Assembly (NCBI GenBank): GCA_027067055.1
Contig: JAMOMK010000134.1
Span: 1-64,000, forward strand
Direction: 5' to 3'
Origin: Lysobacterales bacterium
GTDB taxonomy: Bacteria; Pseudomonadota; Gammaproteobacteria; Xanthomonadales; Marinicellaceae
Length of the DNA: 64,000 nucleotides
The position numbers were made by a program, and so were the translations under genes. The notes under the pieces are model-generated. The model made no database searches. It was not told where the DNA came from and saw only the letters and a list, made by a program, of their open reading frames with translations. Shown in pieces: positions 1-64,000 of this stretch (its first letter is position 1; the number at the start of each line of letters is the position of its first letter).

Positions 1-31
1 GCCTAAAACAAATCCACAATCAAAATTGGGG

Positions 32-54
32 ACGTGACTTTAGTCGCGTTTTTT
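32..54 (+). terminator. Rho-independent terminator of an upstream gene
   Basis: A 7-bp stem (ACGTGAC / GTCGCGT, one G-T pair) with a TTTA loop is followed by six T. It would end a plus-strand transcript whose gene lies before the window. Confidence 0.6.
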
Positions 55-223
55 AATACTACCTTTTCATAAAAGTAATCAATTTAAATCACCAGCACTT
101 CATCAAAAAAGTCATCCAGCACACTGTACTTTACATAGAGCCATTTTTTGTTTAGCTCCTAGTCTCGTGTTAATTTCCATTGTTAGCTCATAATGTTATA
201 CTGTTTTTTTTATTTCTAACTTT

Positions 224-991
224 ATGACAATGATTCGAATGACTAAATTGATTTTTCTTGTGTTATTGACCTTCAATGCTTTGGCACAAAACACTAAAGC
301 ACCTGAATATATCTCCTTAAGCAAACAAAAAGTTTACGATATAGAAATCATTGTATTTGCCTATGACACCCCTCTACCTAATGCGCAAACTTACGGAAAC
401 AAGCCTATTTATGATACCAGTTTAGCCTATGAGTTGGATTTTAAACCTGATGGCATGTCAACAATTAAAAAGGCAGAGGTACAGGAAAATAGCTCTCAAT
501 ACACTATTGACATTGATGGCAAAGGTGATAGTATTTTAGCATTAGCTTGGTTTGAACATGACTCTTCAAAATTTCAGTTAACCAATATCTGGGATAAACT
601 ACAAAACAATCAAAATACAACTCCTCTTATACATCGTGCCTGGCGTCAACCCCAAACCGCCTTTAAATCCCCTCAATTTGTTAAAGTCAATTCAATCACT
701 CAAGATAATAATAACGAATATGACAGAGAAGTGTCTTATACAGACAATACAATCTTGGGACAAGTAGCCCTATCAAAAGGTCGGTATTTACATTTCACCA
801 ATCAACTCAACTTATTTCGTTCCATAAATGCAACAAATGAAAAAGGCTATATGGATGAACTACAAAATTTAGTTTTTTCACTCACCGAAAGGAAACAAGT
901 TAAATCAAGGGAGTTACACTATTTTGATAACCCATGGTTTGGCACCTTAGTCAAAATAACACGATACAAAGGAGAAATTCATGATGAATAA
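224..991 (+). CDS. CsiV-family envelope protein
   Basis: 255-residue secreted protein with an N-terminal signal peptide (hydrophobic IFLVLLTFNALA, cleavage near residue 22). After it comes a CsiV-type start, YDIEIIVFAYD, and near the C-terminus the family's aromatic motif (RELHYFDNPWFGTLVKITRY). CsiV proteins are periplasmic peptidoglycan-binding proteins of gammaproteobacteria, often encoded beside mfd; here mfd lies about 4 kb downstream on the same strand. An ATG at 239 (MTKLIF) would give a more compact signal peptide, and no strong ribosome site separates the two starts. It overlaps the next gene by 11 bases, so the two are probably co-transcribed. Family assignment rests on motif memory, not a search. 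Confidence 0.72.
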   Translation: MTMIRMTKLIFLVLLTFNALAQNTKAPEYISLSKQKVYDIEIIVFAYDTPLPNAQTYGNKPIYDTSLAYELDFKPDGMSTIKKAEVQENSSQYTIDIDGKGDSILALAWFEHDSSKFQLTNIWDKLQNNQNTTPLIHRAWRQPQTAFKSPQFVKVNSITQDNNNEYDREVSYTDNTILGQVALSKGRYLHFTNQLNLFRSINATNEKGYMDELQNLVFSLTERKQVKSRELHYFDNPWFGTLVKITRYKGEIHDE

Positions 992-1559
992 ATTATTTTT
1001 TGTAGGCTTTATATTCTTGGTTGCCTGCTCCCCAAAAACAGTACGACATAAAACAGATGTAAATAAAACATGGGTACTTAATAAAGCATTCAGCACGATT
1101 GCCATTATCACGACTAAGAATGATAAAATAGCAGAAACCTCCGAATTTCAAGAGTTTAAAGGCAGTATTAATAAATCTAATTACTTATCTATCGAACTAG
1201 ACATGAACTCATTAGAAACAAATATTCCTATCCGAAATGAGCGTATTGGCAAACACCTTTTTGAAACAAACCTTTACCCAACAGCTGAGATTCACACTCA
1301 ACTTAAAGCCGAAGATTTGAAAGCAGGTGTACATGAAATCACATTTGATGTCGATTTACACGGTGTTTCTGGTATTTTAACTGCCGAGTTTATGGTGTTT
1401 AACCAAAACGGTAAAAAAGTCATTACTTTACACAAACCATTGATAATTAATGCTGGCATATTTGGTTTAGAGCAAGGTATCACAACACTAAAGAACATTG
1501 CAAAGTTACAAAATATTGATTTTACCGTTCCCATGCACATAGTTTTAACATTTGAATAG
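981..1559 (+). CDS. YceI-like lipoprotein
   Basis: 192-residue predicted lipoprotein. The signal peptide ends in a lipobox LVAC at residues 13-16 and is followed by a YceI-type beta-barrel pattern: a WVLNKAFSTIAIITTKND opening strand, a central GSINKSNYLSIELDMNSLETN segment and a HLFETNLYPTAEI stretch. YceI domains are lipocalin-like barrels that bind isoprenoid-type lipids in the periplasm; the ligand here is unknown. GGAG at 971-974 serves the ATG at 981 or the one at 984. The start lies inside the end of the csiV-like gene, so translation is probably coupled. A hairpin at 1645-1674 follows. Confidence 0.72.
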   Translation: MMNKLFFVGFIFLVACSPKTVRHKTDVNKTWVLNKAFSTIAIITTKNDKIAETSEFQEFKGSINKSNYLSIELDMNSLETNIPIRNERIGKHLFETNLYPTAEIHTQLKAEDLKAGVHEITFDVDLHGVSGILTAEFMVFNQNGKKVITLHKPLIINAGIFGLEQGITTLKNIAKLQNIDFTVPMHIVLTFE

Positions 1560-1644
1560 TAACCTTCAACTTGTAACATTGCCCTATTCTCTTCGTTATC
1601 TTCTCAACAGGTAAAAGGTACTTTTAGCCTATTGTAATAAATCC

Positions 1645-1674
1645 AAACCACATTCATAATGAGCGTGGTTTTTT
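1645..1674 (+). terminator. Hairpin terminator after the YceI-like gene
   Basis: AAACCAC at 1645-1651 pairs with GTGGTTT at 1665-1671, followed by T residues. The loop is 13 nt, so this is a moderate-strength terminator for the csiV/yceI-like pair. Confidence 0.5.
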
Positions 1675-1690
1675 AAAAGAGAAAATATAA

Positions 1691-3505
1691 ATGAAATCAT
1701 CCATCTGGAAATTCACCAAGCGTAGCCTTTTGCTACTTCTTATCCTTCTAACAATATTTATAATTAATTTATTGTGGTTCAAACCTTTTTCAATCAATCA
1801 TTTTTATACAAAAATATTTGTTGAATTTGCCATTGACAGCCCTCAAATGGTTGCAGGAATGGGGTCTAAGCTTTGGCATTATGATAAATTAGATGACAAC
1901 TCCCAAGAAGCAAGCGATAAGAGCTTGGCTTTATTAAAAAAAGATTATGCCATGTTTAAACGCTATGACCGAGCAGATTATTCAGGACAAGATTTGATTT
2001 CTTATGATGTTCTTGATAATTTTCTTCAAGGACAAATGGAAAGTATGAAATTTGAAAACTATGGTTACAGCCAATCACAAAAAGGTGGCAACTATATGGG
2101 CATTATTAGTTTTATGAAAAACATCCATAAAATTGAAAACAAAAATGATGCACAAGATTATATTTCACGACTCTCGCAAATAGGCACTTCGTTTGATAAC
2201 ACCTTGATTCAAGTAAAAATAGAACAAGATAATGGTGTTATTCCACCTGATTTTATAATTAAAAAAATGTTAGTCAATATGCATAACATTCGCAACCCAT
2301 CGTTACAAGATAATGAATTGGTCAAAGACTTTACAGAAAAACTAGATAAACTTGAAGATTTAGATACTCAAGACAAGAACGAACTTCAACAAGACATGAA
2401 AAAACAAATGCTTGAGGTAGTACAGCCAGCCTATGATCGTATGATTGCATTTTATGAAGATTTATTAACTAAAGCAGACTCTCGTGCTGGTGTTTGGAAA
2501 TTTCCTAAAGGTGAAGAGTATTATCAACATCGAATAAAAGCATCGACCACTACAAATTATACAGCAGAGTATTTGCATAATTTAGGTCTAGGAGAGGTGG
2601 ATAGAATTGTCACTGAAATCAAGACAATTTTACGCGCGCAAGATTTTGAAGTTGATTTAAATCCTATTGGTAAGATTCTCAATGATATGAGCAAAGACCC
2701 TCGTTTCCTTTACGATGATTCCGATGAAGGCAGACAACAAGTTATTGCAGACTATCAAAGTATCATTGATGAAATTGACGCTAAGATGCCTGAATATTTT
2801 GCCATATTACCCAAAGGTAAAGTGGAAGTTAAACCTGTGCCAAAATACAAGGAAAAAACTGCTGCTGGTGGTTATTATGAAAGACCATCAATGGATGGCT
2901 CAAGACCTGGTCGATTTTATGCCAACCTTTATGACTTAAGTGCTACACCAAAATTTGCCATGCGCACCCTTGCCTATCATGAAGCTATTCCAGGGCATCA
3001 CTTCCAACTGGCAATTCAAAATGAATTAGAAGGATTGCCACTATTTAGAGGGTTTATGGGCTCAACAAGCTATACAGAAGGCTGGGCATTGTATGCCGAG
3101 AGATTAGCATGGGAAGCAGGGTTTGCACAGGATCCATTTTCCAATATTGGCAGACTTCAGGCTGAGCTTCTACGCGCTGTAAGACTTGTTGTTGATACTG
3201 GCATTCACCACAGTAAATGGACACGAGAGCAAGCCATAAAATACATGAGTGAAACCACAGGATTTGCCGATAGTGATGTAGAAAGTGAAATAGAACGTTA
3301 TATAGTTTGGCCTGGACAGGCACTGGCTTATAAAGTTGGTATGTTAAAAATACTTGAGCTACGCCAACAAGCTAAAGAACAACTGGCTGACAAATTTGAT
3401 ATTAGACAGTTTCATAAAGCAGTTCTGGAAAATGGTTCGCTGCCTTTAACCATGCTTGAACAACAAATTAATGTCTATATTGAAGAAACTCTCAATAAAT
3501 CTTAA
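1691..3505 (+). CDS. DUF885 family protein, probable zinc metalloprotein
   Basis: 604 residues. One N-terminal hydrophobic segment (about residues 12-28) anchors or exports the protein, leaving a large helical domain outside the cytoplasm. The DUF885 signature HEAIPGHH is at residues 430-437 and a second conserved block, TEGWALYAE, has its Glu at about 463. In the family these His and Glu residues form a gluzincin-like metal site, and members are thought to be peptidases or related hydrolases; the substrate is not predictable here. Length is normal for the family. It stands alone between two hairpin terminators, so it is likely its own transcription unit. Confidence 0.85.
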   Translation: MKSSIWKFTKRSLLLLLILLTIFIINLLWFKPFSINHFYTKIFVEFAIDSPQMVAGMGSKLWHYDKLDDNSQEASDKSLALLKKDYAMFKRYDRADYSGQDLISYDVLDNFLQGQMESMKFENYGYSQSQKGGNYMGIISFMKNIHKIENKNDAQDYISRLSQIGTSFDNTLIQVKIEQDNGVIPPDFIIKKMLVNMHNIRNPSLQDNELVKDFTEKLDKLEDLDTQDKNELQQDMKKQMLEVVQPAYDRMIAFYEDLLTKADSRAGVWKFPKGEEYYQHRIKASTTTNYTAEYLHNLGLGEVDRIVTEIKTILRAQDFEVDLNPIGKILNDMSKDPRFLYDDSDEGRQQVIADYQSIIDEIDAKMPEYFAILPKGKVEVKPVPKYKEKTAAGGYYERPSMDGSRPGRFYANLYDLSATPKFAMRTLAYHEAIPGHHFQLAIQNELEGLPLFRGFMGSTSYTEGWALYAERLAWEAGFAQDPFSNIGRLQAELLRAVRLVVDTGIHHSKWTREQAIKYMSETTGFADSDVESEIERYIVWPGQALAYKVGMLKILELRQQAKEQLADKFDIRQFHKAVLENGSLPLTMLEQQINVYIEETLNKS

Positions 3506-3537
3506 GCAAGTCTTTAGTTTAAGCATCAAATAGGTAC

Positions 3538-3566
3538 AATGCCCGTAATTTAATTATGGGCATTTT
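3538..3566 (+). terminator. Strong hairpin terminator after the DUF885 gene
   Basis: AATGCCC at 3538-3544 pairs with GGGCATT at 3558-3564, followed by TT. The inner TAATT/AATTA bases extend it to a nearly perfect 13-bp stem. It ends 4 bases before the next start codon. Confidence 0.65.
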
Positions 3567-3569
3567 AGT

Positions 3570-4535
3570 ATGGATGATGCAATCAGAAAAGTACCAGAAC
3601 TCAATCACATTGATCTTATAAAAGGAACAAACTTAGAGAAACAACGTTTTATTGATGATTTTTATAATGGTTTAGTAGAATATGGATTTATCATTTTAAA
3701 TCCTTATGATTTCTCTTTTGATTTAGTTGAAGATGCTTACGATAAATTCAAAGAGTTTTTTGCCTTACCATTAGACTTAAAAATGAAATATTTTTGCAAT
3801 AATGGTGGGCAACGAGGCTATGTCCCTCGTTTAGTGGAGCATGCAAAAAATAGCAAACACCCTGATTTAAAAGAATTTTGGCATATTGGTCGGGAATTAA
3901 AGTCAGGTAATCCCTACTCTGAATCTGACCTCTATCCAAACAATATTTGGCCACGGAGAGAAATTCCCGATTTTAAAAAGGTTGGATTAGCTGTTTATAA
4001 TCAATTAGATGCGGTAGCTACCAGCTTATTTCATTCTCTTGCCCATTCGTTGAATGTTTCGCAAACCTATTTCGAGAACTTGACAAAAGAAGGCAATTCT
4101 ATCTTACGAACCATTCATTATCCACCCTTAAAGGAATTTACCGAAAAAGACTCTATCCGCGCTGGGGCACATGAAGATATTAACCTTATTACTTTGCTTG
4201 TTGGTGCAACCGATGGTGGTCTTGAGCTTTTAGATAGAGATGGTCAATGGCTGGCTGTGCCAAGTCTTCCCAATCAAATTGTGGTTGATTCTGGCGATAT
4301 GCTTTCACGCATTACCAATGAAGTCATTCCTGCCACCACTCACCGCGTAGTCAATCCCGATCACAGCACTAAAGAGCGTTACTCCATGCCTTTTTTCTGT
4401 CACCCACATGCCAATGCAGAATTAAAATGCATTGAGTCCTGTATCGGTAACGGTAAAAAATACGAAGACATATTAGCCAAAGACTTTTTGATTCAGCGTT
4501 TAATTGAGATTGGTATTTTGAAAGTTCAGGCTTAA
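3570..4535 (+). CDS. Isopenicillin N synthase-like Fe(II)/2-oxoglutarate-type oxygenase
   Basis: 321 residues with the layout of the IPNS/2OG-Fe(II) dioxygenase superfamily: an N-terminal DIOX_N-like region (VPELNHIDL ... VEYGFIILNPYDF) and a C-terminal jelly-roll. The Fe ligands are visible as H201-x-D203 (AHEDINLITLL) and H258 (TTHRVVNP); R270 in ERYSMPFF is the usual cosubstrate-binding Arg. Members of this clade in non-antibiotic bacteria are mostly uncharacterised oxidases, so the substrate is unknown. The start follows a terminator hairpin directly and has no Shine-Dalgarno sequence. The DIOX_N start at residue 8 nevertheless argues against a much later start. It converges on the next gene. 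Confidence 0.82.
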   Translation: MDDAIRKVPELNHIDLIKGTNLEKQRFIDDFYNGLVEYGFIILNPYDFSFDLVEDAYDKFKEFFALPLDLKMKYFCNNGGQRGYVPRLVEHAKNSKHPDLKEFWHIGRELKSGNPYSESDLYPNNIWPRREIPDFKKVGLAVYNQLDAVATSLFHSLAHSLNVSQTYFENLTKEGNSILRTIHYPPLKEFTEKDSIRAGAHEDINLITLLVGATDGGLELLDRDGQWLAVPSLPNQIVVDSGDMLSRITNEVIPATTHRVVNPDHSTKERYSMPFFCHPHANAELKCIESCIGNGKKYEDILAKDFLIQRLIEIGILKVQA

Positions 4536-4540
4536 ATAAA

Positions 4541-4966
4541 TCATCCATTATTAGCTTTTTCAAACTCTGCAAAGACCTCAGCTCCGGTCATATTTTTAGT
4601 CTTTTGTGAAAAGGAATAATAATCAGGTTTCTCTTCAATAAAAATTTGGTGTTCTAAAAATAATTCATCATCAATATCAAATAACCCAACTGGCATAATA
4701 TACTGCTGGCTACCCAATAAATGATAAAAAAGATGCGAACCGCATTTTCTACAAAAACCTCTCTCTGCCCACTGCGATGATTTAAAACGGGTGATGTTTT
4801 CTTCACCTTCAAAACTGACTTTCCCTTCAGTCTCAATTGCTAATAAGGGACCACCAGTCCATTTTCGACACATACCGCAGTGACAAACACCAACATTGTG
4901 TTTAAGCTTTTCTGTATTTATTTTAACTGCACTGCATAAGCAGGAAGCTTGTTGATCTGTAGACAT
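4541..4966 (-). CDS. GFA/CENP-V-fold zinc protein
   Basis: 141 residues from the ATG at 4966, chosen because GAGG lies 7 bases upstream; a TTG four codons earlier is also open. Cysteines appear as C-L-C near the N-terminus, CHCGMC at the first zinc knuckle and CRKCGSHLFY in the middle. This is the pattern of the GFA (glutathione-dependent formaldehyde-activating, Mss4-like) fold, and most members have no proven enzyme activity. The C-terminal DUF-like extension holds a predicted amphipathic helix. It converges on the dioxygenase gene with a 5-bp gap and diverges from mfd. A second, more distant member of the same fold is encoded at 24214-24588. Confidence 0.8.
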   Translation of the reverse strand: MSTDQQASCLCSAVKINTEKLKHNVGVCHCGMCRKWTGGPLLAIETEGKVSFEGEENITRFKSSQWAERGFCRKCGSHLFYHLLGSQQYIMPVGLFDIDDELFLEHQIFIEEKPDYYSFSQKTKNMTGAEVFAEFEKANNG

Positions 4967-5152
4967 ACTTAACCTCAAACAAAATACAATTGTAGCACTT
5001 TTGCTCCAACATCACATTATCAATCAATTAGAGTTAAAAAATTATGCTAATATTAACTAACGTAATTAGTCATATAAAAATAACATTATCCGTAGCATTG
5101 TTGCAATTTATGTTAAAATCTCGCCTCTTTTATAACCATCATTTCTGAATTA

Positions 5153-8100
5153 ATGCTATTTAAGTCAATTGCAAACCTGACTAAAAAAGACACCCTTTTG
5201 TTTAAAGGGGTTAAGGGTCTTGCTTTACCCTTATTATTAGCAGAACTGACAAAAAACAACACAGGACTAAATTTAGTTTTAACCGAGTCAGCACACGAAA
5301 GCATTGTTTTAGAAGAAGAATTACAACTGTGCGCACCTGAGTTAAAGGATAGAATATTTCATTTCCCTGCTTGGGATACCTTGCCTTATGATGTTTTTTC
5401 ACCCAATCCAGAAATTGTTTCGCAGCGTTTAGCTTTTTTATATAATATTTCGCATGACATTGATAATGGTATTTTAATTATACCGACCAACAATCTCATG
5501 CAACGCTTAAGCACCAAATCCTTTATCAAAGGTCGCTCACTGTTCTTAAAACTTGGTTCCCCTTTTGATATTACCAAAAGACGCTTATCCTTTGAAAACA
5601 ACGGTTACCATTGTGTCACCGAAGTGCGCGAACCAGGTGATTTTGCCGTTCGTGGTGGTGTTATTGACATTTATCCAACAGGAGCTGATAAAGCCTACCG
5701 CTTAGAACTTTTTGATGATGAAATTGAGTCCATTCGAGTCTTTGATGTTGAGACCCAGCGCTCCATTGAGAAAGTTAAAAACATTCATATCTTGCCAGCA
5801 AACGAATTCCCTTTTGATGAAGCGGGTCGAATGCGTTTCTTGGAAAAATTCCGTGAAGAATTCGATGTGGATACGCACAAATGTTCGATTTATCAAGACG
5901 TGCGCAAACAAGTTCAATTCTCTGGTATTGAGCATTACTTGCCGATGTTTTTTGAAGAAACGGCTACACTGTTTGATTTTTTACCCGAAAACACCCGTGT
6001 TATTCATACCGGCAAGACACTACCAATACTGGCAACATGGGATAAACAAATTCAGGCACGATACCAAGAGCGACGACACGATATTCAACGACCTGTTATC
6101 GCTCCCGATGAGTTGTACTTATTACCCCAAGAAGTGGATGAACGTTTAAAAAATTATTCAACCATTCTATTAAACCAAGAAAGTGATGCCGAAGACTTTC
6201 ACACCCAATTACCCAACCGTTTTAACCCAGAAACACACAAAACACAAGTCTTTTGGCTGCAGCAGCAATTGGCTACAGGTAAACGCATCTTAATCACTGC
6301 CGACTCTTTAGGACGTGCTGATGTTATAAAGCGTCTTTTTACTAAAGAAAAAATGCTACTTAAAGAAGTCGATAGCATTGCTGACTTTTTTACTTCGCCA
6401 TTAGACATCGCTTTAACCATTGCTCCGATTGAAAATGGCACAAACTTTACCCAAAAAGACCTCATTATTCTTGATGAGAGTTGTTTGTTTGGCACAAGAG
6501 CTAATCGAACACGTAAGAAAAAACGCTTCAAGGCCAATCCTGATGAAATCATTAGCAACCTAAGTGAATTGCATCTTGGCTCTCCAATTGTGCATATTGA
6601 TCATGGAGTTGGACGCTACCGTGGTTTGGAAACACACAATTTTGAAGGCGAAGCCGAGTTTTTAGTGTTGGAGTATTTTGGTGGTGACAAGTTATTTGTG
6701 CCTGTCTCCTCTTTGCATTTAGTTTCTCGCTACACAGGTTCATCAGAAGAAAATGCACCGTGGCATAAATTGGGTGGTGACAGGTGGCAAAAACTACGCG
6801 AAAAAGCCGCCAAAAAAGTCAAAGATGTGGCAGCTGAATTATTGCAACTCTATGCCATTCGAGAATCCCGTGGTGGTAAGCAAGTTAACTTAAATGAAAA
6901 CGATTATTTGCAATTTTGTCAGGGCTTTCCTTTTGAAGAAACCGATGATCAAGCCACGACAATTGATGCGGTCATCGAAGACCTACAGAGTCCAAAATCA
7001 ATGGATCGAGTTGTCTGTGGAGATGTTGGGTTTGGTAAAACAGAAATCGCCCTTCGCGCCGCCTTTGTCACAGCCAATGATTCTAAACAAGTTGCCATAC
7101 TCGTTCCGACAACTTTACTTGCTCAACAACATTACGAAAACTTTTTAGACCGTTTTTCACCTTTCCCGATTAAAGTGGCTGTGTTATCACGTTTTGTAAA
7201 GAAAGCAGAACAAACAAAAATTCTCGAAGGTGTCACAAATGGCACTGTTGATATTGTTATTGGCACACATAAGCTATTACAAAAAGACATAAAATTCAAA
7301 AACTTAGGGCTGATAGTTATTGATGAAGAGCACCGCTTTGGTGTGCGTCAAAAAGAGCGCTTGAAAAAGCTACGTGCCGAAGTGGATATCTTAACCTTAA
7401 CGGCGACACCGATACCTAGAACGCTTAATACCGCCCTATCGGGACTGCGTGATTTATCCATAATCGCCACACCTCCAAAGGCTCGGTTATCAGTAAAAAC
7501 TCAAGTCATCGAATGGGACAATTCCACCATAAAAGAAGCCTGTCAACGTGAGATTCAGCGTGGTGGACAAGTATACTTTTTGCATAATGATGTCAAGACT
7601 ATAGAACAAATGGCAGAAACAGTGCAAAAGCTTGTTCCACAAGCACGTGTACGAGTCGCCCATGGTCAGATGCACGAAAGTGACCTACAAAGTGTCATGT
7701 TGGACTTTCACAAGATGCGCTTTAATATTCTCGTGTGTTCTACCATTATCGAAAATGGCATTGATATTCCAACAGCCAATACCATCATAATGAACCGAGC
7801 CGATAAACTAGGCTTAGCGCAAATGCACCAATTACGTGGTCGTGTTGGGCGCTCACACCATAAAGCTTTTGCTTATTTACTCATTCCTGGTTGGAAAGCC
7901 ATCACTAAAGATGCTGTCAAACGCCTTGAAGCAATCGTTTCACTGGAGGATTTAGGCTCAGGATTTACACTTGCCACACACGATTTAGAAATACGTGGTG
8001 CAGGAGAATTGCTCGGTGATGAACAATCAGGGCAAATCCAAGCCATTGGTTTTAGTTTGTATTGCGAATTGTTGGAACGCGCTGTTGAAGCCCTCAACAA

Positions 8101-8569
8101 TGGTGAAGAACCTGAGTTAGACGACTTAAGTATCCACGAAACAGAAATCGAACTCAACATCCCTGCTCTGCTACCCGATGATTATATTCACGATGTGTAT
8201 TTGCGTCTAACATTTTACAAACGTTTAAGCCAATGTGAAAACACGGATGATGTAAAAGAGTTGCGAGTTGAATTAATTGACCGCTTTGGTCTGCTTCCAG
8301 ACCAAGCCAATAATCTATTTGAAATCAAAATCTTACAGTTAAAATCTAAAGTGTATGATATAAAATCAATAACTGTCAATCAACACGGTGGAACCGTCAA
8401 ATTTGATACCAAAAGTGATGACATCTTACGCAAACTTATCACCTTGATTCAGACAAAATACCAAGACTACAAACCTGCTCCAAATGATGCCATCCGAATA
8501 ACTGGCGAATTTAAGCAAACCGAACACCGATTTGAAGCCGTAGAAAGGTTGTTTTTAGACTTGGAGTAA
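5153..8569 (+). CDS. mfd: Transcription-repair coupling factor Mfd
   Basis: 1138 residues, full length for Mfd. It releases RNA polymerase stalled at DNA lesions and recruits UvrA. Visible parts, in order: the UvrB-homology region with PAWDTLPYDVFSPNP (about residue 73) and VREPGDFAVRGGVIDIYP; the RNA polymerase-interacting CarD-like domain starting at GSPIVHIDHGVGRY; the RecG-like helicase with Walker A GDVGFGKTE (about 622) and DEEH at 724-727; motif VI GRVGRS; and a C-terminal TRCF domain. Start ATG at 5153 follows an A/T-rich leader. No hairpin terminator is obvious after the stop codon. Confidence 0.97.
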   Translation: MLFKSIANLTKKDTLLFKGVKGLALPLLLAELTKNNTGLNLVLTESAHESIVLEEELQLCAPELKDRIFHFPAWDTLPYDVFSPNPEIVSQRLAFLYNISHDIDNGILIIPTNNLMQRLSTKSFIKGRSLFLKLGSPFDITKRRLSFENNGYHCVTEVREPGDFAVRGGVIDIYPTGADKAYRLELFDDEIESIRVFDVETQRSIEKVKNIHILPANEFPFDEAGRMRFLEKFREEFDVDTHKCSIYQDVRKQVQFSGIEHYLPMFFEETATLFDFLPENTRVIHTGKTLPILATWDKQIQARYQERRHDIQRPVIAPDELYLLPQEVDERLKNYSTILLNQESDAEDFHTQLPNRFNPETHKTQVFWLQQQLATGKRILITADSLGRADVIKRLFTKEKMLLKEVDSIADFFTSPLDIALTIAPIENGTNFTQKDLIILDESCLFGTRANRTRKKKRFKANPDEIISNLSELHLGSPIVHIDHGVGRYRGLETHNFEGEAEFLVLEYFGGDKLFVPVSSLHLVSRYTGSSEENAPWHKLGGDRWQKLREKAAKKVKDVAAELLQLYAIRESRGGKQVNLNENDYLQFCQGFPFEETDDQATTIDAVIEDLQSPKSMDRVVCGDVGFGKTEIALRAAFVTANDSKQVAILVPTTLLAQQHYENFLDRFSPFPIKVAVLSRFVKKAEQTKILEGVTNGTVDIVIGTHKLLQKDIKFKNLGLIVIDEEHRFGVRQKERLKKLRAEVDILTLTATPIPRTLNTALSGLRDLSIIATPPKARLSVKTQVIEWDNSTIKEACQREIQRGGQVYFLHNDVKTIEQMAETVQKLVPQARVRVAHGQMHESDLQSVMLDFHKMRFNILVCSTIIENGIDIPTANTIIMNRADKLGLAQMHQLRGRVGRSHHKAFAYLLIPGWKAITKDAVKRLEAIVSLEDLGSGFTLATHDLEIRGAGELLGDEQSGQIQAIGFSLYCELLERAVEALNNGEEPELDDLSIHETEIELNIPALLPDDYIHDVYLRLTFYKRLSQCENTDDVKELRVELIDRFGLLPDQANNLFEIKILQLKSKVYDIKSITVNQHGGTVKFDTKSDDILRKLITLIQTKYQDYKPAPNDAIRITGEFKQTEHRFEAVERLFLDLE

Positions 8570-9115
8570 TTAAATTTTAGGTAATAGAATTAACTCTTTA
8601 TAGTTTATTTATTGCAAACTGATAGACATTTTTATACTTAAAACATGACCATTACACAACAGCATCAGTTGACAGCCTTTGGTGTGATGTTACAAACGTA
8701 TAATAACTATGCTTTTGTCGAAGTGACAACAGACCAAAATCAATGGAATCAAAAACTCTTATCACCAACCTTGTATATTACTATCAGTTGCTTATTTAAT
8801 ACAAATTCATAAACAAAACTAATGTGAAATGTACTACCATAAGCACTATTATCGGGAAGGCCATCCCAACCTGAAAAGCAAAAAAGGATACAGTTTTACC
8901 ATCAGCAATTTTATATCCAAATCTTTTTTATAAGTCGTAATATATTAACCCTGCGGTATAATACCGTAATTCAGGACGATAAGGACTTCATGCTGATGCC
9001 TTGTCAAGAACATATATTTTAGACTCTCTATTTTTCATCTTTGAAAGATAATCTGAAATATACATACAGTGTATTTCTTCTAATATTTCTAAGTCTATTG
9101 GTATTTTAATCAAAT
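8570..9115. other. 546-bp convergent intergenic region, probably degenerate DNA
   Basis: No convincing gene lies between the ends of mfd and korB. A 55-codon open frame at 8645-8812 (plus strand, MTITQQHQLTAFG...) and a 43-codon hydrophobic minus-strand stretch around 8800-8930 look like gene remnants: neither has a ribosome site or a family I recognise. A perfect 13-bp palindrome, CGGTATAATACCG, lies at 8954-8966. Confidence 0.5.
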
Positions 9116-10168
9116 TTACCTAAACCCTTCATTCAAAGCATCCAACACGGCATTGCCTGGACAGACTTCGCCTTGCGATAAGCTATTTAAGGGTTTATCC
9201 ACTGAGTTTATCTTTTTATGCGTATCTTGAGGGTCTTCGTGTAGGTAGATTAAGCCGGTGAGGATTTTCTTTTGTTCGCGTACGGTTTCGATAATGCCCA
9301 TAGCTTCACGTTTGCTTGAGAGATCATAGTCATGGGTATTTTTCTTAAGAATCAACTTACTGCCGTCATGCAACTTAACTTCCTTACTTGTGCCTTCAGG
9401 ATGGATGATTTTGAGTTCTTGTCGTTCGGGAACAAAGTCAATGGTGCCTGTGGCATCTAAATGATCACGGACGTATTCGTATCCTTTGGTTGAAGTTGGT
9501 ACATTATTAAAGGTCACACATGGCGAAATGACGTCAATAAAGGCAAAGCCTTTATGTTCGATTGCGCCTTTGATTAATGGGATTAATTGTTTTTTATCGC
9601 CTGAAAAACTGCGTGCGACATAACCAGCTCCAAGTTGTAAGGCTAATTGGCATAAATCAATAGCAGCAAATTGGTTTTCTACGCCTTTTTTGCCAGCTGA
9701 ACCAATATCTGCTGTGGCGGAGTCTTGTCCTTTGGTTAGTCCATAACAACCATTATTCATAACAATATAAATCATGTTTAAATTTCGTCTAACGACATGG
9801 GCAAATTGCCCCATACCGATGGATGCGGTATCGCCATCTCCTGATATGCCGATATATTGCAGGTCTTTATTTGCCATGTTTGCGCCAGTGGAAACCGATG
9901 GCATTCGACCGTGGACTGAGTTAAAACCGTGGGCTTTACCCAAAAAATAGGTTGGCGTTTTTGATGAACAACCAATACCAGATATTTTGGCAATTTTGTG
10001 TGGTTCAATATTCATTTCAAAAAAGGATTGGATAATAGCCGCACTAATTGAATCATGTCCACAACCCGCACACAGTGTTGATAATGCACCTTCGTATGCT
10101 GTTTTGGCAAATCCTAATGAATTGACTTTGGCACTTGGGTGTCTAAATGTGGATTTTATATAACTCAT
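9116..10168 (-). CDS. korB: 2-oxoacid:ferredoxin oxidoreductase, beta subunit (KorB)
   Basis: 350 residues. This is the thiamine-diphosphate subunit of a 2-oxoacid:ferredoxin oxidoreductase, most likely 2-oxoglutarate type. Visible features: CAGCGHD near the N-terminus, the ThDP/Mg motif GDGDTASIGMGQF and the downstream NNGCYGLTKGQDSATAD block typical of KorB. With KorA it interconverts 2-oxoacid plus CoA and acyl-CoA plus CO2, using ferredoxin. Its ATG overlaps the korA stop codon (ATGA), so the two are translationally coupled. It is last in a three-gene minus-strand operon. Substrate preference for 2-oxoglutarate over pyruvate is inferred from overall resemblance. Confidence 0.9.
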   Translation of the reverse strand: MSYIKSTFRHPSAKVNSLGFAKTAYEGALSTLCAGCGHDSISAAIIQSFFEMNIEPHKIAKISGIGCSSKTPTYFLGKAHGFNSVHGRMPSVSTGANMANKDLQYIGISGDGDTASIGMGQFAHVVRRNLNMIYIVMNNGCYGLTKGQDSATADIGSAGKKGVENQFAAIDLCQLALQLGAGYVARSFSGDKKQLIPLIKGAIEHKGFAFIDVISPCVTFNNVPTSTKGYEYVRDHLDATGTIDFVPERQELKIIHPEGTSKEVKLHDGSKLILKKNTHDYDLSSKREAMGIIETVREQKKILTGLIYLHEDPQDTHKKINSVDKPLNSLSQGEVCPGNAVLDALNEGFR

Positions 10169-12009
10169 GAGATCACCTCAAATTTTTTACTTTTACCTTG
10201 GCTAGGATTAATGTGATTGTTAATTTCATCAGCTATGTATTGTGCAGTAATTGGCATACCATCAATATTGAGCACTGGAATTAAATCTTTTGGATCAAGT
10301 TGAAACTCGTTGACCAGCAATGTTTTCATTTGGGCATCTCTATTTTGTTCAATAACAAAAATCGTTTCATGTGATTGCATAAATTCTTCCACTTCTTTGC
10401 CAAAAGGAAAAGCTTTTATACGCATTTCATCTAAGTGTATACCCTGCTCTTGCAATAAATCATCAGCTTCATGCCCTGCATAGGTACTTGTACCATAATA
10501 GATAATGCCTAACTTATTATTGTCTTTAACTTTGTGTATTTCTGCTTCTGGGACTAGGGTTTTAGCGGTATCAAATTTTTTCAATAAGCGTTGCATACCT
10601 TTAGCGTAGATTTTCCCATCTTCTGTATAAGCTGCGTATTCATCATGCGACGAACCACGGGTAAAAAATGCTCCCTTTTCTGGATGAGCACCAGGAATTG
10701 TGCGGTATGGGATACCATCATCATCGACATCCAAGTACCTCCCCCATCTTTCTTGTTTGGCTTCAAGTGCTTCGTAATCTAGTACCTTACCACGATCATA
10801 AATATGATGGTCATCAAACTCTATCTTTTCACACAAATGCGTGTTCATACCCAAATCCAAATCACTCATCAGCATTACAGGTGTTTGAAGACGTTCGGCT
10901 AAATCCATACCAATAACTGTCATATCAAAACATTCTTTTGGTGTAGCAGGAAATAATAGCACATGTTTGGTATCACCGTGTGAGGCATAAGCAGCAGCCA
11001 AAACATCAGATTGCTGAGTTCTTGTTGGCATACCTGTTGATGGTCCTGAGCGTTGAATATCAACTAAAAACACAGGAATTTCAGCAAAATAGGCTAATCC
11101 TAAAAACTCTCCCATTAGTGAAACACCCGGTCCCGAGGTGGCAGTAAATGATCGCGCACCATTCCAAGCAGCTCCAATAACAATACCAATGGCTGCCAAT
11201 TCATCTTCTGCTTGCACGATGGCAAATTTATTTTTACCAGTGGCTTCATCCACTCGGTATTGACGGCAATATTTTTCAAAGGACTCTATAACAGATGTTG
11301 ATGGTGTAATTGGATACCATCCAGCAACAGTCACGCCTGCAAAAACAGCTCCAAGTCCTGTTGCTGTGTTGCCTTCTATCATTATCTTATCGCCATTCAA
11401 ATCACGGCGATGGATATTAAGCGCGCAAGCATCGGTGAAATATTTTTGTGCATAATCATAACCTAAGCGCAAGGCATTAATATTAGGCTCAATTAATTTT
11501 GCTTTTTTGGCAAATTGCGATTTAATAGAGTCTTCAAACACACTAAAGTCCATTTCAAATAAATAGGCTAACGCACCAACATAAATTATGTTTTTAAAAA
11601 TTTGACGTAAACGTGGATCAGTATAGTTTTCATTGCAAATATTGGTTAAAGGAATGCCAATAATAGTAATATCATCACGTTGTAAGTGATCTGGTAACCG
11701 CCTAGATGAATCGTAAAAGAAATAGCCACCAGTGGCTAATTCATTATAATCTTTAACTATCGTTTGACCATTGGTTGCCACGACAAAATCATAACCTTCT
11801 CTACGACCTAAATAGCCTTTTTCACTGACCCTAACTTCAAACCATGTTGGCAAGCCTTGAATATTAGATGGAAAAATATTTTTTGCCGAAACAGGAATAC
11901 CTAATCGAAAAACTGCCTTGGCAAATAAGTTGTTCGCTGATGCAGAACCTGAGCCATTGATATTAGCAAATAGGATAACAAAATCGTTTATTGCTTTGAT
12001 TTTATTCAT
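10165..12009 (-). CDS. korA: 2-oxoacid:ferredoxin oxidoreductase, fused gamma-alpha subunit (KorA)
   Basis: 614 residues, the size of KorA proteins in which the gamma domain is fused ahead of alpha. The N-terminal gamma part carries ANINGSGSASANNLFAKAVFRLG. The alpha pyrimidine-binding domain begins at about residue 205 with MIEGNTATGLGAVFAGVTVAGWYPITPSTS and includes the conserved TATSGPGVSLMGEFLGLAYFAEIPVFLVDIQRSGPSTGMPTR block in pieces. A C-terminal transketolase-like domain follows. It pairs with KorB and lies 3 bp downstream of a GltD-like flavoprotein in the same direction. No 4Fe-4S motif is present here; the operon's clusters are in the flavoprotein. Confidence 0.92.
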   Translation of the reverse strand: MNKIKAINDFVILFANINGSGSASANNLFAKAVFRLGIPVSAKNIFPSNIQGLPTWFEVRVSEKGYLGRREGYDFVVATNGQTIVKDYNELATGGYFFYDSSRRLPDHLQRDDITIIGIPLTNICNENYTDPRLRQIFKNIIYVGALAYLFEMDFSVFEDSIKSQFAKKAKLIEPNINALRLGYDYAQKYFTDACALNIHRRDLNGDKIMIEGNTATGLGAVFAGVTVAGWYPITPSTSVIESFEKYCRQYRVDEATGKNKFAIVQAEDELAAIGIVIGAAWNGARSFTATSGPGVSLMGEFLGLAYFAEIPVFLVDIQRSGPSTGMPTRTQQSDVLAAAYASHGDTKHVLLFPATPKECFDMTVIGMDLAERLQTPVMLMSDLDLGMNTHLCEKIEFDDHHIYDRGKVLDYEALEAKQERWGRYLDVDDDGIPYRTIPGAHPEKGAFFTRGSSHDEYAAYTEDGKIYAKGMQRLLKKFDTAKTLVPEAEIHKVKDNNKLGIIYYGTSTYAGHEADDLLQEQGIHLDEMRIKAFPFGKEVEEFMQSHETIFVIEQNRDAQMKTLLVNEFQLDPKDLIPVLNIDGMPITAQYIADEINNHINPSQGKSKKFEVIS

Positions 12010-12012
12010 TTT

Positions 12013-13788
12013 TTATCTCCCTGCCTTGGCTTCATTAAGTAAGAATTTGCGCATATCCCAAGCTCCTGTTGGACAACGTTCGGCACAGAGTCCACAATGA
12101 AGACAAACATTTTCATCTTTAACCATGACGCGTTTTGTTTTGAGTTCCCCTGAAACTAAAAGAGCTTGATCTAAATTATCTGCAGGCATTTTTAAGTGTT
12201 GACGTAACAAATCTTCTTCTTCATTTTCAACAAAGTTAATGCAATTAGTAGGACAAACATCTTCGCAGGCATCGCATTCGATACAGCGGTCTTTTTCAAA
12301 AACTGTTTGTACATCACAATTTAAACAGCGCAATGTTTCATTTAAGCCTTGCTCAAGTGAGAAACCTTTTTCCACTTCAATTTTCATACTGGTCAAGGCA
12401 AGATTTGTATCCACATGCTCAACCACATGACGTTTATCACTCGATACTGGCGCATTGTAAAGCCAATCGTGAAAGCCCATTTTTTGGCTTATCAGTGTTG
12501 TACCCGGATTTGGGCGATCTTTTGTGTCTTGTCCTCGGCAATATTTATCAATTGAAATCGCTGCTTGATGTCCATGAGCAACGGCAGTAATAACATTTTC
12601 TGGTCCCCATGCTGCATCTCCACCAACAAATACATGAGCTAAAGAAGTTTGGAATGTAGTTTTATCTACCTCAGGCATATCCCAATCATTAAATTCAATT
12701 CCTAAGTCACGTTCAATCCACGGAAATGCATTCATCTGCCCTAATGCCATTAGGACATCATCACATTCCATAAAGATATCTGCTTCTCCTGTTGGCACTA
12801 GTGTTCTGCGTCCATTTTCGTCGTATTCTGCTGTGACCAATTCAAATAGCATTCCAACAAGTTTACCTTTTTCACAAACAAAAGCTTTGGGCGTATGATT
12901 TTCGAACATAGGGATTCCTTCGCCTTGAGCATCTTTAATTTCCCAAGGGGATGCTTTCATATCTGCTTGCGGACTTCTTACAACAATACGAACATCCTTA
13001 CCACCAATTCTTCGTGCGGTTCGACAACAATCCATTGCCGTATTCCCACCACCAAGAACTAATACCTTTTCACCAATTTCTTTGGTGTGTTCAAATGCCA
13101 CATTCGCCAACCAATCAATTCCTAAGTGAATATTAGCATCTGCTTCTGCCCTACCCTCAAGTTTGGGTAAATCTCGTGCTCGTGGTGCACCTGTTCCGAT
13201 GAAAATAGCATCATAATCTTTTGTCAACATTTCTTTAAGGCTATTCACTTTATGTTTAAAGTGAGTCCTTATCCCCATATCAAGGATATAGTTGACTTCT
13301 TCATCAAGAACTTCTTCGGGCAATCGAAAAGATGGAATCTGGCTGCGCATAAAACCACCACCTTTATATTGATCATCAAACAAGTCTACATGGTAACCCA
13401 ATGGCATCAAATCCCGAGCTACAGTTAACGATGCTGGTCCGCCACCAATTAAAGCAATTTTTTTACCATTTTTTTGTTTTGGAATATCAGGTAAACGGTG
13501 TTTTATATCACCTTTATGGTCAGCTGCAACACGTTTTAGACGACAAATAGCAACGGGTTGATCCTCAACTCGTCCACGCCTACATGCCGGTTCGCACGGT
13601 CGATCACAGGTTCGACCTAAGACACCAGGAAAAACATTGGATTCCCAATTTATCATGTAAGCATCATCAAAACGACCAGCACTTATCATGCGAATATATT
13701 CAGGAACGGGAGTATGCGCAGGACACGCATATTGGCAATCTACTACTTTGTGAAAGTAGTTAATATCTTTAATATCTGTTTCTTTCAT
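12013..13788 (-). CDS. GltD-like FAD/NAD(P) oxidoreductase with C-terminal 2x[4Fe-4S] ferredoxin domain
   Basis: 591 residues. The N-terminal Cys-rich domain of the GltD family (CQYACPAHTPVPEYI ... GRTCDRPCEPACRRG) is followed by an FAD Rossmann motif (LIGGGPASLTVARDL, about residue 112) and an NAD(P) motif (VLVLGGGNTAMDCCRTARR, about 243). The C-terminus has two ferredoxin motifs, CIECDACEDVCP and CLHCGLCAERCP. This layout suits electron transfer between ferredoxin-type clusters and NAD(P)H. Being first in an operon with korA-korB, it probably re-oxidises (or reduces) the KOR ferredoxin partner. It could replace a free ferredoxin altogether. Cofactor choice (NAD or NADP) is not resolved. Confidence 0.88.
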   Translation of the reverse strand: MKETDIKDINYFHKVVDCQYACPAHTPVPEYIRMISAGRFDDAYMINWESNVFPGVLGRTCDRPCEPACRRGRVEDQPVAICRLKRVAADHKGDIKHRLPDIPKQKNGKKIALIGGGPASLTVARDLMPLGYHVDLFDDQYKGGGFMRSQIPSFRLPEEVLDEEVNYILDMGIRTHFKHKVNSLKEMLTKDYDAIFIGTGAPRARDLPKLEGRAEADANIHLGIDWLANVAFEHTKEIGEKVLVLGGGNTAMDCCRTARRIGGKDVRIVVRSPQADMKASPWEIKDAQGEGIPMFENHTPKAFVCEKGKLVGMLFELVTAEYDENGRRTLVPTGEADIFMECDDVLMALGQMNAFPWIERDLGIEFNDWDMPEVDKTTFQTSLAHVFVGGDAAWGPENVITAVAHGHQAAISIDKYCRGQDTKDRPNPGTTLISQKMGFHDWLYNAPVSSDKRHVVEHVDTNLALTSMKIEVEKGFSLEQGLNETLRCLNCDVQTVFEKDRCIECDACEDVCPTNCINFVENEEEDLLRQHLKMPADNLDQALLVSGELKTKRVMVKDENVCLHCGLCAERCPTGAWDMRKFLLNEAKAGR

Positions 13789-13870
13789 GGGTTAAATTTT
13801 ACCTAAATTTATTTTCTTTGTATAGTAAATATGCACACATCTCTTTAACTATTAGCAATATTGAATTAAG

Positions 13871-13904
13871 CAAAAAAAAACCTTAGTCAAATAACCAAGG
13901 TTTT
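13871..13904 (-). terminator. Terminator of the FHA gene
   Basis: On the minus strand an 8-bp stem, AAAACCTT / AAGGTTTT, with a 12-nt loop runs into a nine-T tract (the A run at 13872-13880). It lies between the FHA gene and the downstream flavoprotein operon and separates the two units. Confidence 0.7.
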
Positions 13905-14054
13905 AATAGTCTTCAGTTCCGAAAGTATCATTTCAACGACTTTAGAAACTGCTATTTGAGAATTTCTATGTTTCAATTCCATTATTTCTTTAAATGCCTT
14001 GCCATTCTAAATGTGAACAGCCTATTTAAAGACTTGTAAATTTTTTTAGCACGA

Positions 14055-14858
14055 CTACTTGATAAATTTATCTAACAAACCAAGATACCAAGCACCTCCT
14101 CCAGCTGCCAACAATAAAACAACTAAGGTTACAATCCATTTCACAACTGATCCAGATGAACTAGAAGCTAAGTTATTAGTAGTTGAGTTGGATGAAGCTT
14201 GTGTTTGTTTTGGCTTACCTGCTTGGTTTTGTGCTGCAGGCATTCCAGGAGACTGGATGAGAAAACGTATATTGTCTAGTTTAATTTCATCTCCAATTTT
14301 GACTGTTTGTTTTGTTACTTTATCTCCATTAACAAAGGTGCCATTAGAAGAATCCAGATCTTCAATTTCCAACCCATCAGCTACAATTGAAATCACCGCA
14401 TGTTTTCTTGAAATACCATCAACATTGATAAAAATATCATTCTCTGAATGCCTTCCAAGACTGGTTTTCCCTCTTAATGGGAAAGTTTTACCAAAATAAA
14501 CACCTGACACACCGCGTAAAACAAACTTAGGTAAAGCCATTCTGATTCGCGTTCTATTATCATCAGGCACTTCAATTTTTTCAGTCACTATTTTACAGTG
14601 AACTTGTGACATAATAATTAAATCTCCTTCCCTGACTTCACGTGACTCTTTAACGAGCTTTCCATTAACCGAAACCATAGCTGCTGGATTATCAACCTTG
14701 ATAGAAAAATCATCTTCATCTTTAACAATTGTCGCATGTTTTTCACACATGCCAACAGCTTCTATCTGTATCGTTGCATCTTCGGAACTACCAATCGAAA
14801 AGTTATTGCCAATAAGTTCAAAATCTTTATGTTCTTTATGTGGAAAAACTAGCTTCAT
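14055..14858 (-). CDS. Membrane-anchored protein with two FHA domains
   Basis: 267 residues from the ATG at 14858, preferred because AGGA lies about 8 bases upstream; an ATG at 14876 adds six residues but has no ribosome site. Two FHA phosphothreonine-binding domains are seen. The first (about 1-95) is degenerate: it has IGSSEDATIQI but lacks the usual SRxH, reading CEKHA. The second (about 105-195) is canonical, with SLGRHSENDIFI, ISRKHA and SSNGTFVNG. A Gln/Ser/Asn linker leads to a single C-terminal transmembrane helix (VVKWIVTLVVLLLAAGG), placing both domains in the cytoplasm. No kinase gene is adjacent. The phosphoprotein partner is unknown. Confidence 0.85.
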   Translation of the reverse strand: MKLVFPHKEHKDFELIGNNFSIGSSEDATIQIEAVGMCEKHATIVKDEDDFSIKVDNPAAMVSVNGKLVKESREVREGDLIIMSQVHCKIVTEKIEVPDDNRTRIRMALPKFVLRGVSGVYFGKTFPLRGKTSLGRHSENDIFINVDGISRKHAVISIVADGLEIEDLDSSNGTFVNGDKVTKQTVKIGDEIKLDNIRFLIQSPGMPAAQNQAGKPKQTQASSNSTTNNLASSSSGSVVKWIVTLVVLLLAAGGGAWYLGLLDKFIK

Positions 14859-14962
14859 TACTAAATCCTGTGTCATTTATTATTTCGCAAAATTATAACA
14901 AAATTATCACTTAAACTTAAAGCTTATTTCACATAATTAGTAGCATTAATACACTCAAATGA

Positions 14963-14968
14963 TATAAT
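14963..14968 (+). promoter_or_regulatory. Possible -10 element upstream of etfB
   Basis: An exact TATAAT at 14963-14968 lies about 77 bases before the etfB start, in the divergent region shared with the FHA gene. No good -35 hexamer is seen at the usual distance, so this is only a candidate. Confidence 0.3.
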
Positions 14969-15045
14969 TCCATCAAATCCATTCTATTCGCCATTTATGT
15001 GTGGCTTTCTTACCCTAAAATGGCAACTTAATTCGAGAACTTTAT

Positions 15046-15795
15046 ATGAAAATATTAGTAGCAATTAAACGCGTAGTTGACTTCAATGTACGTGTTCAAG
15101 TAAAACCCGATGGCAGTGGTGTTGCAACCGATGGCGTCAAAATGAGTATCAATCCATTTGATGAAATTGCCATTGAAGAAGCTTTACGCATCAAAGAGGC
15201 AGGAAAAGCAGATGAGGTCATTGTGGTAACTATTGGTACAAATGATGCCCAACAACAATTAAGAACAGCTTTAGCTATGGGTGCTGATCGTGCAATTTTG
15301 ATTGAATCTAATTCAGAAATTCAATCATTAAAAGCTGCTACTAGCCTTTTAATGATTGCCAAAAAAGAACAAGCAGGACTCGTTATTATGGGTAAACAAG
15401 CCATCGATGATGACAACAACCAAACACCACAGATGTTAGCAACTTTATGGAATCGCCCGCAAGCCACATCCGTTTCTAAACTGGAAATCAATGGCAATTC
15501 AGCTTTGGCTACCCGTGAGGTAGATGCAGGGCTTGAAACCATTGAAATCAATTTACCTGCTGTAATTTCTACAGACTTAAGACTAAACGAACCTCGCTTT
15601 GTTAAATTACCTGACATTATGAAAGCTAAACGCAAACCCTTAGATGTTATGGCAATTGATGAAACCCTTGCTGGTTTTAATGACAACGAATTAAGCATCG
15701 AAAACTACGAGTCTCCACAACCTCGCCAAAAAGGTATTATGGTTGAAAATGTAGATGAATTAGTGGCACAACTTAAAGAAAGAGGATTAGTCTAA
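15046..15795 (+). CDS. etfB: Electron transfer flavoprotein beta subunit
   Basis: 249 residues, the usual EtfB length. It begins MKILVAIKRVVDFNVRV and carries the ETF-beta signature around VDAGLETIEINLPAVISTDLRLNEPRF (about residues 163-190) and the AMP-binding region GTNDAQQQLRTALAMGADRAI. With EtfA it forms the soluble heterodimer that passes electrons from acyl-CoA and other dehydrogenases to ETF:quinone oxidoreductase. Its stop overlaps the etfA start (TAATG), so the pair is co-translated. No acyl-CoA dehydrogenase or ETF-QO gene is adjacent. Confidence 0.95.
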   Translation: MKILVAIKRVVDFNVRVQVKPDGSGVATDGVKMSINPFDEIAIEEALRIKEAGKADEVIVVTIGTNDAQQQLRTALAMGADRAILIESNSEIQSLKAATSLLMIAKKEQAGLVIMGKQAIDDDNNQTPQMLATLWNRPQATSVSKLEINGNSALATREVDAGLETIEINLPAVISTDLRLNEPRFVKLPDIMKAKRKPLDVMAIDETLAGFNDNELSIENYESPQPRQKGIMVENVDELVAQLKERGLV

Positions 15796-16730
15796 TGAGT
15801 AAAATATTAATCTTGGCACAACATGATGGCAATTCCGTTAATCAAGGCACATCAAAAGCCCTGACAGCTGCCCAACAAATAGATGGCGCAAGTATAGATT
15901 TAGTGATATTCGCTGATGATGTAAGTGAAATTGCTGCAAAAGCCGCCAAATTAGCAGGCGTTAACACAGTGCATGCAGTGACAACAACTAATGAAAATTG
16001 GAAGTTAGCTCAAGGTATTGCTGCTAAATTTGCAGAACTCGCATCGGATTATAGTCATGTATTTGGTCCATCCGCCACCTTTGGCAAAGATGTCATGCCA
16101 TGCGTTGCAGCCCTACTCGGTCAAAACCAAATCAGTGATATTATGCAAGTCATTGATGCCACAACTTTTAAACGCCCGATTTATGCAGGCAATGCTGTGA
16201 TTACGGTTAAGTCTAATCACGATAAAATTGTCGCGACCATCCGTACTGCTTCATTTAAAACAGGTGACATGACGTCAGGTTCAGCTAGTATTGAGAACCA
16301 CAGTATTGATAATGCACAAACTGATACTAAGTTTGTTTCACTCCAGACAGGAAATTCAGAACGCCCTGACCTGCAAACTGCCTCGAAAGTTATTGCTGGT
16401 GGGCGCGGTCTTGGTAGTGAAGAGAATTTTGAATTAATGTACAATTTAGCAGATAAGATAGGAGCCGCTACCGGCGCATCTCGCGCAGCAGTTGATGCGG
16501 GTTATTGCCCTAATGAAATGCAAGTCGGTCAAACAGGTAAAATTATTGCTCCTGACCTTTACATGTCATTTGGTATATCTGGTGCAATACAGCATTTAAC
16601 AGGCATTAAAGATGCAGGAACCATTGTAGCTATCAACAAAGATGGTGATGCACCAATTTATGAAGTCGCTGATATTGGCTTGGTTGGTGATTTGTTTAAG
16701 ATTGTTCCAGAACTGATGGAAAAAATTTAA
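15795..16730 (+). CDS. etfA: Electron transfer flavoprotein alpha subunit
   Basis: 311 residues, normal length. The C-terminal FAD-binding domain shows the ETF-alpha signature: VIAGGRGLGSEENFELM, then GAATGASRAAVDAGYCPNEMQVGQTGK and the YMSFGISGAIQHLTGI helix. The N-terminal domain matches the adenine-nucleotide-hydrolase-like fold shared with EtfB. It binds the redox-active FAD of the ETF dimer. Start and stop with etfB overlap by one base. A strong bidirectional terminator at 16781-16812 ends the operon. Confidence 0.95.
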   Translation: MSKILILAQHDGNSVNQGTSKALTAAQQIDGASIDLVIFADDVSEIAAKAAKLAGVNTVHAVTTTNENWKLAQGIAAKFAELASDYSHVFGPSATFGKDVMPCVAALLGQNQISDIMQVIDATTFKRPIYAGNAVITVKSNHDKIVATIRTASFKTGDMTSGSASIENHSIDNAQTDTKFVSLQTGNSERPDLQTASKVIAGGRGLGSEENFELMYNLADKIGAATGASRAAVDAGYCPNEMQVGQTGKIIAPDLYMSFGISGAIQHLTGIKDAGTIVAINKDGDAPIYEVADIGLVGDLFKIVPELMEKI

Positions 16731-16740
16731 ACCCTCGCAC

Positions 16741-16767
16741 CGTCATTCCCGCGAAGGCGTGAATCTA
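16741..16767 (+). repeat. REP-like palindrome, copy 1
   Basis: A 27-bp sequence beginning CGTCATTCCCGCGAAGGC, an imperfect palindrome around GCGAAGGC. It matches 23 of 27 positions of the sequence at 31999-32025. The consensus (GTCATTCCCGCGAAGGCGGGAATC) resembles a repeat scattered in many proteobacterial genomes. Confidence 0.6.
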
Positions 16768-16780
16768 TCATTTTGAAAAC

Positions 16781-16812
16781 AAAAAAAGGGTTCAATTAGA
16801 ACCCTTTTTTTT
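16781..16812 (+). terminator. Bidirectional terminator after etfBA
   Basis: GGGTTC / GAACCC stem with an AATTA loop, flanked by an A7 run on the left and a T8 run on the right. It can end etfBA transcripts and minus-strand transcripts that pass folD and the adjoining mobile repeat. Confidence 0.85.
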
Positions 16813-16889
16813 ACTTTTTTTAACCCTTTCCATGAATTATGCAAAAGTCTCTAAGAATAACTTTGAAAATTTTTAAAGTTTAGTACTTA

Positions 16890-17052
16890 CCCAAATCCCG
16901 ATATAGAAATGCGCTTGAGAGTGCAAGTAACTGATGTGCATAGGAAATCAAGAAAAACTAACGTCACCTCATTGGTGATGAAGCTTTTTCTGGGTTTTCT
17001 AGGTGCATCAAGGACTTGTGCTATCATCGTGCTTTCTATATCGGGATTTGGG
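16890..17052 (+). mobile_element. 163-bp palindromic MITE-like element, copy A
   Basis: The element has 20-bp perfect terminal inverted repeats (CCCAAATCCCGATATAGAAA) and a 5-bp target duplication ACTTA at 16885-16889 and 17053-17057. The two halves are imperfect reverse complements along most of their length, so a transcript would fold into one long hairpin. It is 161/163 identical to copy B (39243-39405), in opposite orientation in the window. It begins 2 bases after the folD stop codon, and the duplication includes that stop. No transposase is encoded, so it must be moved in trans, if at all. Confidence 0.85.
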
Positions 17053-17054
17053 AC

Positions 17055-17900
17055 TTACAACAAACTTGCCTCATAAGTATTTTGCATCAAGGTTGCTACA
17101 GTCATCGGACCAATCCCACCAGGCACTGGTGTAATCCATTTGACTTTCGCTTTGACAGCATCAAAATCTACATCACCACAAAGCTTGCCATTTTCTTTAC
17201 GATTAATTGCAACATCAATTACAGTGCATCCATCTGCTACCCATTCAGATTTCACAATACCAGGCTTGCCGATTGCCACGCACAAGATATCAGCACATCG
17301 CACATGTTTTTCTAAGTCTTGAGTAAAACGATGACAGACAGTCACAGTGGCTCCAGCATAAAGCATTTCAAGCATTAATGGGCGACCAACAATATTGGAT
17401 GCTCCAACAATAACCACATGCTGAGATTTTGGAATAATATCATAAGCATGCAACAAAGTCATCACACCACGGGGTGTACAGGGACGCAATCCTGGTTGTC
17501 TTAATGCTAAACGCCCTACATTTTCAGCGTGAAATCCATCAACGTCTTTATTGGGTGCAATGCGATTAGTTATTTCATTCTCATTGATATGTTTTGGTAA
17601 GGGTAATTGCACCAGTATTCCATGAATCATTTCATCTTCATTCAGTTCATCAATCAATTGAAATAATTCTTTTTCTGATACCGTCCGTGGAAACTTAAAA
17701 GAGACAGAGTTAATGCCTGCTTTTTCACATGCCTTGACTTTATTTCTAACATAAATTTCTGAGGCAGGATTATCTCCAACTAAAACAACTGCCAAACCAG
17801 GGGGCGTGTGTCCTTTTTCAATACGTTTGCCTATTTTTTCTCCAATCGTTGCAATTAATTTCTGAGATATTAATTTACCGTCTAGTATTTGTGCTGTCAT
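17055..17900 (-). CDS. folD: Bifunctional methylenetetrahydrofolate dehydrogenase/cyclohydrolase
   Basis: 281 residues from the ATG at 17900 (MTAQILDGK), which matches the usual FolD beginning; an upstream GTG would add 12 unconserved residues. FolD makes 10-formyl-THF from 5,10-methylene-THF in the cytoplasm. Visible motifs: EIYVRNKVKACEKAGI, which includes the catalytic Lys; ILVQLPLP; the PCTPRGVMTLL block; and VVIVGASNIVGRPL for NADP binding. The conserved end ITPVPGGIGPMTVATLMQNT is intact. A MITE-like element is inserted at its stop codon without changing the protein. It is transcribed divergently from the DUF1244 gene. Confidence 0.96.
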   Translation of the reverse strand: MTAQILDGKLISQKLIATIGEKIGKRIEKGHTPPGLAVVLVGDNPASEIYVRNKVKACEKAGINSVSFKFPRTVSEKELFQLIDELNEDEMIHGILVQLPLPKHINENEITNRIAPNKDVDGFHAENVGRLALRQPGLRPCTPRGVMTLLHAYDIIPKSQHVVIVGASNIVGRPLMLEMLYAGATVTVCHRFTQDLEKHVRCADILCVAIGKPGIVKSEWVADGCTVIDVAINRKENGKLCGDVDFDAVKAKVKWITPVPGGIGPMTVATLMQNTYEASLL

Positions 17901-17948
17901 GTTGTCATGGTTAATGATAAAATCTAATTTTAACACGCAAATACAGTA

Positions 17949-18242
17949 ATGGATAAAGAAATAGAAATTAAAGCCAAAGCTTTTGATCGATTAATCAATC
18001 ATTTAGATAATCGTAAAGATGTACAAAACATAGATTTAATGATACTGGCAAATTTTTGTCGCAACTGCCTATCCAACTGGATGACAGAAGAAGCCCAAGA
18101 ACTAGGAGTTGAATTAGCAAAAGATGAGGCGCGCCATTATGTTTATAAAATGCCTTACCCCCAATGGAAAGACAAATACCAAAAGGAAGTATCAGACGAA
18201 AAGCTATCCATATTTAAACAAGCCTTTAAAAACAAAGGTTAA
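17949..18242 (+). CDS. DUF1244 family protein
   Basis: 97 residues. The core reads FCRNCLSNWMTEEAQELGV, followed by DEARHYVYKMPYPQWKDKYQ, the hallmark of DUF1244, a small helical family common in proteobacteria with no known function. The two cysteines (CRNC) are conserved in the family. It starts 48 bases from the divergent folD start without a clear ribosome site. It is first in a tight plus-strand trio with a GNAT acetyltransferase (14-bp gap) and a small lipoprotein. Confidence 0.82.
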   Translation: MDKEIEIKAKAFDRLINHLDNRKDVQNIDLMILANFCRNCLSNWMTEEAQELGVELAKDEARHYVYKMPYPQWKDKYQKEVSDEKLSIFKQAFKNKG

Positions 18243-18256
18243 AAAGAGGAAACAAA

Positions 18257-18739
18257 ATGCCTATTAAAATCATTCAAGTAAACTACAATAATGAACAACA
18301 TGGAAGACACTTAATCGAAATGCTCGATTGTTATGCTAATGACCCAATGGGTGGAAATCAGGCCCTAGCAGATTATGTTGCACAAAATTTAGTTCACGCA
18401 CTATCCAATCGCAGTGATGCAATTAGTATATTAGCCTATGTTGAAGGACAACCAGCGGGCTTATTGAATTGCTTTGAGGGATTTTCCACTTTTAATTGTA
18501 AGTCATTGATAAATATACATGATTTAATTGTTGCTACAGAATTCAGAGGACTAGGATTAAGTACAAAAATGTTAACTATGGTTGAAGAAATAGCCAAAGA
18601 AAAAAATTGCTGCAAACTAACTTTAGAAGTGTTACAAAAAAACGTCATAGCTATCAATTCATATCGCAAATTTGGCTTCATGCCTTATGAGCTTGACCCT
18701 ATCCTGGGAAAAGCTGAATTTTGGGAAAAGAAATTGTGA
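18257..18739 (+). CDS. GNAT family N-acetyltransferase
   Basis: 160 residues with the GNAT fold. The acetyl-CoA loop region is LIVATEFRGLGLSTKMLTMVEEIAKE (R/Q-x-x-G-x-G/A as FRGLGLS, about residues 95-101), and the C-terminal part LEVLQKNVIAINSYRKFGFMPYE holds the usual N-x-x-A-I-x-x-Y-x-K-x-G-F signature. The acetyl acceptor is unknown. AGAGGA lies upstream of the ATG. The stop overlaps the GTG start of the lipoprotein gene (GTGA), so the three-gene unit is probably co-transcribed. Confidence 0.88.
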   Translation: MPIKIIQVNYNNEQHGRHLIEMLDCYANDPMGGNQALADYVAQNLVHALSNRSDAISILAYVEGQPAGLLNCFEGFSTFNCKSLINIHDLIVATEFRGLGLSTKMLTMVEEIAKEKNCCKLTLEVLQKNVIAINSYRKFGFMPYELDPILGKAEFWEKKL

Positions 18740-19047
18740 AAACCGTTATTTTCTTAATTTTACTTAGCACACTTTATTCCTGCACAAAAAACCAAGGAGA
18801 GGAGCTAGGCGAACACAAAGACAAACAAATAATAGCATGCAGTAAAGAAGCAAAAATGTGCAGTGGTGGGCAAGTAGTCAAACGCAATCCTAGAAACAAC
18901 TGTAACTTCGATTCCTGTCCACAACATAAAAAGGATACAAAAACACTTTGTACAGCAGATGTTAAACAATGCGCTGACGGCACTTTCGTTGGAAGGGATT
19001 CTAATAACAACTGCCAATTTCCAGAGTGTAGAGACAGTTTGCTTTAG
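18736..19047 (+). CDS. Small Cys-rich lipoprotein with two tandem repeats
   Basis: 103 residues if translation starts at the GTG at 18736. That start gives a clean lipoprotein signal peptide (MKTVIFLILLSTLYSC) and a GTGA overlap with the previous stop; a TTG at 18721 is possible but less good. After the lipid-attachment Cys come two repeats of about 30 residues: C-x5-MCSGGQVVKRNPRNNCNFDSC and C-x5-QCADGTFVGRDSNNNCQFPEC. Each repeat has four cysteines, so paired disulfides are likely. Short bacterial repeats of this C-DG-V-R-NNC-F-C type are known, but I know of no function. Confidence 0.72.
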   Translation: MKTVIFLILLSTLYSCTKNQGEELGEHKDKQIIACSKEAKMCSGGQVVKRNPRNNCNFDSCPQHKKDTKTLCTADVKQCADGTFVGRDSNNNCQFPECRDSLL

Positions 19048-19357
19048 GTTTACTTAAAGCTCCTCACGAGTTTTAGTAAAACTTTCTTTAAAAATTAATA
19101 TGAAAATCTTTACCTTTTTATGCGATAATAGACTTTCTTAAAACTATTGATATTCATAAGAGGTATATAATTCAATAACCTTCACTAATGTTACTGAATT
19201 ATTTCAAGCTGACCTATTTAGAATGTAAAAATTTCAAATAGCTAATACAAAAATCATAGAGACGAATACTAACTTAAGTGATTGGGGAAAATTTGAAGGT
19301 ATAGCATTTATTTATACTTTAACTTACAAATCAAACTAATTAAAAAATAATAAAAAT
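19048..19357 (+). other. 310-bp leader region before the GGDEF-EAL gene
   Basis: This A/T-rich stretch has no gene. It holds an inverted repeat, AATTCAATAAC at 19169-19179 and GTTACTGAATT at 19190-19200 (10 of 11 pair), with a 10-nt loop and no T tract. It may be an operator or transcript hairpin. No clear ribosome site precedes 19358. Confidence 0.4.
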
Positions 19358-22300
19358 GTGCAAACTATGTTTTTAAAATACAATTTATATGCTTTCCTGG
19401 CAAACTTCATCATCCCATTTGTAGTCGTTTTTGCCATGAATGACCCTAGCCAGGCTATACTTGTTTGGCCAGCAGTTGGCATAAGTGTAATATCTGCATT
19501 GGTTTGGGGGTATAAAATAATTCCTGCCTTATATTTAGCACAACTTTTACTTAGCTTCTTACTTTACCCCAATGATAATTTTTTATTGAACAACTTCTTC
19601 ATCAACAATCTTTTTATTTTAATTGGGCTTATACGCTGTTATTTGGGTGCTTACCTTATACGCTTTTTCATTGGTTACCCTAACCCTATAATCTCCAATA
19701 AAGCCATAATCAAACTATTTCTCATAGTCGCTCCTCTCATTGCATTTGTATCAACCAGTTTAAGCAGTATTGCAAAGTTTTTATTAGATTCCAATCTTCA
19801 AATCAATTCATTATTATCGCATTATATTGAGTGGTGGTTTGGTGATTATATCGGCTTTGTTATCTTTGCACCGCTTTTATTAGTAGTTATTGGTAAACCG
19901 AGGACTATCTGGAACTCTCGATATCTGTCACTTGCGCTACCAGTAGTATTAACTCTCGCATTTTTTATATTTCTCTATAATAAAACCGAACATTCTGACA
20001 AAAAAAGGTTAAAAGAAAATTTCACAGTTAAATCAGAGCTTATCACGAATGTAATTAACAAAGAATTCACATGGATAAATGAGTTTGTTAACTCTAGTTT
20101 AAGTCACCTATTCCTCGATGAAGGGTGGAAAAGTAAATTTGAGATCTTTTTAAATGCCGCTAGAGACAGCAACAGTTCAATTATTGGTATAGCATGGGTT
20201 GATGAAAATAAGTCAGTTAAATTCTTTAAACCTCACAACACTGAAAGCAGTCAATTCAATCTTATTAAACAAATTGATTTTACCCAATACATTCAAAATA
20301 ACGAGAAGGATAATAAAACGAAATACGATAAGAATACAAATTTATTTATTAACATTTTTCACTTCAATAAAAGAAATCATAAAAGCAACATCATTTTATT
20401 CCATAATCCACTCATACTAGCTGCTACGATACTAGAGTTTTATAATTTACATGACACCCAGGTTCAAATCAACATTAAAAACCTTAACCAAACATTTGAT
20501 ATTGGAGAAACAAATGAGCCTCTTTATAATAAAATCTACTTTCAATCAAGCCTAGATTTTAACACTGAAAAATGGCAAATTAGTTTTCAGCCAACACTTA
20601 AATATTTATCCAGCAATAAAGTCAATAGCAATAAACTAGTCGCAATAATTGGTTTGATTTTTACTGGCTTATTAAGTATATTATTACTAATAATCACTGG
20701 CAAAAACACATTAACCGATATAAAAGTCAAAGAAAGAACTTTAGCATTAGATACTAAAGTTAATTACTTCAAAGAGGAGAAAATACAGTACCAAAAACTA
20801 ATTGAAAACCACCCTGTTGTTTTATGGCGTCAAAACATTAAGACAAACCAGCTAACTTACATAAGCGACAAAGTTAAGGAGCTTTATGGCTACGATCAAG
20901 ACCAGTGGCTCACTACACCTAATTTTAGATACGAGCATATTATTAAAGAAGACCGAGAAGCTGTAGCAGACTTAGTAAGTAATGCAATTGCAAATCGTAT
21001 ATCTTTTGAACTAGAGTACAGATTCAAACGCGCTGACTCGTCTATTGCTTGGATTAAGGATGTCGTATCCTTTAACAAAGATAAACAAGGCAATGCTCAA
21101 CTTGTTGGTTTGATGATTGATACAACTGAAACATATGAGGCAAAAAACAAACAAAACATTAGTGAGAGTAAGTACGGCATTTTATTTAAATATGCTCCAG
21201 AACCAATGATTCTTATCGACTTAGAGTCTCACCTATTTAAAGACATTAATGATAAAGCCAATACCCTCTTTGGTTTAGATAATATTTTAGGCACCTTAAA
21301 ATTATCTGATTTATCTCCCATAAAGCAATCTGACGGTAGCTTATCAATTAGTCGTTTAGAAAAAATCTATAAAATACTTTTCACAAAAGATATCTATAAA
21401 TTCGAATGGGAAATGTATAACAAGTCTCATAAAAAGATTATTTGTAAAATTGAGTTCATTAAATTACCTGAAACTAAAAACAATTTAATCCTTGCCTCAA
21501 TAATTGATGTAACTGAAAAAAGACAACACGAAAGAAAGATTAGCCAATTAGCCTACTATGATCAATTGACCTCACTACCTAATCGCGAATACTTTTATTC
21601 AAAGTTTGAGTTTTTTCATCAACTTGCAATAAATAAAAAACAATTTGGAACAATTATATATCTAGATCTCGACCGATTTAAACTTCTAAATGATTCACTT
21701 GGTCATCAAACAGGAGATAAGTTACTTGAAATGGTTGCCCAGCGGATAAAGAACACTTCAAGAAATAACGACTTTTGTGCACGACTAGGAGGTGACGAAT
21801 TCATTATATTGACTCGTAACCTTGAAAAACATATTCAAACTGCATTAGAACAAAGCTTAGTTAAGTCTGAACTAATCTTAGAAGCACTCAATGAGCCTTA
21901 TCAATTAGGTGACTATGAACACTTTATTACACCAAGTATTGGAGTATCAGTGTTTCCAAATAACAATGCTAGTTTAGATGAAATCGTTCATCAAGCTGAT
22001 ATTGCTATGTACGCTTCTAAAGATAAAGGTAAAAACACCATAACAGTTTTCCAAAAAAGCATGATACAACAAGTTGCTAAAAAATTACATTTAGAAAAAG
22101 CTGTAAAAGATGCATTTGACAAAGGTGAATTTGAACTCTATTACCAAGTTAAAGTAGATAAGAGTCAAAAGGCAACTTCAGTAGAAGCCCTACTAAGGTG
22201 GAGCCGTCTAAAAGAATTTAATATTGATACAGAAAAGTTAATTGAAATAGTTGATACCGTTGGACTAACAAATGAACTTGGAAATTGGATACTAGATCAG

Positions 22301-22840
22301 GCTTGTTATCAATTAAAAAAATGGGAAGGGAAAAGCACTATAAAGTCTTTATCAATAAATATCAGTCCAAAACAACTGCATCAAAAATTATTTGTTGAAC
22401 AAATTATAAGTGTAGTGAGTAACTATAAAATCAAGCCAGAAAGAATTACCTTAGAGCTGACAGAAACAGTACTTTTTGATAATCAAAAAATATTAATTGA
22501 AAAATTACAAGAACTAAGAAAATATGGCATCAAAATTTCTCTTGACGATTTTGGCACAGGCTACTCATCTTTAGCGTATTTACAAAAACTGCCTGTGGAT
22601 GAATTAAAAATAGACAAAATGTTTATCGACAATTTAACACCAAAAAAATCCTCTCAGTATGTCATTAAATCCATACTAACCCTTGCAAAATCAATGAATA
22701 TCGAACTTATTGTGGAAGGCATTGAGACACGACAACAATTTAAAATATTAAAAAAACTGGGAGTTAAGTATTTTCAAGGCTATTATTTTGCTAAAGCACA
22801 ACCTGCTAGTCAATTAAATAAACAATATTTAATGAGCTGA
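19358..22840 (+). CDS. MASE1-PAS-PAS-GGDEF-EAL cyclic-di-GMP enzyme
   Basis: 1160 residues from a GTG (an ATG lies three codons on). The order is: an N-terminal multi-spanning MASE1-like sensor (about 5-215, with LVWPAVGISVISALVWGYKI); a predicted periplasmic segment (about 225-430); a further membrane helix near 435; two PAS domains (about 485-600 and 605-725); GGDEF; EAL. GGDEF is intact at 811-815 with the inhibitory RxxD site RNND at 802-805. The EAL domain keeps E943-A-L, DDFGTGYSS from 1063 and VEGIET, so both cyclase and phosphodiesterase centres could work. The net direction and the sensed signal are not predictable. It stands alone. Confidence 0.92.
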   Translation: MQTMFLKYNLYAFLANFIIPFVVVFAMNDPSQAILVWPAVGISVISALVWGYKIIPALYLAQLLLSFLLYPNDNFLLNNFFINNLFILIGLIRCYLGAYLIRFFIGYPNPIISNKAIIKLFLIVAPLIAFVSTSLSSIAKFLLDSNLQINSLLSHYIEWWFGDYIGFVIFAPLLLVVIGKPRTIWNSRYLSLALPVVLTLAFFIFLYNKTEHSDKKRLKENFTVKSELITNVINKEFTWINEFVNSSLSHLFLDEGWKSKFEIFLNAARDSNSSIIGIAWVDENKSVKFFKPHNTESSQFNLIKQIDFTQYIQNNEKDNKTKYDKNTNLFINIFHFNKRNHKSNIILFHNPLILAATILEFYNLHDTQVQINIKNLNQTFDIGETNEPLYNKIYFQSSLDFNTEKWQISFQPTLKYLSSNKVNSNKLVAIIGLIFTGLLSILLLIITGKNTLTDIKVKERTLALDTKVNYFKEEKIQYQKLIENHPVVLWRQNIKTNQLTYISDKVKELYGYDQDQWLTTPNFRYEHIIKEDREAVADLVSNAIANRISFELEYRFKRADSSIAWIKDVVSFNKDKQGNAQLVGLMIDTTETYEAKNKQNISESKYGILFKYAPEPMILIDLESHLFKDINDKANTLFGLDNILGTLKLSDLSPIKQSDGSLSISRLEKIYKILFTKDIYKFEWEMYNKSHKKIICKIEFIKLPETKNNLILASIIDVTEKRQHERKISQLAYYDQLTSLPNREYFYSKFEFFHQLAINKKQFGTIIYLDLDRFKLLNDSLGHQTGDKLLEMVAQRIKNTSRNNDFCARLGGDEFIILTRNLEKHIQTALEQSLVKSELILEALNEPYQLGDYEHFITPSIGVSVFPNNNASLDEIVHQADIAMYASKDKGKNTITVFQKSMIQQVAKKLHLEKAVKDAFDKGEFELYYQVKVDKSQKATSVEALLRWSRLKEFNIDTEKLIEIVDTVGLTNELGNWILDQACYQLKKWEGKSTIKSLSINISPKQLHQKLFVEQIISVVSNYKIKPERITLELTETVLFDNQKILIEKLQELRKYGIKISLDDFGTGYSSLAYLQKLPVDELKIDKMFIDNLTPKKSSQYVIKSILTLAKSMNIELIVEGIETRQQFKILKKLGVKYFQGYYFAKAQPASQLNKQYLMS

Positions 22841-22884
22841 GAGAACACTCAAGTACAGTACAGTACAGTTTTACTCAGCTCATC
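22831..22884 (+). repeat. Long hairpin at the 3' end of the GGDEF-EAL gene
   Basis: AATGAGCTGAG at 22831-22841, spanning the stop codon, is complementary to CTCAGCTCAT at 22874-22883. The loop contains three overlapping TACAG units. It lacks a T tract and lies between convergent genes, so it may act as a weak terminator or mRNA-end structure. Confidence 0.45.
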
Positions 22885-22894
22885 AATGCAAAAG

Positions 22895-23185
22895 TTAATC
22901 TTTTTTATTCATCTTAGCAATCTTTTTTAAGGCTTTATTCTTTTTAGCTGCTTTTGATGCAATTTCAACAATTTCATCACGTAATGAATCTGATTTTTTA
23001 TCGGTGGTCTTTTGTAAGGCAATAATTCGTTTCTTTGATGCCTTTATTTTCAAACGTGTTTTCTCTACTTTTTTTGCCGCTTTTTTAGCCTTCTTCGCTG
23101 CTTTTTCAGCAATCTTTGCTGCTTGTTCAGCTCGCTGTATAGCTTCAATAAGCTTTTTTTCAAGATTAATGTTATTTTCACTCAT
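22895..23185 (-). CDS. Small Lys/Ala-rich coiled-coil protein coupled to PPK2
   Basis: 96 residues, about a third lysine. The central part is a run of AEKAAKKAKKAAKKVEK-type repeats that should form a long, very basic helix or coiled coil; it resembles histone H1-like or HU-tail sequences only in composition. No signal peptide, Cys or Trp. It starts 3 bp after the ppk2 stop codon, so it is almost certainly co-translated with it. A basic partner could bind polyphosphate electrostatically, which makes the pairing suggestive; this is inference. The regular frame, clear start and operon position argue it is a real gene. Confidence 0.65.
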   Translation of the reverse strand: MSENNINLEKKLIEAIQRAEQAAKIAEKAAKKAKKAAKKVEKTRLKIKASKKRIIALQKTTDKKSDSLRDEIVEIASKAAKKNKALKKIAKMNKKD

Positions 23186-23188
23186 TTT

Positions 23189-24142
23189 TCAATCTCTGTC
23201 CACTACTCTATTATTGTAAATTGCTTTCACAGAACCAACGATATTTTCATCTGGTGCATAAACAATAGATTTATCTTTATTAGGGTAATCTAAATTATGC
23301 AAGAAATAACGAATACAATTGATTCTTGCACGTTTTTTATCATCTGATTTAACCACCGTCCAAGGAGCATCACCAGTATCGGTATGAAAAAACATAGATT
23401 GTCTGGCTTCGGTATAATCACCCCACTTGCTTAATGATTGAATATCAATCGGCGATAGCTTCCACTGCTTTAGTGGGTCAAATTTACGTGAGTGAAAGCG
23501 ACGCAATTGCTCTTGCTGTGTTACTGAAAACCAAAACTTAAATAAAATAATACCAGAGTTTACCAACATACGCTCTACATTAGGTGCTTGACGCATAAAT
23601 TCTAGATACTCTCTGTCGGTACAAAACCCCATAACTTTCTCAACACCACCACGGTTATACCACGATCTGTCATAAAATCGCATTTCACCTTTTGTTGGCA
23701 AATGATGAATGTAGCGTTGAAAATACCATTCGCCACGCTCTCTATCCGTTGGCTTTTCTAAGGCAACAACACGTGCAGCACGTGGGTTTAAATGCTCCAT
23801 ATACCGTTTAATGGTTCCACCCTTACCTGCCGCATCACGCCCTTCAAATAAACAAACAATTCTTTGTCCCGTTTCCTTAACCCAACTTTGTACTTTTAAT
23901 AATTCACGTTGAAGTAAGTGTTTCTCACTTTCGTAATCAAACAAAGACATTTTTTTATCATAAGGATAATCTCCAGCCAATGCAGAAATTTTTAAAAGCT
24001 GACTACCTTTCATCACCTTATTTGATTTCATCACCACATCAGAATCCACTAAGTACTTTAAAACTTTCTTTGCTTGTTTTGTGGTTTTAATGTCTTTAAA
24101 TTTTGGTTGAGACTTTTTATTTTTCTTTACTATATCTTTCAT
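23189..24142 (-). CDS. ppk2: Polyphosphate kinase 2
   Basis: 317 residues, single-domain PPK2. Walker A is GRDAAGKGGT at residues 101-110. The lid region is PTDRERGEWYFQRYIHHLP and Walker B-like YDRSWYNRGGVEKVMGF. The later block SVTQQEQLRRFHSRKFDPLKQWKLSPID is typical of the family. PPK2 enzymes use polyphosphate to phosphorylate nucleotides (usually GDP or ADP) in the cytoplasm; single-domain forms are mostly class I (NDP to NTP), but the class is not certain here. The N-terminal 50 residues are Lys-rich. It is the first gene of a pair with the Lys/Ala-rich small gene. Confidence 0.92.
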   Translation of the reverse strand: MKDIVKKNKKSQPKFKDIKTTKQAKKVLKYLVDSDVVMKSNKVMKGSQLLKISALAGDYPYDKKMSLFDYESEKHLLQRELLKVQSWVKETGQRIVCLFEGRDAAGKGGTIKRYMEHLNPRAARVVALEKPTDRERGEWYFQRYIHHLPTKGEMRFYDRSWYNRGGVEKVMGFCTDREYLEFMRQAPNVERMLVNSGIILFKFWFSVTQQEQLRRFHSRKFDPLKQWKLSPIDIQSLSKWGDYTEARQSMFFHTDTGDAPWTVVKSDDKKRARINCIRYFLHNLDYPNKDKSIVYAPDENIVGSVKAIYNNRVVDRD

Positions 24143-24213
24143 AAATTACCCTTTTACTTCTCGTTAATAATTGATAGTATAGCAGTTTTTTCACCTAAAG
24201 TGATTGATTTAGG

Positions 24214-24588
24214 TCAACTATCAGCAGGATGATTAATTCCATCATTTGTTGGTACATTTTCCAACTCAAATGGATTAACTCCATCTAAACACGCCACATT
24301 AAAACCATATTGGCTCGGATTTGAACGGCGTTGATGGTGCGTATAGATACCACAAACAGAGCAAAAGTAGTGTTTGGCAGTCATGGTGTTAAATTGATAG
24401 AGCCTTAGCTTGTCTTTACCCTTGATTATTTTAATGCCATCAAGTGTTACTGATGCCACAATTGCTCCACGCCTACGGCACATACTGCAATCGCATCGCC
24501 TTGGCTCCTCAATGCCATTAGGTAAGGTCAACTCAAATTGTACTGAACCACAATGACATGAAGCTTTATGTATCGGTTTAATTTTCAT
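24214..24588 (-). CDS. GFA/CENP-V-fold zinc protein
   Basis: 124 residues. Zinc-binding cysteines appear as SCHCGSVQFE, RCDCSMCRRRGA and YFCSVCGIYTHH, the standard GFA (Mss4-like) pattern. In many relatives the C-terminus ends near NPFELENVPTNDG, as here, so the gene is complete. The function of this subgroup is not established; a role in glutathione or formaldehyde chemistry is family lore rather than shown. Its start overlaps the end of the upstream oligopeptidase gene by 11 bases, so it is probably co-transcribed with it. Confidence 0.82.
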   Translation of the reverse strand: MKIKPIHKASCHCGSVQFELTLPNGIEEPRRCDCSMCRRRGAIVASVTLDGIKIIKGKDKLRLYQFNTMTAKHYFCSVCGIYTHHQRRSNPSQYGFNVACLDGVNPFELENVPTNDGINHPADS

Positions 24589-26701
24589 TTAACAGCTTCA
24601 ATAAAAAACCATACTCTTCGGCAGTTTCTTTGTAAGCTTGAAAACGCCCTGATGTACCGCCGTGACCAGCTTCCATATTGGTTCGCATGATAAGAATATT
24701 ATCATCAGTCTTAACATCACGCAACTTCGCCAACCATTTAGCAGGTTCCCAATACTGCACTTGAGAATCATGCAAACCTGTCGTAATTAACATATTGGGA
24801 TAATCTTTAGCAGTGACTTGATCATAAGGGGAATACGACAACATGTAATCGTAATACTTTTTATCCTTAGGGTTGCCCCACTCATCAAATTCACCTGTTG
24901 TTAGAGGAATTGACTCATCCAACATGGTTGAAATCACATCGACAAAAGGAACAGCTGCAATAATGCCTTTATACAATTCTACATTCATATTGATTACTGC
25001 ACCCATCAACAACCCTCCAGCTGAACCACCCATACCAAAGACTTTATCCTTGTCACCAAACCCTTGAGTAATTAAGCCTTTAGTTACATCCACATAATCA
25101 TTGAATGTATTTTGTTTTTTTAACAATTTCCCATCCTCGTACCAAGCTCTGCCTTTGGCTTGTGAGCCACGAACATGAGCAATCGCATAGATAAAATCTC
25201 TATCTAGCAATGATAAACGCGCATAAGAAAATGTTGGGTCAACCGAATGCCCGTAAGAACCATAAGCATAGACTAAAATTGGACGTTCGGATAAAGGTGT
25301 TTCTGATTTTTTATAAACTATGGAGACTGGAACTTCGGCTCCATCACGTGCAACTACTGTAGTACGTTGCGATTTGAATTGCTTGTCATCATAGCCACCA
25401 AGGACTTCATCGCGTTTCATTAAGGTTTTCTTAGCAGTATTCATGTCATAATCATACACCGTAAAAGGTGTCGTCATGGAAACATAACCATAGCGAATAA
25501 CATCACTACTTTGATCAGGGTTATAGCCTAAATACATGGTATAAGTTTCTTCGTCTGCTTTTATCTTTTTAGAAGACTCGTTTTTGTAATCAAACAACTT
25601 AATGTGACGAACCCCATTGCTGCGTTGTTCAATTGCAAGCTTGTTTTTTAACGCCTGCATATCGTAAATCAAAGTCGAATCATCGTGTGCGATAACTTCT
25701 TGCCAACTATTTTTATCATTTGCGTGAGATAAATCAGTTTTCATTATTCTGAAATTTTGAGCCTGCCAATTGGTCAACACATAAAACTCATCATTTAACT
25801 CTTCCAGTGAGTATTCATGGCCTTTTTCACGCGGTAGAAAGGATTTAAACTCAGCTTTTGGATTGCTTGCATCCAAGACCAACATCTCTGAGCTTAATGT
25901 GCTGGTCAAACTGATAATAATGTAATTTTTAGAAGTTGTGGCAGCAACTGACGTATAAAAAGTATCATCAGTTTCTTCATAAACTAACGTATCTTTTTGG
26001 GTACTACCTAATTCATGACGATAAACACGGTAAGGTAATAAAGTTATTGGGTGTTTTATCGTGTAGAAGAAGGTTTTATTGTCCAGTGCCCAAACAATTG
26101 CACCAGTGGTGTTTTCAATCACATCATCATAATACTTCCCTGTTTCTAAATTTTTAAAACGCAAGGTGTACTTTCTTCGCCCTGTGACATCTTCTGAAAA
26201 ACCTAATATTTTATGATTTGGTGAAATCGCTTGGTAGTTTGAGGCAAAATAGCTTTTATCTTTTGCACGATTGTTCATATCTACCATAATTTGTTCATCG
26301 GCTTTTATGCTTTTATATTTTCTGGCATAAATTGGATACTCTTTGCCTTCATCAAAGCGAGAGTAATACCAGTAATTATCAATTTTATAAGGCACAGAAA
26401 CTTCTTTTTGGGGCAAACGTCCAACCATTTCCTTATATAATTCATCAATTATAGGTTTTTGCTCCTTCAATATTACATCGGTATAGCTGTTTTCTTGAAT
26501 TAAATAATCAATAACATCAGGAGCTTTACGCTTATCATCACGCAACCAATGGTAAGGATCATAGCGTTTGTTGCCATGTTCTTCGTGATAATATGGGATT
26601 TTTTTTGCCTTTGGTGGCGATTGTGTTTCAGGTGTTTTTATCATGTGTGAGCAACCTAATTGAGTTAATATGATTGAAAAAAGGAAGATATAATTAAACA
26701 T
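24578..26701 (-). CDS. Oligopeptidase B-like S9 serine peptidase, exported
   Basis: 707 residues. An N-terminal hydrophobic segment ends at LTQLGC, which could be a (non-ideal) lipobox, so the protein is probably exported or lipid-anchored, unlike cytoplasmic oligopeptidase B. The seven-blade propeller opens with YHEEHGNKRYDPYHWLRDD. The C-terminal alpha/beta hydrolase domain holds the nucleophile in GMGGSAGGLLMGA and the catalytic His in EAGHGGTSGR, with an Asp expected in LHDSQV. S9A enzymes cut short peptides, often after basic residues. It is first in a two-gene unit with a GFA protein and diverges from a secreted amidohydrolase. Confidence 0.88.
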   Translation of the reverse strand: MFNYIFLFSIILTQLGCSHMIKTPETQSPPKAKKIPYYHEEHGNKRYDPYHWLRDDKRKAPDVIDYLIQENSYTDVILKEQKPIIDELYKEMVGRLPQKEVSVPYKIDNYWYYSRFDEGKEYPIYARKYKSIKADEQIMVDMNNRAKDKSYFASNYQAISPNHKILGFSEDVTGRRKYTLRFKNLETGKYYDDVIENTTGAIVWALDNKTFFYTIKHPITLLPYRVYRHELGSTQKDTLVYEETDDTFYTSVAATTSKNYIIISLTSTLSSEMLVLDASNPKAEFKSFLPREKGHEYSLEELNDEFYVLTNWQAQNFRIMKTDLSHANDKNSWQEVIAHDDSTLIYDMQALKNKLAIEQRSNGVRHIKLFDYKNESSKKIKADEETYTMYLGYNPDQSSDVIRYGYVSMTTPFTVYDYDMNTAKKTLMKRDEVLGGYDDKQFKSQRTTVVARDGAEVPVSIVYKKSETPLSERPILVYAYGSYGHSVDPTFSYARLSLLDRDFIYAIAHVRGSQAKGRAWYEDGKLLKKQNTFNDYVDVTKGLITQGFGDKDKVFGMGGSAGGLLMGAVINMNVELYKGIIAAVPFVDVISTMLDESIPLTTGEFDEWGNPKDKKYYDYMLSYSPYDQVTAKDYPNMLITTGLHDSQVQYWEPAKWLAKLRDVKTDDNILIMRTNMEAGHGGTSGRFQAYKETAEEYGFLLKLLNEN

Positions 26702-26753
26702 AATGTATTCCAGATAAGCTACAATTAGCTTTTAAAATAGTGTGTAGATTATA

Positions 26754-28403
26754 GTGAAAATTAAAACAAAATCCATAACAATTATATTTATCCTTCTTCT
26801 TAGTTCTCATGTATTTTCAAAAGTAACCGTTATTCATAATGTAAAAGGCAACACTATTAATCAAGGGCAAAGAACTAGCTTTAGTGCTATTGCTTTCGAA
26901 AACAACAAAATACTAGCCATCGGCGATAGTCCAACTTTAATTAAAAACCACAAAAAAGCTGAACTCATTAATGGCAAAGGCAAAGCCATGTTACCCGGGC
27001 TACATGATGCTCATGCACATATCATGGGTTTTTCACGCTTACAAAACCAAGTGGATTTAGCTGATGTGAAAACCTTAGAAGAGTCTTTGAAAAAAATCAA
27101 ATTCTATGCCGAAACACACCCAGAGCAAGAGTGGATTCTAGGGCGAGGTTGGAACCAAGTACTGTGGCACGGTAAAAAATTTCCAACAAAACAAGACCTT
27201 GACAAACTAGGAATTGATAGACCAATATGGTTAAGACGAGTGGATGGTCATGCAGGATGGGCAAATTCTATTGCCATGCAACTTGCCCGAACCTCAAGCA
27301 TCGAAAAAGAAGTCGAAGGCGGTGAAATAATCCTTGACAAAAATGGTGTTCAAACAGGTGTTTTTGTTGATAATGCCATGGATTTAATCCAAAAAGAAAT
27401 CCCGCAAGAAAGTGCATTTGATACCATCGATTATATGCTTAACGGTTTAAAATACCTCGCTTCATTGGGACTAACCTCAATTGATGATGCTGGCATTGAA
27501 TTTCAAACCTATAACGCCTACAAATTATTGGCAAAAAACAAACTTATGCCTATTCGCATTAATGCCATGGTTGCTTCTTGGGATAAAAACCTGGATAAAA
27601 TGCTTAAAAAACCAATACACGATAAAAATGGTTTCCTACAAATTCATGCCATTAAGTACATCTTTGATGGCGCACTTGGTTCACGAGGAGCTGCCATGCT
27701 CAAACCCTACAGTGACAGAAGTGATTCAACGGGGTTAATTGTACAAAGTGAAGATTTTATCAAAAAAACAGCTTATGCCAATGCTAAAAATGGCTGGCAA
27801 ACAGCCATTCACTCCATCGGAGATGCTGCCAATCATATGGCGTTAAACATTATGGTTGATAAACGAGCACAGACTCAAAAGAATCGAAACCGCGATGAAC
27901 ACGCGCAAGTAATTAATCTTGATGACATTCATTTATTCAAAGAAAACAATATAATCGCATCAATGCAACCAACCCATGCCACATCAGATAAAAACATGGC
28001 TGAAGATAGAATTGGAAAAAACCGATTAAAAGGAGCTTATGCTTGGCAAACATTATTAAAAGATGGAGTGGTTATTGCCTCTGGCTCTGATTTTCCTGTT
28101 GAATTACCCAATCCATTTTTTGGTTTACACGCAGCAGTAACACGCCAAGATAGAGATAATCAACCTAAAGATGGTTGGATTCCTTCAGAAAAAATGACGC
28201 TAGAACAAGCCCTTGCCTCTTTTACCATCAAAGCAGCTTATGCCAATAGACGTGAAAATGAATTAGGCAATTTAGAGGAAGGAAAATTAGCTGATTTCAT
28301 TTTAGTTGATCAAGACATTTTTAACATAAACCCACAAGACATCTGGAAAACACAAGTATTACAAACATGGATTAACGGTAAAAAAGTTTTTGAAAAAAAT
28401 TAA
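26754..28403 (+). CDS. Secreted amidohydrolase, YtcJ-like
   Basis: 549 residues from a GTG start. A signal peptide (ITIIFILLLSSHVFS, cleavage near 22) precedes an amidohydrolase family 3 domain. The metal motif is MLPGLHDAHAHIMGFSR. The later landmarks are LRRVDGHAGWANS, IFDGALGSRGAAML, WQTAIHSIGDAANHMAL and the Asp-containing VIASGSDFPVELPNPFFGLHAAV, as in YtcJ-type enzymes. These hydrolyse amide or related bonds with one or two divalent metals; the substrate is unknown. The 52-bp gap to the divergent oligopeptidase gene must hold both promoters. Confidence 0.87.
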   Translation: MKIKTKSITIIFILLLSSHVFSKVTVIHNVKGNTINQGQRTSFSAIAFENNKILAIGDSPTLIKNHKKAELINGKGKAMLPGLHDAHAHIMGFSRLQNQVDLADVKTLEESLKKIKFYAETHPEQEWILGRGWNQVLWHGKKFPTKQDLDKLGIDRPIWLRRVDGHAGWANSIAMQLARTSSIEKEVEGGEIILDKNGVQTGVFVDNAMDLIQKEIPQESAFDTIDYMLNGLKYLASLGLTSIDDAGIEFQTYNAYKLLAKNKLMPIRINAMVASWDKNLDKMLKKPIHDKNGFLQIHAIKYIFDGALGSRGAAMLKPYSDRSDSTGLIVQSEDFIKKTAYANAKNGWQTAIHSIGDAANHMALNIMVDKRAQTQKNRNRDEHAQVINLDDIHLFKENNIIASMQPTHATSDKNMAEDRIGKNRLKGAYAWQTLLKDGVVIASGSDFPVELPNPFFGLHAAVTRQDRDNQPKDGWIPSEKMTLEQALASFTIKAAYANRRENELGNLEEGKLADFILVDQDIFNINPQDIWKTQVLQTWINGKKVFEKN

Positions 28404-28410
28404 AAACTCT

Positions 28411-28440
28411 CTTGAAAAATAATTACCTGTTCCTATATTA
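28411..28440 (+). promoter_or_regulatory. Sigma-32-like heat-shock promoter
   Basis: CTTGAAA at 28411-28417 and CCTATATTA at 28432-28440 are separated by 14 bases. This fits the sigma-32 consensus (CTTGAAA, 13-14 bases, CCCCATnT) with a weaker -10. It lies just after the upstream stop codon and 104 bases before the Hsp20 gene. Confidence 0.6.
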
Positions 28441-28442
28441 CT

Positions 28443-28543
28443 CCTGTCAGATGCCGAAAGGGTCTGATAATTGAAAATGTTAAACGCTTAGGCTCACTAA
28501 AGAGGTAAGCACACAAATATTGCTTAAACAATAGGAGAATATT
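28443..28543 (+). promoter_or_regulatory. Hsp20 5' UTR with a ROSE-like thermometer candidate
   Basis: The leader can form an upstream hairpin (TCAGA ... GAAA ... TCTGA, about 28448-28471) and a terminal one. In the terminal one AATATT at 28516-28521 pairs with AATATT at 28538-28543. TTGCT at 28520-28524 faces the Shine-Dalgarno AGGAG at 28533-28537, just before the ATG at 28544. UYGCU opposite the Shine-Dalgarno is the hallmark of ROSE thermometers in ibpA-type genes. Confidence 0.5.
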
Positions 28544-29038
28544 ATGAACTTAGATTTAACCCCTTTATTCCGTACATCTGTTGGATTCGACCGCATGGCT
28601 CAAATGATGAACCAAGCACACAGGATAGACCAAAACAATGCGTCATATCCTCCTTATAACATCGAAACACTGGATGAAAACAAATACCAAATTACTCTTG
28701 CCTTGGCAGGTTTTACCCAAGATGATTTAGACATTACTAGTGAACAAAACATTTTAGTCGTTCGTGGAAAAACAGAAAATGATGTCGAACGCAAATACCT
28801 ACACCGTGGTATTGCCACACGCTCATTTGAGCGAAAATTCCAATTAGCTGACCATGTTAAGGTCACAGCTGCAGTTATGGAAAATGGATTACTTCACATT
28901 CAATTGATGAAAGAAATTCCTGATGCGATGAAACCACGTAAAATTGAAATTAACAATCAAAATACGTTAGAAACTTCAAAACAAGAAACTATTGATGAAA
29001 AAGTAAAACCAGAAATTGTTAAGGATAATGTTGCTTAA
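28544..29038 (+). CDS. ibpA: Small heat-shock protein, IbpA/Hsp20 family
   Basis: 164 residues. The start (MNLDLTPLFRTSVGFDRM) is typical of IbpA-type class A small heat-shock proteins. The alpha-crystallin domain spans about 35-125, with YNIETLDENKYQITLALAGF, LVVRGKTEN and RGIATRSFERKFQLADHVKV. The C-terminal IxI-like motif is KIEIN, and an acidic/basic tail of about 25 residues extends beyond it. It is an ATP-independent holdase that binds unfolding proteins in the cytoplasm. A sigma-32-like promoter and a possible RNA thermometer precede it; a clear terminator follows. AGGAG lies 6 bases before the ATG. Confidence 0.94.
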   Translation: MNLDLTPLFRTSVGFDRMAQMMNQAHRIDQNNASYPPYNIETLDENKYQITLALAGFTQDDLDITSEQNILVVRGKTENDVERKYLHRGIATRSFERKFQLADHVKVTAAVMENGLLHIQLMKEIPDAMKPRKIEINNQNTLETSKQETIDEKVKPEIVKDNVA

Positions 29039-29066
29039 CACTTGTTTTTAGAACATCACCCTATTT

Positions 29067-29093
29067 AAAAGCCCTCATTTGAGGGCTTTTTTT
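29067..29093 (+). terminator. Terminator of the Hsp20 gene
   Basis: A 10-bp stem AAAAGCCCTC / GAGGGCTTTT with an ATTT loop and a T tract. A textbook Rho-independent terminator. Confidence 0.88.
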
Positions 29094-29150
29094 AAACTTT
29101 AATTGAAACCACTTGTCTATTCCAACATAAATTATTAATATGCTTCACTT

Positions 29151-29495
29151 ATGAAATATAACTTTCTTCACTTCTTATTGGTTTTATTCGCTTTGCAATC
29201 AACAATTGCTATGGCTGATTTTTACCAACCCCATCATAGTGAAGAAGAACATATTCAAACTTTAGTGACGGATACCACACTTTCAGGTGATGAACTCAAA
29301 TCTCATCAATCGACAACTGGTGAAGTTAATCATTCTTGCCATCATTTTTGTGCTTCACACTCAATAACATTTATTAATCTCAATGACTTAATGAGTATTA
29401 AGTCACTTATATACAACTCAAAATTACTCAACAAAGATTCAAATTACTTTAAAAATCGCAGTATAGCTCCCGATCTTCGCCCTCCAATTATTTAA
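29151..29495 (+). CDS. CzcI-like secreted His-rich protein
   Basis: 114 residues. A signal peptide (FLHFLLVLFALQSTIAMA, cleavage after about residue 23) leads into a His-rich region (QPHHSEEEHIQ) and a C-x-H-x-x-C-type site (NHSCHHFCASHS, about residues 62-73). The C-terminus is rich in Asn and ends RPPII. Small periplasmic proteins with this build sit at the head of czc-type metal-efflux operons (CzcI family) and may sense or buffer metal. The likeness is in build and position, not in detailed sequence. A hairpin with a T tract separates it from czcC, so it may act as a leader gene for the operon. Confidence 0.6.
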   Translation: MKYNFLHFLLVLFALQSTIAMADFYQPHHSEEEHIQTLVTDTTLSGDELKSHQSTTGEVNHSCHHFCASHSITFINLNDLMSIKSLIYNSKLLNKDSNYFKNRSIAPDLRPPII

Positions 29496-29503
29496 TTTAA
29501 CCC

Positions 29504-29535
29504 AAACACTTTAAGTTTATCAACTAAGTGTTTTT
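29504..29535 (+). terminator. Hairpin with T tract between czcI-like gene and czcC
   Basis: AAACACTT at 29504-29512 pairs with AAGTGTTT at 29526-29533, followed by T. Inside a metal operon this could act as an attenuator that lowers read-through into czcCBA. Confidence 0.55.
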
Positions 29536-29603
29536 CGCACATAAATAATACTAAACACCTCGTGTGTTTAAACGTGTATATTAAATAAATAATAGGAAAA
29601 AAA

Positions 29604-30842
29604 ATGTATAAATGTATATCAAGATATTTGGTAACTATAGGCTTAATCGCTGTTACCATATCTGTTTCGGCTATAGAAAAACCCCAGTCGGATTTTTTAT
29701 GGTTAAAACAACAAATAGTCAAACATCCACAAGTATTGGCTGCAAGACAATCAATGAAAGCCAATCTTTATCAAGCCGACAGCTTAGAGAAAGCCACTTA
29801 TAATCCACTACTTTCTACTGACTTTGGTAGTGAGGGATCTGATAGAACCTACACTTTGGGCATCAATCAAACCATTGACTGGACAAATAAACGCGGTTCA
29901 AGAAAACAACAAGCTGTTTTTACTAGAATTTCTGCTCAAAAAAGTTATGCCTTAGTCGTTCAAACTAAAATGGCAGAAGCATTAAATGCATTAATCAACT
30001 GGCAGGCTATAAAAGATCAATCACAACTCATTACTCAACAAGAAAACCAATTAGAAAACTTATTGGAAATTGTTAAAAAGCGAACTAAAAGTGGTGATTT
30101 GGGCCAACTTGATGCTGAGCTGGCCTATTTAAGTCTCTCTCAAGGTTTTGGTCAGTCTGCAAGGGTGCAAGCACAACTTCGACGTATTGAAACTTCCATT
30201 GGTGAACTACTGCCTGACTGGAACAAACGTAAAATAGCACTTTCTCAACCACAATGGAACCATGTAATTGATGAAATAGCAGAGAAACTAGTCGACAATC
30301 ACCCCACCGTTCAAGTAGCCAAAGCACAATGGGAAATATCAGTTTTTGCAGCAGAAATCGCCCTTAAAAAGAAAAAAGCCGATCCTAGCATCGGTTTAGG
30401 TGCAGGAAAACTCGGCAGAGATGATGTTTTAACACTGTCTTTATCTATCCCCCTATATCTGCGCAACAACTTTAGCTTACAGTACAAAGCAGCAGACCAA
30501 CAAGCAATGGCATCTGAGGCAAATTATCACGCAGTTAGAAGAAAACAATTGTTTGCTATTAAGGCATCACAAGCGGCATTAAAAGAATACAACAAAAGGT
30601 TTAAAAAATGGCAAAATCTCATGCAAGGAAGAGATAAAAACAGTGAAAACCTTTTACAAAAACAATGGGGTATTGGCGATATCAGTACTACCGAATACTT
30701 ATTAACTTTACAACAAAGAACCGCTGGCTTGATAGCAGGTATCCAACTAGAGCAAGAGTATCAATCCGCTTTGATACAACTATTACTAGACACAGCCCAA
30801 TTAGATACCACTCAAGCACAGACAACAGAGACATTAAAATGA
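29604..30842 (+). CDS. czcC: CzcC-like outer-membrane efflux protein
   Basis: 412 residues of the TolC/OEP family. A signal peptide ends near residue 24 (IAVTISVSAIE). Two alpha-hairpin halves follow, with typical periplasmic coiled-coil segments (ALNALINWQAIKDQSQLITQQENQ and KRFKKWQNLMQGRDKNSENLLQKQWGIGDISTTEYLLTLQQR, shown in part). It is the outer-membrane channel of the CzcCBA heavy-metal efflux pump. It starts about 110 bp after the CzcI-like gene and overlaps the czcB start (ATGA). Assignment as CzcC rests mostly on operon position. Confidence 0.85.
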   Translation: MYKCISRYLVTIGLIAVTISVSAIEKPQSDFLWLKQQIVKHPQVLAARQSMKANLYQADSLEKATYNPLLSTDFGSEGSDRTYTLGINQTIDWTNKRGSRKQQAVFTRISAQKSYALVVQTKMAEALNALINWQAIKDQSQLITQQENQLENLLEIVKKRTKSGDLGQLDAELAYLSLSQGFGQSARVQAQLRRIETSIGELLPDWNKRKIALSQPQWNHVIDEIAEKLVDNHPTVQVAKAQWEISVFAAEIALKKKKADPSIGLGAGKLGRDDVLTLSLSIPLYLRNNFSLQYKAADQQAMASEANYHAVRRKQLFAIKASQAALKEYNKRFKKWQNLMQGRDKNSENLLQKQWGIGDISTTEYLLTLQQRTAGLIAGIQLEQEYQSALIQLLLDTAQLDTTQAQTTETLK

Positions 30843-31990
30843 ATAAATTATTAATAATATCACTCATCAGTATATCTATGATGAGTGCAACAACTCCTAA
30901 CCTTGCGTATGCAGAACAAGGTCACAATCAACAAAAAGAGCCCCATGATGAACACGCTGACAATGATGAACATAGCGACAAAAATGAAAAAAGCACAGGT
31001 GTTACTTTAAGCCAGCAACAGCAAGACTTAGTTAATATTAAAGTAGAAGCATTGCAAGCTCGAAATTTTGAATACAGTATTTATGCACCTGGAGAAATTC
31101 AAGCCAATGGTTATACCAGCTATTTGGTTTCTCCTCGAGTTGATTCGGTGGTGATGAAACGCCATAAGGCATTGGGTGACCATGTAAAAAAAGGAGAAAA
31201 GTTAGTGACCCTATTTAGTGAGTCCGTAGCCGAAGCACAAGCAACTTTAAAGGTGGATTTAGCAGAATGGAATCGTGTCAAACAATTAGGTCGTCAAGCT
31301 GTAGGTGCTAGTCGTTTTATCAAGGCACAAAATAATTTTGAATTGTCACAGGCTCGTTTATTATCCTTTGGTCTCTCATCACAAGCAATTAAACAAAAAT
31401 CAACTGCGCTTGGAGAATACACTTTAACGGCTCAAATTAATGGTGCTATTTTGACTGATGACTTTCAACAAGGTCAACGTGTTGAAGCAGGTCATGCTTT
31501 GATGTTACTTAGTGATGAATCACAATTGTGGGTTGAGGCAAGAATTCAAGCTTCAGTACAATTGAATTTACCCGTAGGAACTTTGGCACAAGTTAAAGTT
31601 GGTGACAGATATTACTCAGCAAAAGTCTCTCAAGAAGCTCATACTATTGATGAAAAAACCCGTACAAGAGTCATCCGCTTATTAATTAACAACCCTAATG
31701 ACGCATTACATCCAGGTGAATTTGCAGATGTGTATTTCTCGATGAAAACAAAAAAAGCAGTCACTGCAGTTCCAGAAAACGCACTGATGCGAAGTGCCGA
31801 TGGAGACTGGGTGGTTTTTGTAGAATCAAAACACAATCAATTTGCAGCAGTAGAAGTCGAATTAGGGCGTGTTTTAGGAGAAAACCGTGAAATATTTGGT
31901 TTAGAGATGGGTACAAAAATTGTGACAGCTGGTGCTTTTTTCGTTGCCTCAGAAATAGCCAAAGGCGGATTTGATCCGCATGGCCATTAA
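30839..31990 (+). CDS. czcB: CzcB-like periplasmic adaptor
   Basis: 383 residues from the ATG at 30839, inside the czcC stop codon (ATGA). An upstream in-frame stretch from 30665 is only the czcC shadow. A signal peptide (MNKLLIISLISISMMSATTP ... AYA) is followed by a His/Asp/Glu-rich segment of about 30 residues (GHNQQKEPHDEHADNDEHSD), fit to bind metal. Lipoyl and beta-barrel parts follow (YAPGEIQANGYTSYLVSPRVD, LWVEARIQASV, ALHPGEFADVYFSMK). It is the membrane-fusion protein linking CzcA and CzcC, and the His-rich tail may deliver metal to the pump. Confidence 0.9.
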   Translation: MNKLLIISLISISMMSATTPNLAYAEQGHNQQKEPHDEHADNDEHSDKNEKSTGVTLSQQQQDLVNIKVEALQARNFEYSIYAPGEIQANGYTSYLVSPRVDSVVMKRHKALGDHVKKGEKLVTLFSESVAEAQATLKVDLAEWNRVKQLGRQAVGASRFIKAQNNFELSQARLLSFGLSSQAIKQKSTALGEYTLTAQINGAILTDDFQQGQRVEAGHALMLLSDESQLWVEARIQASVQLNLPVGTLAQVKVGDRYYSAKVSQEAHTIDEKTRTRVIRLLINNPNDALHPGEFADVYFSMKTKKAVTAVPENALMRSADGDWVVFVESKHNQFAAVEVELGRVLGENREIFGLEMGTKIVTAGAFFVASEIAKGGFDPHGH

Positions 31991-31998
31991 TCTTTCTT

Positions 31999-32025
31999 CG
32001 TCATTCTTGCGAAGGCAGGAATCTA
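31999..32025 (+). repeat. REP-like palindrome, copy 2
   Basis: A 27-bp sequence, CGTCATTCTTGCGAAGGC followed by AGGAATCTA, in the 63-bp gap between czcB and czcA. It matches copy 1 at 16741 at 23 of 27 positions. It may form a small hairpin in the operon mRNA. Confidence 0.6.
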
Positions 32026-32053
32026 ATAGAAAAAAATTTAACGGAGAAAAAAC

Positions 32054-35000
32054 ATGTTAAATAAATTAATAGATTGGTCGGTTAAAAATCGACTACTGGT
32101 TGTGCTGGCACTTGTTGGCATGGTTGCCTTTGCTGCATTATATATACCAAAACTCAATTTAGATGCATTTCCTGATGTGACTAATATTCAGGTTACCATC
32201 AACACCGAAGCCCCAGGACTTGCCAGTGAAGAGGTTGAACAACTCATTACTTTCCCCATCGAAGCAGTCATGTATGCCCTACCCGATGTTGAGGAAGTGC
32301 GTTCTATTTCCAAGACTGGATTATCAGGTATAACTGTTGTTTTTAAAGAAGGAACAGATATTTATTTTGCCAGACAATTAGTTTTTGAACGCCTGCAATC
32401 AGCCAAAGAATTGATTCCCAGCGGGGTTGGTACACCAGAAATAGGACCTAACACCTCCGGCTTAGGTCAAGTGTATCAATATTATTTAAAAGCTGACAAA
32501 GATTCTGGCATGGATATTATGGCACTGCGATCACTCAATGATTGGGTTGTTAAACTTATCTTAATGCCTGTTGATGGCATAACAGATGTTCTCTCTTTTG
32601 GTGGTCAGGTCAAACAGTACCAAGTTAATCTTAACCCATCTCGTCTACTGGCTTATCAATTGACTCAAAGTGATGTTATTGATGCCCTAGAAGATAATAA
32701 TTCCAATGCAGGTGGTTGGTACATGAACCGAGGTCAAGAACAGTTGGTCATTCGCGGTGTGGGTTGGTTAAGCAATGGTGAAGAAGGTTTGGCACAATTA
32801 CGACAAATCCCCTTAAAAACCATTGATGGAACTGTTGTTACTGTTGCGGATGTAGCTCAAGTTGAATTCGGAAGCGAAATACGTCAAGGTGCAGTAACGA
32901 TGACTGAACGAACAGAAAACAATGGCTCTCGCTATGTTGGCGAAGTGGTAACAGGTATTATTTTAAAACGCATGGGTGCAAATACTAAGGTCACTATTGA
33001 TGGCATTAAAGAGCGCATTCCATTGATTCAACAAGCCTTACCCAAAGGTGTAACATTTGAACAAATTTATGATCAAGCTGATTTAATTGAAAAGGCAGTT
33101 GGAACAGTCTCTAAAGCCTTAATAGAAGCCTTTATTTTTATTGTTATTGTTTTGGTGCTATTTTTATTAAATATTCGCTCAGTTATCTTGGTGTTAATTT
33201 CGATTCCATTATCTGTAGGTATGGCATTAACAGTGATGTCTTATAACGGTTTGTCAGCAAATTTAATGTCATTGGGTGGCTTAGCTGTTGCTATTGGTAT
33301 GATGGTTGATGGTGCGGTAGTGATGATGGAAAACATATTCAAACACCTAACACATCCAGATAGCTATCACGACAAAGAACATGCCGAAATAGCTGATAAA
33401 GATGACATTGAATCGACTCAATTAATCAACAACACTACCGTTGCCTTGCGCATCCAATTGGCAGCAAAAGAAGTCGCTAAACCTGTATTTTATGCCGTTA
33501 CCATTATTATGGTCGTATTTGCACCACTCTTTAGTTTAGAAGGGGTGGAAGGAAAATTGTTTCAACCCATGGCTGTAAGTATTATGATTGCAATGGCTGC
33601 ATCCTTGTTGGTTTCTTTGATAGTTGTACCTGCATTGGCTAGTTATTTTTTCCAAAAGGGTGTCAAAGCAAAAACCAGCCCAATAGTCATTTATCTAGAG
33701 AAAGCTTATCGTTTTGTTTTAGAAAAAGCCATGAAAGTTAAATTATTGGTTATTGTCTTTGCAGGTGTTTTATTACTGGCATCATTGTTTTTATTGTCCC
33801 GCCTAGGTACAGAATTTGTACCAGAATTAGAGGAAGGAACCATTAACCTACGTGCAACTTTAGCACCCTCTGCCAGTTTAGACACTGCTTTAGATATTGC
33901 TCCAAAGTTGGAGAAAATGCTCATGGAATTTCCAGAAGTGACTTATGCCATGAGTCGCATAGGCCGTGCTGAGATTGGTGGTGACCCAGAACCAGTGAGT
34001 AATATTGAAGTTTATATCGGTCTAAAACCAGTAAGCGAATGGCAAAATGCAAGTAACCGTAAAGATTTACAATTATTAATGGAAGAAAAACTCGAAAAAA
34101 TCCCAGGATTGTTATTAAATTTTTCTCAGCCCATTGCAACTCGTGTTGATGAATTGTTATCAGGAGTCAAGGCGCAATTAGCCATGAAATTATTTGGCTC
34201 TGACTTAGAAGTCTTAGCCCAAAAAGGTCAAGAGATAGTCAAAGCAGTACAAAGCGTGACTGGAGCAAGAGATGTGGCAATGGAACAAATTGCTGGCGAG
34301 TCACAATTGGTTATCAAGCCAAATCGCAGACAACTTTCGCGCTATGGGTTATCGGTAGGTGATTTGATGTCAGTGGTTCGAGATGGTATTGGTGGGAGTG
34401 AAGCGGGACAAATTATCAATGGTAATGAACGTTATGATATTTATGTACGTTTAGCAAAATCATTGCGAAAAGATCAATTTAGTATTGCAGAATTAAGATT
34501 ACAATCGCCAACAGGTGCTTTGGTTCGACTCGGTGATGTAGCAGATATTGCTATCGATTCAGGTCCTCCTCAAGTGCGTCGCGATGATGTGCAAAGGCGA
34601 GTGGTGATACAAGCCAATGTACAAGACCGAGACATGGGTTCTGTGGTCAAAGACATTCGTGCTGCCATAGCAGAACAAGTTGAATTACCAACGGGATATA
34701 CCGTGGATATCGGTGGACAGTTTGAAAACCAACAACGCGCGCAAAAGAAACTAATGGTTGTCGTACCATTATCTATTGGCTTAATTGCATTATTATTGTA
34801 TTTTGCTTTTGGTTCCGTTGGGCAAGCTGTTTTGATTCTTATCAATTTACCCTTAGCAATGATTGGCGGGATATTTTCCTTGTGGATTTCAGGGCAATAC
34901 TTATCGGTACCTTCTTCTATTGGTTTCATTACTTTATTTGGTGTCGCAGTACTCAACGGTGTAGTAATGGTCGAAGCAATCAATCTGCGTATTGAAAATA

Positions 35001-35269
35001 CTAAAGATAAATTAGCAAAAGCCATATATGAAGGAGCTGTTTCACGATTAAGGCCTGTTCTAATGACAGCAATAGTTGCAGCTCTTGGTCTGATTCCAAT
35101 GATATTGTCCGATGGCATAGGTGCAGAAATCCAACGACCACTGGCGACAGTCATTGTTGGTGGATTAGTCACCGCAACCTTTTTAACTTTATTTGTCTTA
35201 CCCGTTTTATTTGCCTGGTTCTCAAAAGGTAAAATAAAAATGATGCAAACAGGAGAACTACATGAGTGA
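32054..35269 (+). CDS. czcA: CzcA-like heavy-metal RND efflux pump
   Basis: 1071 residues, full-length HME-RND transporter with 12 predicted membrane helices and two large periplasmic loops. The start MLNKLIDWSVKNRLLVVLALVGM and the pattern NLDAFPDVTNIQV are typical. In the proton-path helix 4 the motif reads AVAIGMMVDGAVVMMENIF. The Asp and Glu of VDG ... EN are kept, but the first Asp of the classical CzcA DFG motif is Ala, which puts it nearer other divalent-metal HME subfamilies than Zn/Co/Cd CzcA proper. Start GGAG lies 8-10 bases before the ATG. It overlaps the P-type ATPase gene by 8 bases. Metal specificity is therefore uncertain. Confidence 0.93.
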   Translation: MLNKLIDWSVKNRLLVVLALVGMVAFAALYIPKLNLDAFPDVTNIQVTINTEAPGLASEEVEQLITFPIEAVMYALPDVEEVRSISKTGLSGITVVFKEGTDIYFARQLVFERLQSAKELIPSGVGTPEIGPNTSGLGQVYQYYLKADKDSGMDIMALRSLNDWVVKLILMPVDGITDVLSFGGQVKQYQVNLNPSRLLAYQLTQSDVIDALEDNNSNAGGWYMNRGQEQLVIRGVGWLSNGEEGLAQLRQIPLKTIDGTVVTVADVAQVEFGSEIRQGAVTMTERTENNGSRYVGEVVTGIILKRMGANTKVTIDGIKERIPLIQQALPKGVTFEQIYDQADLIEKAVGTVSKALIEAFIFIVIVLVLFLLNIRSVILVLISIPLSVGMALTVMSYNGLSANLMSLGGLAVAIGMMVDGAVVMMENIFKHLTHPDSYHDKEHAEIADKDDIESTQLINNTTVALRIQLAAKEVAKPVFYAVTIIMVVFAPLFSLEGVEGKLFQPMAVSIMIAMAASLLVSLIVVPALASYFFQKGVKAKTSPIVIYLEKAYRFVLEKAMKVKLLVIVFAGVLLLASLFLLSRLGTEFVPELEEGTINLRATLAPSASLDTALDIAPKLEKMLMEFPEVTYAMSRIGRAEIGGDPEPVSNIEVYIGLKPVSEWQNASNRKDLQLLMEEKLEKIPGLLLNFSQPIATRVDELLSGVKAQLAMKLFGSDLEVLAQKGQEIVKAVQSVTGARDVAMEQIAGESQLVIKPNRRQLSRYGLSVGDLMSVVRDGIGGSEAGQIINGNERYDIYVRLAKSLRKDQFSIAELRLQSPTGALVRLGDVADIAIDSGPPQVRRDDVQRRVVIQANVQDRDMGSVVKDIRAAIAEQVELPTGYTVDIGGQFENQQRAQKKLMVVVPLSIGLIALLLYFAFGSVGQAVLILINLPLAMIGGIFSLWISGQYLSVPSSIGFITLFGVAVLNGVVMVEAINLRIENTKDKLAKAIYEGAVSRLRPVLMTAIVAALGLIPMILSDGIGAEIQRPLATVIVGGLVTATFLTLFVLPVLFAWFSKGKIKMMQTGELHE

Positions 35270-37247
35270 ACATGAACATAAAGACCATGATAAGGAAGGC
35301 GAACACAATCACGGCTTTGGCAGTGAAAAAATCGAGTTATATTTCGCTATTGGCAGTGGTGTTTTTTGGGTAACAGGCTTAATTCTTTCTTTTATGGCAA
35401 CCATTCCTGCATGGTTACCATTAACACTTTTTGTCAGCGCTTTTATTTTGGGTGGTTTTTTTACGCTGATTGAAGCTTATGAAGCGGTTAAGAGTGGCAA
35501 ATTTGAAATTGATTTTCTTATGCTTGTAGCCGCTGCTGGTGCGGCAGCTTTAGGCAAGTGGGAAGAAGGAGCATTGTTGCTATTTCTATTTTCTTTAGGG
35601 CATTCTTTGGAAAAATACGCCATGAACAAGGCAAGAAAGTCGATACAAGCCTTATCAGAACTGGCACCATCTACCGCTTTGCTCAAACAAACCAATGGCA
35701 ATATAAGTGAAGTTGAAATTGACCAGTTGCAGTTAAATGATGTGATTGTTATTAAACCAAATAGCACAATTGCAGCCGATGGCATGGTTATTGCTGGCAC
35801 TAGTTCGGTCAATCAAGCTCCGATAACTGGTGAAAGTATGGCTGTGGGAAAATCGCCCATAGATAATAGCAATACTGCAACTACTTTAGAAAATTTATCT
35901 GATGAAAACCGTGTTTTTGCAGGAACAATTAACGGCAGCAGCACCTTAGAAATCAAAGTGCTAAAAATTGCAAAAGACAGCACACTTGCACGTTTAGTAG
36001 AACTGGTTAAGAATGCTGAAAAACAAAAATCACCAACTCAACAATTTACTGATAAATTTGAAAAGTATTTTGTTCCAGCGGTATTATTTACCGTGGTAGC
36101 TTTATTGTTTGCTTTTTTGATAATTGACGAACCATTTGCGGACAGTTTTTACCGCGCTATGGCTGTTTTGGTTGCAGCATCACCTTGTGCATTAGCCATC
36201 TCAACTCCAAGTGCAGTACTTGCTGGTGTGGCACGAGCTGCAAAACAAGGAGTACTTATCAAAGGGGGAAGGCCCTTGGAAGATTTAGGCAGTTTAAATG
36301 CCTTGGCTTTTGATAAAACAGGAACACTAACCGAAGGTAAACCCAAACTCACCAATGCTATTGGTTTGAATGATACTTCACAAGAAAAGTTACTTAAAAT
36401 TGCTGTTGCAGTAGAAAAACTCAGTGACCACCCACTAGCATCTGCCATTGTCAATGGTGGTAAAAAAATTTTAGGTGATACAATTGTTCCTAAAGCCAAT
36501 AACTTACAAGCACTCACTGCTCGTGGAGTCAAAGCTATAGTTGAAGACAAACTAGTGTATATTGGCAACCGTCGTTTGTTTGAAGAAATCACAAAAGAGG
36601 ATGTCCCTTTAGCTATCACAGAAATTATGGAAAACCTCGAATCCCAAGGGCATACTGCCATGATTGTTTATCATGACAATGAATATATTGGAGTCATATC
36701 TGTGATGGATGTCGCACGCGAAGAAGCACAATCCACTTTATTAGCATTAAAAGAAATTGGCATTAAGCGGATGACAATGCTAACCGGTGACAACCAAAAA
36801 GTTGCCGACAACATTGCAAAGGAATTGGGCATCACCGATCCAATGGGGGATTTATTGCCTGAGGATAAAGTCGCTGCGATTGAAAAATTAATTCTTGAAG
36901 AAGGAAAAGTTGCCATGGTTGGCGACGGTGTCAATGATGCACCTGCTATGGCAAAAAGTACCGTCGGAATTGCAATGGGAGCCGCAGGTTCAGCTGTTGC
37001 TTTAGAGACTGCTGATATTGCCCTAATGGCAGATAAGTTAGATAATTTACCTTTCGCAATAGAATTAAGTCGTAAAGCTAAATCTATTATTAAACAAAAC
37101 CTTTGGGCTTCTTTAGGTATTGTAGCCTTTTTAGTGCCTGCCACTATTTTAGGCATTGCTAATATTGGAGCAGCAGTGGTTATTCATGAGGGTTCAACCT
37201 TACTTGTTGTTGTTAATGCTTTAAGACTATTGCGGTTTAAAGCTTAG
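35262..37247 (+). CDS. P1B-4 type metal-transporting ATPase
   Basis: 661 residues. The N-terminus is His-rich (SEHEHKDHDKEGEHNHGFG) instead of a CxxC metal-binding domain. The phosphatase motif ITGES, the membrane metal site AASPCALAISTP (SPC, not CPC), the phosphorylation motif FDKTGTLTEGKP and the hinge GDGVNDAP are present. The C-terminal helix has VIHEGSTLLVVVNALRLL. SPC plus HEGST define P1B-4 ATPases, linked to Co, Fe or Zn export with six membrane helices. It ends the czc operon and overlaps czcA by 8 bases (ATGAGTGA). Sequence suggests it exports the same metals as CzcCBA from the cytoplasm to the periplasm. Confidence 0.92.
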   Translation: MSEHEHKDHDKEGEHNHGFGSEKIELYFAIGSGVFWVTGLILSFMATIPAWLPLTLFVSAFILGGFFTLIEAYEAVKSGKFEIDFLMLVAAAGAAALGKWEEGALLLFLFSLGHSLEKYAMNKARKSIQALSELAPSTALLKQTNGNISEVEIDQLQLNDVIVIKPNSTIAADGMVIAGTSSVNQAPITGESMAVGKSPIDNSNTATTLENLSDENRVFAGTINGSSTLEIKVLKIAKDSTLARLVELVKNAEKQKSPTQQFTDKFEKYFVPAVLFTVVALLFAFLIIDEPFADSFYRAMAVLVAASPCALAISTPSAVLAGVARAAKQGVLIKGGRPLEDLGSLNALAFDKTGTLTEGKPKLTNAIGLNDTSQEKLLKIAVAVEKLSDHPLASAIVNGGKKILGDTIVPKANNLQALTARGVKAIVEDKLVYIGNRRLFEEITKEDVPLAITEIMENLESQGHTAMIVYHDNEYIGVISVMDVAREEAQSTLLALKEIGIKRMTMLTGDNQKVADNIAKELGITDPMGDLLPEDKVAAIEKLILEEGKVAMVGDGVNDAPAMAKSTVGIAMGAAGSAVALETADIALMADKLDNLPFAIELSRKAKSIIKQNLWASLGIVAFLVPATILGIANIGAAVVIHEGSTLLVVVNALRLLRFKA

Positions 37248-37249
37248 AC

Positions 37250-37288
37250 AAAAAACTCATTCAAACACAGGTTTGAATGAGTTTTTTT
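37250..37288 (+). terminator. Bidirectional terminator between the ATPase and the Gly-rich gene
   Basis: A 16-bp perfect stem (AAAAACTCATTCAAAC / GTTTGAATGAGTTTTT) with a 4-nt loop and T tracts on both strands ends the convergent czc operon and the Gly-rich membrane gene. Confidence 0.9.
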
Positions 37289-37299
37289 AATAAATAAAT

Positions 37300-37578
37300 T
37301 TATTTCATCGCTTTTTTGACAAAACCAATAACAGCCATAAGTACGCCTCCACCGACGCCACCTGATGCAACCATTTGCACGATGCCAGCGACATCCATTG
37401 AACCGCCGCCACCCATGCCGATCATACCCAATAGTTGTGAACCGAGTCCACCGCCAACAATACCTGCAACCGAATTCCACAAAGTACCTAAATTCAGGTT
37501 TTTTAATAATTTGCCTGTAACATTTCCTCCGACTGCGCCACTCACAAGACTAATGATTAATGGTAATAAGCTTTCCAT
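37300..37578 (-). CDS. Small Gly-rich membrane protein
   Basis: 92 residues. Three hydrophobic, Gly-rich helices are expected (LLPLIISLVSGAVGGNVTG, TLWNSVAGIVGGGLGSQLLGMIG and GGVGGGVLMAVIGFVKKAM), with a GGGGS stretch in the middle. Such small proteins with repeated GGxxGG helices are common in gammaproteobacteria and have no known function. GGAG lies upstream of the ATG. A G-rich overlapping frame at 37244-37480 in the same region is only a shadow. It converges on the metal ATPase gene. Confidence 0.72.
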   Translation of the reverse strand: MESLLPLIISLVSGAVGGNVTGKLLKNLNLGTLWNSVAGIVGGGLGSQLLGMIGMGGGGSMDVAGIVQMVASGGVGGGVLMAVIGFVKKAMK

Positions 37579-37775
37579 AATTTTCTCCTCTTTTTAAAAT
37601 GTACTAAAAATTTAGTCTATTAATCATACATAAATTACTGTAATTTTTCAACTGTAAAAAAATGTCTTACAAATTATTGACATTCATCAAACATAAACTA
37701 TCTCTTATTCAATATAATAAGAATCGGTTTAATACCAACAGGCCACTTGTTATCGTTCTAGTTACAAGGGTTGAA

Positions 37776-37823
37776 ATGCCACAGTTTTTTCTGTGGTGTC
37801 TAAATATTTTCAATTCACCATAG
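37776..37823 (+). CDS. Possible leader peptide before the lyase gene
   Basis: A 15-codon frame, MPQFFLWCLNIFNSP, with AAGGG 6 bases before its ATG, ends 36 bases before the lyase start. A Trp and a Pro just before the stop recall TnaC, whose Trp and terminal Pro stall the ribosome in response to tryptophan. A longer version (53 codons) starts at 37662. A small stem (CCACAG / CTGTGG, 37779-37796) lies within the peptide codons. No homology was tested. Confidence 0.4.
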   Translation: MPQFFLWCLNIFNSP

Positions 37824-37859
37824 AATTATTTTTTATATTATTAAAAATGAGGTGAACTC

Positions 37860-39239
37860 GTGGAAAAAAGATCTTGGGCAGAGCCCTATAAAATAAAAAT
37901 GGTTGAACTCTTAAAGATGACAACCTTAGAAGAACGCAAAAAAGCCATTGTTGATGCTGGCTTGAATACCTTCTTACTCAAATCCGAAGATGTCTATATT
38001 GATTTACTGACTGATTCTGGCGTTGGTGCCATGAGTGATAGGCAATGGGCTGGCATTATGATGGGCGATGAAGCCTATGCTGGCAGTCGCAACTTCTATC
38101 ATATGCATGATACCATTGAAGAGTACTATAGCTACAAATACACCGTACCGACCCACCAAGGACGTGGTGCTGAAAATATATTGAGTCAAATCATGATTTC
38201 TGATGGTGATTTTGTGCCAGGCAATATGTATTTTACCACTACGCGTTTACATCAAGAAATTGCTGGTGGTCATTTTATTGATGTGATTATTGATGAAGCT
38301 CATATCCCTGAGTCTGAACATCCTTTTAAGGGCAATGTTGACTTTACTAAATTGAATAAATTAGTAGATGAAGTGGGTGCCGAAAAAATCCCTTATATCT
38401 GCATAGCCACTTGTGTCAATATGGCTGGTGGTCAACCTATTTCTCTAGAGAATTTAGGAGAAGTACGTGCGTGGTGTGATAAACACAATGTCATGTTGGT
38501 GCATGATATGACTCGCGTGGCCGAAAATGCCTATTTTATTCAACAACGTGAAGAGGGATATCAGAATAAAAGCGTTAAAGAAATTGTCTATGAAATTTGT
38601 GCCCTAACCGATGCAGCGACAATGTCAGCGAAAAAAGATGCTATTGTTAACATTGGTGGTTTTTTGGCGATGAATGATAAAAATCTTTATGAAAAAGCCT
38701 GTGAATTAGTGGTTGTTTATGAAGGTTTACACACTTATGGTGGAATGGCAGGACGAGATATGGAAGCCATGGCAATCGGCATTAAAGAAAGTGTACAAGA
38801 TGATCACATGCGAGCTCGGGTGGGTCAGGTTGAATATTTAGGCAAATTGTTAGATGATGAAGGTGTTCCAGTTGTCAAGCCCTATGGTGGTCATGCAATC
38901 TTCCTCAATGCACGAGAAATATTGCCACATATTCCACAAAAACACTTCCCTGCTCAAGCCTTAGCAGCAGCATTATATGTTGAATCAGGCATTCGGGCAA
39001 TGGAACGCGGCGTAGTTTCAGCTGGTCGAAATCAAGAAACGGGTGAAAACTTCATGCCAAAACTTGAATTAGTTCGATTAACCATTCCTAGGCGTGTCTA
39101 TACTCAAGCGCATATGGATGTCACTGCTGAAAGTGTGATTCGAGTGATGAAAAATGCAAAAAAAGTCAAAAGCTTACGTTTTACCTATGAACCCAAAATG
39201 CTACGATTCTTTATGGGGCGTTTTGAAGAAATTGACTGA
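37860..39239 (+). CDS. PLP-dependent beta-eliminating lyase, tyrosine phenol-lyase/tryptophanase family
   Basis: 459 residues, the length of tyrosine phenol-lyase (TPL) and tryptophanase. The PLP Lys is in MSAKKDAIVNIGG. Residues that separate the two enzymes favour TPL: NMYFTTTRLHQE has Thr126 where TPL has Thr124 and tryptophanase has Asp; MERGVVSAGRN is TPL-like; and LRFFMGRF keeps the TPL Phe pair where tryptophanase has a His. It splits an aromatic amino acid into ring, pyruvate and ammonia. The start follows GAGGTGA by a few bases. A MITE-like element lies 3 bases after its TGA. A possible TnaC-like leader precedes it. Substrate is inferred from active-site residues only. Confidence 0.85.
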   Translation: MEKRSWAEPYKIKMVELLKMTTLEERKKAIVDAGLNTFLLKSEDVYIDLLTDSGVGAMSDRQWAGIMMGDEAYAGSRNFYHMHDTIEEYYSYKYTVPTHQGRGAENILSQIMISDGDFVPGNMYFTTTRLHQEIAGGHFIDVIIDEAHIPESEHPFKGNVDFTKLNKLVDEVGAEKIPYICIATCVNMAGGQPISLENLGEVRAWCDKHNVMLVHDMTRVAENAYFIQQREEGYQNKSVKEIVYEICALTDAATMSAKKDAIVNIGGFLAMNDKNLYEKACELVVVYEGLHTYGGMAGRDMEAMAIGIKESVQDDHMRARVGQVEYLGKLLDDEGVPVVKPYGGHAIFLNAREILPHIPQKHFPAQALAAALYVESGIRAMERGVVSAGRNQETGENFMPKLELVRLTIPRRVYTQAHMDVTAESVIRVMKNAKKVKSLRFTYEPKMLRFFMGRFEEID

Positions 39240-39242
39240 ATA

Positions 39243-39405
39243 CCCAAATCCCGATATAGAAAGTACGATGATAGCACAAGTCCTTGATGCACCTAGAAAA
39301 CCCAGAAAAAGCTTCATCACCAATGAGGTGACGTTAGTTTTTCTTGATTTCCTATGCACATCAGTTACTTGCACTCTCAAACGCATTTCTATATCGGGAT
39401 TTGGG
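39243..39405 (-). mobile_element. 163-bp palindromic MITE-like element, copy B
   Basis: This copy is 161/163 identical to copy A (16890-17052) in reversed orientation. It has the same 20-bp perfect terminal inverted repeats, and its own 5-bp target duplication is GAATA at 39238-39242 and 39406-39410. It starts 3 bases after the TGA of the lyase gene, and the duplication includes the last two bases of that stop codon. The different target duplication shows an independent insertion. Confidence 0.85.
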
Positions 39406-39441
39406 GAATAGAGAATTTAATAAGGTCTCTAATAATTTTAC

Positions 39442-39476
39442 AAAAAAAATCCTCGCTTCACGCGAGGATTTTTTTA
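39442..39476 (+). terminator. Bidirectional terminator between lyase and peroxiredoxin
   Basis: Stem AAATCCTCGC / GCGAGGATTT with a 5-nt TTCAC loop and A/T tracts on both sides serves both convergent genes. The mobile repeat lies between it and the lyase stop. Confidence 0.88.
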
Positions 39477-39495
39477 ACTAATAGAAATCTATTAA

Positions 39496-40101
39496 TTATA
39501 GCTTATCAGCTTCTTCTGCCAAGTATTCAGCAACACCATCAGGTGATGCATCCATACCTTTGTCGCCATCTTGCCAACCTGCAGGGCAAACCTCACCATG
39601 ATCTTGATGGAATTGTAAGGCATCAACCATACGCAACATCTCATCAATATTACGTCCTAGTGGCAAATCATTAACCACTTGATGTCTAACGATATTATCT
39701 TCATCAATTAAGAAAGAACCGCGAAATGCAACAGCTCCATCTGGAGTCTCAACATCATAAGATTTACAGGCTTTATGAGTAATATCAGCAAATAAAGTAT
39801 AGCCCACTTGTCCAATACCACCCTTGTTGATTGGTGTGTTTTTCCATGCGTTGTGAGTAAATTGTGAGTCAATTGATACACCAACAACTTCAACATTGCG
39901 TTTTTTAAACTCTTCTAATCTATGATCAAAAGCAATAAGCTCTGATGGACAAACAAATGTAAAGTCTAAAGGGTAAAAGAAAATAACTTTCTTTTTGCCT
40001 TCTGTTGCTTTTTTGAAGTTATAGTTATCTACGATTTCGCCATTACCTAAAACAGCTGCACCTTTCAAGTTTGGTGCTTTTCTTCCGACTAATACGCCCA
40101 T
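39496..40101 (-). CDS. Typical 2-Cys peroxiredoxin
   Basis: 201 residues. The peroxidatic Cys is in the TFVCPSE motif (about residue 51) and the resolving Cys in HGEVCPAGW (about 172). The family's YF/GGLG-like loop and C-terminal extension are of standard length. This AhpC/Prx1 class reduces peroxides in the cytoplasm with thioredoxin or an AhpF-like partner; no reductase gene is adjacent. Start ATG at 40101 has an AGGAG site 7 bases upstream. It converges on the lyase gene and is followed by the bidirectional terminator. Confidence 0.93.
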   Translation of the reverse strand: MGVLVGRKAPNLKGAAVLGNGEIVDNYNFKKATEGKKKVIFFYPLDFTFVCPSELIAFDHRLEEFKKRNVEVVGVSIDSQFTHNAWKNTPINKGGIGQVGYTLFADITHKACKSYDVETPDGAVAFRGSFLIDEDNIVRHQVVNDLPLGRNIDEMLRMVDALQFHQDHGEVCPAGWQDGDKGMDASPDGVAEYLAEEADKL

Positions 40102-40185
40102 GAGAATCTCCTATGAAATTATTTAAAAATGCATTTTACTCGATTAACTCACTCGAAGCCATCAAATAATATCTATTATTGCGTT

Positions 40186-40623
40186 CTATATTTTAGAAGA
40201 TAACAAAAGCCAATGATTGTGATTATAGCCTGATTTGAGTAAGAAATTCAGAAACTTATTTAAAAACACATTAAGAGATTTGCGGGTTTTCAAATGAACT
40301 TTAGGGTTTATTCTAGGGCCAAGTAAACGGATAAACTGTTGAAAATCAGTGCAATACACGATTTCTGCAACTTGAGCATCTTCATAGCAACGCATAATTA
40401 TTTTTTCGCTGTGTCCAAATTTAAAAACATAATTTAACTCAATTTCAGTTGTATATTTAAATGCTTGCGATACGATAATTTGAATCACTGGATGATTATC
40501 TAAGGTTGTTTGATAACAAACTCCTTGGTATAAATGTACAGGGAGAAGTAATTGCAACAAGTGAAAGTTATCTTCATGTTTAATGCTTTCGCAGTTTTTA
40601 TTTGTATAAATTGATTGTGCCAT
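40186..40623 (-). CDS. DUF1249/YqiB-like protein
   Basis: 145 residues. The segment NFHLLQLLLPVHLYQGVC, with conserved N-x-x-x-L-x-x-L-L-P spacing, and the downstream RCYEDAQVAEIVYC match the DUF1249 family (E. coli YqiB). No function is established. Its start overlaps the stop of ppsR by one base (TAATG), so it is co-translated with the PEP synthase regulator. That pairing may mean no more than shared transcription. Assignment is from motif memory. Confidence 0.68.
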   Translation of the reverse strand: MAQSIYTNKNCESIKHEDNFHLLQLLLPVHLYQGVCYQTTLDNHPVIQIIVSQAFKYTTEIELNYVFKFGHSEKIIMRCYEDAQVAEIVYCTDFQQFIRLLGPRINPKVHLKTRKSLNVFLNKFLNFLLKSGYNHNHWLLLSSKI

Positions 40624-41438
40624 TAGTGTAGCTTATTGGTAAGGTTTAATGCTAATAGTACTTTTCCTGATATTTCTTCAATAGATGTATGTGTTGTGGA
40701 TAAGTATGCAATACCCTTTCTTAAAAATAATGCCTCAGCATCGGATACTTCGCGTTGGCATTGACGCATTTTGGCATAATTAGAATTGGGTCGGCGTTCA
40801 GCTCTAATCTGTGAGAGGCGAAAAGGATCAATCGTTAACCCATATATTTTTTGTTTATGCTTCAATATCTGTGATGGTATTTGCATTTTATCCAGGTCCT
40901 CTACAGTCAAAGGATAATTGGCTGCTTTAACACCGTATCGTAGTGCCAAATATAAGCACGTTGGGGTTTTTCCCGAACGACTAACTCCCAATAAAATAAT
41001 ATCTGCATCATCATAATTGATACTCACACCATCATCATGAACTAAGGCATAGTTTGTGGCATCAATCCTTTTCTCATAAGCTTTCAGGTTAGTTATTCCG
41101 TGAGTTAAACCAACAACTGGTGAGCGTTTGATGCCTAAGTTTTTTTCAATTTTACGTAACAATCGATTAAATGGGTCAAGCTTTAAACCACCACCTGAGT
41201 GTATGATTTTTCGCAACTTAACATCAACAACCGTATTTATTACTAAAGGTTGACAGTTTTGATTGGCTTGTTGAATTTTAGCTGCGGCTATTTGTGCTTT
41301 TTCTTCATTATCGACAAATGGAAGCCTGATTTCATCAAAGTCAATGTCTTGAAATTGTGAAATCAACGAATGACCAACCGTTTCAGCAGTTATTGCTGTT
41401 CCATCTGAAACATAAAATATTGTACATTTTTTTATCAA
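40623..41438 (-). CDS. ppsR: PEP synthase regulatory protein (PSRP)
   Basis: 271 residues of the DUF299 family. The P-loop-like LLGVSRSGKTPTCLYLALRYG (about residues 151-171) and the opening CTIFYVSDGTAITAETVGHSL are characteristic. PSRP is a bifunctional ADP-dependent kinase and Pi-dependent pyrophosphorylase that switches PEP synthase off and on by phosphorylating a Thr next to the catalytic His. It is divergent from ppsA by 74 bp, so both promoters lie there. The usual partner arrangement supports the assignment. Confidence 0.94.
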   Translation of the reverse strand: MIKKCTIFYVSDGTAITAETVGHSLISQFQDIDFDEIRLPFVDNEEKAQIAAAKIQQANQNCQPLVINTVVDVKLRKIIHSGGGLKLDPFNRLLRKIEKNLGIKRSPVVGLTHGITNLKAYEKRIDATNYALVHDDGVSINYDDADIILLGVSRSGKTPTCLYLALRYGVKAANYPLTVEDLDKMQIPSQILKHKQKIYGLTIDPFRLSQIRAERRPNSNYAKMRQCQREVSDAEALFLRKGIAYLSTTHTSIEEISGKVLLALNLTNKLH

Positions 41439-41512
41439 TTTAATACTTTTCTAACATTTGTAATGGTTGTGAATGCTAGAATACTAATCTTTTATGGCTT
41501 CGGTTTCAATGC

Positions 41513-43879
41513 ATGTCTGAATATATTTTACAACTTAACCAACTTGGCATGAATGATTTGGCACGAGTTGGTGGCAAAAATGCCTCACTTGGTGAAATGA
41601 TAACCCACCTTAGTGAATTAGGCGTTTCTGTACCGGGTGGTTTTGCTACGACCTCTCAAGCATTTATAGACTTCCTCAATCAAACAGGTTTGGATGACAA
41701 AATCAACAAAAAATTATCTAAACTTGATGTCGATGATGTCAACGCTTTGGCTAAAGCAGGCAAGAAAATCCGCAAATGGGTGATGAAAACGCCATTTCAA
41801 CCACATTTGGAAGAAGAAGTACGTAAAGCCTATGCAGCAATGGAAGAAGAGATTGGAGCAGAGTCATCGGTAGCAGTGCGCTCATCGGCTACCGCTGAAG
41901 ACTTGCCAGATGCTTCTTTTGCAGGTCAACAAGAGACTTTTTTAAATGTTAAAGGTATTGATAATGTACTAAACAAAATTCACGAAGTCTTTGCATCACT
42001 TTATAATGATAGAGCCATTTCTTACCGCGTTCACCAAGGCTTTGATCACCACGATGTCTATTTGTCAGCAGGCATCCAACAAATGATACGTAGTGATTTA
42101 GCTTCCAGTGGCGTGATGTTTTCAATCGATACCGAAAGTGGTTTTGAAGATATCGTCTTTATCACCTCATCTTATGGATTGGGCGAAATGGTGGTACAAG
42201 GTGCGGTTAATCCAGATGAATTTTACGTGTACAAAAAGAATGTAGAAGAAAATCGCCCCGCTGTTTTAAAACGGAACCTTGGTTCTAAACACATCGAAAT
42301 GGTTTATGGCGAAGATAAAGGCGTTATTACTCAGAACATTGAGAAAGAACGCTCGCAAATATTCTCTATCTCCGATGAAGAAGTCACAGAATTGGCAAAA
42401 CAAGCCATAATTATCGAAAAACATTACGGCAGACCCATGGATATTGAATGGGCAAAAGATGGCAATAACAGTAAACTTTATATTGTCCAAGCTCGACCTG
42501 AAACCGTCAAAAGCCAAGATAAAAACACCCAAACAATCGAGCGTTACCAAATAGCACACTCAGGCAATGTTATTTGTGAAGGTCGCAGTATAGGACAAAA
42601 AATCGGCTCAGGTGTAGCAAAAGTGATTGCTAACATTTCACAAATGGATGAAGTACTAGCAGGTGATGTGTTAGTTACTGACATGACCGACCCTGATTGG
42701 GAGCCAATTATGAAACGTGCTTCTGCCATTGTTACCAATCGCGGTGGACGTACTTGTCATGCCGCAATTATAGCACGAGAACTCGGTATACCTGCTATTG
42801 TAGGCTGTGGCGATGCTACTGACAAAATTGCCAATGGAGTAGGTGTCACGGTTTCGTGTTCCGAAGGTGATACAGGTTTTGTTTACGATGAAATTATTGA
42901 TTTTGAAATTATCAAAACTAATTTAGATAACATGCCCCCTGCCCCATTAAAAATCATGATGAATGTCGGCAATCCTGATAGAGCGTTTGACTTTGCTCGT
43001 CTACCGCACAAAGGCATTGGATTGGCACGCTTAGAGTTTATCATTAATCGTATGATTGGCATTCACCCCAAAGTTTTGCTCAATTACGATGAACAACCGC
43101 AAGACATTAAAGATATTGTCGACCCGATGATTGCTGCTTATGGTGATCCTGTTGATTATTACATCAAACGCTTAGCCGAGGGCATTGCCACTTTAGGTGC
43201 TGCTTTTGCACCCGAAACTGTCATTGTGCGTTTATCAGATTTTAAATCAAATGAATACGCCAATTTAATTGGTGGTAGACAATATGAACCCCATGAAGAA
43301 AATCCAATGATTGGTTTTCGAGGTGCTTCACGCTATATTGATGAGTCTTTCCAAGATTGCTTTGAGCTAGAATGCAAAGCCTTAAAATATACTCGTGATG
43401 AAATGGGATTAACCAATATTTGGGCAATGGTTCCATTTGTCCGAACTTTAGAGGAAGGCCGCAAAGTTATCCAAATCATGAAAAAGTTTGGTCTAACCCA
43501 AGGTGAAAATGGCTTAAAAATCATTATGATGTGCGAATTACCCTCAAATGCATTGCTTGCCAATGAGTTTTTGGATATATTTGATGGGTTCTCTATTGGC
43601 TCAAATGATTTAACCCAATTAACTCTTGGTCTTGATAGAGATTCGGGTTTAGTTGCTGATTTATTTGATGAACGTAATGCAGCCGTTAAAAAATTATTAG
43701 CTATGGCAATTTATAATTGCAAAAAACGGAAAAAATATATTGGTATATGTGGTCAAGGTCCATCAGATCACCCTGATTTAGCCCAATGGCTAATGAAACA
43801 AGGGATTCAGAGTATTTCACTCAATCCAGATACAGTAGTAGAAACATGGTTGGCACTGGCAAAGAGTGCAAACAATTAA
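41513..43879 (+). CDS. ppsA: Phosphoenolpyruvate synthase
   Basis: 788 residues, standard length. The N-terminal ATP-binding domain shows VGGKNASLGEM and SVAVRSSATAEDLPDASFAGQQETF. The swivelling phospho-His domain has GGRTCHAAIIAREL with the catalytic His at 416 and Thr414 as the PSRP target. The C-terminal PEP/pyruvate domain shows GIGLARLEFI and SIGSNDLTQLTLGLDRDS with the CGQGPSD block. It turns pyruvate, ATP and water into PEP, AMP and Pi, for gluconeogenesis in the cytoplasm. It is followed by a small secreted protein gene 23 bp downstream. Confidence 0.96.
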   Translation: MSEYILQLNQLGMNDLARVGGKNASLGEMITHLSELGVSVPGGFATTSQAFIDFLNQTGLDDKINKKLSKLDVDDVNALAKAGKKIRKWVMKTPFQPHLEEEVRKAYAAMEEEIGAESSVAVRSSATAEDLPDASFAGQQETFLNVKGIDNVLNKIHEVFASLYNDRAISYRVHQGFDHHDVYLSAGIQQMIRSDLASSGVMFSIDTESGFEDIVFITSSYGLGEMVVQGAVNPDEFYVYKKNVEENRPAVLKRNLGSKHIEMVYGEDKGVITQNIEKERSQIFSISDEEVTELAKQAIIIEKHYGRPMDIEWAKDGNNSKLYIVQARPETVKSQDKNTQTIERYQIAHSGNVICEGRSIGQKIGSGVAKVIANISQMDEVLAGDVLVTDMTDPDWEPIMKRASAIVTNRGGRTCHAAIIARELGIPAIVGCGDATDKIANGVGVTVSCSEGDTGFVYDEIIDFEIIKTNLDNMPPAPLKIMMNVGNPDRAFDFARLPHKGIGLARLEFIINRMIGIHPKVLLNYDEQPQDIKDIVDPMIAAYGDPVDYYIKRLAEGIATLGAAFAPETVIVRLSDFKSNEYANLIGGRQYEPHEENPMIGFRGASRYIDESFQDCFELECKALKYTRDEMGLTNIWAMVPFVRTLEEGRKVIQIMKKFGLTQGENGLKIIMMCELPSNALLANEFLDIFDGFSIGSNDLTQLTLGLDRDSGLVADLFDERNAAVKKLLAMAIYNCKKRKKYIGICGQGPSDHPDLAQWLMKQGIQSISLNPDTVVETWLALAKSANN

Positions 43880-43902
43880 AGATTTATTTAGGAATAAAAA
43901 AT

Positions 43903-44160
43903 ATGAAAAAATTAATTTTAATAACAGCAGTTTTGTCATTTGTAGTATATGCAGGCAATTCAGGTAAACCCCAACTTGTTCAAGTACAATCACGAGCAAT
44001 TCAGATGGATAAAGCCTCGGTAAGAAATAACATGGCTCAACGTGAAATACCTAGCCCAACCCGTCATCAGACGGTGTTGACTAAAAATGCTGATGGTACG
44101 CTTTCATATCAATGCAAACAAAAACACAACCACCACCTAGAGAAGAAGGTACTCAAATGA
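43903..44160 (+). CDS. Small secreted protein upstream of the metalloprotease
   Basis: 85 residues from the ATG at 43903, which has AGGA upstream. A signal peptide (KLILITAVLSFVVYA, cleavage near 18) leads to a short mature chain with no clear domain. It ends HNHHLEKKVLK with one Cys (SYQCKQ). Its TGA overlaps the ATG of the next gene (ATGA), so the two are translated together. A role as propeptide, inhibitor or substrate of the protease is only a guess. Confidence 0.6.
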   Translation: MKKLILITAVLSFVVYAGNSGKPQLVQVQSRAIQMDKASVRNNMAQREIPSPTRHQTVLTKNADGTLSYQCKQKHNHHLEKKVLK

Positions 44161-46424
44161 AAAAGCTTATAGTCTTATCGTTATTATTGACAAACTTTGT
44201 TAATGCACTTGAATTAAACAATGGGCAAACCGTTTCATTTGAATTAAGTGGTCAATCATTAAGCTCGAATATTTACATTGATGTTCCTGCCGATGCAACC
44301 ACGTTAAAGGTTGAAACTGAGAATGGAGTAAGTGGTTCTGACTTCGATTTATTTATGCGATATGGATCTGACTTTACTGGTACAGATTTTCCAAGCCTTA
44401 ATGCAGAAACTGATTATTCTTCAGGTGGTCCTGATGCAGATGAATTTTTCACTATATCAACTGCATTAAACAAGCCTCTTAAAGCTGGTCGCTGGTATAT
44501 CGCCGTACTAAACTTTAACACAACAAGTGAAAACATTAGCCTAACGGCAACTTATAATAGTGATGCCCTGTCTCAACCACAAATACATTTTATCTTTGAC
44601 CAAGATACAGTTATTGGCAGTGATGAACCTTGTGATATTGCTGGGTGGAATGATACAACACCTGTATCGCCTGTTTCTGGAAATAATGCTACCACCCGCG
44701 GACAACAACGCAAAAATGCAGTGCTAAAAGCTGCCGAGTTAATGACACAGAACCTACAATCAACTGTACCATTAACTATTCAAGGCTGTTGGCCCAATGA
44801 TTTAGAAACATCTCAAGAGTCTGCTGTGCTGGCTAATGCAGGGGCACGAACCTTTGTTTTTAATTCTTCAGGGTTAATCCCAAACACTTGGTATCCAGTC
44901 GCATTAGCAGAGAGGCAAGCAGGGACAAATGCCTGCAAATTCATTGGAGGAAACTGTGACACACATTCAATATTGATTAATTTCAATCCAAAAATTGACA
45001 CTGATGCAGGTTTAGGTAGCACTCGTTGGTATTATGGAATAAATACTCCAGCATCAGGTCAAGATGCTGATTTTATCTCTACAGCATTACATGAAATGGC
45101 TCACGGGCTTGGGTTTTCTTCTGCTATACATATATCGGATGAAGATTTTACAACTACATGCCCTGGCGGTGTCGAAGTTACTCATGTTAATGGAACAATG
45201 CTCTGTAACAAAATTGATATTTTCTCTAGCTTTTTAGTCGAACATAATCAAGATGATTCATTAACGTCATTAAGTGACATGACAACTGATGCGTTAAGAG
45301 AGCAAGCTATGACAAATGGAGGACGATTGTTATGGAATTCTATAGAGTCTGCCGCTTCTGAATTTAACACTTTAAACAACGTCCGTCTAGGTCTTGTTCA
45401 ACTTTACGCCCCAACAGAGATAGAACCAGGCTCATCTGTTTCACATTTAAGCCGTGCATATCGCGAACTTATGGAGCCGATACAAGATGAAAACTTAAGA
45501 GAACTAAAGCTTGCAACCTCAATGCTTTGGGATATTGGTTGGGACCCTCGGCCAAAAAATACTATTGCCAATACCATTGCTCCTGGCATGTATTTCGATA
45601 AGGCTAAAAATGGACATGGCTTTGTGATAGAACCTATAACAACAAATAATGGAATCGTTTATTTTACCGTCTTTTATACCTACAAAGAAGATGGTACCTC
45701 AGAATGGTATACGTCCTTATCAACTTTAGAAAATAAAGTTCTTAATGTAGACCTAAATACAAGCGAAAGCGATGGTGGATTAGTGCGCTTTATACATGAC
45801 TTTACAGTTGACCCTGTTGGGGCAACTAGCCCTAATATTATTGACACCAGTATTGGCACTAGCTCATTGAAAATTGACTTTAACAGTACCGCAACGACAA
45901 ACTCTAGTGCTTGTAATGATGGTACGAGTCGAGGTGATAACCAAGCCGTAGCAAATTGGACTATTGGCACACAATCTGGTGAATGGTGTATTGAGCCTAT
46001 AGCTAATGTTATTGGCAATGAACCGGCTGATGATTTTGGTGCACAATGGTGGGCAGGTATTGATGATGATGGCTGGGGAATTTCCCTAACATTTGCAGGA
46101 GAATCTCCAAGCACTGCAGTAGTAACTTTGTATTATTTTGATGCAAGTGGCTCACCTCGCTGGGTACAAGGTGCACAATCAGGATTTGAAGTTGGCAATG
46201 AAATTACATTTGATATGCAAGAGTTTAATGGCTATGCTCGCAATGCAACAGCAATAGCCCCAACAACTGTATCAGCAGGTTCGTTATCCATTACAATAAA
46301 TGCTAAAGCAGGTAACCTAAGCGATGGTAGTTTAACATTAGATGTTAATTACCAAGGATCAGAAGGTGGCAATTGGTCTAGAAGCAATCTCCCAATCACT
46401 TTAATTACTAATCCTCACAATTGA
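44157..46424 (+). CDS. Secreted metalloprotease with PPC domain and tandem C-terminal repeats
   Basis: 755 residues from the ATG at 44157 (AGAAGG site), chosen because MKKLIVLSLLLTNFVNA is a clean signal peptide and it overlaps the upstream stop. A PPC-like pre-peptidase domain follows (about 22-125, with PADATTLKVETENGVSGSDFDLFMRYG). The catalytic block is FISTALHEMAHGLGF: H312-E313-x-x-H316. No His lies at the usual metzincin third position, so the subclass is uncertain. After about residue 465 come two related beta-rich modules: GHGFVIEP ... FYTYKEDGTSEWYTS and WWAGIDDDGWGISLTF ... LYYFDASGSPRWVQG. Modules of this G-W-G ... Y-Y-x-D-A-S-G type are seen in secreted gammaproteobacterial proteins. 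Confidence 0.8.
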   Translation: MKKLIVLSLLLTNFVNALELNNGQTVSFELSGQSLSSNIYIDVPADATTLKVETENGVSGSDFDLFMRYGSDFTGTDFPSLNAETDYSSGGPDADEFFTISTALNKPLKAGRWYIAVLNFNTTSENISLTATYNSDALSQPQIHFIFDQDTVIGSDEPCDIAGWNDTTPVSPVSGNNATTRGQQRKNAVLKAAELMTQNLQSTVPLTIQGCWPNDLETSQESAVLANAGARTFVFNSSGLIPNTWYPVALAERQAGTNACKFIGGNCDTHSILINFNPKIDTDAGLGSTRWYYGINTPASGQDADFISTALHEMAHGLGFSSAIHISDEDFTTTCPGGVEVTHVNGTMLCNKIDIFSSFLVEHNQDDSLTSLSDMTTDALREQAMTNGGRLLWNSIESAASEFNTLNNVRLGLVQLYAPTEIEPGSSVSHLSRAYRELMEPIQDENLRELKLATSMLWDIGWDPRPKNTIANTIAPGMYFDKAKNGHGFVIEPITTNNGIVYFTVFYTYKEDGTSEWYTSLSTLENKVLNVDLNTSESDGGLVRFIHDFTVDPVGATSPNIIDTSIGTSSLKIDFNSTATTNSSACNDGTSRGDNQAVANWTIGTQSGEWCIEPIANVIGNEPADDFGAQWWAGIDDDGWGISLTFAGESPSTAVVTLYYFDASGSPRWVQGAQSGFEVGNEITFDMQEFNGYARNATAIAPTTVSAGSLSITINAKAGNLSDGSLTLDVNYQGSEGGNWSRSNLPITLITNPHN

Positions 46425-46502
46425 TATATGCTGATTTCATTTAATTTTGCGAGGTTATTAAAATGACTAGATTGCATGGCATAATACGTAGCAAGTGCAG
46501 TA

Positions 46503-46861
46503 TTATTTTCGTAGCGACCGATTTTTGGGCAAGTTAGCAACATAAGAGTTAATCGCAGGAATATACGCTTCATTCCATTTTGCCAAAATTTCTGACAACG
46601 GGGGTTCAGATGTGTTTACTGGTGTATAAGTTAAGGCTACTTGCGGACAACCCAAAGATGTGCCTCTTGAATTTTTTGCCTGATTTATAGCTTCGATGGT
46701 TGCAGCTGTTGTTCCATAACGCATTTGATAGGAAATATTGGCTTCATTTTCAGAAGTGCCATAATCCAGCTGGCATGGCAGATTAATTTGTGCAGTGAGT
46801 ATGTAGCAATAAAAAACAATTGTAAAAGTATAAAATATTTTGTAGCTTGAAATTTTTTCAT
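46503..46861 (-). pseudogene. Frameshifted gene for a small secreted protein
   Basis: On the minus strand the ATG at 46859-46861 opens a signal peptide (MKKFQATKYFILLQLFFIATYS) in one frame. The following frame, shifted by one base near 46795, continues AQINLPCQLDYGTSENEAN and then runs open to a stop at 46503 (about 90 residues more, rich in Asn and Thr, one CPQV Cys). Together they make a complete 115-residue secreted protein, so the frameshift is either real or a sequencing error. I do not recognise the family. Confidence 0.5.
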
Positions 46862-47158
46862 AAAGTTGGTAGCGATTTACTCATTTTAACTAGGAGTCTA
46901 GCGAAGGAAAGCTGATTTAAAGGCTACTTTTCACTAATTTGAGGCGAGTAGTCACTCTATTTAATGAAAATTAGGGAGAAATACACCAAATCTAACTTTT
47001 CTGCAGTAGATTTTCTATTCCCAGACAAGGCTCCCAGGAGCTTAAATTTATTCAAGTATATCATACCTATAACAATTCAAAAACACAATCTTATCAAATG
47101 CTCTACCCCATTGATGTGTGTCAATTGATTTTATGGTTTTGGGTGGGTTGGTGCAGAG
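46862..47158. other. Intergenic region downstream of galU
   Basis: About 300 bp between the start of the frameshifted gene and the end of galU. No gene, terminator or repeat stands out. Confidence 0.35.
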
Positions 47159-48028
47159 CTAGTCGAGCCTTTCAATAAATTTAGCAACATTTTTACCAAT
47201 ATCTTCATCTTCTAAAGCACAATCAATGGTCGCTTGAACGTAGCCTAGTTTATGTCCACAATCGTATCGCTTTCCATCAAGAGTAGCTGCATAAAGATTT
47301 TTGGGCTTTTTTAGCAACTGTGCTAAAGCGTCAGTTAATTGTATTTCACCCCCTTTATCACTTTGAGTAGTTTCAAGCAAGTCAAAAACTTCAGGGGATA
47401 AAACATATCGCCCTATTACACCCAAATCACTGGGAGCATCAGCTAAACGTGGCTTCTCAACAATCATCTTAATTTCATTTGTTGAACTATCAGCATCACC
47501 AATATCTACAATTCCATATTGTGAAACACGCTCATCTTCCACTTGTTCAACAGAAATAACACTAGCATTTTTTTCAATAGCAGCATCAATTAATTGAGTC
47601 GTAGCATTATTGCCATTAGGCTTTATAAAATCATCGGCTAGAATAACCGCAAAATATTCATCTCCAACAATATCTTTTGCCTGTAAAACTGCGTGACCCA
47701 AGCCCAAAGGTTCGCCTTGTGGAACAAACACACGAGTAATTTCATTGGGAATAGTATGTAACTTATCCAATAAGTGTTGTTTTCCTTCTTTAAAAAATTT
47801 CTCACGCAATAAAGGCTTTGGATCGAAGTGACCACTAATCGCATGTTTACTGGCACTGGTGATAAATATCAATGTTGTGATACCTGCTTCAATAGCCTCT
47901 TCAACGGCATATTGAATCAAGGGTTTATCAATGATTGGCAACATTTCTTTTGGAATAGATTTAGTAGCGGGAAGAAATCGTGTTCCCATGCCACCAACAG
48001 GAAATACAGCTTTTGTAATTTTTTTCAT
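47159..48028 (-). CDS. galU: UTP-glucose-1-phosphate uridylyltransferase
   Basis: 289 residues, usual GalU length. The nucleotidyltransferase motif is FPVGGMGTRFLPATKSIPKEMLPI with the Lys of PKEMLPI, and EKPRLADAPSDLGVIGRYVL follows; the C-terminal helix starts near DCGHKLGYVQATID. It makes UDP-glucose from UTP and glucose-1-phosphate, supplying sugar nucleotides for envelope polysaccharide. Its start overlaps the end of the wbpM-like gene by 4 bases (ATGA), so it is the last gene of the lapA-lapB-wecA-wbpM-galU unit. Confidence 0.95.
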   Translation of the reverse strand: MKKITKAVFPVGGMGTRFLPATKSIPKEMLPIIDKPLIQYAVEEAIEAGITTLIFITSASKHAISGHFDPKPLLREKFFKEGKQHLLDKLHTIPNEITRVFVPQGEPLGLGHAVLQAKDIVGDEYFAVILADDFIKPNGNNATTQLIDAAIEKNASVISVEQVEDERVSQYGIVDIGDADSSTNEIKMIVEKPRLADAPSDLGVIGRYVLSPEVFDLLETTQSDKGGEIQLTDALAQLLKKPKNLYAATLDGKRYDCGHKLGYVQATIDCALEDEDIGKNVAKFIERLD

Positions 48029-49893
48029 TTATTTATTTGTTGAGGTTTGTTTTTTTCGACCAGAGTCAGATGGGCTTGATGCACAAATTCTGGCACTAAT
48101 TTTTTTATATAATTAGTTAAGTTTTCTTGTTCAAAATTAGTTGCACATTTAATGGCATTATCAAGCTGACGTTCAAAGTCAGCAATATGTTTTATTGAAG
48201 AGGAAATGTGAAAAATCTTTTTATGACAGGTGTGATTAAGTTTTTCTACATCGTAGTATAGTTGTTCATGTAATTTTTCACCTGCCCTTAAGCCAGTTAC
48301 CGTTACTTTTATATCTTTATCTGGCACTTTACCTGACAAACTTATCATTCGATTGGCTAAGCTCATGATACTGATGGGCTTGCCCATATCTAAAACATGA
48401 ATATCACCCTGTGAACCCAATGCCATGGCTTGTACAATTAACTGACAAGCTTCCTTGATAGTCATAAAATAGCGCGTCATCTCCTCATGCGTAACTGTCA
48501 CTGGTCCACCTTTTGCTATTTGTTCTTTAAACAATGGCACAACACTTCCTGCTGAACCCAGTACATTACCAAAGCGAACAATGACATAATCTGTTTTGGA
48601 TTGATTGTTTTTAAATTGGCAATAAGTTTCAGCTATGCGCTTGGTCGCGCCCATAATACTATAAGGATTAACGGCCTTGTCAGTGGAAACAAGCACCATT
48701 CTTTCTGTTTTAAATTGGTCACAACAATCAACAATATTTTTAGTTCCTTTGACATTATTGATAAAACCTTCACAAGGCATTTGTTCCAATAATGGCACAT
48801 GTTTATAAGCGGCTGCATGAAAAACTATATCTGGCTTTATCCGAGAAAATACATGGAACAAATGAACTTTATCAGTCACATTTGCCAATAAACTTTGAAC
48901 GATTAAATCATTGTTTTGGTCTTTTATCTCTCGATCAATTTGGTATAAATTAAATTCTGAATGATCAACAATACATAAACTCTTGAGATCAAGCTTAGCT
49001 AACTGCCTCGCTAATTCCGATCCAATTGACCCGCCTCCGCCTGTTATTAGTACCGATTTTCCTTGGACTTTTTTAGCAACATTTGACCAGTCAATATCAA
49101 CTTTATCACGTCCTAACAAATCATCAATTGTCACTGGCAACAATGATGAAATTTCAAATCCATTTTCTGTCATTTTATCCAAATTGGGTAAAGTTAATAG
49201 TTTACATTGGGTTGTTAAGTTTTTATCAACAATAACTTTCATTTGCTTAGGTGTCATATCTTCTTGAGTAACAACTATAGTTTCAATACCTTTATCCTTG
49301 CAAATTTTATCTAAGCGACTCACCTGTCCTAATACCTTTACTCCACGAAGGTTAGCTCCTTTATATTGCTCATCATCCTCTACAATGCCAACAACATCAT
49401 AAAGGCCAGAGGCATTCGCATGGCGGATGAACATATCGGCTAAACGGCCAGCGCCAACCAATAGTACTTTTTGTTTGTTGTCATGGCTGGTTTTCAAATG
49501 AGAATCTTTTATTGCCCGATAAGCCAAACGAGGAATCCCCCAAAGCAAAGTAAGAATCAAAGGATACATTAACAACACTGAACGAGGAACGCCATCCGCA
49601 CGATAGATTAGGAACAAGATAAAACCAATAACAAAAGTCCCTGTGACTGCCGATTTGGCAATATTAATTAAATCAGGCATGCTGGCAAATCGCCATAAAC
49701 CACGATATAAGTTAAAATAATGGGCAATGATGCCCTGAATGACGATGACTAATACAATTTCAACATTCATGTACTCAATTGCAGGAGAATCTGGCCAAAT
49801 ACTGTAGCGAATAGCATAACTGATGATCCATGCAGCCCATGTCATGACTAAATCATGTAAAACAACCGTTGCTCTTGGATGGAATATTTTCAT
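48025..49893 (-). CDS. Membrane nucleoside-diphosphate-sugar 4,6-dehydratase (WbpM/CapD family)
   Basis: 622 residues from the ATG at 49893 (MKIFHPRATVVLHDL); a TTG ten codons earlier is open but would overlap the upstream gene. Four N-terminal membrane helices span about 10-110. An NAD-like Rossmann region follows (VLLVGAGRLADMF), then the dehydratase domain with SVLITGGGGSIGSELARQL, SLLANVTDKVHLFHVF and NPYSIMGATKRIAET. In this family Met stands where SDR enzymes have Tyr, with the Lys retained. It dehydrates UDP-GlcNAc or a related sugar for O-antigen or capsule building, at the cytoplasmic membrane face. Confidence 0.9.
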   Translation of the reverse strand: MKIFHPRATVVLHDLVMTWAAWIISYAIRYSIWPDSPAIEYMNVEIVLVIVIQGIIAHYFNLYRGLWRFASMPDLINIAKSAVTGTFVIGFILFLIYRADGVPRSVLLMYPLILTLLWGIPRLAYRAIKDSHLKTSHDNKQKVLLVGAGRLADMFIRHANASGLYDVVGIVEDDEQYKGANLRGVKVLGQVSRLDKICKDKGIETIVVTQEDMTPKQMKVIVDKNLTTQCKLLTLPNLDKMTENGFEISSLLPVTIDDLLGRDKVDIDWSNVAKKVQGKSVLITGGGGSIGSELARQLAKLDLKSLCIVDHSEFNLYQIDREIKDQNNDLIVQSLLANVTDKVHLFHVFSRIKPDIVFHAAAYKHVPLLEQMPCEGFINNVKGTKNIVDCCDQFKTERMVLVSTDKAVNPYSIMGATKRIAETYCQFKNNQSKTDYVIVRFGNVLGSAGSVVPLFKEQIAKGGPVTVTHEEMTRYFMTIKEACQLIVQAMALGSQGDIHVLDMGKPISIMSLANRMISLSGKVPDKDIKVTVTGLRAGEKLHEQLYYDVEKLNHTCHKKIFHISSSIKHIADFERQLDNAIKCATNFEQENLTNYIKKLVPEFVHQAHLTLVEKNKPQQINK

Positions 49894-49903
49894 AACAACG
49901 ATT

Positions 49904-50911
49904 TTACCTAATAAAACGTTCAAATTTTGTTTTATTGTGAAAATTAAACCAATAAATACTTAAAATAATTGCTTCAGCTACTAAAACCATAAACATTAGC
50001 GTTTGATTTACATTCAGGTATCTAAGATATAAAGTAATTGCCGTAATAATAAAAGAGGTGAAAGCATAATAAATGGATGTCTTAGCATGAGATTTCCCTG
50101 ATAGAATTAATGCTTGATAAAGGTGTAAATTATGCGCTTGTGTCATGGGCTGTTTAAACTTTATCCTTACCAACAAGGTCAATGTGGCATCAACAATAAA
50201 AACCAAATGAAAGCTAATCACAACAAACTCATCAAATATTCCTTGAGAAATACCATACAAAGCTACAACAGCAATCAAAAAAGATAAAGACAGACTTCCT
50301 GAATCCCCCATAAACATTTTCGCCCGTGGAAAATTAAATAATAAAAATGAAAAAAGACAAGCTATTACAAATAAAAGATAAAGTAAGTTAATAATTCCCA
50401 TGTTAGAAAAAAATATAAAATACAAGGTATAACCCAATAAAGCTATTAGAGCATGAAGCACAGCCATGCCATCAGCTCCATCCATGAAATTAAATAAATT
50501 CATCCACCAAATAACACCAAGCAAATACACAAACATTAACACTGCATTGCTTATTTCAACATCAAAATACAATAGAACGACAGAAGCAGAGACTAAAGAA
50601 ATAATAAGCAGTCTTAATTTAACCGAAAGATTCCTAAAATCATCATAAGCACCAATAACAATTAATATAATTAACGCAGCGATTAATAAGGGAGAAAAAA
50701 ACAGAGTCATAGGAGACATAAATACTGTAAAGAAAACAATCGGCAGCATAAAAACAATTCCTGCTGAAGTTGGTTTAACGACAGCATGTGATTTTCTTTC
50801 TTCATCTGGCCTATCAAACCACTGAAATTTATAACTTAGTTTAAGATATAAAAAGAGAAGTATGACTGTAGTAACAAACCCAATGAGTGGAAAAACTAAC
50901 AGCACACCCAC
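49904..50911 (-). CDS. Polyprenyl-phosphate glycosyl-1-phosphate transferase (WecA/WbpL family)
   Basis: 335 residues, with roughly ten membrane helices. The conserved loops are visible: RPDEERKSHAVVKPTSAGIVFML, GAYDDFRNL (the Asp pair), WWMNLFNFMDGADGM and FPRAKMFMGDSGSLSL, then AHNLHLYQAL near the C-terminus. It moves a sugar-1-phosphate from its UDP carrier to undecaprenyl phosphate, the first step of O-antigen or related polysaccharide synthesis. The gene sits directly after lapB (adjacent bases) and before the dehydratase gene in the same operon, giving a matching substrate supply. Confidence 0.9.
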   Translation of the reverse strand: MGVLLVFPLIGFVTTVILLFLYLKLSYKFQWFDRPDEERKSHAVVKPTSAGIVFMLPIVFFTVFMSPMTLFFSPLLIAALIILIVIGAYDDFRNLSVKLRLLIISLVSASVVLLYFDVEISNAVLMFVYLLGVIWWMNLFNFMDGADGMAVLHALIALLGYTLYFIFFSNMGIINLLYLLFVIACLFSFLLFNFPRAKMFMGDSGSLSLSFLIAVVALYGISQGIFDEFVVISFHLVFIVDATLTLLVRIKFKQPMTQAHNLHLYQALILSGKSHAKTSIYYAFTSFIITAITLYLRYLNVNQTLMFMVLVAEAIILSIYWFNFHNKTKFERFIR

Positions 50912-52090
50912 TTATTCAGTCTCCAACCCATAAATTGGTTTAACAGAACCCCAAGATTTACAACTTGGACATTGCCAATGCATATTTTTGGCTCCAAAAC
51001 CACATTTTCGACACCGATGATTGGGCTTTTTTGCCAACAACTTATTAACTAACTGTTCAAGCACTTCAAACCTTGTACTCTCTTTATCTTCTTTTTTTGA
51101 ATTCTCAACGCTAAGTTTAAGTAATAAATCCAAACCTCTAACGGATGGCTTATTTATCAATTGTTCTTCAACAAATTTTTCAGCTGCCTCTATTCCTTCT
51201 GTTTTTTTAACCATTTGAGCAAGAACCAAAACGGGAGAAATACCTTGATAACTTTTAATGAATTCCAACAAAAATACTTTAAAATTATCACATTTTTTTA
51301 TTTCTTGGTAACAACCGGATAAATCTTGTAAGTACTCTGAGGCATAAATATCATCAAATTCCAACGCTTGATGGTAAGCAGTAATCGCTTTTTTCCACTT
51401 TTTTGCTTGTTTAAATTCACGGGCTTCAATTAATTTTGCACGGACACACTTTGGATTAACACTTAATGCTGCATTTAAATAAGATTGGGCTTTCTTAATA
51501 TTTTTTGCTTGTAAGCACTTTTCAGCCAATTCACAGTTGAAATGAGCTATTTCATTTTGCATTTTTCTATTCGAAACCTTCTCATAGCGTGCTGCTGTGT
51601 TAATTGCTTCAATCCAATCTTGTTCTTGTTGATAGACTTCGCATAATGAAAACAAGGCTTCAGGTGTATAGGCTTCAATTTCCACTAATTCAGTAAACAA
51701 AACCTCTGCTCTATCCAACAAACCAGCGCTCATATAATCTTTCCCCATTGCAAGTAATGCTTTAGTACGGTATTTTTCTGGCAAGTTTGGTTTAGAAATT
51801 AAAGATTGGTGTAATTTTATCGCCTTATCAACTTCTCCTTTACGGCGATAAAGATTGCCTAACGCGAGTTGCGGTTCGAAAGTTTCTGATGAAGATTTTG
51901 CTAACTCAATAAAAACATCAATGGCTTTATCAGAATCATCATCAAGTAAATAATTTAATCCCTTGAAATAACTGTGATTAAGCTTATCAAGACGCTTAAG
52001 ATTCTCACGTTGGATACGGTATTTGTTGAAATTAATTCCAACCATTATTCCAACTAATGCCACAAGAATGAGTGCAAAAAATTCAATCAT
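50912..52090 (-). CDS. lapB: LapB (YciM), TPR regulator of LPS synthesis
   Basis: 392 residues. One N-terminal membrane helix (MIEFFALILVALVGIMVGI) is followed by nine or so TPR-like repeats (for example NSYFKGLNYLLDDDSDKAIDVFIEL and PQLALGNLYRRKGEVDKAIKL). The C-terminal rubredoxin-like zinc finger is CRKCGFGAKNMHWQCPSCKSWG. LapB promotes FtsH-dependent degradation of LpxC and thus limits lipid A synthesis. It overlaps lapA by 8 bases and abuts the wecA-like gene, placing regulator and polysaccharide genes in one unit. Confidence 0.94.
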   Translation of the reverse strand: MIEFFALILVALVGIMVGINFNKYRIQRENLKRLDKLNHSYFKGLNYLLDDDSDKAIDVFIELAKSSSETFEPQLALGNLYRRKGEVDKAIKLHQSLISKPNLPEKYRTKALLAMGKDYMSAGLLDRAEVLFTELVEIEAYTPEALFSLCEVYQQEQDWIEAINTAARYEKVSNRKMQNEIAHFNCELAEKCLQAKNIKKAQSYLNAALSVNPKCVRAKLIEAREFKQAKKWKKAITAYHQALEFDDIYASEYLQDLSGCYQEIKKCDNFKVFLLEFIKSYQGISPVLVLAQMVKKTEGIEAAEKFVEEQLINKPSVRGLDLLLKLSVENSKKEDKESTRFEVLEQLVNKLLAKKPNHRCRKCGFGAKNMHWQCPSCKSWGSVKPIYGLETE

Positions 52091-52388
52091 TACGATTTTC
52101 TAAGCGCTTTTGCTGTAGTAATTGCACATTACTTCGATTTAATTTCCTTATTTGAGCTTTTAATGGCATATAAAAACTGAATAATGCAATAAGCAGTCCA
52201 ATTAATAAACCAAGAAAAACAGTAGCTACAACAATAAATCCAAGTGACAACTCTAATTTAAAGAGGTACAAGTCTAGAAGGACTTCTTGATTATTTAAGC
52301 CACTCATTGCAATAGAAAAAGCAACAATTGCCAAAGCGACAATAAATAAAAATAAACGTTTGAAAATTAACATATAGGATAAATTCAT
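52083..52388 (-). CDS. lapA: LapA, DUF1049 membrane protein
   Basis: 101 residues. Two hydrophobic helices, about 6-26 (LFLFIVALAIVAFSIAMSG) and 44-66 (GFIVVATVFLGLLIGLLIALFSF), are followed by a basic coiled-coil end (MPLKAQIRKLNRSNVQLLQQKR). This is the LapA/DUF1049 layout, and the gene is paired with lapB as usual. It is the first gene of the envelope operon; about 48 bp separate it from the sigma-factor gene on the same strand. Confidence 0.88.
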   Translation of the reverse strand: MNLSYMLIFKRLFLFIVALAIVAFSIAMSGLNNQEVLLDLYLFKLELSLGFIVVATVFLGLLIGLLIALFSFYMPLKAQIRKLNRSNVQLLQQKRLENRND

Positions 52389-52436
52389 ACCAATAGAGAT
52401 GTCATTATAACAAATTAAGATTAAATTTCTATAGCC

Positions 52437-53669
52437 TTATGCATTGCAATCTTTTATTGTCTTTAGCTTTTTTGACAAATGGTTTTTTATTGTTGTATTA
52501 TGGCATAAAGTTATTGCCTTTTTGAAGCATGTTTTCGCTTTGTCATACTGTTTAACTTTAACCAACAACTCTGCTTTGACGACATAAAAAGGATGATATT
52601 TTAATAATTCATCATCAATAAAAGACAATTGATTTAACACCTGTTGCACTGAAGCAATGTGAGATAGAGCCATAAGTTGATTAAGCTTGATGATTGCTGA
52701 AGGATTAATCTTAAGTAGTTCATCATAGAGTAAGACAATTTGATGCCAATCCGTTTCTTCAAAGTCACTTGCCTCACAATGTAATGCACTAATTGCTGCT
52801 TGTATTTGATAACTACCGAGTTGTTTTTGCTTTAATGCAGATTGTACGAGTTGTATACCCTGCTCAATTTGATCTTTATTCCATAAATTTCTGTCTTGTT
52901 GTTCCAGTGGAACAAACTCACCTTGTTGATTATAGCGTACTTTTTTTCTTGAATCATGCAATAACATCAAAGCCAACAATCCTTTAACTTCAGCCTCTTG
53001 CGGACAAATTTTAAAGAGAATTTGTGTTAATCGTATTGCTTCATCACATAGCTTATGACGAATAGGCTTATCACCACACGATGCCGCATAGCCTTCATTG
53101 AAGATTAAATACAATACTTTCAATACTGCGTCCAATCGTTGAGGAAAATCTTCTTTTTCAGGAATTTTATAGGCAATTCCTGCTTGTTTTATTTTCCTTT
53201 TCCCGCGTACCATTCTTTGTGCCATGGTTTCTGTTTTTAGTAAAAAGGCTTTGGCTATTTCCTGTGTGGTTAAACCGCCCAATAATCTTAAAGTTAAAGC
53301 AACTGATACCGATGAATCGATGGCTGGATGACAGCAAGTGAAGATTAGACGCAATCGTTCATCAGGAATTGCAAAATCGTCTTCTTTGGTGTCGGTCTGT
53401 GTATCCAATTCTAATAGTTGTTGGTATTGTTGCTGTTTACAAGAAAAATTTTGAGCACGGCGAATTTTATCTAAGGCTTTATGTTTGGCTGTTGTGAACA
53501 ACCAGGCTTGAGGATTGTTTGGGACACCATTTTTCTGCCAGTGAATCAAAGCTGATTCAAGCGCATCTTGCATGGCATCTTCTGCCAAGTCCAAATCTTG
53601 CAAATAATTGCTTAATAAAGCAACGATTTGTCCCCAATGGTTTTTGATGATAGTGTTGAGTGATTTCAT
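52437..53669 (-). CDS. ECF42-type RNA polymerase sigma factor
   Basis: 410 residues. The N-terminal ECF sigma-2 and sigma-4 regions are seen as DLDLAEDAMQDALESALIHW, NPQAWLFTTAKHKALDKIRR and GLTTQEIAKAFLLKTETMAQRMVRGK. A large C-terminal helical, TPR-like region (about 190-400) follows, as in the ECF42 group. This group has no anti-sigma partner but is paired with a DGPF/YCII gene; here that gene lies 99 bp upstream on the same strand. The extension is thought to bind or regulate the sigma domain. Target promoters are unknown. Confidence 0.9.
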   Translation of the reverse strand: MKSLNTIIKNHWGQIVALLSNYLQDLDLAEDAMQDALESALIHWQKNGVPNNPQAWLFTTAKHKALDKIRRAQNFSCKQQQYQQLLELDTQTDTKEDDFAIPDERLRLIFTCCHPAIDSSVSVALTLRLLGGLTTQEIAKAFLLKTETMAQRMVRGKRKIKQAGIAYKIPEKEDFPQRLDAVLKVLYLIFNEGYAASCGDKPIRHKLCDEAIRLTQILFKICPQEAEVKGLLALMLLHDSRKKVRYNQQGEFVPLEQQDRNLWNKDQIEQGIQLVQSALKQKQLGSYQIQAAISALHCEASDFEETDWHQIVLLYDELLKINPSAIIKLNQLMALSHIASVQQVLNQLSFIDDELLKYHPFYVVKAELLVKVKQYDKAKTCFKKAITLCHNTTIKNHLSKKLKTIKDCNA

Positions 53670-53678
53670 GATAATTTT

Positions 53679-53745
53679 GTAAGATGGGTCACGCTCATCA
53701 CCTGTAAATAAACTTAGAGTTGATGATGTGCAAAGCCCATCTTAC
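53679..53745 (+). repeat. Palindromic repeat with 10-bp ends between the YCII and sigma genes
   Basis: GTAAGATGGG at 53679-53688 and CCCATCTTAC at 53736-53745 are perfect inverted repeats; inside, CATCA and TGATG also match. The 67-bp unit could form a hairpin in the transcript. It resembles a BIME/REP-type repeat (GTAGGATGGG...) found in other proteobacteria. Confidence 0.6.
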
Positions 53746-53768
53746 GGTTTTTTTATTTGCTGCTATGA

Positions 53769-54116
53769 TCAATACTCCATCACTGGGCGTACTTCAACAC
53801 GGCCATACTTTGCGGATGGAATCATTGCTGCATATTTCAATGCCTGATCCAGATTTTCGCAATCAAACAGATAGTAGCCACCCAACTGTTCTTTGGTTTC
53901 TGCAAAGGGTCCATCGATGATTTCTGTTTTACCATTACGAACCGAAATTGTAGTAGCTGTATTCACATCCTGTAGTGCATCACCTCCTAACAACACACCA
54001 TCTTTTTCATAGCGTTCTGTTATTGATCCATATTCAGTAATCATTTGATTAAATTCATCTGTGTCGTATTGTGGCCCTGCATTTTCAGCGGCATAGATTA
54101 GTGCAATGTATTTCAT
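53769..54116 (-). CDS. YCII/DGPF domain protein, ECF42 partner
   Basis: 115 residues. The signature DGPFAETKEQLGGYYLFD is at about residues 70-88, and the ferredoxin-like fold opens with MKYIALIYAAEN. DGPF proteins are the usual genomic partner of ECF42 sigma factors and may act as a sensor or metabolic enzyme linked to them; which is not known. The gene is transcribed toward the sigma gene, 99 bp apart, with a palindromic repeat in between. The conserved Asp-Gly-Pro-Phe motif is intact. Confidence 0.87.
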   Translation of the reverse strand: MKYIALIYAAENAGPQYDTDEFNQMITEYGSITERYEKDGVLLGGDALQDVNTATTISVRNGKTEIIDGPFAETKEQLGGYYLFDCENLDQALKYAAMIPSAKYGRVEVRPVMEY

Positions 54117-54257
54117 ATAGTTTCTCCTAGTTAAAAAAAGGCGCAGATTATTATAACCTACGAATAGGTAGATTCTGATTTATTCAACACTCTCAGTATC
54201 TACCTTTATAACGATTAAGAAATACTTAATTCGACAAATTTATCAATATTTTTACAT

Positions 54258-55252
54258 GGCTCTATACAAACCTCCTGTTTCACATTCTCAAGTTTTGAGA
54301 ATGAATTGTTCTAAACTAAGGCTTTAGATTGGAGTAATAACAATGCAAACAGAATCAACCAACTTACTAGAATGGCAATCAAAGTTTAATACCGAACAAC
54401 ATTGTCTGGAGCATTTAATCCAACTACGTTGGCCAGATGGATTTATTTGCCCTAAATATGCCATCACAATCATGGCTACTACAACCCCAATCGAGCACAT
54501 TTTGAATGTGCAAGTTGCCATAAACAAACCTCTGCCATTTGTGGAACAATGTTTCAAGGAACTAAACTCTCGTTACTCAAATGGTTTTGGGCAATCTATT
54601 ATATTAGCAGTGATAAAGGTGGCATCTCTGCCTTGAAGCTATCTAAATTAATAGCTGTGAGCTGGAAAATAGCCTTTCAGATGCTTAGGAAAATACGCAA
54701 AGCCATGGGCAATCGTGATTCTATCTATGGTTTAAGTGGAACGGTTGAATTAGATGATGCCTATATTGGCGGAAAGAAAACGGGTAAGAGAGGGCGTGGT
54801 GCTGATGGAAAGACTTCAATACTGGTTGCTTGTGAAAATCACGATGGTTATCCTGGTTATATTGCGATGAAAGTCATACCTTCGGTTTCAAAAGAAGAAA
54901 TAGAAGTTTTCATTAAAGAAAATATTATGTCTACAGCTACAGTTAGGACTGATGGTTATCCATCCAACAATGGAGTAAAGCCTCATGCTAGGCCTGAAAA
55001 GAAAGTGACACTCTCCTGAGTTTGTCGATGAATGGTTGTCGTGGGTTCATGTAGCCATTGCAAATTTAAAAAGATTTATACTTGGTACATTTCATGGTAC
55101 TTCCCATGTTTATATTCAGGAGCATCTCAATGAATTCTGTTATCGATTTAATCACAGATTTTGGGGAAACCAGATTCCAACGCGGCTTTTGTCCCTTTGC
55201 GTCAACCATACCAAGGTGTCTTTAGCGTGAAACAGGAGGTTGGTATAGAGCC
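54258..55252 (+). mobile_element. IS1595-family insertion sequence, decayed
   Basis: A 995-bp element bounded by imperfect inverted repeats of about 26 bp that start GGCTCTATAC at both ends (one mismatch). No convincing target duplication is seen; the flanks differ. The transposase carries two frameshifts, so it cannot move on its own. Confidence 0.8.
54343..55230 (+). pseudogene. IS1595-type transposase, two frameshifts
   Basis: The start has a GGAG site. The N-terminal zinc ribbon is in the first frame up to CPK at 54456. A 2-base insertion near 54457 shifts to a second frame carrying CHHNHGYYNPNRAHFECASC and then the transposase core (LSGTVELDDAYIGGKK, VRTDGYPSNNGV), where the DDE residues lie. 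A second frameshift near 55015 leads to a stop, after which a third frame resumes (EFVDEWLSWVHVAIANLKRF ... FCYRFNHRFW) to 55230. The zinc ribbon and DDE layout match IS1595/ISXO2-like transposases. Confidence 0.8.
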
Positions 55253-55271
55253 ATGTTCATCATTATATCTC

Positions 55272-55571
55272 CTATTCAAAACCATTTTTAAAAATTGGAT
55301 CGCCTGAACTCATCGAGGTTGTCCCATGTAAAAAACCACCTTTAAAAACATAAGGTGAATTTGTGGCATTATGCCCTGCATCAATTTGACCAATCACTCC
55401 TGTGACTTTATAAATATTACCTGCATCATTCATCACACCACCACCTGATGAAATCGTGTGTCTTTTAATGGCATAGGTTGTTGTGCCTTGTTGTTGCGCA
55501 GTTGATTTATTTTGTGAGATAGCTGTAAAACTACTCACTAATAAACTGCCTATAAGAATTGTATTTTTCAT
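55272..55571 (-). CDS. Small secreted protein with IFKNGFE C-terminus
   Basis: 99 residues. A signal peptide ends near SFTAIS-Q (residue 20), then a beta-rich stretch holds SSGGGVMNDAGNIYKVTGVIGQIDAGH, and the end is DPIFKNGFE. Secreted proteins of some gammaproteobacteria share both the GGG ... GxIGQ module and an IF-x-(N/D)GFE tail; the tail's role is unknown. The gene starts 8 bp after the stop of the S74 protein gene, so the two are co-transcribed. A GAGG-like site lies upstream. Confidence 0.65.
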   Translation of the reverse strand: MKNTILIGSLLVSSFTAISQNKSTAQQQGTTTYAIKRHTISSGGGVMNDAGNIYKVTGVIGQIDAGHNATNSPYVFKGGFLHGTTSMSSGDPIFKNGFE

Positions 55572-55579
55572 GTTTCCTC

Positions 55580-57703
55580 CTATTTAGTTGTTTTATTGGC
55601 AGCCAAAATACTTTTAAGCATCGACTTTAATTCGGTTATTTCTTTGGATTGTTGCTGTATGCTTGTTTGTTGTTGCTCTATTAAAACTTGTTGTTCTTGA
55701 GTGGCCTTGATTAATACGGGAATTAATTCTGCATACCGCATAGAACGTGTTTGTTTTTCATCATCAGTTTTTTGCACAATTTCAGGGACAATTATTTCAA
55801 CTTCTTGGGCTATCAAACCTAAGTTGACACGTTTGGTATCGCCTTTTTTCCAATGGTAAGTTACTGGACGCATGGCTAAAACTTCAGCCAAACCATAGCT
55901 CATGTCTTTGATGTCTTGTTTCAATCGTTCATCTGATGGTGTATTCAATGGGTTTTGTGCATAGATGGTTGACCAACGAAAGGACTCTGAGCCGATATTG
56001 AAAGTATTACCAACTTGGGGTTCAATATGTGCGTTAAAGTCAATTCTATTTGTGGCTTTATCATTGATACGTAGCATAAAAGTAGGGTTACCAAGATTGT
56101 CATAGCTATTGAAATCAATCATAGACCTAGTTACGGTGCTTGATGTACGAATATCAAACTCAGGTTCATTACTGATGGCAAACACCAAAGCTGACTCTTG
56201 TGACGTACCAAGTTTATTTATTGCAAGTGACACGTTATCAGCTGTTGTTTTAGGTTCTATTGCCATTACCACTTCATCTACAATTGTACCAAGTGTTGTG
56301 CCTTGACCTTTTATATGCAATGGAGAGGATGGTGCGTTTGTGCCTATTCCAACCCCTCCATTGGCTTCGATCAAAAATTGTTTTGGAGCAGTTGAAGTAA
56401 AAAAACTTGATTCTGATGACCAAACAAAAGTTCCTTCATCTCCTAACGGAGTACCACTTTGAGTTGAGTCTCTCACAATTGCACCCTGACCTGCTGCAAA
56501 GCTATAACGTCCACCAGCAACATTACTAGTTCCGCCAGGAACAACAGAAGCATTACCTAGAGCTTTATTACTCCTCCCACCTGCTATAACAGCATAAGCT
56601 TTAGTAATTACTCCACCAGAACCACCACTAATAGTGGAATATGAGCCATCAGTTATTGAATTACCATCACCGCCAGAAATGACAGCACCAGTGATAGAGG
56701 TAGTTACATTACTAATTGAATTATTATAACCTCCTGAAATAATAATATTACTCTCAGAACTATTGGAATTTATACTATTATTCTTTCCTGCTCCTATTAA
56801 TGCGCCGACAATATCGAATGAAATTGTATTTGAACTGCCTCCAAAAATTATATTGGGTGTAGTATCACCAAAAACATTCTTAGGAATAATTTTCATGCTT
56901 GTCAAATTATTCACTTTGAATTCTAATAATTTATTATCTGTAGTCCCAATAAAATTTGTCCCAGGAGTTGTCCCTGCATTACCTGTTAATCCCCAACCCG
57001 CACTGCCTGCTCCTGTATCGTCGGCTTCACAAGTGACAGAACCATCTTGGGCAATAACACGAATACTACTGCCTGCTGCACAGGTTCCTGTTACACGTTC
57101 TTGAATTTGCGTACTATCTACCTCTGAGCGTTGGATGGTATTGGCTGCAATTTGAACACGTGTCACCGCTTGGGAGGAAATATCAACGGTTTCAATTGTT
57201 CCATTTACAATTTTTGCAGAAGTGACTGAATCACCTGCTAATTTTGCAGAGGTTACTGCAGCATTTGCTAGTTTTGAAGTAGTCACAGCAGCATTGACTA
57301 TTGAAAGAGTAGAAACACCATCATTGCCAACATATTTTGCCTGTATTGAATATGGAGAGTTGGTTATTAATTGCCTTGGCAATAAACTCACTTGTGTCCC
57401 ACCTCCAGGCGGTGTGACCAGTAATTCTATCCAAACTTCATCACCTTCAAAAGCACCACCGCCTATGTCAAGCTGAAGAGTAAAAATACCATCTGTCACT
57501 GTAGCTGCAATATTAAAATTGTTTGCTATATTGTTTCCATTAGTAGATGCATCATAAAATTGAGCTTCAAACTCATAATTTCCGTTGGCTACTTGACCAT
57601 TTACCAGTAACTCGCCTTGATAGGTGAAATAATCCCCCAAAAGTGTTTGTGCAAAATTTATTTGACTCCAAAATGCAATTAAAATGATTAGTGTTTTTTT
57701 CAT
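55580..57703 (-). CDS. Secreted beta-roll protein with C-terminal S74 autocleavage chaperone
   Basis: 707 residues. A signal peptide (MKKTLIILIAFWSQINFA) precedes beta-rich repeats. A YadA-head-like left-handed roll is suggested by repeated SGG and AGG turns (GAVISGGDGNSITDGSYSTISGG ... VIAGGRSNKALGNASVVPGG). The C-terminal Peptidase_S74 domain starts NTPSDERLKQDI, with the Ser of SDE as likely nucleophile, and ends in a Gln-rich coiled coil (TQEQQVLIEQQQTSIQQQSKEI). S74 domains help fibres trimerise and then cut themselves off. Such domains are common in phage tail spikes; here no phage genes flank it, so a surface fibre is inferred. Confidence 0.8.
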   Translation of the reverse strand: MKKTLIILIAFWSQINFAQTLLGDYFTYQGELLVNGQVANGNYEFEAQFYDASTNGNNIANNFNIAATVTDGIFTLQLDIGGGAFEGDEVWIELLVTPPGGGTQVSLLPRQLITNSPYSIQAKYVGNDGVSTLSIVNAAVTTSKLANAAVTSAKLAGDSVTSAKIVNGTIETVDISSQAVTRVQIAANTIQRSEVDSTQIQERVTGTCAAGSSIRVIAQDGSVTCEADDTGAGSAGWGLTGNAGTTPGTNFIGTTDNKLLEFKVNNLTSMKIIPKNVFGDTTPNIIFGGSSNTISFDIVGALIGAGKNNSINSNSSESNIIISGGYNNSISNVTTSITGAVISGGDGNSITDGSYSTISGGSGGVITKAYAVIAGGRSNKALGNASVVPGGTSNVAGGRYSFAAGQGAIVRDSTQSGTPLGDEGTFVWSSESSFFTSTAPKQFLIEANGGVGIGTNAPSSPLHIKGQGTTLGTIVDEVVMAIEPKTTADNVSLAINKLGTSQESALVFAISNEPEFDIRTSSTVTRSMIDFNSYDNLGNPTFMLRINDKATNRIDFNAHIEPQVGNTFNIGSESFRWSTIYAQNPLNTPSDERLKQDIKDMSYGLAEVLAMRPVTYHWKKGDTKRVNLGLIAQEVEIIVPEIVQKTDDEKQTRSMRYAELIPVLIKATQEQQVLIEQQQTSIQQQSKEITELKSMLKSILAANKTTK

Positions 57704-58014
57704 GTTTTTTCCTAATATAGATGACTTATATAGGTTATCGAGAAAAACACATGAAATAGGACAGCAGTATTAATTAATTTAAAAATTAATAAAATTAAGA
57801 ACAATTATTAGAAGTTTGAGAGTCTCTACAAAGTTTGTAAAGTGAGTGACATACGTAGGGTGCGGCCTTGCCCACCGATTTAATACTCTTTTGATTATCT
57901 AAACATCAAAAACACAGCTGATGGGTAATTATTGTAGGCTTGGTTCCACCAAACAAAAGTGTATAAGATGCTTCGATTTTTAATCAGTATTAAAATGCTT
58001 GGTGTACTCTGGCG
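57704..58014. other. 311-bp intergenic region upstream of the S74 protein gene
   Basis: The leader of the S74 gene on the minus side. A run CGTAGGGTGCGGCCTTGCCC at about 57855-57874 resembles a known dispersed bacterial repeat (GTAGGGTG ... CCCACC) but is only partly palindromic. No gene or terminator is evident. Confidence 0.4.
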
Positions 58015-58296
58015 TTACATTAAGAACATAATCAGAACTAACAACCCCCAAACCAACATTGGTAGCATTGTTAATACTTTTTCCAAATTGGACATGTTTT
58101 TTCCTTTAAATATACCTATTATCAAGTTAACTAAACAAAAGAAAAACCAAATTAATACACCGTAAGCAACACCTTCTAGAAATTCATGCCTTAATGGGGC
58201 ATTTGGGTTCATAATATACTGATAATAATAGTATAAAATTATCCAAACTGGAAGCAGCATTAATACGGATGATAAAGTCAAAATCAAATTTAACAT
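58015..58296 (-). CDS. Small integral membrane protein of unknown function
   Basis: 93 residues with three predicted membrane helices (LILTLSSVLMLLPVWIILYYYY, GVAYGVLIWFFFCLVNLIIGIF and VLTMLPMLVWGLLVLIMFLM) and short polar loops. No motif is recognised. It lies 31 bp after the end of the xanthine dehydrogenase subunit gene on the same strand, so it may be co-transcribed with it, but nothing else links the two. Confidence 0.5.
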   Translation of the reverse strand: MLNLILTLSSVLMLLPVWIILYYYYQYIMNPNAPLRHEFLEGVAYGVLIWFFFCLVNLIIGIFKGKNMSNLEKVLTMLPMLVWGLLVLIMFLM

Positions 58297-58327
58297 GGTT
58301 AATTCCTTATTCTACATACTAATAAAT

Positions 58328-60580
58328 TTACTTCCCATACAATCCCATCATAACTTTCTCTGGTGTCATGGGTGAATGAAATTTAATTTGATAATTAGGG
58401 TTAAATGCTTTCATCGCATTGGCAATGGCAAAGTATGCGCCTATTCCGTACATCAAAGGCGGTTCTCCTACAGCTTTTGATTTGAATATTGCCATATCGT
58501 GACCATCAGTTTCTAAGGCTTCGACTTTAATGTCTTTGGCAATGGAAAAAATATCGGGAATTTTGTAGGTGGATAAGGTACTGGATAGCAATCGCCCTTC
58601 TTTATTATAAGCAATTTCTTCCATAGTCATCCAACCAATACCTTGGGCTAAAGCCCCTTCGACTTGGCCCAAATCCACACCTTTGTTCATGCTTTTGCCA
58701 AAGTCATGCACAATTTCTACACTGTCAATTTCGTAAGTGCCTCGCAGGCAATCAACGGTTGTCTGCACTAATGCCGCACCATAAACATGGTAGGCAAAGG
58801 GATGGCCTTTTTCTTTGGTTTTATCAAATTTGATAATCGGTGTCGCATAATGCGCATTTTCTGTAAGACAAATACGTTTCCAAAAGGTTTTGAATACTAA
58901 ATTTTTCCATTCCAATTCAGTTTTTTCACCATTAACTTCAACCCAACCATTGTTTATCTCTAAAGTATCAACACCAACCGACAATTCATCGGCTGCGACA
59001 TGTTTAAGCCGTTCTAACAAAGCCGTACAAGCTTTAAGCAAAGCTTTACCGTTTAAATCGGCAGTAGCACTAGCAGCCGTTGGTGAGGTATTAGCAACAC
59101 GCGTTGTATTGGTGGTTTCGAGTTTTATCAATTCAGGATTTATCGAAAAGGTTTGTGCCGCCACTTGTAACATTTTGGTGTTAACACTTTGCCCCATTTC
59201 CACCGCTCCTGTGGATATACCGACACTGCCATCTTGGTAAATATGCACCAAGGCACGAGCGTGATTCATCGGTGTGTTGGTGAATGAGATACCAAAACAA
59301 ATCGGCATCACTGCTATGCCTTTTTTGAATTGTTGGTTGTTTTGATTGAATGTTTGAACCGATTGTTCTAGCGCATCAATACCGACCTTTTCATTGAGTT
59401 GCTTCCAGACATTTTGTGCCTCAACCTTTTCGGCAATTTGTCCATAAGAAAAGGTATCGTTTTCACTGAGTAAATTGGCTTGTTGAATTTTGTAAGCCGG
59501 TATTTCTAATTGTTCAGCTGCTTTGGCAATAGCCGATTCAATCACGTACATGCCTTGAGGACCGCCAAAGCCACGAAATGCTGTATTCGGCGGTAAGTTA
59601 GTTTTGCATGAATGAACGGTTGTTTTTACATTGGGAATATAATAACTATTTGTGGCATGGAATAAAGTGCGCTCGGCAATGGCGGGTGATAAATCTGCAG
59701 CCGCACCTGAGTTTTGCAACAACTGCACTTCAAAAGCTTTGATTTTATAGTTTTCATCCAAGCCAATTTTAAACTGGCTTTCATAAGGATGACGTTTGCC
59801 CGTCATTTTTAAATCATCGTGTCTATCGAGTATTAATTTAACGGGTTTATTTAACACATGTGTTGCTAAGGCTACCATGCATGCCCAAGGTGTAGCTTGG
59901 TCTTCTTTACCGCCAAAGCCGCCACCAAGGCGGGTGACATCCACTTCAATCTTATGCATAGCCACACCCAAAATACGCGCGGCAATGCGTTGCACAACGG
60001 TTGGACCCTGGGTTGATGACATCAGCTTGATGCAACCATTCTCCATTTTTTCAGCATAGGCTCCTTGGGTTTCTAGATACAAATGCTCCTGTCCATTGGA
60101 AAAAGTCTCATCTTCAAGCACATATTTACAATCACTAAAAGCAACATCTGTATCACCTAAGTTAAACGAACGCGCATCATTGATAAATTCTCCCTTCTCA
60201 TAGGCTTCTTTAGCGGTTGTGATAATGGGTAACACAGAATAAGAAACTTCAATCAACTCTCGTGCTTGTTTAGCAATAAAGTCAGATTGGGCAACAATAA
60301 CAGCCAGTGGCATGCCTTGAAAATGTATCTCACCTTCACAAAGCAAGGGTTCATCCAATAAAATACCACCCACTTCATTTTCACCTGTGATGTCTTTGGC
60401 AAGTAAAATCTTTTCAACACCAGGAAATTTTTCTGCCTTTTGTATATCAATAACCACATCTTTAGCATGTGCCACATCAGATGCTAAAACTGCCGCATGC
60501 AGACAGTGTTGTTTGGTTAAAATATCGTCAATAAAAAGTGACTCGCCACGTACATGGCCATTGGCATCTATATTTTTCAT
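58328..60580 (-). CDS. xdhB: Xanthine dehydrogenase, molybdopterin-binding subunit
   Basis: 750 residues. This is the large molybdenum-cofactor subunit of the xanthine oxidase family. Landmarks: GHVRGESLFIDDI, NGQEHLYLETQGAYA, LGGGFGGKEDQATPWACM, NTAFRGFGGPQGMYV, VEMGQSVNTKMLQVAAQ and the active-site Glu in AVGEPPLMYGIGAYF. It oxidises purines, with electrons passing to 2Fe-2S and FAD in a small subunit. No small subunit (xdhA) or XdhC maturation gene is adjacent, so it is either supplied elsewhere or the gene is isolated. A co-linear membrane gene follows. Confidence 0.88.
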   Translation of the reverse strand: MKNIDANGHVRGESLFIDDILTKQHCLHAAVLASDVAHAKDVVIDIQKAEKFPGVEKILLAKDITGENEVGGILLDEPLLCEGEIHFQGMPLAVIVAQSDFIAKQARELIEVSYSVLPIITTAKEAYEKGEFINDARSFNLGDTDVAFSDCKYVLEDETFSNGQEHLYLETQGAYAEKMENGCIKLMSSTQGPTVVQRIAARILGVAMHKIEVDVTRLGGGFGGKEDQATPWACMVALATHVLNKPVKLILDRHDDLKMTGKRHPYESQFKIGLDENYKIKAFEVQLLQNSGAAADLSPAIAERTLFHATNSYYIPNVKTTVHSCKTNLPPNTAFRGFGGPQGMYVIESAIAKAAEQLEIPAYKIQQANLLSENDTFSYGQIAEKVEAQNVWKQLNEKVGIDALEQSVQTFNQNNQQFKKGIAVMPICFGISFTNTPMNHARALVHIYQDGSVGISTGAVEMGQSVNTKMLQVAAQTFSINPELIKLETTNTTRVANTSPTAASATADLNGKALLKACTALLERLKHVAADELSVGVDTLEINNGWVEVNGEKTELEWKNLVFKTFWKRICLTENAHYATPIIKFDKTKEKGHPFAYHVYGAALVQTTVDCLRGTYEIDSVEIVHDFGKSMNKGVDLGQVEGALAQGIGWMTMEEIAYNKEGRLLSSTLSTYKIPDIFSIAKDIKVEALETDGHDMAIFKSKAVGEPPLMYGIGAYFAIANAMKAFNPNYQIKFHSPMTPEKVMMGLYGK

Positions 60581-60688
60581 TTAGTAACTGCTGGATATTG
60601 TATGATTTGTTATTATCTCTTTTTGCTGAATCCGGTGCAAGTTTTCAGAGTCTGTTTAATAAATAAGACATCATTCATTTATTTCAAA

Positions 60689-60734
60689 TTGTCCGAATAA
60701 TTTGATTTTGTCCGAATAGAATAGTATATTGTCC
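60689..60734 (+). promoter_or_regulatory. Three phased TTGTCC repeats, probable operator
   Basis: TTGTCCGAATA occurs at 60689-60699 and 60708-60718, and a third, partial TTGTCC at 60729-60734. The spacing is 19 and 21 bases, about two helical turns, ending 5 bases before the Fic gene's ATG. The likely reader is the Fic protein's own N-terminal wHTH, which would be autoregulation. Confidence 0.6.
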
Positions 60735-60739
60735 AGGTT

Positions 60740-62128
60740 ATGAAGAAAAATGACCGAAAACAAGCTATATTGCACTTATTACATTCCTATAATGACCGGA
60801 TAGGCATGTCTGCGTTAATTGCAAAACTTGGGCAGGCTTTTAATGACCGAACTGTCAGAAGGCTTTTAAGTGAGTTAATAAAAGAAGGTAAAGTCATCAA
60901 ATCAGGTGCTGGCCCTAGTACGCAATACCAGATTATTAATACCAATATTCAAAACTCAGTTCATAACAACAAAGCGGGCATTGAAGAAGGAACATCTCGT
61001 TACAAACTCGAAAATGTCTTCCAACCAGAATCATTAAAAACAATCACAGCTATTCGACAACCGATATTTACTCGAAAGCCTGTAAGCTATAATAGAAACT
61101 GGATAAATGCTTACATTCCTAACCACACTTTTTACTTAAGCCAACAACAAAGGAATCAATTAGCACAAGCTGGCAACAGAACTTTAGTCAAAGAGGTTCA
61201 GCCAGCTGGCACCTATTCTCGCAAAATTCTCAATCGCTTGTTAATAGATTTATCTTACAACTCCTCACGCTTAGAGGGCAATACTTACTCAAAACTAGAT
61301 ACCGAAAAACTGCTGATGCAAGGTTTAAGCCAAAGCGACAAACTTGATGCCGAACGTGTCATGATTTTGAACCACAAAGATGCCATTGAATACTTGGTCA
61401 GAAATGCCGAACGTTTGGATGTTTCATACAAAACCATTTGTACTATTCATTATTTATTGTCCGATGGTTTATTGCCAACTCAAGACATGGGCAAGGTGCG
61501 CAACCAAGGAGTGCGAATTGGGCACTCAAGTTATTATCCACTCGAAGATAATCGTCGACTAGAGGCCAACTTACAAAACATCATCACCAAAGCAGCACAA
61601 ATTATCGACCCTTATGAACAAAGTTTATTTTTGTTGGTTCATATTGCCTATTTACAACCTTTTATGGACATTAACAAACGAACCTCACGAATTTCTGCCA
61701 ATATACCTTTGGTTAAATCCAATGTTGTGCCCTTATCGTTTAACGAAATCAATCAACACGATTACATCTCAGCTATGTTATCAGTCTACGAACTTAACCA
61801 AGTATCACCCATGGTTGACCTCTATTGTTTCTCCTATTTACGCACCTGCCAAGCTTATGATGCAACTGTAGAATCTATTGGCTTTGATCCAATTCGAGTA
61901 AAATACCGCCGAATTCGACGAGACTTAATTACACAAATCATTCGTCATAAGATAGATGAAAAAAATAGAATATCCCTTATCCAACAAGCATGCAACGACT
62001 CCGTAGCACTAGAAGAACAGAACCTATTTAAACAATCCGTACTTGAGGATTTGCAACAACTTACTGTCAATACTGTTTCAGGACTAGGCGTTAGTGAAGA
62101 TGAGTTTAATGAGTGGAAACAATCATAA
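60740..62128 (+). CDS. Fic-domain protein with N-terminal winged helix and altered Fic motif
   Basis: 462 residues. An N-terminal HTH (about 1-60, RKQAILHLLHSYNDRIGMSALI ... DRTVRRLLSELIKEGKVIKSG) leads to a Fic domain. The inhibitory motif is S175-S-R-L-E179-G-N, class II style. The catalytic loop reads LQPFMDINKRTSR at 305-317: Gln306 replaces the His of HPFxxGNGRxxR and Ile311 the first Gly; Asn312, Lys313, Arg314 and Arg317 are kept. AMPylation as in classical Fic is therefore doubtful. Members with Q-P-F-x-D-x-N-K-R form a distinct group as I recall. The gene diverges from xdhB across a leader of 159 bp. Confidence 0.87.
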   Translation: MKKNDRKQAILHLLHSYNDRIGMSALIAKLGQAFNDRTVRRLLSELIKEGKVIKSGAGPSTQYQIINTNIQNSVHNNKAGIEEGTSRYKLENVFQPESLKTITAIRQPIFTRKPVSYNRNWINAYIPNHTFYLSQQQRNQLAQAGNRTLVKEVQPAGTYSRKILNRLLIDLSYNSSRLEGNTYSKLDTEKLLMQGLSQSDKLDAERVMILNHKDAIEYLVRNAERLDVSYKTICTIHYLLSDGLLPTQDMGKVRNQGVRIGHSSYYPLEDNRRLEANLQNIITKAAQIIDPYEQSLFLLVHIAYLQPFMDINKRTSRISANIPLVKSNVVPLSFNEINQHDYISAMLSVYELNQVSPMVDLYCFSYLRTCQAYDATVESIGFDPIRVKYRRIRRDLITQIIRHKIDEKNRISLIQQACNDSVALEEQNLFKQSVLEDLQQLTVNTVSGLGVSEDEFNEWKQS

Positions 62129-62237
62129 CTCATAACCAAGATGGAATTAGTTTAGCGTGTGTATAAAAAATACATGTCCATCATTGCCCTTTCATACAAC
62201 AATGCTAAAATACCAATAGTTAAAACTTGAGAAAAAA

Positions 62238-63665
62238 ATGAAATCCATTAGAGTAAAATTATCATCACTCTTTATTTGTACTTTATTATTCACAGGTATA
62301 GGCGTATCAAACGCTAAAACACCAATAAAAATTGTGGATTTGATGATTACCCATGCGCAAATCTTAACAATGAATAAAGACAAAAAAGTCTATGGAAACG
62401 GCGTTATTATCGTCAAAGACAATCGAATACTAGCTATTGGTGATAATGCTATAGCCTCAAAATATAAAGCAAAAAAGACCATCAATGCCGATGGTGATAT
62501 TGCTATGCCTGGGATGATAAACTTACACAATCACATTCCTATGGTTGCTTTTCGTGGTCTTGGTGAAAACGGTGTTGATAATCGCCTATTCAAATTTTTC
62601 TTTCCCTTGGAAAAAAAACTACTCACACGCGACCTCATCCGTATTGCATCACGCCAAGGTGCCATGGAATTAGCCTTATCGGGTGTCACCATGGTCGCTG
62701 ATATGTATTACCACGAAGATGAAGTGGCTAAATCTGTTGCCGAAGTGGGTATTCGTGGCGTATTGGGTGAAACTGTTATGCAATTTCCTGTGGTTGATGC
62801 ACCAGAACCATATGGTGGTTTTGCATACGCTAAAAAATATATAGCCGAGTGGAAAAATCATCCACTAATTACTCCTGCCATTGCACCACACGCGACTTAT
62901 ACGGTGACACCTGAATGGTTATTGAAATCTAAAAAACTGGCAGAAAAAGAGAATATTCCCATGCTAGTACACATCACCGAATCTGCTGGCGAAAAGAAAT
63001 TAATCAGTGAGCGCATAAACCCAATAGCCGATGATAAATCCATTATTGAGTATTTAGAGGATATGGGGTTTTTATCGGACAAATTGTTAGCCGCGCATGT
63101 CATCTTTTTGAATAAAAAAGACATGCAGATCCTCAAAAAATACGGAGTTGGCATTTCCCACAATCCAAAAGCCAATAGTCGTGCTGGCACTGGCATGTCA
63201 CCAGCATGGGAAATGTACAAAATGAATCTAGACATTGGATTGGGTACTGATGGACCGATGAGCTCAAATCAAATGGACATCTTTAATGTTATGGGTTATG
63301 CCGCTACCGTTGCACGACTACCAAGCAAAGATGAATCTCGTTTTACGTCTTATGAACTGGTCGATATGGCAACCATGGGCGGTGCGCGAGCTTTAGACAT
63401 GGAAAATGAAATCGGTTCTCTAGAAGTAGGCAAAAAAGCCGACATTATTATTGTCGATACCGATGCTGCCAACACTCAACCCAACTACGACCCCTACGCC
63501 ACCATAGCATTTTCCGCCTACCCGCAGAATGTCACCCATACTATTGTTGATGGCAAAGTTATCGTAGAAAATGGCAAATTGACCACCATTGATATTAAAG
63601 AACACAATAAGCAATGGGGTCCATTGACTCAAAAAGTAGCTGAATTTGCGAAAACCCTTGAGTAA
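62238..63665 (+). CDS. Secreted amidohydrolase, SAH/MTA deaminase-like
   Basis: 475 residues. A signal peptide (SSLFICTLLFTGIGVSNA, cleavage near 27) is followed by an amidohydrolase domain: MPGMINLHNHIPMVAFRGLGENG (metal His pair), HATYTVTPEWL, VHITESAGEKK, AAHVIFLNKKDM and LDIGLGTDGPMSSNQMDIFN, which holds the catalytic Asp. This resembles the MtaD/SsnA/TrzN deaminase branch, but members of that branch are usually cytoplasmic, so the exported location is unusual. Substrate is unknown; the neighbouring purine-oxidase gene is suggestive only. It is the second exported amidohydrolase in the window (see 26754-28403). Confidence 0.88.
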   Translation: MKSIRVKLSSLFICTLLFTGIGVSNAKTPIKIVDLMITHAQILTMNKDKKVYGNGVIIVKDNRILAIGDNAIASKYKAKKTINADGDIAMPGMINLHNHIPMVAFRGLGENGVDNRLFKFFFPLEKKLLTRDLIRIASRQGAMELALSGVTMVADMYYHEDEVAKSVAEVGIRGVLGETVMQFPVVDAPEPYGGFAYAKKYIAEWKNHPLITPAIAPHATYTVTPEWLLKSKKLAEKENIPMLVHITESAGEKKLISERINPIADDKSIIEYLEDMGFLSDKLLAAHVIFLNKKDMQILKKYGVGISHNPKANSRAGTGMSPAWEMYKMNLDIGLGTDGPMSSNQMDIFNVMGYAATVARLPSKDESRFTSYELVDMATMGGARALDMENEIGSLEVGKKADIIIVDTDAANTQPNYDPYATIAFSAYPQNVTHTIVDGKVIVENGKLTTIDIKEHNKQWGPLTQKVAEFAKTLE

Positions 63666-63981
63666 AGTGGTTTGAAATTCTATTTATTCGATTATTTTTT
63701 GTGATATTCATATAATGTTCAGCTTATTTCAACTATAATCCTCACAAATCAGGCGTTGTAACAAAGTTTTAAATTTTGTCAATGCGGGATTAGAGTACAA
63801 GCATTTAGACACTTTAGCGAATTAAACTCGCTGTCAAAGCCCACATCTTTTCTATACATTATTTTACTTAACTAATATTTCGTAATTTTGAATCCTGAAT
63901 TTACATGAAGTTCTTACATCGAAACGGTGAATTCGATTGTTGGATTATTTTTTTATTCACCAAAAAATGAAGATATATATT
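63666..63981 (+). other. 316-bp leader before a probable cold-shock gene
   Basis: A gene-free, A/T-rich stretch. Long leaders are usual for cspA-type genes, where the 5' UTR controls cold-induced translation. No clear promoter or terminator is seen. Confidence 0.4.
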
Positions 63982-64000
63982 ATGAGTAAAGGTACAGTAA
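63982..64000 (+). CDS. Start of a probable cold-shock protein (partial)
   Basis: Only the first codons, M-S-K-G-T-V, lie in the window. MSKGTV followed by KWF is the usual beginning of CspA-family RNA-binding proteins, and a long gene-free leader precedes it. The rest lies outside the window. Confidence 0.55.

What the first reader, a model, noticed from the sequence alone, without database searches (positions are those of the whole stretch)
60689..62128. Fic protein lacking the catalytic His, with phased operator-like repeats
Seen: LQPFMDINKRTSR in place of HPFxxGNGRxxR (His to Gln306), the class II inhibitory motif S175-x3-E179 kept, an N-terminal wHTH, and three TTGTCC repeats at 19-21-base intervals ending just before the start. 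The Gln substitution removes the usual base for AMP transfer. Inference: a regulator that controls its own gene and has a changed or lost transferase activity.
Basis: partly seen in the sequence, partly recalled or inferred. Interest (0 to 1): 0.55.

Follow-up and report, generated by a model that had tools for sequence, protein, structure and literature searches.

The report
Self-operator Fic with glutamine active site
A mobile single-gene unit makes a Fic-type protein whose usual catalytic histidine is a fixed glutamine and whose own DNA-binding domain very probably silences its own promoter through a row of helically spaced sites, an arrangement shared by a large and little-studied clade of relatives.

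Summary

It is a family trait. Gln306 is kept in 88 of 89 homologues, while S175, E179, N312, K313, R314 and R317 are kept in 89 of 89: a fixed variant, not decay. A Gln clade was noted in 2015 (Khater & Mohanty, 'D2').

New here: homologues carry their own operator-like arrays just upstream of the start (31 of 36 non-redundant homologues, against 8 of 79 control upstreams), with distances peaking near 11, 21, 32, 41 and 62 bp. The word differs between subgroups (TGTCCGAAT, TGGCCGTAT, TGGCGCGAT, TGTCCTTAT), roughly in step with the recognition helix. In this genome the exact 11-bp word occurs only here. The gene is solitary: a one-gene insertion relative to three congeners, also on plasmids and inside a phage tail cluster in reverse orientation.

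Best reading: a self-repressed, auto-inhibited mobile cargo Fic with His-independent chemistry or ligand binding. Autoregulation has a precedent (CccR); the chemistry is untested.

The parts
60661..62222 (.). approximate one-gene insertion (operator array plus gene) relative to three congeners in which the flanking genes are adjacent
   Evidence: window matches to L125 stop at 60660 and resume at 62223; edges are approximate because the intergenic DNA is diverged
60689..60699 (+). operator-like box 1, TTGTCCGAATA
   Evidence: exact 11-mer occurs in this genome only as boxes 1 and 2
60708..60718 (+). operator-like box 2, TTGTCCGAATA, 19 bp from box 1
60729..60734 (+). operator-like box 3, TTGTCC core only, 21 bp from box 2, 5 bp before the ATG
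60702..60730 (+). sigma-70-like promoter (TTGATT, 17 bp, TATATT), interleaved with the boxes
   Evidence: 9 of 12 consensus matches, a number of hits that chance also gives
60740..62128 (+). Gln-Fic protein, 462 aa
60746..60934 (+). N-terminal winged helix-turn-helix, residues 3-65
   Evidence: model; HTH families in some homologues
60845..60883 (+). recognition helix, residues 36-48 (DRTVRRLLSELIK)
61262..61291 (+). class II inhibitory motif SSRLEGNTYS, residues 175-184
   Evidence: S175, E179, G180, N181 in 89 of 89
61655..61690 (+). Fic motif QPFMDINKRTSR, residues 306-317, Gln in place of His
61889..62125 (+). C-terminal helical domain, residues 384-462, function unknown

Best explanation
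A stand-alone, mobile Fic module. (1) The N-terminal winged HTH binds the array of boxes that lies over its own promoter and start and represses the gene (inferred from comparison, strong). Binding at whole helical turns puts the copies on one face of the DNA, so that several molecules bind side by side (inferred). (2) The class II inhibitory helix (Glu179 against Arg317) keeps the nucleotide pocket shut, as in other class II Fic proteins (residues shown, role by homology). (3) The pocket itself is in use: Mg-ligand Asp310, anion-hole Asn312, Lys313, Arg314 and Arg317 are kept, but the general base His is replaced by a fixed Gln, so the protein either transfers a group by His-independent chemistry or uses the pocket as a ligand sensor. 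Of the two I favour an effector activity, because no gene other than its own appears to be controlled. The combination (silenced gene, shut pocket, mobile single-gene cassette) suggests a conditional growth-arrest or defence cargo, comparable to Phd-Doc rolled into one chain.
For: Array: 47 of 89 family upstreams against 13 of 157 control upstreams have >=4 copies of an 8-mer; 23 of 36 non-redundant members against 13 of 157, in-phase pairs 145 of 213 against 115 of 325; both-strand test 31 of 36 against 8 of 79; further sets: plasmids 10 of 11, viral contigs 9 of 11, three of them near-identical; canonical His-Fic genes 1 of 15. Word and helix: [DE]RTVRR with TGKCCG, RRTLQR with TGKCGC, KKTLQR/SKTLQR with TGTCCT. 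Own-gene-only: exact 11-mer at 2 places in 3.42 Mb, both here. Pocket. Fold: FICD-like, Z 25.1, rmsd 2.7 over 237. Solitary: no Pfam family in more than 3 of 111 nearest neighbours. Mobile: empty site in three congeners, 2 of 11 genus members with a full-length copy, plasmid and integrase contexts, inside a phage tail cluster. Precedent for autorepression by a class II Fic-HTH protein: CccR (PMC9755527, abstract and passages).
Against: No binding, repression, toxicity or catalysis was measured. The window alone is not significant in the generic repeat test (58 of 100 shuffles). Mutual information between operator and protein columns is confounded by descent: only for operator positions 3 and 6 is a recognition-helix residue (R37, D36) the top column; for the other four positions top columns lie elsewhere. 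The sister clade arrays (L010, L021) are not significant on their own (46 and 35 of 200). Mixed orientations are common: all sites point one way in only 9 of 29 members with three or more sites. GC of the insert equals that of the window (0.369), so composition does not show recent arrival. The promoter call is at chance level. A defence role rests on context and on weak resemblance to PADLOC models.
Confidence: 0.6

Rival explanations
1. A pure transcription factor: the Gln-Fic domain no longer transfers anything but binds a nucleotide or other ligand and relays this to the HTH, controlling its own gene and a few others (comparable in logic to regulators built from dead enzymes, recalled).
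For: His is lost in 88 of 89 while phosphate- and Mg-binding residues stay; wHTH fused.
Against: No recurring neighbour and no other exact operator in the genome; a regulator of itself alone would have little use; the target-binding and inhibitory parts of a transferase are kept. Sites with one mismatch exist (43 further places) and were not excluded as targets.
Confidence: 0.22
2. An ordinary AMPylator or kinase that tolerates Gln: residual or full NMP or phosphate transfer with Gln, the HTH simply autoregulating as in CccR.
For: Khater & Mohanty 2015 (PMC4454073, section 6 read) argue that the Gln clade need not be dead; Doc-like NKR motif; L016 with natural His nested among Gln sisters suggests the two states may be exchangeable.
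Against: One His in 89 shows strong selection for Gln, not neutrality; the cited His192 substitution in CccR removed its toxicity (passage).
Confidence: 0.13
3. The repeats are not operators of this protein but sites of another factor, or plain AT-rich repeats.
For: The window's own array is short and weak in the generic test.
Against: The arrays follow the gene into other phyla, plasmids and phages and change word with the protein subgroup; control upstreams of the same contigs lack them.
Confidence: 0.05

Closest known systems
CccR of Yersinia pseudotuberculosis (PMC9755527; abstract and passages read)
   Same: Class II Fic protein with an HTH domain that represses its own gene by binding its promoter.
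   Different: HTH at the C-terminus, catalytic His192 kept, two inverted 10-bp boxes 26 bp apart instead of an array of phased sites, secreted effector; no sequence of it was compared here.
Clade D2 of Fic/Doc, motif Qx[FY]x[DE][GV]NKR (Khater & Mohanty 2015, PMC4454073; section 6 read)
   Same: His replaced by Gln with NKR kept; 78 of 89 homologues here have V or G at the variable place, the window has I.
   Different: Described from 45 sequences as usually single-domain; no HTH, operators or genetic context are mentioned in the section read.
SoFic / EcSofic anti-phage Fic (PMC12249575; passages read)
   Same: Stand-alone class II Fic; a SoFic profile matches 34 of 38 homologues.
   Different: Canonical His (H194 in EcSofic), small antitoxin AS1 encoded downstream; the window itself does not reach 1e-5 on the SoFic profile.
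Human FICD (best solved-structure match)
   Same: Fic core with N-terminal inhibitory Glu and the two Arg.
   Different: His kept; TPR, no HTH.
Phd-Doc (recalled; motif from PMC4177925 passage)
   Same: NKR motif, DNA-binding domain that autoregulates.
   Different: Two proteins; Doc has His.
RptR (PMC12255303; outline and passages)
   Same: Autorepressor on three direct repeats in its promoter, mobile defence setting.
   Different: Unrelated 79-aa protein controlling a defence operon.

Membership tests
Fic/Doc superfamily (PF02661) | Profile match above the curated cut-off and Fic fold | tested here: met
   39.1 bits against 24; FICD-like model, Z 25.1
Class II Fic | Inhibitory motif (S/T)xxxE(G/N) N-terminal to the Fic motif | tested here: met
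   SSRLEGN at 175-181, 89 of 89 with S175 and E179
Canonical AMPylating Fic | HPFx(D/E)GN(G/K)RxxR with catalytic His | tested here: not met
   QPFMDINKRTSR; Gln in 88 of 89
Canonical AMPylating Fic | AMP transfer | not testable with these tools
   needs an assay
Clade D2 (Gln-Fic) of Khater & Mohanty | Qx[FY]x[DE][GV]NKR | tested here: inconclusive
   window has I at the [GV] place; 78 of 89 homologues have V or G; their sequences were not compared
Doc (Phd-Doc type II toxin) | His in HxFx(D/N)(A/G)NKR | tested here: not met
   Gln306
Doc (Phd-Doc type II toxin) | separate antitoxin gene next door | tested here: not met
   no recurring neighbour in 111 nearest neighbours of 62 loci, ORFs under 100 aa not included; nothing between 60581 and 60739 of 60 aa or more on the plus strand
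SoFic defence system | profile match | tested here: not met
   window lacks a SoFic match at 1e-5 though 34 of 38 homologues have one
Autorepressing Fic-HTH (CccR-like) | HTH in the same chain | tested here: met
   wHTH 3-65 in the model, but N-terminal
Autorepressing Fic-HTH (CccR-like) | specific binding to own promoter | not testable with these tools
   comparative support only

The most novel reading that the evidence does not exclude
A widespread clade of Fic proteins has given up the catalytic His for a Gln-based, still unknown reaction, and packs toxin, auto-inhibitor and self-repressor into one chain with its own private, subgroup-specific array of phased operators. This makes a one-gene, plug-in module that plasmids and prophages carry as independently regulated defence or dormancy cargo.
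Probability: 0.33. Interest if true: 0.75.

Novelty: new variant of a known kind. Interest (0 to 1): 0.52.

Why it matters
The catalytic His is treated as the invariant mark of Fic enzymes. The operator arrays give an immediate handle on expression and on DNA specificity: many natural pairs of recognition helix and operator word in one family, and a possible route to find what switches the genes on.

Tried and rejected
Decay of a dead gene: rejected, since 88 of 89 keep Gln and the other pocket residues are invariant or nearly so. A regulon of the boxes in this genome: the exact 11-mer lies only here; TTGTCC pairs with 11-17 bp spacers occur at 5 places, 2 of them these boxes, against 7 for the reversed control. 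The same word test in the congener G172 gave only background-like one-mismatch hits plus 3 exact ones elsewhere, and the two best at its own promoter have one mismatch: uninformative. A conserved partner gene: none. A leaderless-transcript idea: Shine-Dalgarno-like words in 16 of 83 family against 38 of 157 control upstreams (4 of 33 representatives), and -10-like words showed no sharp position: left open. Covariation of operator and helix by mutual information: confounded by descent. PDB second look: residues outside 97-381 barely tested, so nothing is said about the fold of the C-terminal part. Literature; two searches returned nothing; none of the listings showed a paper on operators before Gln-Fic genes, which covers this open-access library only. 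A first script for phasing stopped with an error after printing its main results and its remainder was rerun.

Dropped or chosen rows: the 89-member set is the window, 8 of the order-search loci and the best 80 of 575 confirmed genome loci; one of the two scan patterns spells [QH] at the key place, so the 88 of 89 count carries some selection for Q or H. Upstreams were cut at start codons chosen by script, and several (L017, L053, L055, L056) are doubtful. Of 75 plasmid and 3 phage records I read 16; of these, 15 have Gln and one (L152) is a His-Fic. Of the 16, 11 (long-type) were used for the array test; the short or remote ones L149, L150, L151, L152 and L157 were not tested. The control set is every second of 157.

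Full report
Observation. The gene at 60740-62128 encodes 462 aa with the Fic motif QPFMDINKRTSR (Gln306), SSRLEGNTYS (S175, E179) and three TTGTCC boxes at 60689, 60708 and 60729. Pfam sees only the Fic domain; the model (mean pLDDT 90.6, pTM 0.69, 38 sequences) shows a winged HTH at 3-65 with recognition helix 36-48, a FICD-like core and a helical C-terminal domain. The best solved matches are FICD structures (E 5.7e-10 by sequence; Z 25.1, rmsd 2.7 over 237 residues for 4u0u, tied with others). By alignment with FICD and recalled roles, Q306 takes the place of the catalytic His, D310 of the Mg ligand, N312 of the anion hole, R314 and R317 of the two phosphate-binding Arg, E179 of the inhibitory Glu.

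The Gln is fixed. A search of 299 genomes of the order found matches in 23, and full-length relatives in a handful, among them one congener at 64% identity. In 89 aligned proteins Gln306 stands in 88, His in one (L016, codon CAT against CAA in its sister L015); S175, E179, G180, N181, F308, N312, K313, R314 and R317 in 89, D310 in 87. In a tree of 67 Fic cores the Gln proteins group together (93/78), including a shorter sister type (QAFNDGNKR, of which this genome has one at C74), with L016 and the degenerate L020 nested inside; several long branches make the deep forks unsure. Members come from Pseudomonadota, Chlamydiota, Verrucomicrobiota, Kiritimatiellota, Acidobacteriota and Myxococcota (record titles). 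A Gln clade was noted in 2015 (PMC4454073, section 6).

The repeats are a family trait. Reading the upstreams showed a row of repeats before nearly each homologue, in different words. In 150 bp upstream, 47 of 89 family members against 13 of 157 other genes' upstreams on the same contigs have four or more copies of an 8-mer (Fisher p 2.4e-14). Distances between exact 6-mers peak at 11, 20-21, 31-32, 40-41, 52 and 61-62 bp, flat in controls (phase concentration 0.58 against 0.08). After thinning to 36 members under 60% identity: 23 of 36 against 13 of 157; concentration 0.64 (bootstrap 0.56-0.72) against a maximum of 0.37 in 2000 control resamples; 145 of 213 pairs in phase against 115 of 325. 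With both strands counted, 31 of 36 are significant at 0.05 against 8 of 79 controls. Under a strict same-strand criterion 22 of 36 against 16 of 157 pass, and the window does not. Further sets: plasmid members 10 of 11, viral contigs 9 of 11 with three near-identical, canonical His-Fic genes 1 of 15. The shorter sister type has visible TGAGCT-type repeats that do not reach significance alone (L010 46 of 200, L021 35 of 200).

Word and helix. The commonest words begin TGNC, but that scan was restricted to words of this form. TGTCCGAAT: window, L040, L045, L046, L048. TGGCCG(A/T)(A/T): the congener L012 and many Chlamydiota and gamma-proteobacterial members. TGGCGCGAT and TGTCGCGAT: a large beta/gamma group. 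TGTCCTTA: marine gamma-proteobacteria. Some members (L015, L019, L113) have arrays of other form. The start of the recognition helix follows: [DE]RTVRR, RRTLQR, and KKTLQR or SKTLQR for the TGKCCG, TGKCGC and TGTCCT words. Mutual information puts R37 first of 370 columns for word position 3 and D36 first for position 6, but other columns first for the other four positions; descent confounds this.

Position. The nearest box ends 2 to 68 bp before the start codon, mostly under 35 (29 representatives). In the window the boxes interleave with a possible -35/-10 pair at 60702-60730 (chance-level scan). This layout fits repression.

Self-contained and mobile. The exact 11-mer occurs twice in 3.42 Mb, both here. 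The nearest neighbours of 62 loci (111 proteins) share no Pfam family in more than 3. In three congeners the flanking molybdopterin oxidoreductase and amidohydrolase genes are adjacent, so that here the array and gene form a one-gene insertion of about 1.56 kb; 2 of 11 genus members searched have a full-length copy. Plasmid copies sit next to integrases, IS elements and, in two records, defence-type genes; others next to conjugation or metabolic genes. In the IMG/VR contig L158 the gene lies in reverse orientation between baseplate genes, the usual place of an independently expressed prophage cargo gene (recalled concept). PADLOC's candidate family PDC-S04 matches 38 of 38 members tested, SoFic 34 of 38, but these are Fic-domain resemblances.

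Mechanism. Shown: residues, fold model, arrays, phasing, solitary mobile setting. Inferred: the protein binds its own array and represses itself. This was demonstrated for CccR, a class II Fic protein with a C-terminal HTH, two inverted boxes and a catalytic His (PMC9755527, abstract and passages), and HTH-Fic self-regulation was suggested in 2009 (PMC2686095, passage). Also inferred: the pocket works without His. AvrB, a Fido protein, transfers rhamnose (PMC10866546, title, start of abstract and one passage), showing that this fold is not tied to AMP transfer. Since nothing but its own gene seems to be controlled, I favour an effector whose expression and pocket are both kept shut until a signal, over a pure regulator.

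Verdict. Observation confirmed; self-control well supported by comparison; the His-to-Gln consequence open but sharpened: fixed, not decayed. New variant of a known kind.

Noticed in passing
G000:C74:32699-33310 (L005, L010): A second Gln-Fic (QAFNDGNKR) of a shorter type in the same genome, also with TGAGCT-type repeats upstream; the genome has 10 Fic matches in all.
   Followed up: partly
L016: A natural His-bearing member (HPFEDVNKR) nested among Gln sisters, one base change from L015's codon: a natural experiment.
   Followed up: partly
L020: A relative whose Fic motif has collapsed (IAPFHSANAATAR) while the rest of the protein, wHTH included, is kept.
   Followed up: no
L158:3001-4350: Gln-Fic gene inside a phage tail/baseplate cluster in opposite orientation, with its own operator array.
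   Followed up: partly
L033: A canonical His-Fic with a significant upstream array (CTATTTCA, 0 of 100 shuffles), perhaps self-regulated in the CccR manner.
   Followed up: no
window:54549-55230: IS1595-type transposase in two frames, so probably broken.
   Followed up: no
window:55580-57703: Large protein ending in a Peptidase_S74 (endosialidase chaperone) domain with repeated head-like segments.
   Followed up: no
window:61907-62062: C-terminal domain of the Fic protein has a sub-threshold match to the epsilon antitoxin family (E 0.016, 16 bits against a cut-off of 25); likely chance.
   Followed up: no
L058, L089: Record titles call these metagenome contigs Chlamydia trachomatis; the isolate codes suggest environmental MAGs, so the label is doubtful.
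   Followed up: no
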